33,481 bases of DNA from a virus: positions 1 through 33,481 of IMG/VR virus record IMGVR_UViG_3300005613_000244, one strand, 5' to 3'. Each line of letters begins with the position of its first letter. Positions within the stretch are counted from its first letter, which is position 1. The position numbers and the translations under genes are program-made. Positions 1 to 33,481 of the stretch are shown here, in pieces. Below the pieces are notes generated by a model. That model had not been told where the DNA came from, did no database searches, and worked only from the letters and a program-made list of their open reading frames with translations.

Positions 1-848
1 TTCAGTACCCATCCGTTCATATTCTCATCCGAATCGGTTAAGTATAAATACGAATCCTTGTCAGATCCGCCTCCGGTGATATATAGACTTGAGTTTTCTC
101 CATCCTCAATGATCTTAATATCTGTATCGAATACCAGCTCCGTCTCGCTCACATCCCATGTTATGGAGGCATCAGATGTGCTGTCAAACCAAAGCACCGG
201 GTCCCCGGTACCGCCGCCCACATACACCCCGGAATTGCTGATGGTCAACTGCAGGTTCAGGGTCGCTTCGGCGCCCGCCGATCCGTCCGCCGCTGTTTCG
301 AAATAGTGAGCCCCGTCAAAATGGCTATATGCTGCAGCAGGGTCAGGCCCGTCGTCATCGCCGATGTACTCGAACCGGCCCTGGGCATTGTCATAATATA
401 AATTCGTTGATATAATCAGGTTGCCGCCATCCGCAGGGGTCGTTACCCCCTGAATGATCGCCTGCCCGCCCACCTGCAATCCGCACCGGCCGGAAACAAA
501 TTCCTGAAGGGCAACTCCGCCTGTCGATATGCTGCCGTCCGCTATCAGGTCGTCGGCAATTCCCATCTCCCCGCCATCCACCACAACAATTCCGTCTCCA
601 AGACCGTGAGCCTTGGTGATGACATTACTCCAGGCGGCCTTCTTGGATGCAGGGGTCCCGGCAGGATCATCAATAGAATACGCGAGGTCGGTAGATTCCG
701 GGGCAGTGTCTTCGGCCAGGGCCGTCACTTTCGCCCCTTCCGATTTTTGAACCAAAGCCCTCACATCCTCATATGACATCTTTTTTTGAGTATGCGCGCA
801 CCCGCCAATCACCCATAAAAAACATAAAAATACGAATAGTTTTTTCAT
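1..848 (-). CDS. Tail-cluster lipoprotein, C-terminus cut by window edge
   Basis: An open frame runs on the minus strand from ATG at 848 past the left edge, giving about 282 codons with no stop. The first 17 residues are a lipoprotein signal (MKKL, hydrophobic stretch, lipobox IGGC with Cys17). The remainder is rich in Gly, Asp, Ser and Thr, with segments such as YYDNAQGRFEYIGDDDG and GVYVGGGTGDPVLWFDS that look like beta-rich fibre or surface-protein sequence. The start codon overlaps the previous stop (TAATG), so it is translationally coupled to the 848-1276 gene. A lipid-anchored fibre-like protein is odd for a virion part; it may be an outer-membrane protein made during lysogeny or infection. 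No family is recognised. Confidence 0.75.
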   Translation of the reverse strand, partial: MKKLFVFLCFLWVIGGCAHTQKKMSYEDVRALVQKSEGAKVTALAEDTAPESTDLAYSIDDPAGTPASKKAAWSNVITKAHGLGDGIVVVDGGEMGIADDLIADGSISTGGVALQEFVSGRCGLQVGGQAIIQGVTTPADGGNLIISTNLYYDNAQGRFEYIGDDDGPDPAAAYSHFDGAHYFETAADGSAGAEATLNLQLTISNSGVYVGGGTGDPVLWFDSTSDASITWDVSETELVFDTDIKIIEDGENSSLYITGGGSDKDSYLYLTDSDENMNGWVL

Positions 849-1276
849 TATGCATCTCCATAAAAGGGACTGAATGACTCCAAATCTTTGGACACAATAT
901 CTGTTTGCGGGTCAAACAAAACCCATCCCGACTCAAGCCGTATGATTATTTGACTGTGCTCAATTCTGCCTCCGAAAATATCGTCAATATACCCGACAAC
1001 GTCGGAAACATACCATCTGTATTCCGGTTTATATTCTTCGCTCATCCATAAAGCATATTGAAAAACCCAAAGATTAGACTGCCACCTACCGGAAAAATTT
1101 TCACATTCCCAGATATGAGGGATGAACTGCATATGGGTTATGCTGCATTCTGCTATCGCTCTTTCAAGAAATGAATCGGGCATTGCCGTCCAAAACGGGT
1201 TTTTGGGGAACTGCCAGGTGTAATCCGGCCATATTTCCATCAGCTCATTTTGTATTTGATCGCTGGATATTACCAT
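848..1276 (-). CDS. Hypothetical phage protein, possible Cys/His hydrolase-like fold
   Basis: A 142-residue protein in the tail-fibre cluster, overlapping the upstream gene by 7 bases. It is rich in Trp, Tyr and Phe. Seen: Cys58 in WECENF, His107 in IEHSQI, and a later LFDPQTD (about 120-126). This order (C-[DE]-x-F, then H, then [DE]PQT) resembles small phage and cyanobacterial proteins with a papain- or transglutaminase-like fold in which Cys and His would be catalytic. That link is from memory of the motif pattern, not a search. Position next to fibre genes would suit a cell-wall or surface-acting accessory protein, but function is unknown. Confidence 0.7.
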   Translation of the reverse strand: MVISSDQIQNELMEIWPDYTWQFPKNPFWTAMPDSFLERAIAECSITHMQFIPHIWECENFSGRWQSNLWVFQYALWMSEEYKPEYRWYVSDVVGYIDDIFGGRIEHSQIIIRLESGWVLFDPQTDIVSKDLESFSPFYGDA

Positions 1277-2034
1277 GATAAAACCTCAACTTCCGAGTTC
1301 ATTATAGTTGCATAGAGCCGAAATTTCCGGACATGTGTATCTTTCCCGGGATCACTATTTTTCACATATATCTCGCACGAATCCCCGGCAACCCAACCGC
1401 CGATATCTTCGGTATATTCGGTTGGTGTTGAGCTACAGCTTCTTATAGTTCCAACGCCCACCCCGTTTCTATATATGCGCCCGTAGGCGGCGTATGATCC
1501 GCTAGTTGAGTTTATGGTGAATTTTATTCTTAGGGTTCCTGAGCGGGCCACATACACCATTTTTGCTTTATAATATACTGCAGGGCTTGCGCAGGGAATT
1601 TCAACCAGGGTATCATTGAAATATACGGGAGCGTCTCCGGCCGCATAAACAACATTTCCAAGCAATCTGCTGTCATTGCCGGCGCATGCTTGCGCCGCCC
1701 CGGTGCCCAGTGTCCGTAAACTCGCTGTTCCGGCGGCGGCGTCTTTAATCGCCGCTGCAACCATATCCCCGGTGATCTCTCCGCTAAGATTAGTAATCAC
1801 CGGCTTGTTATTGGCCAGATCCCAGACGCTCTGCCAGGCATCATTCGCCTCGTTTCGCACTTTTAGAAGATGGTTCGTGGTGTCAAACCACCACATGCCG
1901 GCCACAAGATTTGACGGGGCGGAAGACCCGGAAAAACAGGATTTCAATGCCGCGAAATTATTTTCAATGTTTTGCATGTCGGTTTGCGCCACATGCCCTG
2001 AAGCAAAACAATCATCCGTAAAACTCTGGCTCAT
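1270..2034 (-). CDS. Tail fibre-like protein
   Basis: 254 residues from the ATG at 2034, chosen over an upstream in-frame ATG at 2076 because GGAGG sits 7 bases before it and it overlaps the preceding stop as ATGA. The N-terminus (FATDD-like CFASGHVAQTDMQNIENNF, then a GMWWFDTTNHLLKVRN segment) matches the style of phage tail-fibre proteins whose N-terminal part attaches to the tail tip. The C-terminal half, from about residue 150, is a beta-rich jelly-roll-like stretch (YYKAKMVYVARSGTLRIKF, GRIYRNGVGVGTIR) that probably meets the host surface. Adsorption role inferred from position directly after the tail-tip gene. Confidence 0.75.
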   Translation of the reverse strand: MSQSFTDDCFASGHVAQTDMQNIENNFAALKSCFSGSSAPSNLVAGMWWFDTTNHLLKVRNEANDAWQSVWDLANNKPVITNLSGEITGDMVAAAIKDAAAGTASLRTLGTGAAQACAGNDSRLLGNVVYAAGDAPVYFNDTLVEIPCASPAVYYKAKMVYVARSGTLRIKFTINSTSGSYAAYGRIYRNGVGVGTIRSCSSTPTEYTEDIGGWVAGDSCEIYVKNSDPGKDTHVRKFRLYATIMNSEVEVLSW

Positions 2035-2279
2035 TCTTCGGCCTCCAATTCCGCCATTGCCTGACTGGCGACGCACAGCAGGCTTTGCTGTCGCTCACAA
2101 TGCGCCTTCAATTTAAACCAGTGGGGGCGGATTTTGTCTTTAAGCTCTTCTTTCCCGTTCACGGTGACACTTTTTTGAATTAACGTTTTTTGCGCGACAG
2201 TGTCATATACACGCACATATACATTATACGTCCCGTCATCGTTTATGGTTACCTGTGTGGCCTGCAAAGTAATCGACAT
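2031..2279 (-). CDS. Small tail-module protein
   Basis: 82 residues starting MSITLQATQVTI. An alternative start 30 bases upstream overlaps the end of the tail-tip gene and lacks a ribosome site; the chosen ATG has AAAGGA upstream. The first half is beta-strand-like (DDGTYNVYVRVYDTVAQKTL), the second half helical with a charged C-terminus (AMAELEAEE). Small proteins of this kind often sit between tail-tip and fibre genes and may be connectors or fibre chaperones. No family recognised. Confidence 0.65.
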   Translation of the reverse strand: MSITLQATQVTINDDGTYNVYVRVYDTVAQKTLIQKSVTVNGKEELKDKIRPHWFKLKAHCERQQSLLCVASQAMAELEAEE

Positions 2280-2292
2280 GTCTTCTTGTCCT

Positions 2293-4749
2293 TTACTGGG
2301 GGCCTTCATAGGCCGACATGTTTAGTTCCAGCAGATAAAGGTTAGAATCTAACGTCGGATCCGTAATTGTTATGACCACCCGAACATACCGACATTCCAC
2401 CTCGGCGCACAAAATCTCGAAATAATCAAAATACGGAGCCGTATCCCAATCGGAGTCCGAATCATTGTATTTTAGGCGCGCTTGTATAATTCCCGCGGCG
2501 GTGGGGTTGAAAATTTCCTCCCAGGTTCTCGTGGCCGCCTGCAAATCCTCCCAGGTGATCGGGGACGGCGCCACGCCGTCCCATGTGGTATCCGAGGACG
2601 AAAAATCATGCCGAAAATCCCCCCACAATCGCACCTTTTCAACGGCGCCCAAATCATATGTCGGGCTTTCCCATGATCCGGTCAGCACATCGTCGGTATG
2701 GCTGCATTTGAGCGCATCCTCAGTGTCGTGTGTCGTGTGTTCGGTATTATCATGGGTTCCCGTCGTGAAATCCCAGGCCCAGCTCCCATACGTGGCCAGC
2801 TCCGTATATCCCGGCGGGGTAAACACCGTCACGGTTGCGGTCACCGGATTATCCGAATAATTACCGGCATTGTCCTTGGGGCTCATCCAAAACGTATGGG
2901 TGCCCGGACGAACGCCCACCATGCGAATGCTCGGCGCTTTGTTGAAGGAAATGAATATAGCTCCATCCCAGGCATCGCCCAGACGCACTTCGTATCCGTC
3001 GATATCAGGATCGCTGACCTTGTCCGCATAAATCGTCACCGTGTCCCCGTTGGCCACGGCGGTCATGCCGGTTAAGTCCGTGGGCATATCCGTTTTACCC
3101 ACGATGGTTTTGGACACCACACAGGCGCTGTCGAAATTTTCTTTTACCCCGTATATCGATACGGACCTTAGTTTCACGTAATATCTTTCACCTTCTTCCA
3201 CCGGATCCAATACATAATCACTGGTGGATTTGGTCATATACCGGTAGTCCCCGCTGCTGCCGATCTGAACCCATATTTCCGCGTAATCCCAAAAGGGGTA
3301 ATTTTCCGGGGCCGGTGCGTCGAAGTCTATTTTCCAGCGCGTAAAGCTCCGGTCACGGTAATAATACACCTCTTCAGCGTGAGACACGTTAATGGGGGAC
3401 GGGGGAGGGTCCAGCGGATCAGGGAGCAGCGTTGTGTGCCATTGATTCGCAGGGGGCGGATTGTAATTATCATCATACAGAGAATATTTTTCTTCGATAC
3501 AAGACAGAAACACTTCGCCGGCCGGGTTTATGGAAGGTCCAATGACCCGTAGCATTTGTGATTCCCATCCGGCCATACTATGCGTCACCTCGATCAGATC
3601 ATGGGGGTCCAGAGACATTGCCTTGCTTATGGTTCCGAATTCGGCGACATTTCCCCATCTCCAGCGCTCCAGATAGTAGTATGCCATTGGCTGTATTTTG
3701 TCTAATGTTGACAACCCCAACAGCTTTATTTCTCGTTCCCGGTAATCTCCATCAGCAGCGATTGCCGCTGAGTCCGGGAATTGATATGTATCTTCTTTGT
3801 GTTTTTTATCCTCATTGTTAAAAATAACTTTAACGCAATTCGGACGATCAAACATGTTGGAATTTGGTTTGATTTCCAATGAGCGTTTACTGAGGATATC
3901 CTCCTCAGCAAATGACATAACCGCGTCGCCTTCATAATTCAGATCTTTGAATATAAACTTAAACTTAAGATCTGAATATATGATTCCGCCGCGATAACAA
4001 TTGAGCAATAATTGAACATTATCGGATACGGCATTATTTTTATTAATAACCATATTCGCCGTCCACCCCTTGGTGGCGCAGTAATCCCGGACAGAGGCAA
4101 CGGTATCGCTGTCAATGCGATCCCCCCCAATACTCATGCCGCCGCGTTTGCTGGATCGTGTTGAAATGTCATATACCGCCAATGCAGGGTTGTTGGAATA
4201 TTCCGTGGTATCTGCTTCCGGGTCATATACTTCCAACCCTTCAACAGTCAGGGTTATTACCGGTTTTTTTATCCATTTGTCCTGATCATATTTTAATCTC
4301 AGGTATATATACGCCGTATATCGCAACGGATCTGTCCACTCTTCGATGGCGTCGTGAAGGGTGGAGCATACCGTCTGGTCTGATGTCCCCGTGAAAATCT
4401 CATAATACACGTCGTCTTCCGAATGATTGTCGGACCATAACTCGCCATTGAAAAACAATTGATCGGCTAACGGTTCTCCTTCATTAACAATCCCCTTTAT
4501 GGGCCCTTCTCCTATAATTCCGATATAGTGCAAATATTTATTGTCTTCGCCCGTGGTTCCGACATATGCGATATTAACGCCCACTCGGCATTTTCCGTAA
4601 ATCAACGGCATGTCCCAGTCGGTTGTTTTGGCATTTGCCAGCAGTCCTGCCGATTCTTCATCTTCCATTCCAGATTCCGCCATTTCTCTCATTATGTTTT
4701 GTAAAAACATATTTACGATAAATGACGCAATAAAAAAGCCGAACCCCAT
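2293..4749 (-). CDS. Tail tip / central fibre protein (gpJ-like)
   Basis: 818 residues, the largest tail protein after the tape measure. The N-terminus (about 40-80) has the LIYGKCRVGVNIAYVG pattern found at the start of lambda gpJ-type and related tail-tip proteins. The middle (about 180-440) carries the fold-forming segments SSKRGGMSIGGDRID, CVKVIFNNEDKK and DLIEVTHSMAGWESQMLRV, typical of the tail-hub part. A proline-rich linker near 450 is followed by one or two fibronectin type III-like modules (about 455-660) and a discoidin-like C-terminal beta domain (about 690-810). It should form the tip that contacts the cell. Start has GGAAGGAG upstream and overlaps the preceding stop (TAATG). Confidence 0.85.
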   Translation of the reverse strand: MGFGFFIASFIVNMFLQNIMREMAESGMEDEESAGLLANAKTTDWDMPLIYGKCRVGVNIAYVGTTGEDNKYLHYIGIIGEGPIKGIVNEGEPLADQLFFNGELWSDNHSEDDVYYEIFTGTSDQTVCSTLHDAIEEWTDPLRYTAYIYLRLKYDQDKWIKKPVITLTVEGLEVYDPEADTTEYSNNPALAVYDISTRSSKRGGMSIGGDRIDSDTVASVRDYCATKGWTANMVINKNNAVSDNVQLLLNCYRGGIIYSDLKFKFIFKDLNYEGDAVMSFAEEDILSKRSLEIKPNSNMFDRPNCVKVIFNNEDKKHKEDTYQFPDSAAIAADGDYREREIKLLGLSTLDKIQPMAYYYLERWRWGNVAEFGTISKAMSLDPHDLIEVTHSMAGWESQMLRVIGPSINPAGEVFLSCIEEKYSLYDDNYNPPPANQWHTTLLPDPLDPPPSPINVSHAEEVYYYRDRSFTRWKIDFDAPAPENYPFWDYAEIWVQIGSSGDYRYMTKSTSDYVLDPVEEGERYYVKLRSVSIYGVKENFDSACVVSKTIVGKTDMPTDLTGMTAVANGDTVTIYADKVSDPDIDGYEVRLGDAWDGAIFISFNKAPSIRMVGVRPGTHTFWMSPKDNAGNYSDNPVTATVTVFTPPGYTELATYGSWAWDFTTGTHDNTEHTTHDTEDALKCSHTDDVLTGSWESPTYDLGAVEKVRLWGDFRHDFSSSDTTWDGVAPSPITWEDLQAATRTWEEIFNPTAAGIIQARLKYNDSDSDWDTAPYFDYFEILCAEVECRYVRVVITITDPTLDSNLYLLELNMSAYEGPQ

Positions 4750-5465
4750 TACTCAGGACTCCTTCCCCACCAGATTTCTTTTTCTTCAATTTCCGGAAGA
4801 AACCTGAACCCGCCGAAATTGTCGGAATTGAGCAGCGCATAACACCGCTCATAGCTTTGGTCGCACCAGGTTTCCACTCCGGAGTATGTGCATTCAGTGC
4901 CTTTAAATTCCCAAGGACAGCTACTGCTACATTTTCTCAGTGGTTTTTTAGACCAAAACGCCAATTCGTTTTGGATTTCCATCCAAACGGATTCTTCCGT
5001 GATTTTCCAATCAGACACCAGACCATAAAATAAATCATGTCCGCCAATAATAGTATTTTCACCCGCTTCCAACATCATGGCCTCGCCATCTACCAGCCCG
5101 CCCTCTAAAATTAGATCAATTCCGGCTTCGGTATCTACCGTCCCAATCGAAGATGACGACACGCAGCACACAAATGAGAGCGTAAACGGGCGGCCAAGGA
5201 TATCTTCCGAAAGTACCACAGCGGCCATCGCCCGGGTCGCGTTGTTATAGGTTACGGACACGCTGTCAACGCCCATAGAACCGGAGGTTGCCACCTGGTC
5301 GAATGTAAAATCAGAGGAATCATATTTATTTCCGCCGTACCACAGATCGATGTCCGCGTCCGCATATCGCACCGTCCCGGATTGCAGCTCAATTGCCGTA
5401 AGAAGGAAAAATATAAATCCTTCTTTTGCCAGCTCTAATACAATTGACGGGTCGAATGATTTCAT
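4749..5465 (-). CDS. DUF2163-type tail assembly protein
   Basis: 238 residues. It matches the DUF2163 / phage BR0599 family by its N-terminal LTAIELQSGTVRYADADIDLWYGG region and by its C-terminal cysteine-rich block: C...CPWEFKGTECTYSG....CDQSYERCYAL then NFGGFRFLP. The four to six Cys probably bind an Fe-S cluster or metal, as proposed for the equivalent siphovirus hub protein; this is family knowledge, not shown here. Order DUF2460, DUF2163, tail tip is the one seen in D3112-like phages and gene transfer agents. Start overlaps the preceding stop. Confidence 0.88.
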   Translation of the reverse strand: MKSFDPSIVLELAKEGFIFFLLTAIELQSGTVRYADADIDLWYGGNKYDSSDFTFDQVATSGSMGVDSVSVTYNNATRAMAAVVLSEDILGRPFTLSFVCCVSSSSIGTVDTEAGIDLILEGGLVDGEAMMLEAGENTIIGGHDLFYGLVSDWKITEESVWMEIQNELAFWSKKPLRKCSSSCPWEFKGTECTYSGVETWCDQSYERCYALLNSDNFGGFRFLPEIEEKEIWWGRSPE

Positions 5466-6052
5466 GCGGGTTTTAATCCCTTGAGTTCGATTCCGTAATT
5501 AAACAAATTGCGAATAAACAGTTCTCTGGGCAGCTCGTCGTGTAGAAACCGGGCCCGGATTCTCAAAAACCCGGCAAAATCACAGGTAATGATGTTTCCC
5601 TCGGCCGGGGCAGACACGAAATCGATCCGGTCGCTGCCGCTGACCCCGCCGCCCGTCAATATACTGTAATCCGTGGGCGTGCTCTGCTCGTTCCCGTCAA
5701 TATATATGGTCTGGCTGGATGTGCTTCTTCCCGGAATATCAAACACATCCGTCGCCCCGTCGCCAACGCCCGCATACATACCGGTATGAACGAAGGACAC
5801 ACCGGCCAACAGGGCCAGATCATAAATATAAAACGCCTCGAACGCTCCCTTGCGGGCCATATAAAATTCCCACAGGGTTTTTGCGTCCGCCGATGACAAA
5901 CCATAATATTTTACGGTTACATCGTACACGGCAAACAGGCTTTTTTGCAGGCGCTGCTCCTTTCCGGTACCGGTCTGGCTGATAATGGTGTTCCACACCG
6001 GCGTCACCACAAGAGGATATACAGGCTTTGGATCTTCCGGAAATGTTGCCAT
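5462..6052 (-). CDS. DUF2460-type distal tail protein
   Basis: 196 residues. Signature features of DUF2460 are a short N-terminus leading to KEQRLQKSLFAVYDVTVKYYGLSSADAKTLWEFYMARKG-like text (about 30-70), FEAFYIYD, and late YSILTGGG and FLRIRARF segments. The family forms the distal tail ring between tube and tip in siphoviruses and gene transfer agents. AGGATG precedes the start by 9 bases, and the ATG lies directly after the tape-measure stop. It overlaps the DUF2163 gene by 4 bases, showing a single translation unit for tail-tip assembly. Confidence 0.85.
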   Translation of the reverse strand: MATFPEDPKPVYPLVVTPVWNTIISQTGTGKEQRLQKSLFAVYDVTVKYYGLSSADAKTLWEFYMARKGAFEAFYIYDLALLAGVSFVHTGMYAGVGDGATDVFDIPGRSTSSQTIYIDGNEQSTPTDYSILTGGGVSGSDRIDFVSAPAEGNIITCDFAGFLRIRARFLHDELPRELFIRNLFNYGIELKGLKPA

Positions 6053-8497
6053 TTAATTGATCATCCTTTTGAGTTTATTGCGTCCGGTGGGATTTTTTTC
6101 AAGCGCCCGGTTCAGTATAGTGAGCACGGAACCCGGGTCCCGGTTCATGGTCTCCATAAAACTTTTGGAATCGTTGGCATAGATATTGACTTCGTAGACG
6201 TCACCGGTTTTTTCTCGGCCCACATCGTTCGACCCTCGTCCCTCGCTTACCGCCGCAACGGAGGGGCTTGCCGTCCCCGCCTTCGGCGCCGGAATCACGA
6301 TTTCCCCGCGCTGAAGTATGGCCGGGAACTCATCCGGAGCCAGAGCAGGATATCCCCGGTGCAGCCGGGGCGCATGAGAGAACACGGAAGCCGGCACGTT
6401 TCGGGTGGGCGCCGTATCGCGTCCAACCTGTCCGCCGCTATGCCAAAGCGTAGATCCCCAGTCCGCGCCTAAGCCGACGTTGTCATCCAGCCCTCCGCCG
6501 AACACTGAGCGGATCCCTGAAAACAGATCTCCGAACAACCCGGAGCCCCCGGACGATCCTCCGCCGAACATCATTTCCTTCATCATCTGGCCCATCATAT
6601 TGGAAAAACTGTCCGACAAAGAACTGCAAAACGCCCGGAAATAATCCGCCGCCGAGTCCAGGTCGCCACGAAATACGTCATTGAAAAATGTAGAAAAACT
6701 ATTCTCGATGGCATCGCCGGTTCGCTCGGACAAATCCATTAGATATTGATGGTTTCCTCGAACCGCCGCCGCCCGTTCTTGATCCAGAGCCTTGAGGCGC
6801 TCAATCAGCCACTGGTGAGCCAGCACCTCATCTCCGGTGAGCTGCTCATAATCCTCGGCCTGTTTCTCCAGTTGGGACTTGCGGTATTCGTAGTAGTCTT
6901 CGGATTGAAATTTCAGGTCCGAATACATGGCCTCAAAGGCCTCCCGGGTTTTTTCCGCATCGGCGGCGGTCTGGTCGAACCCGGTAATATACTGACCCAC
7001 ATCCACCCGAAGCTGCTGCTCCATGATCTCAAACGTTCCTGACGGGATCACCAGGGCTTTTTGAAACTCTTCCTGAGCCTTGGCCACTTCAGCTATGAGC
7101 TTGTCATATTCTTTTTTGGCCGCGTCCGCAGCGCCGGTATCGGTGTCCTGAGTCGGCGTTATTTTCTTCGGCACGCCCAGATCCTCATCGGCGTCCGGGC
7201 GCTCTCCCCGACGGGCCTGCATGTCCGCGCGGAGCTGTGCCAGTTCGGCTCTGGCGGCCCGGATCTTTTTCGCATACTGATCCATTTTCTGGATGTTGCC
7301 GCCAGCCATGTCCTGGCCGCCCTGTTGGCGCATGAGCATCTCTTCGCGCTCTGCTTTGAGCCGCTCCAGCTCCTTAGTAATTCTTGCCCGCTCCTCGGGA
7401 TTCGTGTCTGTGGCATAAAACCGGCTCCAAAATCCGGGCTCGATTTTTTTGCTTAAATGCTCAATGGCATGGTCAATCTTGTTAATCTGGTTGGCATAAT
7501 ATTTTTCTGCCAGGATTCCGAAAACCGCCCGAAACCCATACACCGCCTTGGTCAAAGTTTCGAACCCAGCCATTATCAAGCCCACGGATGCCAGCACCCC
7601 GTCCGCCATGTCCGACGCCCAGATGTCCAGCTGGCCGTTCTTTTTGAGGCGGTCTATTTCATCGAGCAGGTCCCCCAGGCGCTCTTTCATGACCTGGAAC
7701 GGCCCGGACTGCATCACCTGGACGCGAAAGACGGTCCACTCCTTGGCCATCTTTCGGGTCATGCCGCCCCAGGTCTGCATCATGCGGTCCGTGGCGTCCC
7801 CGTATTTTGCGGCCATGCCCGTGAAAAACGCGTCCAGCCCCCTTTTGGAGTCCATCTGCCCCTTGGAAATTACGTCCACCATCTCGCCCACGCTCATGCC
7901 GAGCTGGTCCGCCATGATCGCCATCGCCGTTGGCACGGCCTCTCCCAACTGCTGGCGAAGCTCTTCCATCGAGACCACGCCCTTGCCCGCCATCTGTTGG
8001 ATGGCCACGGACGCCCGCTTGAGTGTCTCGTCGGTGCCACCGAAGGCCGCCACCCCGGCCAGCAACGCTTCAAGGCTGCCCGTGGTGGGATCGATGCCCA
8101 CGCTCCGGAATTTCACGAACGAATCCTGGATGGCGCTCAGCCCGAACGGTGCGTCCAGATCCATGATCCAGCCGAACGCGGCCCGGCCTTTTTCGGCGGT
8201 TCCATACAGCCCTTCCAGCATGGCCGTGGTGCGCTCCGCCTCCACGACGACCTCGTGAAACCCTTCGGACACCTGCGAGAGCTTCCAAAGCCCGAACGCG
8301 GTCCCCAACTTGATGGCCAACCCGTGGGTAAGGTTGATCTGCTTGTTGAACACGCCCGCGGATCGGGACATATTCTTAAAACCCGTGGCCCCTTTCTTGC
8401 CGGCCTTTTCAGATTCGGTTCCGATCTGGCGCAAAACCTTGACCCCGCCCTTGTCGTCAAACTGGATTTCTATTTGTATGGTATTGCTGTTTGCCAT
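6053..8497 (-). CDS. Tape measure protein
   Basis: 814 residues. The N-terminal third holds the tape-measure domain with text such as FRSVGIDPTTGSLEALLAGVAAFGG and GKGVVSMEELRQQLGEAVPTAM, typical of TIGR02675-like tape measures. A hydrophobic stretch near 300-330 (VLASVGLIMAGFETL) and long charged coiled coils (about 375-620) follow. The C-terminal part (about 650-700) is Gly/Ser-rich, then RGYPALAPDEFPAILQRGEIVIPA. It sets tail length and crosses the envelope at injection. A short heptamer-derived insert (SEGRG) lies near residue 760. It directly follows the G/GT genes, as expected in siphoviruses. The length predicts a tail of roughly 120 nm (rule of thumb about 1.5 angstrom per residue). 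Confidence 0.9.
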   Translation of the reverse strand: MANSNTIQIEIQFDDKGGVKVLRQIGTESEKAGKKGATGFKNMSRSAGVFNKQINLTHGLAIKLGTAFGLWKLSQVSEGFHEVVVEAERTTAMLEGLYGTAEKGRAAFGWIMDLDAPFGLSAIQDSFVKFRSVGIDPTTGSLEALLAGVAAFGGTDETLKRASVAIQQMAGKGVVSMEELRQQLGEAVPTAMAIMADQLGMSVGEMVDVISKGQMDSKRGLDAFFTGMAAKYGDATDRMMQTWGGMTRKMAKEWTVFRVQVMQSGPFQVMKERLGDLLDEIDRLKKNGQLDIWASDMADGVLASVGLIMAGFETLTKAVYGFRAVFGILAEKYYANQINKIDHAIEHLSKKIEPGFWSRFYATDTNPEERARITKELERLKAEREEMLMRQQGGQDMAGGNIQKMDQYAKKIRAARAELAQLRADMQARRGERPDADEDLGVPKKITPTQDTDTGAADAAKKEYDKLIAEVAKAQEEFQKALVIPSGTFEIMEQQLRVDVGQYITGFDQTAADAEKTREAFEAMYSDLKFQSEDYYEYRKSQLEKQAEDYEQLTGDEVLAHQWLIERLKALDQERAAAVRGNHQYLMDLSERTGDAIENSFSTFFNDVFRGDLDSAADYFRAFCSSLSDSFSNMMGQMMKEMMFGGGSSGGSGLFGDLFSGIRSVFGGGLDDNVGLGADWGSTLWHSGGQVGRDTAPTRNVPASVFSHAPRLHRGYPALAPDEFPAILQRGEIVIPAPKAGTASPSVAAVSEGRGSNDVGREKTGDVYEVNIYANDSKSFMETMNRDPGSVLTILNRALEKNPTGRNKLKRMIN

Positions 8498-8505
8498 AAA
8501 AAGCT

Positions 8506-8775
8506 CTAACCGCGAAGCGCCTCTTCAATTCTTCCCAAATCCATCCATTCTTCCACCGTCAAATCATTTGCCTCGAACGGATACCCGGCCTGCCTCAGCC
8601 AGCGCAGCCGGAATATCTTTATTGTATACGGATGAAGATCTTCGGCCTTTTTCTTGGGACAATTGTCGCAGGCCCATTCCAGCTCAGGTCCATCTCCCAT
8701 TTCCGCAATACATTTTGCCTGCTCCTTTTCATCACACAGCCCCTTTTTTATGGCCTCAAGATCTTCTTCTATGCG
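8506..8775 (-). CDS. T-type extension of the tail assembly chaperone (read by -1 frameshift)
   Basis: An 89-codon frame with no plausible start at its head: just upstream is a TGA, and the first ATG is 25 codons in (8700). It begins exactly where the slippery heptamer would deliver ribosomes from the upstream G-type gene (first codon CGC at 8775-8773, then RIEEDLEAIKKGLCDEKEQ). It carries CDNC and a helical end (LTVEEWMDLGRIEEALRG). In lambda and many siphoviruses the GT fusion is made at a few percent of G and recruits the tape measure. The fusion here would be 236 residues. Position between G and tape measure fits perfectly. If internal initiation at 8700 occurs, a 64-residue protein would be made instead. 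Confidence 0.8.
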   Translation of the reverse strand, partial: RIEEDLEAIKKGLCDEKEQAKCIAEMGDGPELEWACDNCPKKKAEDLHPYTIKIFRLRWLRQAGYPFEANDLTVEEWMDLGRIEEALRG

Positions 8776-9215
8776 TTTGGGTCCAAATCTTCTTCACCCT
8801 CTGTCTTCTGTCCTCTGTCCTCTGTCATCTGGTCCTCTTCCGACATTTGGACCGGCATATCAAACACCCGCGATGCCAGATACTCCACCAAGTCGGACGC
8901 ATACTTTTCGATATGCTCTTTCCACTCCGGGTAGTAATTGTCCGACGCCGGATCGCTGGCCATCGCCCGCCAGTCCTCTCCGATTTTGCGCTCGAAATCC
9001 CCCTCCCGGAATCCCCTTAAAATCTTCAGTCCATATTTTATGCGGGTTTCCACAATCCGATTGACCACTTTTCGGCCCCTGCGCTGGTATGCCTCGTTGG
9101 CATATGCCACCCGCTCTTTGGTGATCGGGGTGCGGTAAAACAACACGATTTCGGTGCCGGACAGATTGTCCTGAAACCGCATCTCATTGAGTTCGTCTCC
9201 TAATCGTCGAGCCAT
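8769..9215 (-). CDS. Tail assembly chaperone, G-type
   Basis: 148 residues between the tail tube and tape measure genes, the usual place of gpG. It is mostly helical and highly charged (MARRLGDELNEMRF, KILRGFREGDFERKIGEDW). GAGAGG precedes the ATG by about 7 bases. The C-terminal tail MTEDRGQKTEGEED comes from a heptamer repeat array, and the gene ends DPNA with a slippery C CCA AAC two codons before the TAG. No strong sequence family was recognised; the assignment rests on position, size and the frameshift signal. Confidence 0.8.
   Translation of the reverse strand: MARRLGDELNEMRFQDNLSGTEIVLFYRTPITKERVAYANEAYQRRGRKVVNRIVETRIKYGLKILRGFREGDFERKIGEDWRAMASDPASDNYYPEWKEHIEKYASDLVEYLASRVFDMPVQMSEEDQMTEDRGQKTEGEEDLDPNA
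8775..8781 (-). other. Programmed -1 ribosomal frameshift site (C CCA AAC)
   Basis: On the minus strand the end of the G-type gene reads GAC CCA AAC GCA TAG. The heptamer C CCA AAC fits X XXY YYZ exactly, so both tRNAs can re-pair as CCC AAA after a -1 slip. The -1 frame is closed by a TGA about seven codons upstream and open for 89 codons downstream. This is the arrangement known for tail G/GT genes in dsDNA phages. I did not find a convincing downstream pseudoknot by eye. Confidence 0.8.
8799..8830 (-). repeat. Heptamer array (minus-strand unit AGGACAG)
   Basis: On the minus strand the units are ATGACAG, AGGACAG, AGGACAG, AAGACAG, then AGGGTGA. The array lies inside the G-type chaperone gene and is translated as MTEDRGQKTEG. 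Three 7-bp units equal 21 bases, so the array can grow or shrink by three units without breaking the frame. Confidence 0.85.
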
Positions 9216-9241
9216 TTGATTTCCTCTCTATCTTTTTTTTT

Positions 9242-9306
9242 GTGGGGCAGGCGTTCCAGCCTGCCATTTTTTTCATTCCAATATCAGCAGGCTGGACAGC
9301 CTGCCC
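9242..9306. repeat. Paired REP-like palindromes
   Basis: GGCAGGCGTTCCAGCCTGCC and then, 20 or so bases later, GCAGGCTGGACAGCCTGCCC. Both form stems from GCAGGC/GCCTGC. They fill the gap between the G-type gene and the tail-tube gene and end four bases before the tail-tube stop codon. The same motif recurs at five other places in the window. Confidence 0.85.
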
Positions 9307-9309
9307 TCC

Positions 9310-10587
9310 TTATGCGGCGTAGGTTGACTGTAAATTTTTGGTTGCGGTGATCACCGATCCATACGTATCATCCTCCATCACATGCAGATCCCCGACCTCG
9401 GCGATGCGCTTGTCTCCCACGTTCAGCGGCGCAGTGACAACGCCCACCTTGGGAAAAACGATCCGGCTCTGGTACTTGTGAGGGGTGTCATAAATAGCGC
9501 CCTCGGCCAGGATCTCCACGCCGAAATCGTCGTTTTCGTCAATGTGATTCTGGATGATATAGTCCCGGAATTCGCGGTCCAGTTTCAGCACCTGGGTTCG
9601 CGCAGGCCGGAAACACCGGTTGGCATAGGCCCCGTCCGCACCCAGAGAAAACATGATCTCCAGGTTATTGTTGAAATTCCACTCGATGGAATTGACTTCC
9701 GCAGACAGTTCCCTTCCCCCGTTGAACGTGGTCCCGTCCCAGGTTCCGCCCAGTTTGAACGTGACCTCGCTCACCCTCAGCGGCGTTTCCGCAACGCGGG
9801 ACGGAAAGCTCATCCACCCGCTTTCGTCGGGAATATAGAGCAGCTTATATGATTTGCTGTCTCCGCTGCCGCCGGGACTGGTGATGGTGATCACCGCAGG
9901 CGTGGCATCGCTTACCGCCGAATATTCCACCTCGGTCCAGGTGCCGGCGGCCAGCGCGATGCGGATGCGCTGCATGTTGTCCAGACGGGCCTGGGCTGTG
10001 GCGCCTTCCACGCCGTTGGCCGCCAGGGTCAGGGATACGGCATTATCCAGGGCGCTCAGGGTTTCCTCATAGGTGTTATTCGTGAATTTGCCCGTGCCCT
10101 TGGCCGCGGCAACGATTTTCACCCAGTCATCCCTGGCGAATGTTGCCGTAAAACTGTCGATGAACATGGACGCGAACAATCGTTTCAACACGGTCTGGCC
10201 GAAGCGCATGCCCGCAGTGAATGACGGAAGGCTCCGGTAGGCGCCAACATCCCCGCCAATCGGGGTGACCGTGTGTTCGTATCCGGAGCCGGCTGCCGCC
10301 GTTGAAATCGTGCCCAGGGCATAGGCGAAAATGAACGCCAGGTGCTGGGGCTGGGCCTTGTTGAAGGTCAGCGGAAGCGACGACAGATTGCCCAGGTCGT
10401 AAATGGTGTCCGCCTCTTCCTTGCCGGTCATTTCTTCCGCATTGTCCTCGCGCCTTGGCTCCAGGTTGGCCACATCGCTCATGTCCACCAGCATGGATGT
10501 ATCTAACGTCTGCTCGGTGTTGATACCCGTCTCCTGATTGTTCGCGGACACCGCCAGTAGGTTATGGGTTGCTCTCCAGCTTCTCAT
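9310..10587 (-). CDS. Major tail tube protein (siphovirus type)
   Basis: 425 residues, long for a tube protein. It begins with a segment typical of tube proteins that mentions LDTSMLVDMSDVANLEPRRED (about 28-48), and ends with VGDKRIAEVGDLHVMEDDTYGSVITATKNLQ. A middle section, about 180-240, is an extra beta region that includes an Ig-like AVITITSPGGSGDSKSYKL. The gene lies after the head completion genes and before G/GT and tape measure, where a tail tube belongs. GGAGGTGACAA precedes the ATG. No sheath gene is present, so the tail is non-contractile. The family name was not recognised; the role is inferred mainly from place and style. Confidence 0.8.
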   Translation of the reverse strand: MRSWRATHNLLAVSANNQETGINTEQTLDTSMLVDMSDVANLEPRREDNAEEMTGKEEADTIYDLGNLSSLPLTFNKAQPQHLAFIFAYALGTISTAAAGSGYEHTVTPIGGDVGAYRSLPSFTAGMRFGQTVLKRLFASMFIDSFTATFARDDWVKIVAAAKGTGKFTNNTYEETLSALDNAVSLTLAANGVEGATAQARLDNMQRIRIALAAGTWTEVEYSAVSDATPAVITITSPGGSGDSKSYKLLYIPDESGWMSFPSRVAETPLRVSEVTFKLGGTWDGTTFNGGRELSAEVNSIEWNFNNNLEIMFSLGADGAYANRCFRPARTQVLKLDREFRDYIIQNHIDENDDFGVEILAEGAIYDTPHKYQSRIVFPKVGVVTAPLNVGDKRIAEVGDLHVMEDDTYGSVITATKNLQSTYAA

Positions 10588-10825
10588 TTGTCACCTCCGG
10601 TTTTGACTTCGGCGGCGTCAGGTTTGAGGTTTGAGGTTTGAGGCTGTTTTTTTTTTCGACCTTTTTTTGACCTCCGACCTCTGGCACCCGACCTCCGACC
10701 GTTTTAAATTTTTTTTTTTCGTTCGGCGGAATCTTATCGTAGACCTTGCCTTTGATGTACTTCCTCCCGGCAAACTCCCCGTCTACCACTTCAAAAGATT
10801 CCTGCCCCGTTTTGAGTTGATACAT
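10562..10825 (-). CDS. Small head-tail joining region protein with repeat-encoded tail
   Basis: 87 residues from the ATG at 10825, which has TTGGAGG upstream; a longer frame reaching 10924 would include repeat DNA and is rejected. The first 40 residues are compact (MYQLKTGQESFEVVDGEFAG, then RKYIKGKVYDKIPPNE). The rest is low-complexity, encoded by two heptamer arrays (VGGRVPEVGG and LKPQTSNLT). It sits where Mu has gp38 (DUF2635), a small protein before the tail genes, but similarity is not evident. It overlaps the tail-tube start by 26 bases. Confidence 0.65.
   Translation of the reverse strand: MYQLKTGQESFEVVDGEFAGRKYIKGKVYDKIPPNEKKKFKTVGGRVPEVGGQKKVEKKNSLKPQTSNLTPPKSKPEVTNEKLESNP
10621..10645. 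repeat. Heptamer array, unit GGTTTGA
   Basis: Three copies of GGTTTGA followed by a diverged GGCTGTT. It encodes part of the C-terminal tail of the 10562-10825 gene on the minus strand. Confidence 0.85.
10669..10700. repeat. Heptamer array, unit GACCTCC
   Basis: Units GACCTCC, GACCTCT, GGCACCC, GACCTCC and a partial GACC. It lies in the same gene as the GGTTTGA array and is translated as VGGRVPEVGG. Confidence 0.8.
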
Positions 10826-10836
10826 ATTGCCTCCAA

Positions 10837-10865
10837 TGGCAGGCTGGAACGCCCGCCCTACAGGT
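10837..10865. repeat. REP-like palindrome (degenerate)
   Basis: TGGCAGGCTGGAACGCCCGCCCTACAGG lies between the 10825 start and the DUF1834 gene. The left arm matches the other copies; the right arm has diverged (GCCCGCC for GCCTGCC). Confidence 0.75.
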
Positions 10866-10883
10866 TTTTCATTCATTGCGCAG

Positions 10884-11345
10884 CTATGCTGCGCTGGGCC
10901 TCTCCGTTTCCTTGACATACTCATACCCGATTATCTTGCGCTGGATCACCTCGGTCTCATCCCCGAACACCTCGGACTCGGGCTGATTGGCCAGGGCCAC
11001 GGCGGAGATCATGCCGGTGATAAAAAGCAAATTCTCATCCAGAGACGTGTGAATATCCGCTTCCAGATCCAGAATGCCCTTTTGGCTGGTGGACGTATCC
11101 CCCATAATGGCCGCCTCGGGTTTGGTGAGTTGTGTCAACGCCACGATTTTGACGGTCATGCAATACTCCATCATGCCGTCGATCATCTCGATCCGCTGCA
11201 CCGGCCCGTCCTTGATCCCCACCGCAGGGAACTTGACCGCATTCGGAATCATGTTTTCATCCTCGGTCACAAAGATGTCCGAATCCCGAACATAGGTGAG
11301 ATCCGTCTGTAATTGCGATTTTATGGCGCCCAACAACTCTTTCAT
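10884..11345 (-). CDS. DUF1834 protein (Mu gp37-like)
   Basis: 153 residues. It follows the DUF1834 pattern: a helical start (MKELLGAIKSQLQTDLTYVRDSDIFVTEDENMIP), the FPAVGIKDGPVQRIEM segment, and a C-terminal ETEVIQRKIIGYEYVKE. Mu gp37 sits just before the tail genes and is thought to act in head-tail completion. The gene lies in the same order here, after the gpG-like gene and before the tail module. Confidence 0.82.
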   Translation of the reverse strand: MKELLGAIKSQLQTDLTYVRDSDIFVTEDENMIPNAVKFPAVGIKDGPVQRIEMIDGMMEYCMTVKIVALTQLTKPEAAIMGDTSTSQKGILDLEADIHTSLDENLLFITGMISAVALANQPESEVFGDETEVIQRKIIGYEYVKETERPSAA

Positions 11346-11348
11346 TTT

Positions 11349-11873
11349 TTATCCTGTGGGAGTTGTAACATAATCGGCGACAATTTTATGCATGGTCCGC
11401 AAGTCCTCATCCTGAATTTTCAGGAACGGCCGCGCCGGAATATAGGCGTCCTGCTGCCGCTGATGCTGGTGAACCAGAACCTTTCTCCCGTCGATCTCTT
11501 TACCGAACGCCTGGGTGATATACCGGTAATGCTGCTTGACCGTGACATTTTTATCCAGCTTCCCCCCCAGCTGATGAATCCGGGCGTATTTTACGCTGGT
11601 TCCCACCCGCAAAACCTTGCCCGTTACCTGCATGGAGATAGAGTTTTTCAGCTGGGACGTGTCCACCAAGGTTTTGCCGCCGTCTCTAATCGCTCGCCCG
11701 GAAGGATGCCACCGAACAGGCCGTCCCCCGGCTTTGAAGTTCCTGGCAATGGACCGCAGCAGCACCAGCCCGCAATCTTTCAGCGCAGGCGCCGGATGAT
11801 CCAGCCTCTGCCGGACTTTCTCCAGCGCAGTTCTCGCACCCAAATCCTTGTGTTTTATGGATATAGCAACCAT
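11349..11873 (-). CDS. Virion morphogenesis protein (Mu gpG / phage tail S family)
   Basis: 174 residues. It has the family's features: ALEKVRQRLDHPAPALKDCG near the start, GGRPVRWHPSGRAIRDGGKTLVDTSQLKNSI in the middle, VGTSVKYARIHQLGG, and the terminal YIPARPFLKIQDED. The family (PF05069) works at the head-tail junction; Mu gpG belongs to it. The ribosome site is weak (CAGGA about 12 bases upstream). Stop and next start lie three bases apart. Confidence 0.88.
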   Translation of the reverse strand: MVAISIKHKDLGARTALEKVRQRLDHPAPALKDCGLVLLRSIARNFKAGGRPVRWHPSGRAIRDGGKTLVDTSQLKNSISMQVTGKVLRVGTSVKYARIHQLGGKLDKNVTVKQHYRYITQAFGKEIDGRKVLVHQHQRQQDAYIPARPFLKIQDEDLRTMHKIVADYVTTPTG

Positions 11874-11888
11874 TTTTTTTAGTTTTTC

Positions 11889-11936
11889 CTGACACCTGAA
11901 ACCCCTACGGGTTGGAGGCTGACACCTGAAATCTTC
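11889..11936. repeat. Direct repeat CTGACACCTGAAA, heptamer-family relative
   Basis: CCTGACACCTGAAA and CTGACACCTGAAA occur 33 bases apart, flanking CCCCTACGGGTTGGAGG. The word CACCTGA is the same heptamer that forms the array inside the GemA gene at 25658-25682. The repeat fills the gap between the DUF1320 and gpG-like genes. Confidence 0.7.
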
Positions 11937-11937
11937 T

Positions 11938-12360
11938 TCAGAATCCCGTCATTTTACTGCGGCTAAAAATCCTCGCCGGATTGTCGCTGGACACCTCAAA
12001 AGATGTCTCTCCGGAATCCGGATCGTTTTCCCCCAGGGAGTTATCCCCCCTGGCAACACCCTTGAGAAATTCAACCGCATCCTTGTACCGGGTGCGCCGG
12101 TCCTCCGGCGCACCCTTTCTGCGTCCGTAAAGATTATATATGGCGATATCCACGGAAAACTTGAGAACCAGTGCCGGCACCGTGTCAAAGGGTACGCTGT
12201 ATCTGGCGCCGCAGTATCCGTCGATGAGCGCGTCCGCGTCCGCGATTTTTTGCGTGACCACGTCCGCGTCAATCGTGCCGGCATCGGCATCGTCGGTGAG
12301 CTGGATGAGCACGTCCGAATCCATCTGGTCCAGGATATCGCTCTGGGTGCAGTAGGCCAT
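11938..12360 (-). CDS. DUF1320 protein (Mu gp36-like)
   Basis: 140 residues. The start MAYCTQSDILDQM, the helical DADALIDGYCGARYSVPF block and FSVDIAIYNLYGRR are hallmarks of DUF1320 (Mu gp36), a head completion protein that docks to the connector. AAGGAAATAGCCG precedes the ATG. It directly follows the gp35-like gene, as in Mu. Confidence 0.9.
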   Translation of the reverse strand: MAYCTQSDILDQMDSDVLIQLTDDADAGTIDADVVTQKIADADALIDGYCGARYSVPFDTVPALVLKFSVDIAIYNLYGRRKGAPEDRRTRYKDAVEFLKGVARGDNSLGENDPDSGETSFEVSSDNPARIFSRSKMTGF

Positions 12361-12363
12361 CGG

Positions 12364-12549
12364 CTATTTCCTTTTTTTAGCCGGCGTTTCTTCCGGCGCT
12401 TTGATCTCTTCCACCGTGAGCATGGGCTCCGCTTTTAGGACGGCCAGCTCTTTTTTGCTGAACCGGTCGTCCGGATATTCCGCGGGACCCTTTGGGTGGG
12501 GCATCCCGCATCGCCTGAAATTATGCCGTTTGCTTCGTATGCGTATCAC
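12364..12549 (-). CDS. Mu gp35-like small head protein
   Basis: 61 residues, GTG start at 12549 with AGGAGG seven bases upstream. VIRIRSKRHNFRRCGMPHP then ELAVLKAEPMLTVEEI follows the pattern of the N-terminal domain of Mu-like FluMu gp35 proteins (the RI.S...GFRRAG ... L...P.L.V.E spacing). A lysine-rich C-terminus ends at AKKRK. It sits between gpT and DUF1320 as in Mu. Confidence 0.8.
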   Translation of the reverse strand: MIRIRSKRHNFRRCGMPHPKGPAEYPDDRFSKKELAVLKAEPMLTVEEIKAPEETPAKKRK

Positions 12550-12568
12550 GTACCTGCCTCCTTTTGAG

Positions 12569-12603
12569 ATTGAAAATTTACTATTGAAAATTGAAAGTTG
12601 TTT
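12569..12603. repeat. Heptamer array, unit ATTGAAA
   Basis: Units ATTGAAA, ATTTACT, ATTGAAA, ATTGAAA, then GTTGTTT. It lies in the gap between the gp35-like gene and gpT, followed 13 bases later by the AATATTC array. Confidence 0.75.
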
Positions 12604-12615
12604 TTAAAAACCCTT

Positions 12616-12650
12616 GAATATTCAATATTCAATATTCAATATTCAATTGA
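12616..12650. repeat. Heptamer array AATATTC x4 ending AATTGA
   Basis: G then four perfect AATATTC units and AATTGA, ending one base before the gpT stop codon. The same 35 bases are found at 22752-22786, also just after a phage gene. Confidence 0.95.
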
Positions 12651-12651
12651 A

Positions 12652-13557
12652 TCAGCCTCCGCCCGTGGACCCGTAGCTGAGCTGCCACAGTCCGTATCCT
12701 CCGGCGGCCCGGGCTTCCGCGCCGAACCGGAATTTCTTTCGCATGAACACACTGTCGTTATCTTCCGAGGTCTGCTGCACGAATACCGGCTTTTTCCTCT
12801 CCTGATAAATAAACGGCTTCACCGGACGGTTGGTCACGTGCAGGAACCAGGCCGTTGAGCTGGTGAGTCTGGGATTGACCAGCAGGGTCGCAGTTCCCCG
12901 GTACGGGTTGGGAGATTCGTCCGTGAGTTTTTCGTTTTCGAGAAGCAGCCTTCCCGTGGCTTCCAGGGCCGGCGGAACTTCCAGCACGTCCGGGATTAGC
13001 GCCAGGGGCCGGCTTTCATCGTCCGTAAAACTCATAATGGCCAGCCGGGCCGCTCCGTAACTGGCGGCGGCAAGTGCCGTGGTGGCTGCGGACAGGGCGG
13101 CGGTACCCAGGTTGGACACGCTGGACCCGGCCACGTCATGGTCCGAATCGTAAAAATATTGCCCATCGAAACATTCATTAGCAAATGCATTGTTTTTAAG
13201 ATCCGCATCGATTTCGTCCGGGAGCTGCTTGGCTGAGAACCCGGCCTCCTGGGCCTGTGGGCCGTATATCCCAAGGTTGTCATCCTCGATATCGTTCCGG
13301 TCCACCTCTACGGTGGCCTCCCAGTCGTTGTTGACCACGGTATATTTGAAGGCTTCCAGGGATTTCAATACCTTGTCTCCCAGCCATTGCCGCATTTTGG
13401 GAAACCGGGACAGCCAGGTATAATCGTTCTGGCCGGACCCGCTGGGCACCAGCATGGTAGTTTTTTGCCACAGTGACGGCGCCGCGTCGAATGCCTTGTT
13501 GAACGTGGTTTTTAATGTAATAAAAACCGCCGTAAGATTGGATTTGTTTACCAGCAT
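12652..13557 (-). CDS. Major capsid protein (Mu gpT-like)
   Basis: 301 residues from the ATG at 13557, which has AGGAGG at 8 bases; an ATG six bases upstream is too near the ribosome site. It matches the Mu gpT family: TTFNKAFD, WLSRFPKMRQWLGDKVLKSLEAFKYT near 50-70, VDRNDIEDDNLGIYGP, and the late PNPYRGTATLLVNPRL. It forms the icosahedral shell with an HK97-type fold (family knowledge). It is preceded by the decoration gene and followed by gp35, DUF1320 and gpG-like genes. Confidence 0.93.
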   Translation of the reverse strand: MLVNKSNLTAVFITLKTTFNKAFDAAPSLWQKTTMLVPSGSGQNDYTWLSRFPKMRQWLGDKVLKSLEAFKYTVVNNDWEATVEVDRNDIEDDNLGIYGPQAQEAGFSAKQLPDEIDADLKNNAFANECFDGQYFYDSDHDVAGSSVSNLGTAALSAATTALAAASYGAARLAIMSFTDDESRPLALIPDVLEVPPALEATGRLLLENEKLTDESPNPYRGTATLLVNPRLTSSTAWFLHVTNRPVKPFIYQERKKPVFVQQTSEDNDSVFMRKKFRFGAEARAAGGYGLWQLSYGSTGGG

Positions 13558-13645
13558 GATCATTGCCTCCTTTGGTTTAATACTGCTTTTTATTTTCTAA
13601 ACTTATCAGCTTCTCACCCTCTCATCTTCTACTGTTCCGTCTTGA

Positions 13646-14725
13646 CTATGACGTGAGCAGCTTTTTTGTATATGTGATCCATGCGGCCAGCATGATCACG
13701 TCATCCGTGCCCAGGGTTCCGTCCTTGGGCTGGATGGTCAGCTCTATTGCCGCCGGATATGCCGTAAGGTTTGCCAGCGCCAGGGTCAGGGTCACGTTCT
13801 GAACGGTTTTGGCCGTGGCGTCACCGGTCATGGCTCCCGTATCCCCTCCGAAATCCGCGTCCTCGTCATATAGGGCGCCCACGTCGTTATTGAACGCCTC
13901 CACGGTGAATTTTGTGGCATCTCCAACCGTGGCCCCTGTTTTGGCTGCCAGGATATTGAGCACCATATTGGCCGTCACGTCCGCGTCCGGAGGCACGATC
14001 ACCTTGGTGGCCACCGGAGTGGGCGTGCCGTGATTGTTCCACCGGATACCCATTCCCTCTGCGGTCACGCAAAAGCCGGGCGTCGCGCTGTCACCGTCGG
14101 AAAAGGCCGCCAGGGCCACACCGCCGTTGGTGATCATGGGCATGGGAATCGGAATGATCCCCTGTGCGGACAAAAGGCTTTGATAGATTTCCGCCAGGGC
14201 GGACTCCACCTCGGTTTGCGATGTAAATCCGCCGGAATCCAATACCGAAATAGCGCTGGCATCATGGGCATCTGTACCGTCGGCAATATGGGCAATGGCA
14301 TCGGAAGAGCGCACTGCCGGCTCGATGTCGATCCACGCGTGAGTCGTGTCGATATATTCCGCAATAATCCCGCAGAAAATCGCATAAGTTACATTCCCGA
14401 CCACATCCACGGTCTGATCGTCAACCAGGTAAGCATTGTCCCCCACGTTGGCCTGGGAAATGGTGTTGTCAAAAGTAGCCTTTACCAGACCCCTGCGCCG
14501 GATCTGGCACTCCAGATCTCCGTCGGACCCTGACGAGTTGTCTTTCTGCTCCAGGGCGATGCCCATAAAGATCAGGCCGGATTCGTCGGCGCCGTCCACC
14601 AGGTACCCGTCCGCGTTGACGCACACGAACGCCCCGCCGTAGATGGTGTCTCCGTCATCCACCGGACAGGACAGCTCAACCCCCTCCCGGTATTCCAGTT
14701 GTTTATCCTCGGTTAGTGCCGTCAT
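13646..14725 (-). CDS. Head decoration-type protein with extended C-terminal domain
   Basis: 359 residues from ATG 14725 (GGAGGTAAAA upstream); the frame upstream is repeat DNA. Residues 1-120 resemble capsid cement proteins (VDDGDTIYGGAFVCVNADGYLV, GIALEQKDNSS, VGDNAYLVDDQTV). The C-terminal 200 residues are a separate beta-rich domain (ATKVIVPPDADVTANMVLN, TAKTVQNVTLTLA, MLAAWITYTKK). The decoration role is inferred from the N-terminal pattern and place between scaffold and major capsid. The large second domain is unusual and might project from the head. Confidence 0.75.
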   Translation of the reverse strand: MTALTEDKQLEYREGVELSCPVDDGDTIYGGAFVCVNADGYLVDGADESGLIFMGIALEQKDNSSGSDGDLECQIRRRGLVKATFDNTISQANVGDNAYLVDDQTVDVVGNVTYAIFCGIIAEYIDTTHAWIDIEPAVRSSDAIAHIADGTDAHDASAISVLDSGGFTSQTEVESALAEIYQSLLSAQGIIPIPMPMITNGGVALAAFSDGDSATPGFCVTAEGMGIRWNNHGTPTPVATKVIVPPDADVTANMVLNILAAKTGATVGDATKFTVEAFNNDVGALYDEDADFGGDTGAMTGDATAKTVQNVTLTLALANLTAYPAAIELTIQPKDGTLGTDDVIMLAAWITYTKKLLTS

Positions 14726-14750
14726 TTTTACCTCCATTTTTTTTGTTTGT

Positions 14751-14863
14751 GTGGGGCAGGCTGTAGGGCAGGCTGTAGGGCAGGCTTTCCAGCCTGCCAT
14801 TCCCAGCCTGTCATTTCAAACCTGCCAATTGTTGGCAGACAGGAATGTCCGCCCTACAAGTTT
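14751..14863. repeat. REP-like cluster, two motif types
   Basis: Three tandem GGGCAGGCTGTA-type arms end in the palindrome GGCAGGCTTTCCAGCCTGCC, followed by CCCAGCCTGTC. A second motif TTGGCAGACAGGAATGTCCG then reaches into the end of the protease gene. The second motif recurs twice at 20335-20423. Confidence 0.88.
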
Positions 14864-15417
14864 GTCTGCCCATACTGCTTGATATCGTCGGCGGTAACCC
14901 CCATCATTTTTGCCACCGTCAGCACCGAGTCGTCCACCGTCTCTTTGGTGTCGTCCTTCTTGATTCCGGCCTGGCCAATGGGAATCACGCTGCCTGCGGG
15001 ACGGGAAAGCACGATCATCTCGAATTGTTTCGGGTCTCTGAGCGCAAGTTCGCTGCCCCACTTTTCCAGCTCATCCGGGCTGGTTTTCCCCTGCTTGAGA
15101 GCCAGTTCCACCAGGTCGTTCTGTTTCATTTCTGACAGTTCCTTACTGAGTTTTGCCACCTGGAGGCTCAACTCTTTTGCCACGTCATCGGTTTTTCCCA
15201 GAGACGAGATGGCCGCAATCACTGTGGTTTCGTCCGCATCCTCGCCAAGTCTGAGTGCATCCAGAACCCCCTTGCACGCCACGACAAGATCCGGTTTGTC
15301 TTTAGCCGCTTTTTCCAGATCCGTGTTTTTGGCCACAAGAGCCTCAACGGCCTCCACTACTTTTTCCTCGCCGGCGTCCTCAGCCAGCTTAAACATTTTT
15401 TTTAATTTTTTGAGCAT
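14854..15417 (-). CDS. Internal scaffold protein (Mu gpZ-like), nested in the protease gene
   Basis: In frame within the protease gene, ATG at 15417 (codon 160, MLKKLKKMFKLAED) is preceded by AAAAAGGAGAGGATGTC, a much better ribosome site than at the full-length start. It would give a 187-residue scaffold with no protease domain, just as Mu makes Z from within I. It should be made in excess over the full protein. Confidence 0.8.
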   Translation of the reverse strand: MLKKLKKMFKLAEDAGEEKVVEAVEALVAKNTDLEKAAKDKPDLVVACKGVLDALRLGEDADETTVIAAISSLGKTDDVAKELSLQVAKLSKELSEMKQNDLVELALKQGKTSPDELEKWGSELALRDPKQFEMIVLSRPAGSVIPIGQAGIKKDDTKETVDDSVLTVAKMMGVTADDIKQYGQTNL

Positions 15418-15894
15418 GACATCCTCTCCTTTTTTTATGGTTTCGGGTTCATTGGACCATGCCAGCTTGGCGATGATCGGCCTTAAATGGTTCAATTTCG
15501 GATCGTTGGTCAGCGCAATGTTTTTGATGGCAACCACCTGCCGATCTTTTGCCCGGACCCAGAACACTGGTGAAAAATATAGATATTCCTTGTTGGCGAT
15601 ATAGGTTTTGGCGCGGTCGGTCCATTCCACAACCGCCCATAATCCCTCCTCCGCCTTATTGATAAACCGGGTGATCCATCCGGATGCCGGAGCCTGAACG
15701 TCTTTTAGGGTTTGGTGCTCGTAATCAATGACCATCCGGTTTCCCCGCCGCTCGAAATAGGCAATAATGGAATCCATACTTTCTGCGTCAAGAAAGGCTG
15801 GTGGTTCTCCTTCGATATCGATCTGGCCGAAGGGCAGAACCTGAAATGTGCCCGGCGCTCCGTCGAGCTGCTTTAAAACAAAAAATGCTTTCAT
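14854..15894 (-). CDS. Prohead protease fused to scaffold (Mu gpI-like)
   Basis: 346 residues. The N-terminal 150 are the Mu-type protease: VIDYEHQT with His60 and EYLYFSPVFW around Ser109, the usual catalytic region, then VAIKNIALTNDP. The C-terminal part from about 160 is the lysine- and glutamate-rich helical scaffold (ELSEMKQNDLVELALKQGK). In Mu, I and Z share the same frame. ATG overlaps the gpF-like stop. The last ten bases overlap the REP-like cluster, so the C-terminal residues (YGQTNL) derive from repeat DNA. Confidence 0.9.
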   Translation of the reverse strand: MKAFFVLKQLDGAPGTFQVLPFGQIDIEGEPPAFLDAESMDSIIAYFERRGNRMVIDYEHQTLKDVQAPASGWITRFINKAEEGLWAVVEWTDRAKTYIANKEYLYFSPVFWVRAKDRQVVAIKNIALTNDPKLNHLRPIIAKLAWSNEPETIKKGEDVMLKKLKKMFKLAEDAGEEKVVEAVEALVAKNTDLEKAAKDKPDLVVACKGVLDALRLGEDADETTVIAAISSLGKTDDVAKELSLQVAKLSKELSEMKQNDLVELALKQGKTSPDELEKWGSELALRDPKQFEMIVLSRPAGSVIPIGQAGIKKDDTKETVDDSVLTVAKMMGVTADDIKQYGQTNL

Positions 15895-16631
15895 ATTTTC
15901 TCCTTTTCAAACTGCTCCCGGAGCGGGTCCGGATATTTGGAAAGATCCGGCTTCCATTTCGTCTTCCCCGGATGATGATCCCATCCGGGGTCCGGTACCA
16001 GGGGCCGGGCCGGCATGCGCATGCCGGTGACCGGGTCCCTGGGCTCTATCAGCGTGCCCGTGGGGTCCTCCGTCTCAACGGTGAGGCCCTCTTCCTGAAC
16101 CACATATTTGTGCACCGGATTCACCGAGCACCTGCACCGGTGACCGTTGGGGGGCCACCAGGTATCCCAGAAGGGGTGGTCCATCGGATATATTTTTTCG
16201 TCCAGGGCCGCATGGGTGGGGCGGGTCCGGGAATCGTTCACCGCGTCGTATTGCCCGTAAAACCGGTCGGCCATACCCTTCATCTGGTTCCAGCGCCCTG
16301 CGGAATATGCCGTCTGGATATTGTTCCTAAACACGGTCTCGGAATGCCAGGGGGTGAGCCCCTGCCAGCCCCTGGAGTCCATGATTTCTCCCAGCCGGCC
16401 TTTGAAATCCGCAATAGTTTCACCGGCATCGATGGCCTTTTGAACGGCGCCGTATATATCCATGACCACGTCCATGCCCGACACCCTTGCCACGGTGAAC
16501 GCCCGCGCCCGCACTTCCTCGGCCAGGGCGTAAAACTCGCCGGTGGTCATGGGCACCTTGTCTGCGAAAAAGGCAATGGCCTCCTCAAAAGGCATGGGAA
16601 ACAGATCAATATTTCCAGGCAGTTCCGGCAT
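15891..16631 (-). CDS. Minor head protein (Mu gpF / SPP1 gp7 family)
   Basis: 246 residues. Family features: HSETVFRNNIQTAYSAGRW (about 130-148), DAVNDSRTRPTHAALDEKI, and HPFWDTWWPPNGHRCRCSV with the Cys-His pair common to this family. It joins the portal ring and head and may protect or guide DNA ends. It follows the portal and precedes the protease, as in Mu. The ribosome site is weak, so coupling to the upstream gene, which ends five bases before, is likely. Confidence 0.92.
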   Translation of the reverse strand: MPELPGNIDLFPMPFEEAIAFFADKVPMTTGEFYALAEEVRARAFTVARVSGMDVVMDIYGAVQKAIDAGETIADFKGRLGEIMDSRGWQGLTPWHSETVFRNNIQTAYSAGRWNQMKGMADRFYGQYDAVNDSRTRPTHAALDEKIYPMDHPFWDTWWPPNGHRCRCSVNPVHKYVVQEEGLTVETEDPTGTLIEPRDPVTGMRMPARPLVPDPGWDHHPGKTKWKPDLSKYPDPLREQFEKEKI

Positions 16632-16635
16632 TTTT

Positions 16636-16923
16636 TCAGTAGATCACCAGGTTTTTGAAATAAATATACAGCGTTCCGCTGTCTATGGCCGCCACCACGA
16701 TCCCGTTGCACTGCTGGCCGAATCGCTGTTTGTATTCGATTTCCGGGCCGCCCTCCAGGCTGGTTTTTTCCCACAGGGTTCTTCCTGCGGAATCTTCAAC
16801 CAGAATACTCTCTCCCCTCCGGTCAGGACCCTTCCAGACCATCTCGTTGACGGTCAGCCGCCCCGTGAAAATTGTACCTGCAGTGTCAATTTTAAATGGA
16901 CTGCCGGTCAGTTCATTTGACAT
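16636..16923 (-). CDS. Hypothetical head-module protein
   Basis: 95 residues from ATG 16923 with GAGAGGAAAA upstream; the frame further up is repeat DNA and is rejected. It is beta-rich with FKIDTAGTIFTGRLTVNEMVW, SAGRTLWEKTSLEGG and a terminal IDSGTLYIYFKNLVIY. It lies between portal and gpF. No family recognised; an insertion relative to Mu, where those genes adjoin. Confidence 0.65.
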   Translation of the reverse strand: MSNELTGSPFKIDTAGTIFTGRLTVNEMVWKGPDRRGESILVEDSAGRTLWEKTSLEGGPEIEYKQRFGQQCNGIVVAAIDSGTLYIYFKNLVIY

Positions 16924-16950
16924 TTTTCCTCTCCATATTGGTTTGCAGTT

Positions 16951-16977
16951 TGTAGGGCAGGCTTTCCAGCCTGCCAT
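16951..16977. repeat. REP-like palindrome
   Basis: TGTAGGGCAGGCTTTCCAGCCTGCCAT, with the stem GGCAGGCT/AGCCTGCC perfect. It sits in the gap after the portal gene's stop and before the 95-residue gene, followed by two CTGCCATCAATCAT-like words. Confidence 0.88.
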
Positions 16978-16990
16978 CAATCATCTGCCA

Positions 16991-18583
16991 TCAATCATTA
17001 TTCTTAAAAGCCTTCCCCACAGCCGACCTGCCATACAGTTCCGCCGTGAACATGGCCCGTGCCACCAGGTCTTCCAGCTCCTCCGGTTCCAGGTCCGAAT
17101 AGGACGCAATAATAGTGTCCCGGATTTCCTCCAACGAATTCGCCCCGGCAACCAGCCTGCGAACCGGGTCCAGGAGCCCTGAGAACGCCTGTGCGGCGCT
17201 TTTCCGGGTCCGGGCGACCAATCCCTCGATATTCTCCTGTTCCGTGGTAAATCGGGGCTCTTTGGCCGCGATAAGGGCGTGTTTGGCTGCCGTCGGATAC
17301 GGTTCAGCGGTTTTCGCCTCAAGGACAGTCTGCCCCTTCTCCGGAAGAGGAACTTTGAACCGTTCGGAGATGTGCTCGACAGTGAGCGGATAATTAATTT
17401 CGCTTAGATTTTTATAGGTCTCGGACAGAGAGTGGAGATCTTCCGGAGGCTCGAACTTGAATTTGAACCAGGGAAGGGGCTTATCCCAACCGAAATTATA
17501 TCCCACCAGGGGACGGACGAGCTGAAACCGAAGGGTCTTAGCCAGAAATTCGCAATCCGCTTTGATCAGGTCATGACGCACCAGGTCATGGACCTGTCCC
17601 AGGGAGTAACTCCCGGATTTTCCCTCCTGCGTGGTCAGGGTCTGGCCCAGGATGGCCTTGGACATCTGTGCATCGCAGAACTGGGCCAGCCCTTGAAACG
17701 GATTCTCCGTTGACCGGCCTTTCTGAGCCTCTATAAATTCGATCTCCGTGCTTTTGGAGATAATTCCGGCGGCATCGCTGCCCAGACTGCTAATTGCAGA
17801 AATCAGGGCATCCTTGTCCGCGCTGCCGGTACCGGAATCGTATTTCCCCAGGCGCAGCGGAATTCCGAACACCTCCATGAATGCCACCCAGTCTTTAATC
17901 GCGTAATTTTTAAACAAATACATCCATGCGCAGACCCGCAGGATTCCCGCCCGGGTGTCGTAGCCGGACCGGGCCTTATACCGGTGATAGACCATTTTGA
18001 ACGGGGGCATGACCTCGCCTTTGATGGGGTCTTCCTCAGTGAGTATCCGGGGCATTTCATAGGATTTTTCCCAGATGGCTCCAGACCCGATATCGTAAAA
18101 CAACGCTTTTTTCGCGTGTATCCATCTCAGGCCTTTGATTGCGGCCCTCCGGTTGTCTGTGGTCCAGAGGATCTCCGACATGGAATATCCCTTGCCGACG
18201 GCGTCCAGAAGATCCAGGATGGCATCGTCGAAATCGTTTATGCCGAAAATGTTCTCGCCCACAAACTCGGCAATTTTCTTATCCTCTGGGCTGTCGGAAT
18301 AGGGCTGCACATCGTATTCCAGGCCCATCACCGCGTTTTTGCGGGTCTGGAGCTGAGAATACAGGTGAGTGTCTTTTTCCTCCATCTCCTCGAACAGTTC
18401 GGCCTGTGAATACACGTCGCCGGCATCCGCCTGTTTGAGCAGTGTGGTCAGCTTTTCGGGGGTCAATCCCTGGCCCGGATAGGTGGACCACCGGTCCCGA
18501 ACCGTAACCGCCGCGATTTCCCGTCTCTCCGGTTTTTTCTCCACCCGGATTTCCCGTCCGAATTGATCATACAGCAGGGTCAT
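16991..18583 (-). CDS. Portal protein (DUF935, Mu gp29)
   Basis: 530 residues from ATG 18583; a TTG just upstream is too near the AAGGAG. DUF935 features: DMYSQAELFEEMEEKDTHL-like text near 60, QTRKNAVMGLEYDV, IDAGKGYSMSEILW-like, and FMEVFGIPLRLGKYD. The C-terminal quarter (about 440-530) is helical and may contact the head wall. It forms the ring through which DNA enters. The start overlaps the terminase stop (TGATG). Confidence 0.93.
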   Translation of the reverse strand: MTLLYDQFGREIRVEKKPERREIAAVTVRDRWSTYPGQGLTPEKLTTLLKQADAGDVYSQAELFEEMEEKDTHLYSQLQTRKNAVMGLEYDVQPYSDSPEDKKIAEFVGENIFGINDFDDAILDLLDAVGKGYSMSEILWTTDNRRAAIKGLRWIHAKKALFYDIGSGAIWEKSYEMPRILTEEDPIKGEVMPPFKMVYHRYKARSGYDTRAGILRVCAWMYLFKNYAIKDWVAFMEVFGIPLRLGKYDSGTGSADKDALISAISSLGSDAAGIISKSTEIEFIEAQKGRSTENPFQGLAQFCDAQMSKAILGQTLTTQEGKSGSYSLGQVHDLVRHDLIKADCEFLAKTLRFQLVRPLVGYNFGWDKPLPWFKFKFEPPEDLHSLSETYKNLSEINYPLTVEHISERFKVPLPEKGQTVLEAKTAEPYPTAAKHALIAAKEPRFTTEQENIEGLVARTRKSAAQAFSGLLDPVRRLVAGANSLEEIRDTIIASYSDLEPEELEDLVARAMFTAELYGRSAVGKAFKNND

Positions 18584-19890
18584 CAATACGCTCCTTTTTT
18601 GCAGCCAAACCGGCGTTTTTTAACGGACTCATACTCAATGGGACCTGCCGGGTTGCTCGCAGCGTGCACGGCCAGGGCATGAGCCCAGAACTCGTCCGCG
18701 TGCCCCTGTTCCGTGCGCTCCGCATCGAACCGGGGGTTCCCCGCTGCAGTGGTGATTTTTTTCACCGCGTGGTGACTGTTTCTAATATCCTGCTCGATGG
18801 GAATCCTCACCCTTCGATCCTGAAATCTTTGCTTGATTCCCGTGGCCAGCTCCAGCTTCACCGGCGCCGTGAACAGGACTCCCTCCACACGGTGCGCTCC
18901 GTGCCTGCGCTGGGCATCCTCCACCATTTTTTCTCCCATACCGGTCTGGTCCATGCAGAGCCTTCTGACATCGTAGGTGTCCATGACCCGCGCCAGCTCA
19001 TCGTCCTGGGCCGCGAAGGAAGCTCTGCGCATCCTGATGGTGTCTCGTGTCCACAGCACATCGCCCACCTCCTCCGACACCCATATGGCCGTGAGATCCC
19101 GGCGCCTGCCGATGTCCATGCCGGCGTAACAGGGACCGCCTGTATAATCTTCCGGAATTCCCGCATGGTCGTGCTCGCAGGATGCTATGAGATCATAATC
19201 CAGCCAGGCGCTGGCTTCATCCAGCCACTGGAGTTCGTACTCCTGGGCCCACGCGTCCGGGTCGTTGAGCCCCAGGCGCAATTCCTCGATATCTCTTGGC
19301 AATCCGTCGGCTACCGCCTGGTATATGTCCGTGGTCTGCCGGTACCAGATCTCGTCATCCGTGGTCATGAGATCGTAAAATTTATTTCCCTTGCCGTTGG
19401 GAGTGGATACCACCCGAATCTTATGTCCGGCGCTGATCACCGGGAACAGGGCCGCCCATATTTTGCGACTGTCCTGGTGGAAAGCAAACTCGTCTAAAAA
19501 CACGTTGGCGGAAAACCCCCGGGCCGTGTCCGGGTTTGCAGGCAGGGCCGTGATCCGGCTCCCCCCGGGGAAAGACACCTCCAGGGACCGGTATGCGGCC
19601 TCGCCTCTCCAGTTTTCCTCCAGTGATTTTATGGCCGCCCCGTATGCCTGACAGTGGCGCTTTACTCCTTCTTCCATAGCCTCTTTTGCCTGGCGCTCCC
19701 CCCGGCTCAGAATCACCCACCGGGCGCGCTTTCCCGTGGCTTCGGCCTCCATGCAGTCGTCCACGATCTCCAGACAGGTACAAAACGTCTTTCCGGTCTG
19801 CCGGGCGAACATGCCGATTTTGAACCGCCGGCGGTTGAAAACCCAGTCCTTCTGATAGGGATATAAGATAAGTGCCGGGTTATGCTCCAT
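18583..19890 (-). CDS. Terminase large subunit (Mu gp28-like)
   Basis: 435 residues. ATPase: Walker A-like FARQTGKT (28-35), Walker B VFLDEFAF (130-137), and coupling motif VSTPNGKG (about 161-168). Nuclease: GMDIGRRRDL with Asp259, CMDQTG with Asp314 and HADEF with Asp399, the usual three acidic residues of the RNase H-like fold. It packages DNA by headful after replicative transposition. It overlaps the HTH protein upstream by 11 bases. Confidence 0.93.
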   Translation of the reverse strand: MEHNPALILYPYQKDWVFNRRRFKIGMFARQTGKTFCTCLEIVDDCMEAEATGKRARWVILSRGERQAKEAMEEGVKRHCQAYGAAIKSLEENWRGEAAYRSLEVSFPGGSRITALPANPDTARGFSANVFLDEFAFHQDSRKIWAALFPVISAGHKIRVVSTPNGKGNKFYDLMTTDDEIWYRQTTDIYQAVADGLPRDIEELRLGLNDPDAWAQEYELQWLDEASAWLDYDLIASCEHDHAGIPEDYTGGPCYAGMDIGRRRDLTAIWVSEEVGDVLWTRDTIRMRRASFAAQDDELARVMDTYDVRRLCMDQTGMGEKMVEDAQRRHGAHRVEGVLFTAPVKLELATGIKQRFQDRRVRIPIEQDIRNSHHAVKKITTAAGNPRFDAERTEQGHADEFWAHALAVHAASNPAGPIEYESVKKRRFGCKKGAY

Positions 19891-20314
19891 AAATTTCCCG
19901 CCTGATTTTCCTCAAAGTTTCCAGGGGAACCCTGCCGTCGGACTCCGTCGCCGCCGCCTGCTCCACTTCAACCAGTTTTGCAATGATCGTCTGCACCTTA
20001 TCCCAGCGCTCCACCAGGGCTCCCAGCTTGCTGAGAGTATCCATCATAGGGGCCGTCACCTGGTCCGGCGCCAGGTCTTCCACGTATTCTAATTGCCGCT
20101 CGAACAGATCCTTTAATCTCTGGATATTGCCGCGCTTTTGCATCCGGGCCTTATCCCACCCGTCCATTTCCTCTCCGGGCACTCCGGAGTCGGATTTCCA
20201 CCTCCGGAGAGTGGTGTCGGATACGTCCATATTTCTGGATATTTCCGCCAGACTGTGCCCGTCCACATACATCCTCATGGCCAGCGGAGCCTTTGCGGCC
20301 CGGTCCCCTTTCAT
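19880..20314 (-). CDS. HTH protein, small terminase candidate (Mu gp27 position)
   Basis: 144 residues from ATG 20314 (GGGGAGG about 12 bases upstream). A longer frame to 20386 runs through repeat DNA and is rejected. Residues about 15-45 form a helix-turn-helix (HSLAEISRNMDVSDTTLRRWKSDSG), and the rest is helical (LFERQLEYVEDLAPD, ALVERWDKVQTIIAKLVEVEQ). In Mu this slot holds gp27 (DUF1804), and small terminases often have this shape. It directly overlaps the large subunit. Confidence 0.78.
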   Translation of the reverse strand: MKGDRAAKAPLAMRMYVDGHSLAEISRNMDVSDTTLRRWKSDSGVPGEEMDGWDKARMQKRGNIQRLKDLFERQLEYVEDLAPDQVTAPMMDTLSKLGALVERWDKVQTIIAKLVEVEQAAATESDGRVPLETLRKIRREIYGA

Positions 20315-20334
20315 TGCCACGGAAAACCTCCCCT

Positions 20335-20423
20335 GTGTGGGGCAGGATTTCCATCCTGCCAATTGTTGGCAGACAGGAATGTCCACTCTTCGGCAGACAG
20401 GAATGTCTGCCCTACAGGTTTTC
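20335..20423. repeat. REP-like cluster: GGCAGGAT palindrome plus two GGCAGACAGGAATGT motifs
   Basis: GGGGCAGGATTTCCATCCTGCC, then TTGGCAGACAGGAATGTCCA, then CGGCAGACAGGAATGTCTGCCC. The last forms GGCAGACA/TGTCTGCC. The cluster fills the gap between the coiled-coil gene and the HTH small-terminase candidate. Confidence 0.88.
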
Positions 20424-20426
20424 CTG

Positions 20427-20672
20427 TCATTCCAGCTCCTTTTCCAGGCGCTCGATATCCGAGCGCAGGCTCAACAATTCCGCCCACGTGACCTCGATAT
20501 CCGCCCACATTTCGGACAGCTGGGGCATCTCGATATCTTCGATGTCGCACAAGGCCGTATTCAGGCCCCGACGCAGAGCCGTGGCCAGAGCCTCGAACTT
20601 GCTCATGAGCCGGCGCCGCTTTTCCCTGGCCTGGGCCAGCTTGCCGATCATTGCCGCGCGTTCAAAATTCAT
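20427..20672 (-). CDS. Small coiled-coil protein
   Basis: 81 residues, almost all helical (MIGKLAQAREKRRRLMSKFEALATAL, then LLSLRSDIERLEKELE). AAGGAG lies 10 bases upstream of the ATG, which overlaps the previous stop. It lies in the Mu gp25/26 position, where small coiled-coil proteins precede the terminase. No family recognised. Confidence 0.7.
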   Translation of the reverse strand: MNFERAAMIGKLAQAREKRRRLMSKFEALATALRRGLNTALCDIEDIEMPQLSEMWADIEVTWAELLSLRSDIERLEKELE

Positions 20673-21037
20673 AGTTGGGGTGCTCCTTTTGACCTGACTA
20701 CCGGGCAGTATTGATTGCTTTTTATTGACTCCACCAGCTTGGTCTGAGCCTGGGTGTTCAGGGCAATCACATCAATGGTCTGGCTGTAAATACTGTCCAG
20801 CCGGCAGAACGCCCGGGTGCAGTCGTCCACCAGGCGGACGTTGGATTCATACAGGCGCTTGATTTCCGTAACGTCCTGGCGGTACTGGTCCAGGATCACC
20901 TGCTGTTCGGATTTCCGGACACTGTCCTGGCGCGCAAACCGCTTGGAGTCGAAATACCAAATGATGAATATCAGTCCGGGAAGCCCCAGGACCTGCAATA
21001 TGGCTACGATATATGTTATGGGCGGAACCAGCTCCAT
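20669..21037 (-). CDS. Membrane-anchored coiled-coil protein (Mu gp26-like position)
   Basis: 122 residues. One transmembrane helix (about 7-28, TYIVAILQVLGLPGLIFIIWYF) is followed by a charged helical domain (RQDSVRKSEQQVILDQYRQDVTEIKRLYESNVRL). The layout resembles DUF2730/gp26 proteins of Mu and also i-spanin-type lysis proteins. GGGGAG is placed 9 bases before ATG. It could form an i-spanin/o-spanin pair with the upstream lipoprotein, though the lipoprotein is much longer than known o-spanins. Confidence 0.7.
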   Translation of the reverse strand: MELVPPITYIVAILQVLGLPGLIFIIWYFDSKRFARQDSVRKSEQQVILDQYRQDVTEIKRLYESNVRLVDDCTRAFCRLDSIYSQTIDVIALNTQAQTKLVESIKSNQYCPVVRSKGAPQL

Positions 21038-21055
21038 TTGTGTGTCTCCCCGGCC

Positions 21056-21565
21056 CTAACTGATGACCATCAGCAAAAAGGGCCGCAGCAGGGCGGCCTG
21101 TTCGTCCAGGTGCCCGTAAAGCATGGCATAATCATAGTCCGACAGCTGTGCGTTCAGGATGCTCACCGGCAAAGAAACGCCGGAAATCTCTTCCACCAGC
21201 ACGATGGCCAGCTGTACCTGCACCGGAAGAGCGGCATATTTTTTCACGGCGTATGCATACAGGGCCGAATATGTCAGACCCCCCGTTTCCTGGGCGTTTT
21301 TAAGATGTGCCCGGATATCCTCGATATAGTTCATTCCCTCCTGGGCCGTGTATGCCTTGACGGCCAACCCGGCAAGGTTCCCGACCTTTAGGATTTTTCC
21401 CACGGATTCGGGAGATTTTCCCAGATATTCGGATATATCGCAAATCACCGAATAGCTTCCCTCCGGGATTTTGTCGCACACGCCGGATGTTTCCACTGAA
21501 ATTGTGGAGCATGCCGAAAACGCCAAAAAACAGGCGCCACTAATAAATGCAATTATTCGTTTCAT
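21056..21565 (-). CDS. Phage lipoprotein, first late gene
   Basis: 169 residues with a clear lipoprotein signal (MKRIIAF, hydrophobic core, FSAC with Cys19). The mature part is helical (YLGKSPESVGKILKVGNLAGLAVKAYTA; LPVQVQLAIVLVEEISGV). AAAGGAGAGGAAAA precedes the ATG. It is the first gene after the terminator at 21595-21649. It may act in lysis or superinfection exclusion; no family recognised. Confidence 0.75.
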   Translation of the reverse strand: MKRIIAFISGACFLAFSACSTISVETSGVCDKIPEGSYSVICDISEYLGKSPESVGKILKVGNLAGLAVKAYTAQEGMNYIEDIRAHLKNAQETGGLTYSALYAYAVKKYAALPVQVQLAIVLVEEISGVSLPVSILNAQLSDYDYAMLYGHLDEQAALLRPFLLMVIS

Positions 21566-21581
21566 TTTTCCTCTCCTTTCG

Positions 21582-21649
21582 TTGCGTCAAAAAAAAAAGA
21601 CCGGTAGCGTCACACAAATAGACAGTTTTGTATACGCGACCGGTCTTTT
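21582..21649 (-). terminator. Rho-independent terminator in the late leader
   Basis: Arms AAAAGACCGGT (21595-21605) and ACCGGTCTTTT (21639-21649) are perfect 11-base inverted repeats with a 33-base loop. The loop has further short pairings (GCGT/ACGC, ACAAA/TTTGT). On the minus strand the second arm runs into a T10 tract, giving a strong intrinsic terminator for minus-strand transcription. It lies after the early/middle genes and before the first late gene. Confidence 0.85.
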
Positions 21650-21687
21650 ACTTTATCCGGGGCAAAGCCTTGTTTTCGGTTGAAATA

Positions 21688-21716
21688 TGATCAACCGTCA
21701 AAAGCCCGCATGATCA
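21688..21716. promoter_or_regulatory. Paired TGATCA operator-like sites
   Basis: ATGATCAA occurs at 21687-21694 and 21710-21717, centres 23 bases apart, about two helical turns. Both are palindromic cores and share the same flanks. They lie just downstream of the -10 box at 21730-21735, where a regulator could block or stall polymerase. Confidence 0.5.
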
Positions 21717-21729
21717 ATTTTTAATATTG

Positions 21730-21735
21730 ATTATA
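21730..21735 (-). promoter_or_regulatory. Late-type promoter -10 box (TATAAT)
   Basis: On the minus strand the sequence GATATAATCA gives a perfect TATAAT. The -35 region at 17-18 bp spacing (AATTTT) does not match TTGACA. A good -10 with poor -35 is the known form of Mu's middle and late promoters, which need an activator (Mor or C). It lies at the junction of the middle and late genes. Confidence 0.5.
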
Positions 21736-21743
21736 TCTATCGT

Positions 21744-22307
21744 TTATACGCTAAAATTGTCAAGTTTTTTTTCTTTAATATTTTTACCGATCAGCTCGGA
21801 AAACCTCGTTACCCCCAATTTTTTTTTGAGCTGAGCCATCGCCTCCGGAGTCAGGGTTTCAGTATTCTCACCTTCCGATCTTTTCACCCTCTTATCTTCT
21901 TCCCTTCTCTTCTCTTCCGCCGCCGTCATGCCCTCCGCCGAGATCCGCTCCGCGTCCTGCACGAGCACCCGCTTCAGGTAGTTATGATTCCTAAAGCCGT
22001 GCTTTTCCAGGTCGCACACCGTGCGCATCCCGTCAATGATCTTGTCCCGGGTGGTCCGGTACCGTTTCCCCTGCACCCGGAAGACCCCGCTGCTCCAAAG
22101 CCGGCGCAGCTCGCCGACAATCCGCAGCCGCTTGGCCGGAGACACAGGGCCCAAAAGCCCGGCAGCGAACGCACCGGTATATTCCCACACCAGGTCGCAG
22201 TGCTCCCCGAACCCGGCCACCGCCTTCATGAGATCGCAGAGCACCTCCGTCCTCCGGCTCTCGTCAATGGAAAATTTGTTGTTACAATACGGACACGTCA
22301 GTTTCAT
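21744..22307 (-). CDS. Zinc-finger regulatory-type protein, last middle gene
   Basis: 187 residues from ATG 22307 (MKLTCPYCNNKFSIDES). An upstream in-frame start at 22397 overlaps another small gene and is not needed. The CPYC start, with Cys later at about residue 23, suggests a zinc-binding N-terminus. The centre is helical (LVWEYTGAFAAGLLGPVSPAKRLRIVGELRRLW, with RTTRDKIIDGMRTV), and the C-terminus is charged. It occupies the slot of the Mu activator gene (Mor/C) at the end of the middle operon next to the late promoter, so an activator role is possible, but similarity to Mor is not seen. Confidence 0.78.
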   Translation of the reverse strand: MKLTCPYCNNKFSIDESRRTEVLCDLMKAVAGFGEHCDLVWEYTGAFAAGLLGPVSPAKRLRIVGELRRLWSSGVFRVQGKRYRTTRDKIIDGMRTVCDLEKHGFRNHNYLKRVLVQDAERISAEGMTAAEEKRREEDKRVKRSEGENTETLTPEAMAQLKKKLGVTRFSELIGKNIKEKKLDNFSV

Positions 22308-22446
22308 CCTTTTGAGGCTCCCAGTTTTTATATGGTTTATCATGGCCGAAACACGTGCTGCATGGAGGGTGATTATGGGAAACCGCATAATGCTCACAGT
22401 TCCAGCAAAATTTTTCTCTCGTTTTTTTCTCCGTCCTTTTCGTCAA
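22282..22446 (-). CDS. Small four-cysteine zinc protein, TTG start
   Basis: 54 codons from TTG at 22446, with AGGGGTGA just upstream and an in-frame stop before it that excludes earlier starts. It reads MTKRTEKK, then FCWNCEHYAVSHNHPPCSTC and FGHDKPYKNWEP. The pattern CxxC...PCxxC followed by YxNWEP is common among small phage proteins of unknown function. The end overlaps the next gene by 26 bases. Confidence 0.75.
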   Translation of the reverse strand: MTKRTEKKTREKFCWNCEHYAVSHNHPPCSTCFGHDKPYKNWEPQKDETDVSVL

Positions 22447-22477
22447 TCTTCACCCCTTTTGACAGACAACGTTTTAA

Positions 22478-22558
22478 TCAGCGGCATTTTCTCCCACATT
22501 TCGGGCAAAACTTATACTCCGGAAAATTTACCTTATAGTGGACGCACTCTGAGCATTT
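22478..22558 (-). pseudogene. Zinc-ribbon tail in the -1 frame of the upstream gene
   Basis: The frame QKCSECVHYKVNFPEYKFCPKCGRKCR then stop is a textbook zinc ribbon (CxxC then FCPKCG). It has no start codon: a TGA closes the frame about 14 codons upstream and no ATG, GTG or TTG follows. It is in the -1 frame relative to the 22528-22722 gene, near a run AAAAA. It is either a frameshifted C-terminus of that gene (mutation or sequencing error) or is reached by ribosomal frameshifting. Confidence 0.6.
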
Positions 22559-22722
22559 TTGTCCGCTGAATTGACTTGTTGGAGCCGCTGTTGATAACCA
22601 TCATCCCCTATTTCGTTGCAGATAGCATTCAGCAAGGAATTTCCTAATTCATCCCATCCAATTGAATCATCATTGAGAACGTGTTTTCTATAAGCTAATT
22701 TGCAAGCATCTAATGAATTCAT
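22528..22722 (-). CDS. Small acidic helical protein
   Basis: 64 residues: MNSLDACKLAYRKHV, then GWDELGNSLLNAICNEIGDDGYQQRLQQV. GGAG is 8-10 bases upstream of ATG. The form 'LGNxLxxAIxxxxGDDxxQxxL' is typical of small Mu-like early proteins that usually continue into a zinc ribbon. Here the ribbon is in the -1 frame, so the last dozen residues (NAQSASTIR) may be read in the wrong frame. Confidence 0.7.
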   Translation of the reverse strand: MNSLDACKLAYRKHVLNDDSIGWDELGNSLLNAICNEIGDDGYQQRLQQVNSADKNAQSASTIR

Positions 22723-22751
22723 TTTTTAATCTCCAGCAGTGTTAATAAATG

Positions 22752-22786
22752 GAATATTCAATATTCAATATTCAATATTCAATTGA
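22752..22786. repeat. Heptamer array AATATTC x4 ending AATTGA
   Basis: Identical over 35 bases to 12616-12650. It ends one base before the stop codon of the 22788-23516 gene. Confidence 0.95.
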
Positions 22787-22787
22787 C

Positions 22788-23516
22788 TCACAACCCCGCC
22801 GCCAGTTCATTAAGCTCCCGGATCTTCGCTTTCATGGCCGCAGCCTGTACCTTTGAAAACAGCACCTTGCCAAACTTGTTGCTCAGCCTGCGGATATCTC
22901 CGGCGAATTTTTCCGGGTCCGACAGCATGCGCTCTAAAAACTGATCCACAACCTGGACCGGCATGGATACGCCCGACTCCGGCCGCACCGGCTGCAACCG
23001 TGTGCGGTCTTCAAGTTCAAAATCGAAAGAAAGCTGCTGCACGATTTCCACCAGCACCGCCTTTTTCCCGCGCGATGCCTTGACCAGACCCGTAAGCCCG
23101 CGTTTTCGAAAGGCATCGTAAAAAGCAGACAGTTCGGAGGCGTCTTCCGCGATCCAATACCCTCCTCCGATCCCGGCCTTGGACAGGATGGGAATGTGGT
23201 CGTGTTCGTTAAGAAGATGATTCTGTAACATGCGCACAGTTCGCTTCCATCGGTCAAGCTGTTTGCGATGGTTTTCGGTGGATACCATGAGCTTTAAGAG
23301 CCGCTTGAGATCAGACCTCTCCTTGAGAGTGCCCACTCCGGCGAAATATATCCCCAGGCACCGCTGTGCAAAAATAATCGCCAGCGCGTCTCCGGAGATG
23401 GCACTGGCTTCGCCCACATGATCCGTCCATAGGATGGACAGGAAAATATTTTCCTCCCGGGTTAGCCGGGCATCGTGGCTGCCGTCCCTTCTGATTCCTA
23501 ATTGTTTTAGATTCAT
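22788..23516 (-). CDS. Middle-region DNA-associated protein, unknown
   Basis: 242 residues. Helical throughout: RLTREENIFLSILWTDHVGEA near the start, LGIYFAGVGTLKERSDLKRLL, a basic RKQLDRWKRTVRMLQNHL, and a terminal AAAMKAKIRELNELAAGL. The central GYWIAEDASELSAFYDAFRKRGLTGL resembles the style of phage replication or recombination accessory proteins, but no family is recognised. It follows the cysteine-rich gene directly and ends at the AATATTC array. Confidence 0.72.
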   Translation of the reverse strand: MNLKQLGIRRDGSHDARLTREENIFLSILWTDHVGEASAISGDALAIIFAQRCLGIYFAGVGTLKERSDLKRLLKLMVSTENHRKQLDRWKRTVRMLQNHLLNEHDHIPILSKAGIGGGYWIAEDASELSAFYDAFRKRGLTGLVKASRGKKAVLVEIVQQLSFDFELEDRTRLQPVRPESGVSMPVQVVDQFLERMLSDPEKFAGDIRRLSNKFGKVLFSKVQAAAMKAKIRELNELAAGL

Positions 23517-23521
23517 AACGT

Positions 23522-24151
23522 TTACTCTTTTGTGTTTTTATGAGAACTGATTCTGTGATCAGTCTTTAGAAAATACCGCACCTGTCCGACCGGGGTTCGC
23601 TCCTGGACTTTGGCCGCCCTCCGAATATTATCCAGCACCTCCGGAAGTCCCTCCAGCAGTTTTTCCAGCACACCCTCCATCGTCCCTCGTCCCTCGCTAA
23701 TCCTGACCATCGCTTCCGCAATATTCTGAGCCCGCCGCGCCCGCTGCCCCTCTGTTTGTCTCCTCGCCAGGCATGTACTACATATGCCATATCGCTTATC
23801 CTTAAATCTCGGGTGCACCTTAAAATTCTCTATGGGCTGAGGCTCTCCGGCGAACTCGCAGTCTTTTTCCTTGCAAATCCGCCATTTTTTATCCGGTTTT
23901 TCCGGTTTTTCTGTTTTTTCTTGCGGTTTCATATTCCCCTCCTCCGGTCGATGGGCGGCCATAACCTTGCGCCCCTGTTCGCAGTCCTGGCAGTTGATAT
24001 CCATAGCCCCGGCAGAGGATGCACCGGCCCAGTTTAATTGCCCGTTTTTAAACCGGTGTGCATTTTTCTGCCGGGCAATACACGCCCGGACCGACATGTG
24101 ACACCGGTAAATTTCGCAGTACATCCGGTCGGATGCCGCCTCCCCGCTCAT
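23522..24151 (-). CDS. Cysteine-rich middle protein
   Basis: 209 residues. Two metal-binding-type regions: YCEIYRCHMSVRACIARQ with later CQDCEQG (about 12-60), and WRICKEKDCEF with YGICSTCLARRQ (about 90-135). The C-terminal third is helical (MEGVLEKLLEGLPEVLDNIRRAAK). A heptamer array (CGTCCCT units at 23681-23698) is translated as ISEGRGT just before that helix. The start overlaps the upstream stop as ATGA. Confidence 0.72.
   Translation of the reverse strand: MSGEAASDRMYCEIYRCHMSVRACIARQKNAHRFKNGQLNWAGASSAGAMDINCQDCEQGRKVMAAHRPEEGNMKPQEKTEKPEKPDKKWRICKEKDCEFAGEPQPIENFKVHPRFKDKRYGICSTCLARRQTEGQRARRAQNIAEAMVRISEGRGTMEGVLEKLLEGLPEVLDNIRRAAKVQERTPVGQVRYFLKTDHRISSHKNTKE
23681..23698. repeat. 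Short heptamer array, unit CGTCCCT
   Basis: CGTCCCT twice plus CGCT, within the 23522-24151 gene. The related CGACCCTCGTCCCTCGCT at 6230-6247 lies inside the tape measure gene; both encode SEGRG. Confidence 0.75.
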
Positions 24152-24858
24152 GGAGATACCCCGGTGAGAATATCCACCAGCCAGTATTTGTCGATCTTTC
24201 GAAAATCGATGATCGCCGTGTTCTCCATCAGAAAGTTTTTAATGTCCCGGTCCTTGATATAATAATGGTCCCCGCCGTTGGCCTTTGTTCTGGCGGTTCC
24301 CCTCCGGCGGGCTTTGAGCTGCCCGGTATTGATATACCGAAGGACGACGTGATCGTTCACCCCGAGACACTCGGCCACGGACCGGGCGCTGTGCCCGCTG
24401 AGGTTTTGGAGAAACCTCATCCGTTTTCGTTTGATAACGATCCCGCAGAGCGTTCTCCGGAACCCGTATTTTTTGAGCCTCCGCTGAATGACCTCCGGCG
24501 TTCGATGGGCGTTCTGGCCGAGGATGTTTATTTCCCGTTCGGACCAGTCCGGCTCTTTTTTCTGCTTGGGGGTCCATCCGTTAACAATAGCGTGTCGGGT
24601 AATTTTCCACCGGGGCAAACCGAGCCTTGCCGCCAGATCCCTGATCTCCCCGTTCCCGGTATTCTTCTGGCAGGCCGCCCGGATGGCATTGTGCATTTCC
24701 GGCGTAACAATGTATTTTTCGCGCTTGGTCTTTAATGTCGGAGTGTCGCTTTTGTTCCGGCATTTCCGGGAGCAAAACCGGGGCACCCCGTTTTCTTCGG
24801 TACGCCATGCCCGCCCGTGGTGCCCGCAGGTCTCGCACACATAATCATATGTCGGCAT
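24148..24858 (-). CDS. Zinc-ribbon and HTH DNA-binding protein
   Basis: 236 residues. The N-terminus is a zinc ribbon (DYVCETCGHHG ... FCSRKCRNK, Cys near 8, 11, 29, 33). A central SANT/Myb-like helical block follows (EPDWSEREINILGQNAHRTPEVIQRRL). The C-terminus is an excisionase/MerR-type HTH (SARSVAECLGVNDHVVLRYINTGQLKA, then DHYYIKDRDIKNFLMEN). It is most likely a DNA-binding regulator of the middle region. Confidence 0.8.
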   Translation of the reverse strand: MPTYDYVCETCGHHGRAWRTEENGVPRFCSRKCRNKSDTPTLKTKREKYIVTPEMHNAIRAACQKNTGNGEIRDLAARLGLPRWKITRHAIVNGWTPKQKKEPDWSEREINILGQNAHRTPEVIQRRLKKYGFRRTLCGIVIKRKRMRFLQNLSGHSARSVAECLGVNDHVVLRYINTGQLKARRRGTARTKANGGDHYYIKDRDIKNFLMENTAIIDFRKIDKYWLVDILTGVSP

Positions 24859-24988
24859 GGTCCCCCCTGATTTCGGAAAGAAACATCCTCAGAGTCGCAA
24901 TGAATACGCACACCAGAACCGCCGGCATGATCCAGAACCGGTGGTCATTCACAAAGCATATAAAATCAAGGAACATGTTTTCCATCAT
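24845..24988 (-). CDS. Small membrane protein (47 aa)
   Basis: ATG at 24988 overlaps the preceding stop as ATGA; the gene ends inside the next one (13-base overlap). One transmembrane helix (about 20-36, FWIMPAVLVCVFIATLRMF) follows a short N-terminal segment MMENMFLDFICFVNDHR. The tight coupling on both sides is the main support. Function unknown. Confidence 0.65.
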   Translation of the reverse strand: MMENMFLDFICFVNDHRFWIMPAVLVCVFIATLRMFLSEIRGDHADI

Positions 24989-25248
24989 ACCCCCTCCTCG
25001 GCGGCAGTTTCCGGGGTGATTATAGTCACGGCCACATTGCGACGCTCGTCAATTTTCAGGATCAGATTTTCCTGGGGCAGCCAATACAAAGCCAGTATCC
25101 GGTACCGCCGGCCTGTTGGAGTGAACAGATCCCGGGATCGCTGGATAAAGATGGCGTCGTTCTTCATCTCCTCCACCTCGCCGGGCGCCGGTACCGGAGT
25201 GCCGATCCTTTCGGCCCATCGCTCCTCAAAGTGCCTGGTGAGTTTCAT
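24985..25248 (-). CDS. Small DUF4258-style protein
   Basis: 87 residues from ATG 25248, with GGAG close upstream; a longer frame to 25380 only shadows the neighbour gene. MKLTRHFEERWAERIG then a beta region (YRILALYWLPQENLILKIDE, NVAVTIITP). The N-terminal 'H..ERW.ER.G' plus beta-sheet resembles the DUF4258 / toxin-like RelE-type fold, but only loosely. It overlaps the zinc-ribbon gene before it by 23 bases. Confidence 0.68.
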   Translation of the reverse strand: MKLTRHFEERWAERIGTPVPAPGEVEEMKNDAIFIQRSRDLFTPTGRRYRILALYWLPQENLILKIDERRNVAVTIITPETAAEEGV

Positions 25249-25420
25249 TATTCTCCACCGATTCCCTTCTATGCCTGCGCTGATCGTTGGCCGGAATCCA
25301 CGCGCTGAGCGGGTACAATTCCCCTGACCCGCACCTGGGGCATTTCCCGTTGCGAATATCCCGGATATCAATGATTTCATCGCAGTCGATACATAAATAA
25401 GAATAACATAGCTGGGTCAT
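25226..25420 (-). CDS. Small zinc-ribbon protein
   Basis: 64 residues: YLCIDCDEIIDIRDIRNGKCPRCGSGELYPLSAW is a rubredoxin-like or zinc-ribbon fold with CxxC ... CPRCG. The C-terminus is charged. The start overlaps the GemA stop (TAATG). Confidence 0.8.
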   Translation of the reverse strand: MTQLCYSYLCIDCDEIIDIRDIRNGKCPRCGSGELYPLSAWIPANDQRRHRRESVENNETHQAL

Positions 25421-25926
25421 TACTCCCCCCCCTTCCCCGGCTCACCGGTTCCCCGGTTCTCCGGTTCATCCTTTTGCATTACGCATACGATTTTAAGGAT
25501 CTGCTTTAATTTCTTTGCGTTCCGGCAGAAACTTAAATCGTCCACATTACATATTCTTTTCACCAGCCCCTTAACCCGGGCCGTACCATTTTCTATCTTT
25601 TCGGCTTCTTCCAGGATGCGAGCGTGCAGCGCCTCGGCGATCCGCCGTTTCCCTGATGCCTGGCACCTGACACCTGACACCTTTTTTTTAAATCCCAACG
25701 CCGAAAAATAATCCACCAGGTCTTCCAGTTCGGACACGGACAGGGCCGCCGCTGTGGTGACCCCGTAATATTTCAGAGAGGCCCGATACATTTCGTCATC
25801 TAATCCAAGATCTTTTTTGGCGATATGAACGATGGCCAAAAGTCCGTTTCTTTGCCGCTTTGCCCGGTCGCCCGCCGGGTTTTGGATTTTATTCGGCGAC
25901 TTTTTCCCGCCTTTAATCAGTTCCAT
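25420..25926 (-). CDS. gemA: GemA protein (Mu gp16, DUF1018)
   Basis: 168 residues. DUF1018 features: LLAIVHIAKKDLGLDDEMYRASL (about 29-51), the ELEDLVDYFSALGFK turn, and later SFCRNAKKLKQILKIV. In Mu, GemA affects host DNA topology and gene expression. A heptamer array inserts about ten residues (83-92, VSGVRCQASG) at the domain boundary, and an octamer array gives the C-terminal tail EPENRGTGEPG. It overlaps the neighbouring genes. Confidence 0.85.
   Translation of the reverse strand: MELIKGGKKSPNKIQNPAGDRAKRQRNGLLAIVHIAKKDLGLDDEMYRASLKYYGVTTAAALSVSELEDLVDYFSALGFKKKVSGVRCQASGKRRIAEALHARILEEAEKIENGTARVKGLVKRICNVDDLSFCRNAKKLKQILKIVCVMQKDEPENRGTGEPGKGGE
25436..25468. repeat. Octamer array, unit CCGGTTCN
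   Basis: CCCGGCTC, ACCGGTTC, CCCGGTTC, TCCGGTTC: four 8-bp units at the 3' end of gemA, translated on the minus strand as EPENRGTGEPG. The same unit occurs at 27550-27583 within the transposase. Confidence 0.85.
25658..25682. repeat. Heptamer array, unit CACCTGA, inside gemA
   Basis: TGCCTGG, CACCTGA, CACCTGA, CACCTTT. It lies mid-gene in gemA and is translated as VSGVRCQASG. The unit also appears twice at 11889-11936. Confidence 0.85.
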
Positions 25927-26368
25927 GTTTTCCGCCGTTCGCCACTTTGTCTAAATAGAATTTTTCCGAGTTCCTCACCCGGTAAAACTTGACCTTTCCC
26001 CTCTTTCCGGTGAACTCCAGCTCTCCTGACAACACCAGTTCCCCAACCATGCGCTGCACATAGGATGTGTGAGCGTCGGACAATTTTGCTATATCCGAGA
26101 CACAAAACGCACCTTTCACGTGCATGGCCCTGTAGATCCTGGGTTTTACGCTCGGGATTTCCGGAGAGAAAGAATCGTCGTATACATATGACCGGAGCGC
26201 ACGTCGAACCAGTTCTCCGTTGGCCCGAAGCTGGTTCCACGCGTAATCGAAGCTCTTTTTCTTTGTCAGCGGAACACCGGCAGCGTTGAACACATCCTCC
26301 CGGGAAAACTGCCGGTTTATCCGGGCAGCAATATTGCGAATCCTGTTTGTCATTCCCGTGTTTTTCAT
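25913..26368 (-). CDS. Winged-helix type regulatory protein
   Basis: 151 residues. Two winged-helix-like parts: FSREDVFNAAGVPLTKKKSFDYAWNQLRANGELVRRA (about 21-57) and AFCVSDIAKLSDAHTSYVQRMVGELVLSGELEFTGKRGKVKFYRV (about 87-131), the second with a clear wing. It lies between the ATPase and gemA, overlapping both neighbours. A middle-gene regulator is likely; no family recognised. Confidence 0.75.
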   Translation of the reverse strand: MKNTGMTNRIRNIAARINRQFSREDVFNAAGVPLTKKKSFDYAWNQLRANGELVRRALRSYVYDDSFSPEIPSVKPRIYRAMHVKGAFCVSDIAKLSDAHTSYVQRMVGELVLSGELEFTGKRGKVKFYRVRNSEKFYLDKVANGGKHGTD

Positions 26369-26487
26369 CTTAGCACTCCGAACAACTCAAGCAACCTGCA
26401 TGCGGCCCAGACCATCCCGATCCATAGAATGGTTGGGATGCCTAAAAACACCATCAATTTCATTACAAAAAGAATTCTCCCGTTCAT
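26365..26487 (-). CDS. Small membrane protein (40 aa)
   Basis: ATG overlaps the MuB stop as ATGA, and its own TGA overlaps the next ATG the same way, so this short frame is fully integrated in the operon. MNGRILFVMKLMVFLGIPTI then LWIGMVWAACRLLELFGVLR: one transmembrane helix. Function unknown. Confidence 0.75.
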   Translation of the reverse strand: MNGRILFVMKLMVFLGIPTILWIGMVWAACRLLELFGVLR

Positions 26488-27164
26488 TTAACCACCTCGT
26501 CGATTATCCTCTCGGTTAATGCGCCGATACCGGAAGCGTTCATGATCCGCTCCGCACGGGCGCCCTGGGTGAGAACGTTCCGGAAATCCCCCTGGGCGCC
26601 CCGGAGAAGTTTGGCCGCCCATTCCGGCGGGATACTCTGGTCCATCGCCTGCCGGTACCATACCGTTACGTCGGCCTGGCACACGGCTTCGAACACAACG
26701 GTATCCCTGAGCCGGGACACCAGGCGCCGCTCTCTGCCCAGCTTCGACTTCAAGTCTTCTTCCCCGATGAGCAGTACCGGTGTTTTACACACATCATGGA
26801 TATTCCTGAGCACGTTCAGGACTTTCAGATTCATCCGGTCCGCCTCGTCCACCATTATTATACGGCGCCGGTTCCCGATCTCCGTCTGAATCATCTCGAA
26901 ACAGGTTTGACGAAACCGGGGCCGGGTCCCGCAGATCCGGAACGTGATCTCCCGGAGCAGCTCCGAAAAGCTCCAGGATTCGTGATACAATACATAAACC
27001 GTGTTCGGGTTCACCGTGTAGATCCGCTCCGCCGCCGTGGTTTTTCCCCGGCCCGCGCGCCCGATCACCGCCGCCATCTCCACGCCGTAGCACGCCCCTA
27101 ATAACTCATCGCACAGTGCCGTGGTCCGTTGGTAATTTTTTGTATTAATGAAGATGTTTTTCAT
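26484..27164 (-). CDS. Transposition target-selection ATPase (MuB)
   Basis: 226 residues, AAA+ ATPase. Walker A GRAGRGKTT (35-43), Walker B IIMVDEAD (102-109), sensor-like TPVLLIGEEDL (about 128-138), and an arginine-rich RERRLVSRLRD. It lacks the extra N-terminal HTH of Mu's 312-residue MuB, as is usual for shorter relatives. MuB binds target DNA and activates MuA and gives target immunity. It follows the transposase by one zinc-protein gene. Confidence 0.92.
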   Translation of the reverse strand: MKNIFINTKNYQRTTALCDELLGACYGVEMAAVIGRAGRGKTTAAERIYTVNPNTVYVLYHESWSFSELLREITFRICGTRPRFRQTCFEMIQTEIGNRRRIIMVDEADRMNLKVLNVLRNIHDVCKTPVLLIGEEDLKSKLGRERRLVSRLRDTVVFEAVCQADVTVWYRQAMDQSIPPEWAAKLLRGAQGDFRNVLTQGARAERIMNASGIGALTERIIDEVVK

Positions 27165-27390
27165 ATGCCTCCTGTGGATTCATAGATACCCGTTCAACTG
27201 TAATTTCTCCCGGGATAATTATAGTTTTGTCCGCCATAGAAAGAACCCGTGGCGCGCCTTCCGTTCTGCGAATCACCACATGACATTTGGGGCATTTATA
27301 GCAATTTGCGGGCAAATCTAACTCGTCAAGCCATTGGTCAAATGGGCTTTTTTCTCCACAATTTCCGCACGTAATTTCAAATCCGTTCAT
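27145..27390 (-). CDS. Zinc-binding protein between transposase and MuB
   Basis: 81 residues from ATG 27390 (GAGGAGG upstream); an earlier ATG at 27444 lacks a ribosome site. FEITCGNCGEKSPFDQWLDELDLPANCYKCPKCH gives two CxxC pairs with a helical linker, a zinc ribbon. It ends within the MuB start. Possibly a DNA-binding accessory factor. Confidence 0.8.
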   Translation of the reverse strand: MNGFEITCGNCGEKSPFDQWLDELDLPANCYKCPKCHVVIRRTEGAPRVLSMADKTIIIPGEITVERVSMNPQEAYEKHLH

Positions 27391-27433
27391 TGCATGGCCG
27401 CCTCCTCGGAGCCAGTTTTTATTAATCCTTCTT

Positions 27434-27454
27434 TCAATCGTCAATCGTCAATTA
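27434..27454. repeat. Heptamer array, unit TCAATCG
   Basis: TCAATCG, TCAATCG, TCAATTA at the 3' end of the transposase gene; the stop codon TGA lies inside the array. Confidence 0.75.
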
Positions 27455-29685
27455 CAGACGCTCTCCTTATATATTTCCCAGTACTCCCTGGTGTTAATGT
27501 CCATCCGCTCTTCATACTCGCGCATGAACACTTCATCCTCCGATGATATCCCCGGTTCTCCGGTTCTCCGTTTCCCCGGTTCGCACATCCGGTCCACACA
27601 CCACTGATACCGGTCCACCTCGCGGGTAAAAATGGGTTTATTCTCATGCCGGTACGTCTCGATCTGCCGGATGTCCTCCGCGATCTCTTCCGCTGTCTGC
27701 ACGGGTGCGCGCGACTCCATGATGATCCGGCGCTGTTTGGGAGTGCCCACAACGACCTCGGGTTTTTCGTCCGCAGGAACCCTGGAATACTCCAGAAAAT
27801 CCGGGATATTGGCCGTTATTTTGCGGTAGGCTTCCAGCACGGTTTTGCGCTTGGACCGCTTCTCCTGGATCTTGCGCCCCGCCAGATCTTGATTCTTCAT
27901 GGATGAATATTCTATGGGCACGGCCCGGCAGAGGAACTCGCCCTCGTGAAAGCAGAGAACCCACTCCGGGTCCATAGGATCGTAGCGAACCTCCACCCGG
28001 GTTTTGTGCAGGCTGTCCAGCCGGTCATTCTCATACAGGACACTCCTAAAGGATATCCGCCCCCGGTCCACCACGCGTCCGCCCCGGTCCGCCCGGGCCA
28101 GAAATACCATATCGGTCTCGTCGGGCCGCAGCCACCGGGGACGCCATCCCGAGACATAGCAGGCCCGAAGAACGTCCATCGGCACGCAGTGTTTGGGTTT
28201 TGGCTGCCAGCTCCATTCCCGGATCGCCCCCCGGTGAGTTTTTTTAGAATTATAATAATCCATCGCCCGGTACATGGTCAGGGCGAATTCTGAAAATGTG
28301 AGCAGCTTCCCGGATCGCGCCAGCCGGTCGATCTCTTTCTGATCCACCTCGGACACCTCGTCCGGGGCCCCTAATTTCTTCACACCCCCGGGCACATGGA
28401 AATGATCCCGGAGTATGCCTTCAAATATATTGAATGAAGACTCGATCATTTTGGCTTTTGCGTTGCGGACAATGGCTTTTTTGTGGGTTCCCGGAAGGAT
28501 GGCGCACGGATTGATCAGCTCCGGATTTTTCGGCAGCTCCAGCTCCGCGTCCAGGGTGCGCTCGGCATTGACCCCTATGGTTCTAAGGGCCGCCATGATA
28601 CCCATAATATAGCGGGATAGTTCCGGCTTGCCGTTATCCGTGTATATGGCCGTGGGCCTGCCGAACATGCGGCATCCGATACGAAGCGCCAGGCCAACCA
28701 ATTGAGAATCATATTTTTTGTCCAGGGCGCCGCCGTAAAAACACCGGGTGCGAAGATCCTGCCAAAAAAACCCCTCCGGGCGGAACACCTCTCCGGTGTC
28801 GTCGTCCGTGACCCAGAAATCGAACCGGTGCTGGTCCCCGACCAGGATCTCGAAGGGCGCCAGGTCCGCGTAGGATCTGAGCACTGGGGGAAGAACATTG
28901 TCCAGGGCTCGGAGCCCGCCGCTCTGGAGCGCCAGAAGTTGAGGCGACACCTTTTTATTATACCATTGCAGGGCCGACTCGTATCCGCCGATCCGCCAGC
29001 CCTGTTTTCCGGCCTCCATCTGGAGAATTTCATACAGAGCGTCCTTGGCGATCTTGCGGTGTTCCCGCTTCAGGCACAGTCCCACCCACCAGTCCAGGGC
29101 CTCTTTCTGCCATGCCCTGGGTTTGCCTCGATTTTTCTTGGTATGCTCCAGCCCGACAAGGCCCTGGGCGCGATATCTCTTTATATATTTGTATAGGGTC
29201 TGGTGCGTGACATTGTGTCGTTTTGCCACCAGACGGATATGTTTTGATTTTTTAGCGCCCCTGGGAACATTGAGCGCCTCCTGAACCATATTGGCCAGCC
29301 GCCGCACGCGCGGATCGCGAAGGGTGCTTTCGGATAATGTGACATCCGTATTCCATGCTTCTTTGTGGGGCAGGCTGTAGGGCAGGCTTTCCAGCCTGCC
29401 AAATGCCACACCCATCATTTTCGACGATGCAGCCAGCGCCGCCTCCGGCGCCAGGGTCGGAATAATATCACCCGCTATAGTGTTTGATATATTTTCCATT
29501 TTTTCAATTACAAGTCTTTGTATCTCCGCCGGCAATGCTGAGATGATATACTCCCGGCGGATGGTTCCGTTATTGCGGACGTTCTCGTACGGCCATCCGT
29601 CCTTGTTCGCCTTCCTGGTTACAGACTGGATGGTCATTCCTATAGCCTCCGCAATTTGTGCGGCAGACACCGCACCGGTGCTCAC
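27448..29685 (-). CDS. DDE transposase (MuA)
   Basis: 745 residues, GTG start at 29685, overlapping the upstream stop (GTGA). N-terminal HTH (VSAAQIAEAIGMTIQSVTRKA, about 6-26); second HTH (HNVTHQTLYKYIKRYRAQG, about 157-175). DDE core: Asp284 in LVGDQHRF, Asp350 in IYTDNGK, Glu415 in KMIESSF. Spacing 66 and 65; Mu has 67 and 56. C-terminal beta-barrel about 500-610. Residues 95-106 (FGRLESLPYSLP) come from a REP-like palindrome inserted in frame in the linker between the HTH domains. An octamer array gives CEPGKRRTGEPG near the C-terminus. It carries out replicative transposition. Confidence 0.96.
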   Translation of the reverse strand: MSTGAVSAAQIAEAIGMTIQSVTRKANKDGWPYENVRNNGTIRREYIISALPAEIQRLVIEKMENISNTIAGDIIPTLAPEAALAASSKMMGVAFGRLESLPYSLPHKEAWNTDVTLSESTLRDPRVRRLANMVQEALNVPRGAKKSKHIRLVAKRHNVTHQTLYKYIKRYRAQGLVGLEHTKKNRGKPRAWQKEALDWWVGLCLKREHRKIAKDALYEILQMEAGKQGWRIGGYESALQWYNKKVSPQLLALQSGGLRALDNVLPPVLRSYADLAPFEILVGDQHRFDFWVTDDDTGEVFRPEGFFWQDLRTRCFYGGALDKKYDSQLVGLALRIGCRMFGRPTAIYTDNGKPELSRYIMGIMAALRTIGVNAERTLDAELELPKNPELINPCAILPGTHKKAIVRNAKAKMIESSFNIFEGILRDHFHVPGGVKKLGAPDEVSEVDQKEIDRLARSGKLLTFSEFALTMYRAMDYYNSKKTHRGAIREWSWQPKPKHCVPMDVLRACYVSGWRPRWLRPDETDMVFLARADRGGRVVDRGRISFRSVLYENDRLDSLHKTRVEVRYDPMDPEWVLCFHEGEFLCRAVPIEYSSMKNQDLAGRKIQEKRSKRKTVLEAYRKITANIPDFLEYSRVPADEKPEVVVGTPKQRRIIMESRAPVQTAEEIAEDIRQIETYRHENKPIFTREVDRYQWCVDRMCEPGKRRTGEPGISSEDEVFMREYEERMDINTREYWEIYKESVCN
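27550..27583. repeat. Octamer array, unit CCGGTTCT, inside the transposase
   Basis: CCCGGTTC, TCCGGTTC, TCCGTTTC, CCCGGTTC; translated on the minus strand as CEPGKRRTGEPG near the C-terminus of MuA. Same unit as the 25436-25468 array. Confidence 0.85.
29363..29401. repeat. REP-like palindrome inserted in the transposase gene
   Basis: TTGTGGGGCAGGCTGTAGGG then CAGGCTTTCCAGCCTGCCA. It matches the intergenic elements at 14751-14800 and 16951-16977, but here it lies inside the transposase open frame and is read through as FGRLESLPYSLPH. Confidence 0.93.
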
Positions 29686-29864
29686 GCGGACACCTCTCGG
29701 GGTTTATTGAGGGTATATTTCTCCGAAAAATTTTCGAAAAGCTGCTTTTTACATTCCACGCAGATCCCGTGGGACGTTCTCCCCGGCAGTACACTCTGTG
29801 ATATGTACAGCAGCTTCCCGCACCACGCGCACTTCACCCTCATTTCATACAATATTTGACTCAT
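29682..29864 (-). CDS. Small zinc-finger protein
   Basis: 60 residues with VKCAWCGKLLYISQSV and GICVECKKQLFENF: CxxC ... CxxC with 'HGIC..C' spacing as in small DksA/prokaryotic zinc finger proteins. The end overlaps the transposase start. Confidence 0.82.
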   Translation of the reverse strand: MSQILYEMRVKCAWCGKLLYISQSVLPGRTSHGICVECKKQLFENFSEKYTLNKPREVSA

Positions 29865-30051
29865 TTATCTTCCTCCTATCCGCCATCTCCATAACCCTGG
29901 CATACGCTCTGGCCAGATCCTTTGCCTGCGGAGATATTTCCCCGAGAGCCTTCCGGTCTCTGGCCCCCGACCTCTGAGCCTTGGCCTTTTCCCTCTCCCT
30001 CTTAATCTTCTCTTTCCGTGTTAGTCTCCGCCGTCCCTCTCTTTTTCCCAT
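29845..30051 (-). CDS. Small basic helical protein
   Basis: 68 residues, very basic (GKREGRRRLTRKEKIKREREKAKAQRSG), with a helical second half (SPQAKDLARAYARVMEMADR). GGAGGTATAA precedes ATG, directly after the upstream stop. Likely binds nucleic acid. Confidence 0.72.
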   Translation of the reverse strand: MGKREGRRRLTRKEKIKREREKAKAQRSGARDRKALGEISPQAKDLARAYARVMEMADRRKINESNIV

Positions 30052-30468
30052 TTATACCTCCAGCTCCCCTTCAATTTTTCGCATGGTTTTTGACGCATCC
30101 CGTTTCCGAAAATATGCCCGGGCCCATTTCAGGAGGTTTAGCTCCGTCTGTCCCACAACGGCTGCCCCCAGCGGACGAGCCAGGACATCCAGCGCCGAAC
30201 AATCCCGAACCACAGCACAAAAAACCGGCAGCGCCCTCATGGGCATCTGCCGGCTCAAATCATTGGGGTTGATCCATTTCTCGAAGGTGTGAAGCTGAAG
30301 GCCCCCGTTGGATACCAGAACCACTCCGTACCGGGCTGCAAGGTCGTTCATTTTATCCACAACCTGGTCCCTGGAAAGTCCGCATCGATCCACCGCCGCT
30401 TTCATGGCCGTTTTCTGGTCCTTGCACGTGTTTAGTGATGGCCGCTCAAAAAGAGTAAGCTGTTGCAT
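30052..30468 (-). CDS. CII/CP76-like regulatory protein
   Basis: 138 residues from ATG 30468 (MQQLTLFERPS); a TTG at 30510 would add 14 residues and is less likely. Features: AMKAAVDRCGLSRDQVVDKMNDLAARYGV, LHTFEKWINP, and ALPVFCAVVRDCSALDVLARPLG. This is the pattern of the phage regulatory protein CII (CP76) family. In Mu-like phages of this type it sits between ner and the transposase and probably takes part in early regulation. Confidence 0.78.
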   Translation of the reverse strand: MQQLTLFERPSLNTCKDQKTAMKAAVDRCGLSRDQVVDKMNDLAARYGVVLVSNGGLQLHTFEKWINPNDLSRQMPMRALPVFCAVVRDCSALDVLARPLGAAVVGQTELNLLKWARAYFRKRDASKTMRKIEGELEV

Positions 30469-30558
30469 TTTGTTAATGTCCGTCAGTTTGAGTTGTATCG
30501 TCCGAAACAAGACAAAAAATACACGTTGACCTGTCTTTGTTGATAGGTTATAAATAAC

Positions 30559-30801
30559 CTATGCGGTTTTAGATGTTTTACGGCTGGCCATGCGCAAATA
30601 AAACTCATGAAAAACATCTGTGTGGTGCCTGTTAATTTTCATGCTTATGTTTCGCATAACCCTGTCCGTAAGCTTGTCCGAAAGAGTGTGACCGTTAATT
30701 ATTTTCGACACTGTCATCTCGGAAACATTTTCCTCGCGGGCAATGTCTTTTTGCAAAATGCCGAGTTTTTTCAACTCGAATTGTCGTTCTAATGGCGTCA
30801 T
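30559..30801 (-). CDS. Ner-like HTH early regulator
   Basis: 80 residues. HTH at about 15-45 (LGILQKDIAREENVSEMTVSKIINGH), similar to XRE/Ner types. GGAGCGTAAATC precedes the ATG. It is the first minus-strand gene next to the lysogeny module, as ner is in Mu, where Ner shuts down early and repressor transcription. Confidence 0.85.
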   Translation of the reverse strand: MTPLERQFELKKLGILQKDIAREENVSEMTVSKIINGHTLSDKLTDRVMRNISMKINRHHTDVFHEFYLRMASRKTSKTA

Positions 30802-30841
30802 GATTTACGCTCCTTTTTTTCTCTCGATCCGGTGAATTGTA

Positions 30842-31393
30842 ATGAAAAAATTCCACGCATCACTCAAAAATGATTTGAAAACCATATACAAATACATATG
30901 GACAATCGTTAATGTCGCCCAAAATGGGGACCCTGAAAAAATAATCGAACTTCCGGGTAAATCATTAATGGAAATGGTTCTTGAAGGTTTGGATTTCCGA
31001 TTATACATGTGGAATAACGACAACATGTTTGTCATGATCGTTCCCCAAATAGGTGCTGTTATGATGTGGGAAAAGGTCTTGAATATCATCCACGAATGCG
31101 ATGCTGCTCCGGATGGAGGTAGGGCCTGCGGGCTAAAAGAGATCGCCGGCACGTATGATGAAATATCCCGGAAAGTGAGGGGCGGAGAGATAGAGTTGAA
31201 AGAAACTTTTAAAATTTTTGTTTTCAATGAACGGCACCTCGTCTCTGTGATCGATGTCGAAGCGACCACAGCAGTTCTAATTGCGCTTGCCGCTTCCCCT
31301 CTGAATTCCTACGATCATATTCAGGACACAGACTATCTAAGCGCTGTATCATCTCAATCGCTAAACGAATTGAAGAATGAGGGATATGAGTAG
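30842..31393 (+). CDS. Unknown 183-residue protein in the immunity region
   Basis: It begins MKKFHASLKNDLKTIYKYIWTIVNVAQNG, contains LDFRLYMWNNDNMFVMIVPQIGAVMMW, and ends SSQSLNELKNEGYE. It looks like a folded alpha/beta protein. The ribosome site is weak (GGTGA 10-11 bases upstream). It stands on the plus strand between the divergent Ner-like gene (40 bases away) and the repressor. No family recognised; it could be an accessory immunity or lysogenic-conversion protein. Confidence 0.7.
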   Translation: MKKFHASLKNDLKTIYKYIWTIVNVAQNGDPEKIIELPGKSLMEMVLEGLDFRLYMWNNDNMFVMIVPQIGAVMMWEKVLNIIHECDAAPDGGRACGLKEIAGTYDEISRKVRGGEIELKETFKIFVFNERHLVSVIDVEATTAVLIALAASPLNSYDHIQDTDYLSAVSSQSLNELKNEGYE

Positions 31394-31572
31394 AACCGGT
31401 CAGTATGTTTTTTATGCTATTTTTTAGCGATTCGTTATACATAATTTGATCCTTTGTCTGTTTAGGTTTTAGTTATAGATATTTTTATATCGGATTCTGA
31501 TATATGTCAAGAAAAAAATAGCAGCAAAATGATAATACTTTAGGATCACGACTTCGTAAATTCCGAAAATCG
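31394..31572. promoter_or_regulatory. Repressor upstream region
   Basis: 179 AT-rich bases without a convincing gene. It holds the inverted repeat ATATC-7-GATAT (31487-31503) and TTTAGCGA at about 31427, which is the reverse complement of TCGCTAAA inside the end of the preceding gene. These could be repressor operators. A -10-like TATAGAT near 31473 has no well-spaced -35. Confidence 0.4.
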
Positions 31573-32073
31573 ATGTATAATAATACTGCTGGTTTTTTAG
31601 CTTTATTAAAGATTTCGCAGGCTTCTCTATCAGATTATGAGTATAATAAAACTATAATATCAGGCGAGGCTATGATTAGCTTAATACAGAATACCGATAT
31701 AAATGTTGATTGGTTGCTAACAGGTAAAGGTAAAATGATCCGCCAAAGTCCCGAATGCGACACCTGTATATATAAGGTGGGAGACCCACTATACGAAGAT
31801 CCTGTTGTGGCAGAATTGCTAACCGCTGCCAGGAAGATTTTAAAAAGCGGCAATCAGGTGGCCCGTGACGCCTTAAAGCGCAATATTGAATATTTTTCAA
31901 AAGCAATTGATGCTGAAAAAAATTTGTCCGACTCCAGGGCGGAATTGTCCGAAACTAAAAAACGGCTCAACGGCATGGAAGATCGCCTTGCTAAATTGGA
32001 GGAAGCGCTATCAAGAAAAAAATGCTCTGCCAAGGATACGAAAGAGCATGTCGTGTACGGCAAGGCAATATAA
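31573..32073 (+). CDS. CI-type repressor with unclear start
   Basis: 166 residues from ATG 31573. An HTH of phage CI type covers FLALLKISQASLSDYEYNKTIISGEAMISLIQ then INVDWLLTGKGKM. The expected first helix (LGSRLRKFRKS) is encoded in frame at 31540-31572 but there is no ATG, GTG or TTG between it and the TAG at 31519. The C-terminal half is a coiled coil (AEKNLSDSRAELSETKKRLNGMEDRLAKLEEAL), likely for dimerisation, in place of a LexA-type domain. It is probably the master repressor of the prophage. Confidence 0.82.
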   Translation: MYNNTAGFLALLKISQASLSDYEYNKTIISGEAMISLIQNTDINVDWLLTGKGKMIRQSPECDTCIYKVGDPLYEDPVVAELLTAARKILKSGNQVARDALKRNIEYFSKAIDAEKNLSDSRAELSETKKRLNGMEDRLAKLEEALSRKKCSAKDTKEHVVYGKAI

Positions 32074-32096
32074 TTTTCGTAAAATTTTGACCCCTA

Positions 32097-32102
32097 TATA
32101 AT
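32097..32102 (+). promoter_or_regulatory. Possible -10 box of the lipoprotein gene
   Basis: TATAAT in CTATATAATAAGG, 29 bases before the lipoprotein ATG. The -35 region (TTTTCG at 17-bp spacing) is poor. Confidence 0.35.
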
Positions 32103-32130
32103 AAGGTGTAAATTGATAAAGGAAAATATC

Positions 32131-32532
32131 ATGAAAAAACTTGCTTGTTTTATAATGTTTATATTGATAGGTTGCGCCGGCCCGTCAAGTCAAATCTCTC
32201 GAATGGATTCAAGCCAATTAAAAAGCGTTCCTGATCAGCAACTACTCAGAGCAATCAAAAGCCCGTCGGCAAGAAATTTAACATTATTGACCGAGGCAAA
32301 AAGAAGGGGATGGTTGACGGACAGGGAAATAAATTTAATAAATAATGAAAAAATTGGAATTGGAATGTCCGAGCAGGCATTGATTTATTCCTGGGGCAAA
32401 CCACATAAAATTAATAAGTCTGTCGGATCTTATGGAACACACAAACAATATGTTCATGGGTGTTACTCGCAATATTCTCGTCCCACTTATGTTTACGTTA
32501 AAAACGGAAGTGTTACTGGGTGGCAAAATTAA
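32131..32532 (+). CDS. Accessory lipoprotein, SmpA/OmlA-like C-terminus
   Basis: 133 residues from ATG 32131 with AAAGGA upstream; a TTG 18 bases earlier is less likely. A lipoprotein signal ends in LIGC (Cys15). The C-terminal part IGMSEQALIYSWGKPHKINKSV, then KQYVHGC and TYVYVKNGSVTGWQN resembles the BamE/SmpA-type small beta domain. It sits between repressor and phage end, where cargo ('moron') genes are common; a surface-modifying role is plausible. Confidence 0.78.
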   Translation: MKKLACFIMFILIGCAGPSSQISRMDSSQLKSVPDQQLLRAIKSPSARNLTLLTEAKRRGWLTDREINLINNEKIGIGMSEQALIYSWGKPHKINKSVGSYGTHKQYVHGCYSQYSRPTYVYVKNGSVTGWQN

Positions 32533-32647
32533 AATTACAAAAAGTGAAAAAATATAAATTTGATTTTTAGTTACCGATACCCCGAAAAGCGCTCATTTTT
32601 TGTTTTTTTGCCGAAAAAAGTGGGTTCAGCGTCATTTTTTTTGTAGT

Positions 32648-32677
32648 TTGCGAAAATATCGCATAAACTACTATAAT
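32648..32677 (+). promoter_or_regulatory. Possible upstream promoter TTGCGA-18-TATAAT
   Basis: TTGCGA (32648-32653) and TATAAT (32672-32677) with 18 bp between. The region also has an inverted repeat GTAGTTT...AAACTAC (about 32643-32671). Confidence 0.4.
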
Positions 32678-32679
32678 AA

Positions 32680-32708
32680 TTGACACTCCTTTTAGTAATG
32701 GGTAAATT
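32680..32708 (+). promoter_or_regulatory. Promoter TTGACA-17-TAAATT
   Basis: A consensus -35 (32680-32685) is 17 bases from TAAATT (32703-32708). Transcription would start near 32715, inside the operator array, and read the zinc-ribbon membrane protein gene. Confidence 0.6.
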
Positions 32709-32810
32709 TTCGTGGGTTCAGCGTGGGTTCAGCGCGCTGAACCCACGAATTAATTTTTAATGTACTACTTTGTGGTATAAAAAGAAGGTTTGAAATAATG
32801 GAGGTATATC

Positions 32811-33122
32811 ATGACTCTAATCATCTGCCCGGACTGTCAAAAACAAATTTCTGGTCATGCGCCGGCATGCCCCCACTGCGGGCGACCCGTGCAGCCTGGA
32901 GCGGCACACAAAACAGTCCAAACCATCCAAGCAACTGGAAAAACATGGAAAATTATACAGCTCATCGGGGGCGTTTTGATCTGCGCCGGCGTCATTTCCT
33001 GTGTTTATTCGATCCAAAACCCCGACCCCAGGGCCGCATCGTTTGCCACGGCCCTCATGTTCCTCGAGGGATTCTCGCTCCTTGTCGCCGGCAAACTCGG
33101 TGCCTGGTGGCGCCACAAATAA
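32811..33122 (+). CDS. Zinc-ribbon membrane protein
   Basis: 103 residues. N-terminal zinc ribbon (ICPDCQKQISGHAPACPHCGRP), a linker, then two transmembrane helices (about 47-67, IIQLIGGVLICAGVISCVYSI; about 78-95). GGAGGTATATC precedes the ATG. Such proteins are common and poorly understood bacterial membrane proteins. It has its own promoter and operator array; it is either phage cargo or a host gene next to the phage end. Confidence 0.8.
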   Translation: MTLIICPDCQKQISGHAPACPHCGRPVQPGAAHKTVQTIQATGKTWKIIQLIGGVLICAGVISCVYSIQNPDPRAASFATALMFLEGFSLLVAGKLGAWWRHK

Positions 33123-33290
33123 CCGCCACAAAACCGAAAAAAGTTGTCGCCGATTATAATCCAATAGACCCCAAAAACACTAAAATCCATTGAATCATAT
33201 TCGGTTACAAAAATCCCCGCAAATCCCCAAAATTCACAATCATTTCACAATCATCCGACCCAAAAACCCCCACCCACCGTTTGTCACCGT
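33123..33290. other. Gene-free stretch, possible prophage terminus
   Basis: 168 bases without a supported gene. It holds GACCCCAAAAAC (33167-33178) and GACCCAAAAAC (33257-33267), and direct repeats TTCACAATCAT (about 33233-33254). Mu-type ends read TG...CA; the nearest suitable CA on the plus strand is at 33285-33286, which would make the end TGACAAACGG when read inward. The repeats could be transposase-binding sites. Confidence 0.35.
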
Positions 33291-33481
33291 TTATCCCTCC
33301 CCCCTTAATTCCTTCTTATCTTCATCTCTTTTTTCCAGCAAAATCTTTAAAGCTGCGTTCATTTCTTCAAGACGAATGTTTTTTATTTCCAATTCCTTTT
33401 CTCTTTGTTTCAGTCTTTGTTCTGTCTGCTTTATATCGGTAATATCCGTAACAAATGCAAAGGCGCTCTGTCCCTCACCCG
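33291..33481 (-). CDS. Host PAS-domain protein, 3' remnant
   Basis: The minus-strand frame runs in from the right edge and ends at TAA 33291-33293. It reads GQSAFAFVTDITDIKQTEQRL (the end of a PAS domain), a coiled coil REKELEIKNIRLEEMNAALKI, and LLEKRDEDKKEL, then stops as RGEG. Desulfobacterota PAS-LuxR proteins with this coiled coil normally continue KKELEEKVL into a LuxR-type HTH (recalled, not searched). The break after KKEL fits disruption by the prophage. Confidence 0.7.
   Translation of the reverse strand, partial: GEGQSAFAFVTDITDIKQTEQRLKQREKELEIKNIRLEEMNAALKILLEKRDEDKKELRGEG

Follow-up and report, generated by a model that had tools for sequence, protein, structure and literature searches.

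How the two overlapping reading frames at positions 8506-9215 on the minus strand are expressed is the central question raised by this locus. The window, the whole 33,481-nucleotide stretch of viral DNA analysed here, was described in an earlier note as encoding a G/GT tail chaperone pair through a programmed -1 frameshift in a Mu-like phage. The best explanation, to which we assign a probability of roughly 0.9, is that 9215-8506 (-) is a G/GT tail-assembly chaperone gene expressed with a -1 frameshift, in a transposable phage with a Mu-like head. The frame offset, the missing start codon, the slip site, the pattern of selection, the predicted fold and the tape-measure neighbour all agree with such a pair.

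Gene G encodes the zero-frame product, a 148-residue tail-assembly chaperone, at 8769-9215 (-), as indicated by its open reading frame, about 125 related loci and the predicted fold. It starts at ATG 9215 and stops at TAG 8771-8769 (-), with the C-terminus ...EEDLDPNA. The slip site C_CCA_AAC (8775-8781, -) lies in phase with G, one sense codon ahead of the stop, the gene ending GAC CCA AAC GCA TAG. A TGA at 8796-8794 closes the -1 frame 12 nt before the heptamer, and from 8793 the frame is open to the TAG at 8508-8506. This extension, the T domain (8506-8793, -), is recognised by the open frame, its relatives, omega ratios and its predicted fold. After the slip it would contribute 89 residues from RIEED, in a sequence beginning RIEEDLEAIKKGLC, for a predicted fusion of 147 + 89 = 236 residues. 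No ATG, GTG or TTG occurs in the window's -1 frame before ATG 8700 or at the junction, and ATG 8700, the sole common start codon in that frame, gives a 64-aa ORF. The earlier note's coordinates for the G ORF, the heptamer and the -1 frame all hold, as do its 89 codons, 236-residue fusion and 64-aa ORF; it also rightly anticipated that a start-to-stop annotation would misreport the locus, either as G alone or as G with a spurious 64-aa gene. Just ahead of the slip site, at 8798-8838, the 7-base unit CCTCTGT is repeated in tandem in 5.7 copies and encodes a linker around TEDRGQKTEG, whose length may differ from phage to phage.

The neighbouring genes place the pair where a G/GT pair belongs, between a probable major tail protein gene and a tape-measure gene. 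The tape-measure protein gene lies directly downstream at 6053-8497 (-) and matches PF20155 TMP_3 (E 1.5e-23) and PHROG 1292. The gene directly upstream, at 9310-10587 (-), probably encodes the major tail protein, judging from its position, and has a weak match to PHROG 290, a minor tail protein family (E 2.7e-4); its homologue precedes G in 89 of 114 loci. Other genes of the window encode a Mu-like transposase, an AAA/TniB-like ATPase, GemA, a Mu portal, F, a protease, the gpT head protein and Gp36, together with the tail-tip proteins DUF2460 and a baseplate-hub protein. The description as a Mu-like phage stands for the head, protease, portal and transposase, whereas the genes for the baseplate and tail tip differ from those of Mu.

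The identity of the G protein was examined through its predicted structure, an AlphaFold model with a pLDDT of 90.5. When 752 PDB chains were re-aligned to this model, five reached Z >= 2, with four entries listed: 3fgx (Z 6.8), 3klu (YqbN, 4.8), the HK97 tail-assembly chaperone 2ob9 (4.2) and 3pes of phage YuA (2.7), all middling values (2.7-6.8) at 8-13% identity. We take 3fgx, 3klu and 3pes to be chaperone-type tail proteins. Several proteins named tail assembly chaperone were also among the top matches of the model in BFVD, while Foldseek alone against the PDB returned nothing with E < 0.001. A tail-assembly chaperone fold is thus supported for the G model. Searches of G and the extension gave no significant match for any member in Pfam, PHROGs or NCBIfam, and tblastn against INPHARED phages gave none. 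The pair is a previously unnamed G/GT family, of a kind itself well known in tailed phages, and adds to the known chaperones a family found mainly in uncultivated viruses and Desulfobacterota contigs.

Expression from this locus would proceed as follows. The majority of ribosomes would halt at TAG 8771-8769 and release gpG, 148 residues long, while a minority would slip back by one base at C_CCA_AAC. In this slip the Pro-tRNA would exchange its pairing with CCA for one with CCC, and the Asn-tRNA might or might not move along from AAC to AAA; the shifted ribosomes would read 89 further codons in the -1 frame to produce the 236-residue gpGT. In lambda, the tape measure is a binding partner of both gpG and gpGT, and the T domain is the part that binds the major tail protein (PMC5009743). 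By analogy, the tape-measure protein would be coated by gpG, and the major tail protein would be brought in by GT through its T domain. Synthesis of the fusion, the fraction of ribosomes that shift, hence the product ratio, and the roles of the products are what we infer.

Examining related loci is crucial in this case. The heptamer CCCAAAC is not rare in itself, with three occurrences in the window against 6.8 expected, and the case therefore depends on comparison with relatives. Profile scans identified these in viral contigs and among Desulfobacterota, where MAG contigs predominate and Desulfobacter vibrioformis also appears, and G and the extension were placed in each locus by a script with profile HMMs. 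Apart from the window's own, the 114 distinct junctions come from contigs of environmental viruses or of Desulfobacterota (MAG); raw counts are inflated by the near-copies L076-L085. The extension overlaps G at an offset of -1 in 88 of 88 distinct junctions in the first set and in 114 of 114 with the added loci, which answers affirmatively the earlier proposal to align related phages for conservation of the offset. Of 88 relatives, 59 have an in-frame canonical heptamer at a distance of 9-18 nt ahead of the point where conservation of the extension begins; the rate inside G genes gives an expectation of 1.03, and the nominal binomial value ignores relatedness. This excess over chance is a phased site at a fixed place near the end of G.

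The signal at the shift point varies considerably within the family. In classes named post hoc, with the data already seen, the 114 junctions comprise 40 with C_CCT, 30 with AAAAAA(C/G), 17 with GGGAAA(C/G), 11 with GGAC_TGA, seven with CCCAAAC, four with another GGA before the stop, and five others. AAAAAAC is the commonest tandem heptamer, and CCCAAAC is shared by the window with L003, L044, L054, L055, L058 and L061. Within the C_CCT class, TTT follows as the next -1 codon in 22 cases, TAC in 10, TTC in five, TAT in two and TGG in one. This codon is therefore aromatic in all 40 junctions (CCCTTTN included), compared with 57 of 157 in-frame C_CCT occurrences elsewhere in the loci. The class requires eight changes on a tree that is quick and has many open forks. 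C_CCU shift points outside XXXYYYZ occur in L002 (530-550), L005 (2050-2075), L046, L064, L091, L182, L183, L195, L205 and L215. The GGAC_TGA class, located at the end of G in L006, L021, L022, L025, L050, L093, L100, L104, L108, L113 and L117, has 11 changes for its 11 members on the same tree, at least five of them forced by well-supported branches. Its GAC always follows a G (expected fraction 0.32 per codon), and GAC-TAA or GAC-TAG without a canonical site is absent from the 114 junctions; the excess of TGA relative to AAC-stop junctions has a Fisher p of 0.003, with kinship ignored.

These observations bear on how the shift is signalled. It is conceivable that one -1 shift is served by several interchangeable signals, some of them outside X_XXY_YYZ (C_CCU and G_GAC_UGA), and that the window's own CCCAAAC is driven from the P site and fits the tandem rule by chance; this proposal is tentative, its chances falling just short of even. 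At C_CCU, only the P-site Pro-tRNA would be able to slip in many members. At G_GAC_UGA, the Asp-tRNA would move to GGA, with a G-U pair in the middle position and a weak stop codon next in line. For this last class there are two alternatives, this re-pairing of the Asp-tRNA ahead of the waiting UGA and a start at the CUG in CUGA, and the evidence favours the first, because the preceding G is fixed. Such sites outside XXXYYYZ have precedent, since PRFect lists further motifs of this type, including GGGGGAA, in annotated chaperone frameshifts and discusses G:U re-pairing (PMC10885494). GGGGGAA is present in L121 and GGGGAA in L038.

The nearest relatives bring the same question to the window itself. 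The earlier note had described C CCA AAC as fitting the X XXY YYZ rule exactly, which is correct for the window, where the in-frame tandem heptamer is perfect; the rule is not kept in the nearest relatives L002 and L005, nor in a minority of the others. L002 (79% identity over 197 alignment columns) reads CCCTACC and L005 reads CCCTATC, while L003 has CCCAAAC. The part common to the window and its nearest relatives is GGACCC, with TACC and TATC replacing AAAC in L002 and L005 and making a tandem slip impossible there. Since GGACCC is shared, comparison of these sequences suggests that Pro-tRNA re-pairing is likely to be the constant part of the mechanism and the A-site slip dispensable. Within the best explanation, the Pro-tRNA alone could then shift at C_CCA with the A site empty, giving a fusion that reads DP-K-RIEED. 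The 40 C_CCT junctions, with an aromatic next -1 codon and a variable zero-frame codon, speak for this sub-mechanism, and the perfect tandem heptamer in the window and six other relatives speaks against it; it is a possibility to which we give somewhat under half the weight. The previously proposed junction DPN-RIEED is accordingly only partly secure: a tandem slip is possible in the window, but Lys may stand in place of Asn, and DPK-RIEED is worth searching alongside DPN-RIEED in proteomics data. None of the open-access papers searched gave CCCAAAC as a frameshift site.

The extension could instead be a separate gene, translated either from ATG 8700 or by reinitiation after termination at the G stop, and the presence of that ATG in the extension frame is in keeping with this. 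The extension is conserved from immediately behind the shift point onward (EDLxAIxxGLC), and ATG 8700 comes much later, some 25 codons into the conserved domain. A start there would lose the first 25 or so residues, including several positions invariant in the six closest relatives, which makes ATG 8700 a very improbable start for the extension. Homologues with the extension as its own gene, named in the earlier note as what would refute frameshifting, were looked for, with one candidate in 114: in L034 (2480-2510) an ATGA stop/start overlap is preceded by GAGGTGG, and the extension may be a separate gene there. The GGAC_TGA relatives read CTGA, which makes a CUG start overlapping UGA possible. 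The window junction lacks ATG, GTG and TTG, the relatives other than L034 are without a convincing separate start, and a separate gene would leave the canonical slip sites at their fixed place without a reason. This explanation is accordingly judged highly improbable. The last explanation, one ORF split into two frames by an indel or a sequencing error, is conceivable for a single metagenomic record but deserves practically no weight, assembly error being ruled out by the identical -1 offset in all 114 distinct junctions from many assemblies, MAG contigs included.

Selection and predicted structure were also assessed for the extension. The omega between the window and L002, its nearest relative, is 0.09 for the extension (dS 0.94), and the median over 96 pairs is 0.11, close to the 0.09 of G. 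Comparison of these sequences places the extension under strong purifying selection. Its predicted fold consists of five helices with a pLDDT of 93. Foldseek against the PDB gave no significant match for this model, and VIA-align gave weak, unrelated rows only, which does not imply that the fold is novel. Four cysteines, C14, C22, C36 and C39 of the extension (8509-8775, -), are conserved in at least 90% of 81 relatives, the stretch holding C39 being lost in L002; this conservation suggests that they perhaps form a metal site in the T domain.

Stimulatory elements are a further component of frameshift signals. A Shine-Dalgarno-like sequence, GAGGGTGA (8794-8801, -), is a possible stimulator 12 nt upstream of the slip site, pairing with the anti-SD at -6.9 kcal/mol, and its last three bases form the -1 frame stop. 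In the window it is no stronger than the acidic codons predict, while across the family such sequences are enriched over synonymous controls (z -3.8, with relatedness ignored). Downstream RNA structure is unsupported as the window's stimulator, as the sequence following the slip site forms no stable structure (z about +1); averaged over the family, z is -0.96.

Comparison with known systems clarifies which features are shared. Lambda gpG/gpGT has the same order of major tail protein, G/GT and tape measure, a -1 shift just ahead of the G stop and a long overlapping extension without a start, but slips at GGGAAAG, whereas the window's pair has CCCAAAC and no match to any curated family; its T domain differs in having five helices and four conserved Cys, with no fold match found. 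The HK97-type chaperone 2ob9, together with 3fgx, 3klu and 3pes, resembles the G domain in fold at middling Z, but identity is 8-13%, and at the level tested the extension shows no relationship. Pseudomonas phage LPB1 (Casadabanvirus) has a Mu-like head with a major head protein 62% identical, and its gp42/gp43, which occupy the same slot, are annotated as a tail assembly chaperone with -1 translational frameshifting, so this architecture is already known in transposable phages. The slip region and T domain of LPB1 differ, the G proteins have no detectable relation, and profile comparison of the LPB1 chaperone with the window family revealed no similarity. Mu itself uses a -2 shift (PMC5009743). 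Burkholderia phage KL1 gp18/gp19 belongs to another phage group and shares with L008, L032 and L110 a heptamer directly before the stop, the predicted GGGAAAC immediately ahead of TGA (PMC3483164), in place of the window's CCCAAAC.

The variety of interchangeable shift signals among relatives is the most interesting part of this family. It offers 114 homologous shift points whose slip signal has changed independently many times, a natural series for the sequence rules of bacterial -1 frameshifting.

Other repeats were observed in the window. The 20-base inverted repeat GGCAGGCTGGAAAGCCTGCC is present in seven copies with at most two mismatches, where none is expected by chance, at 9246-9265, 9286-9305, 10838-10857, 14779-14798, 16956-16975, 20341-20360 and 29381-29400, and is a candidate dispersed mobile repeat or terminator-like element. 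The 7-base unit AATATTC forms two arrays 10 kb apart, at 12617-12647 and 22753-22783, each of 4.4 copies.
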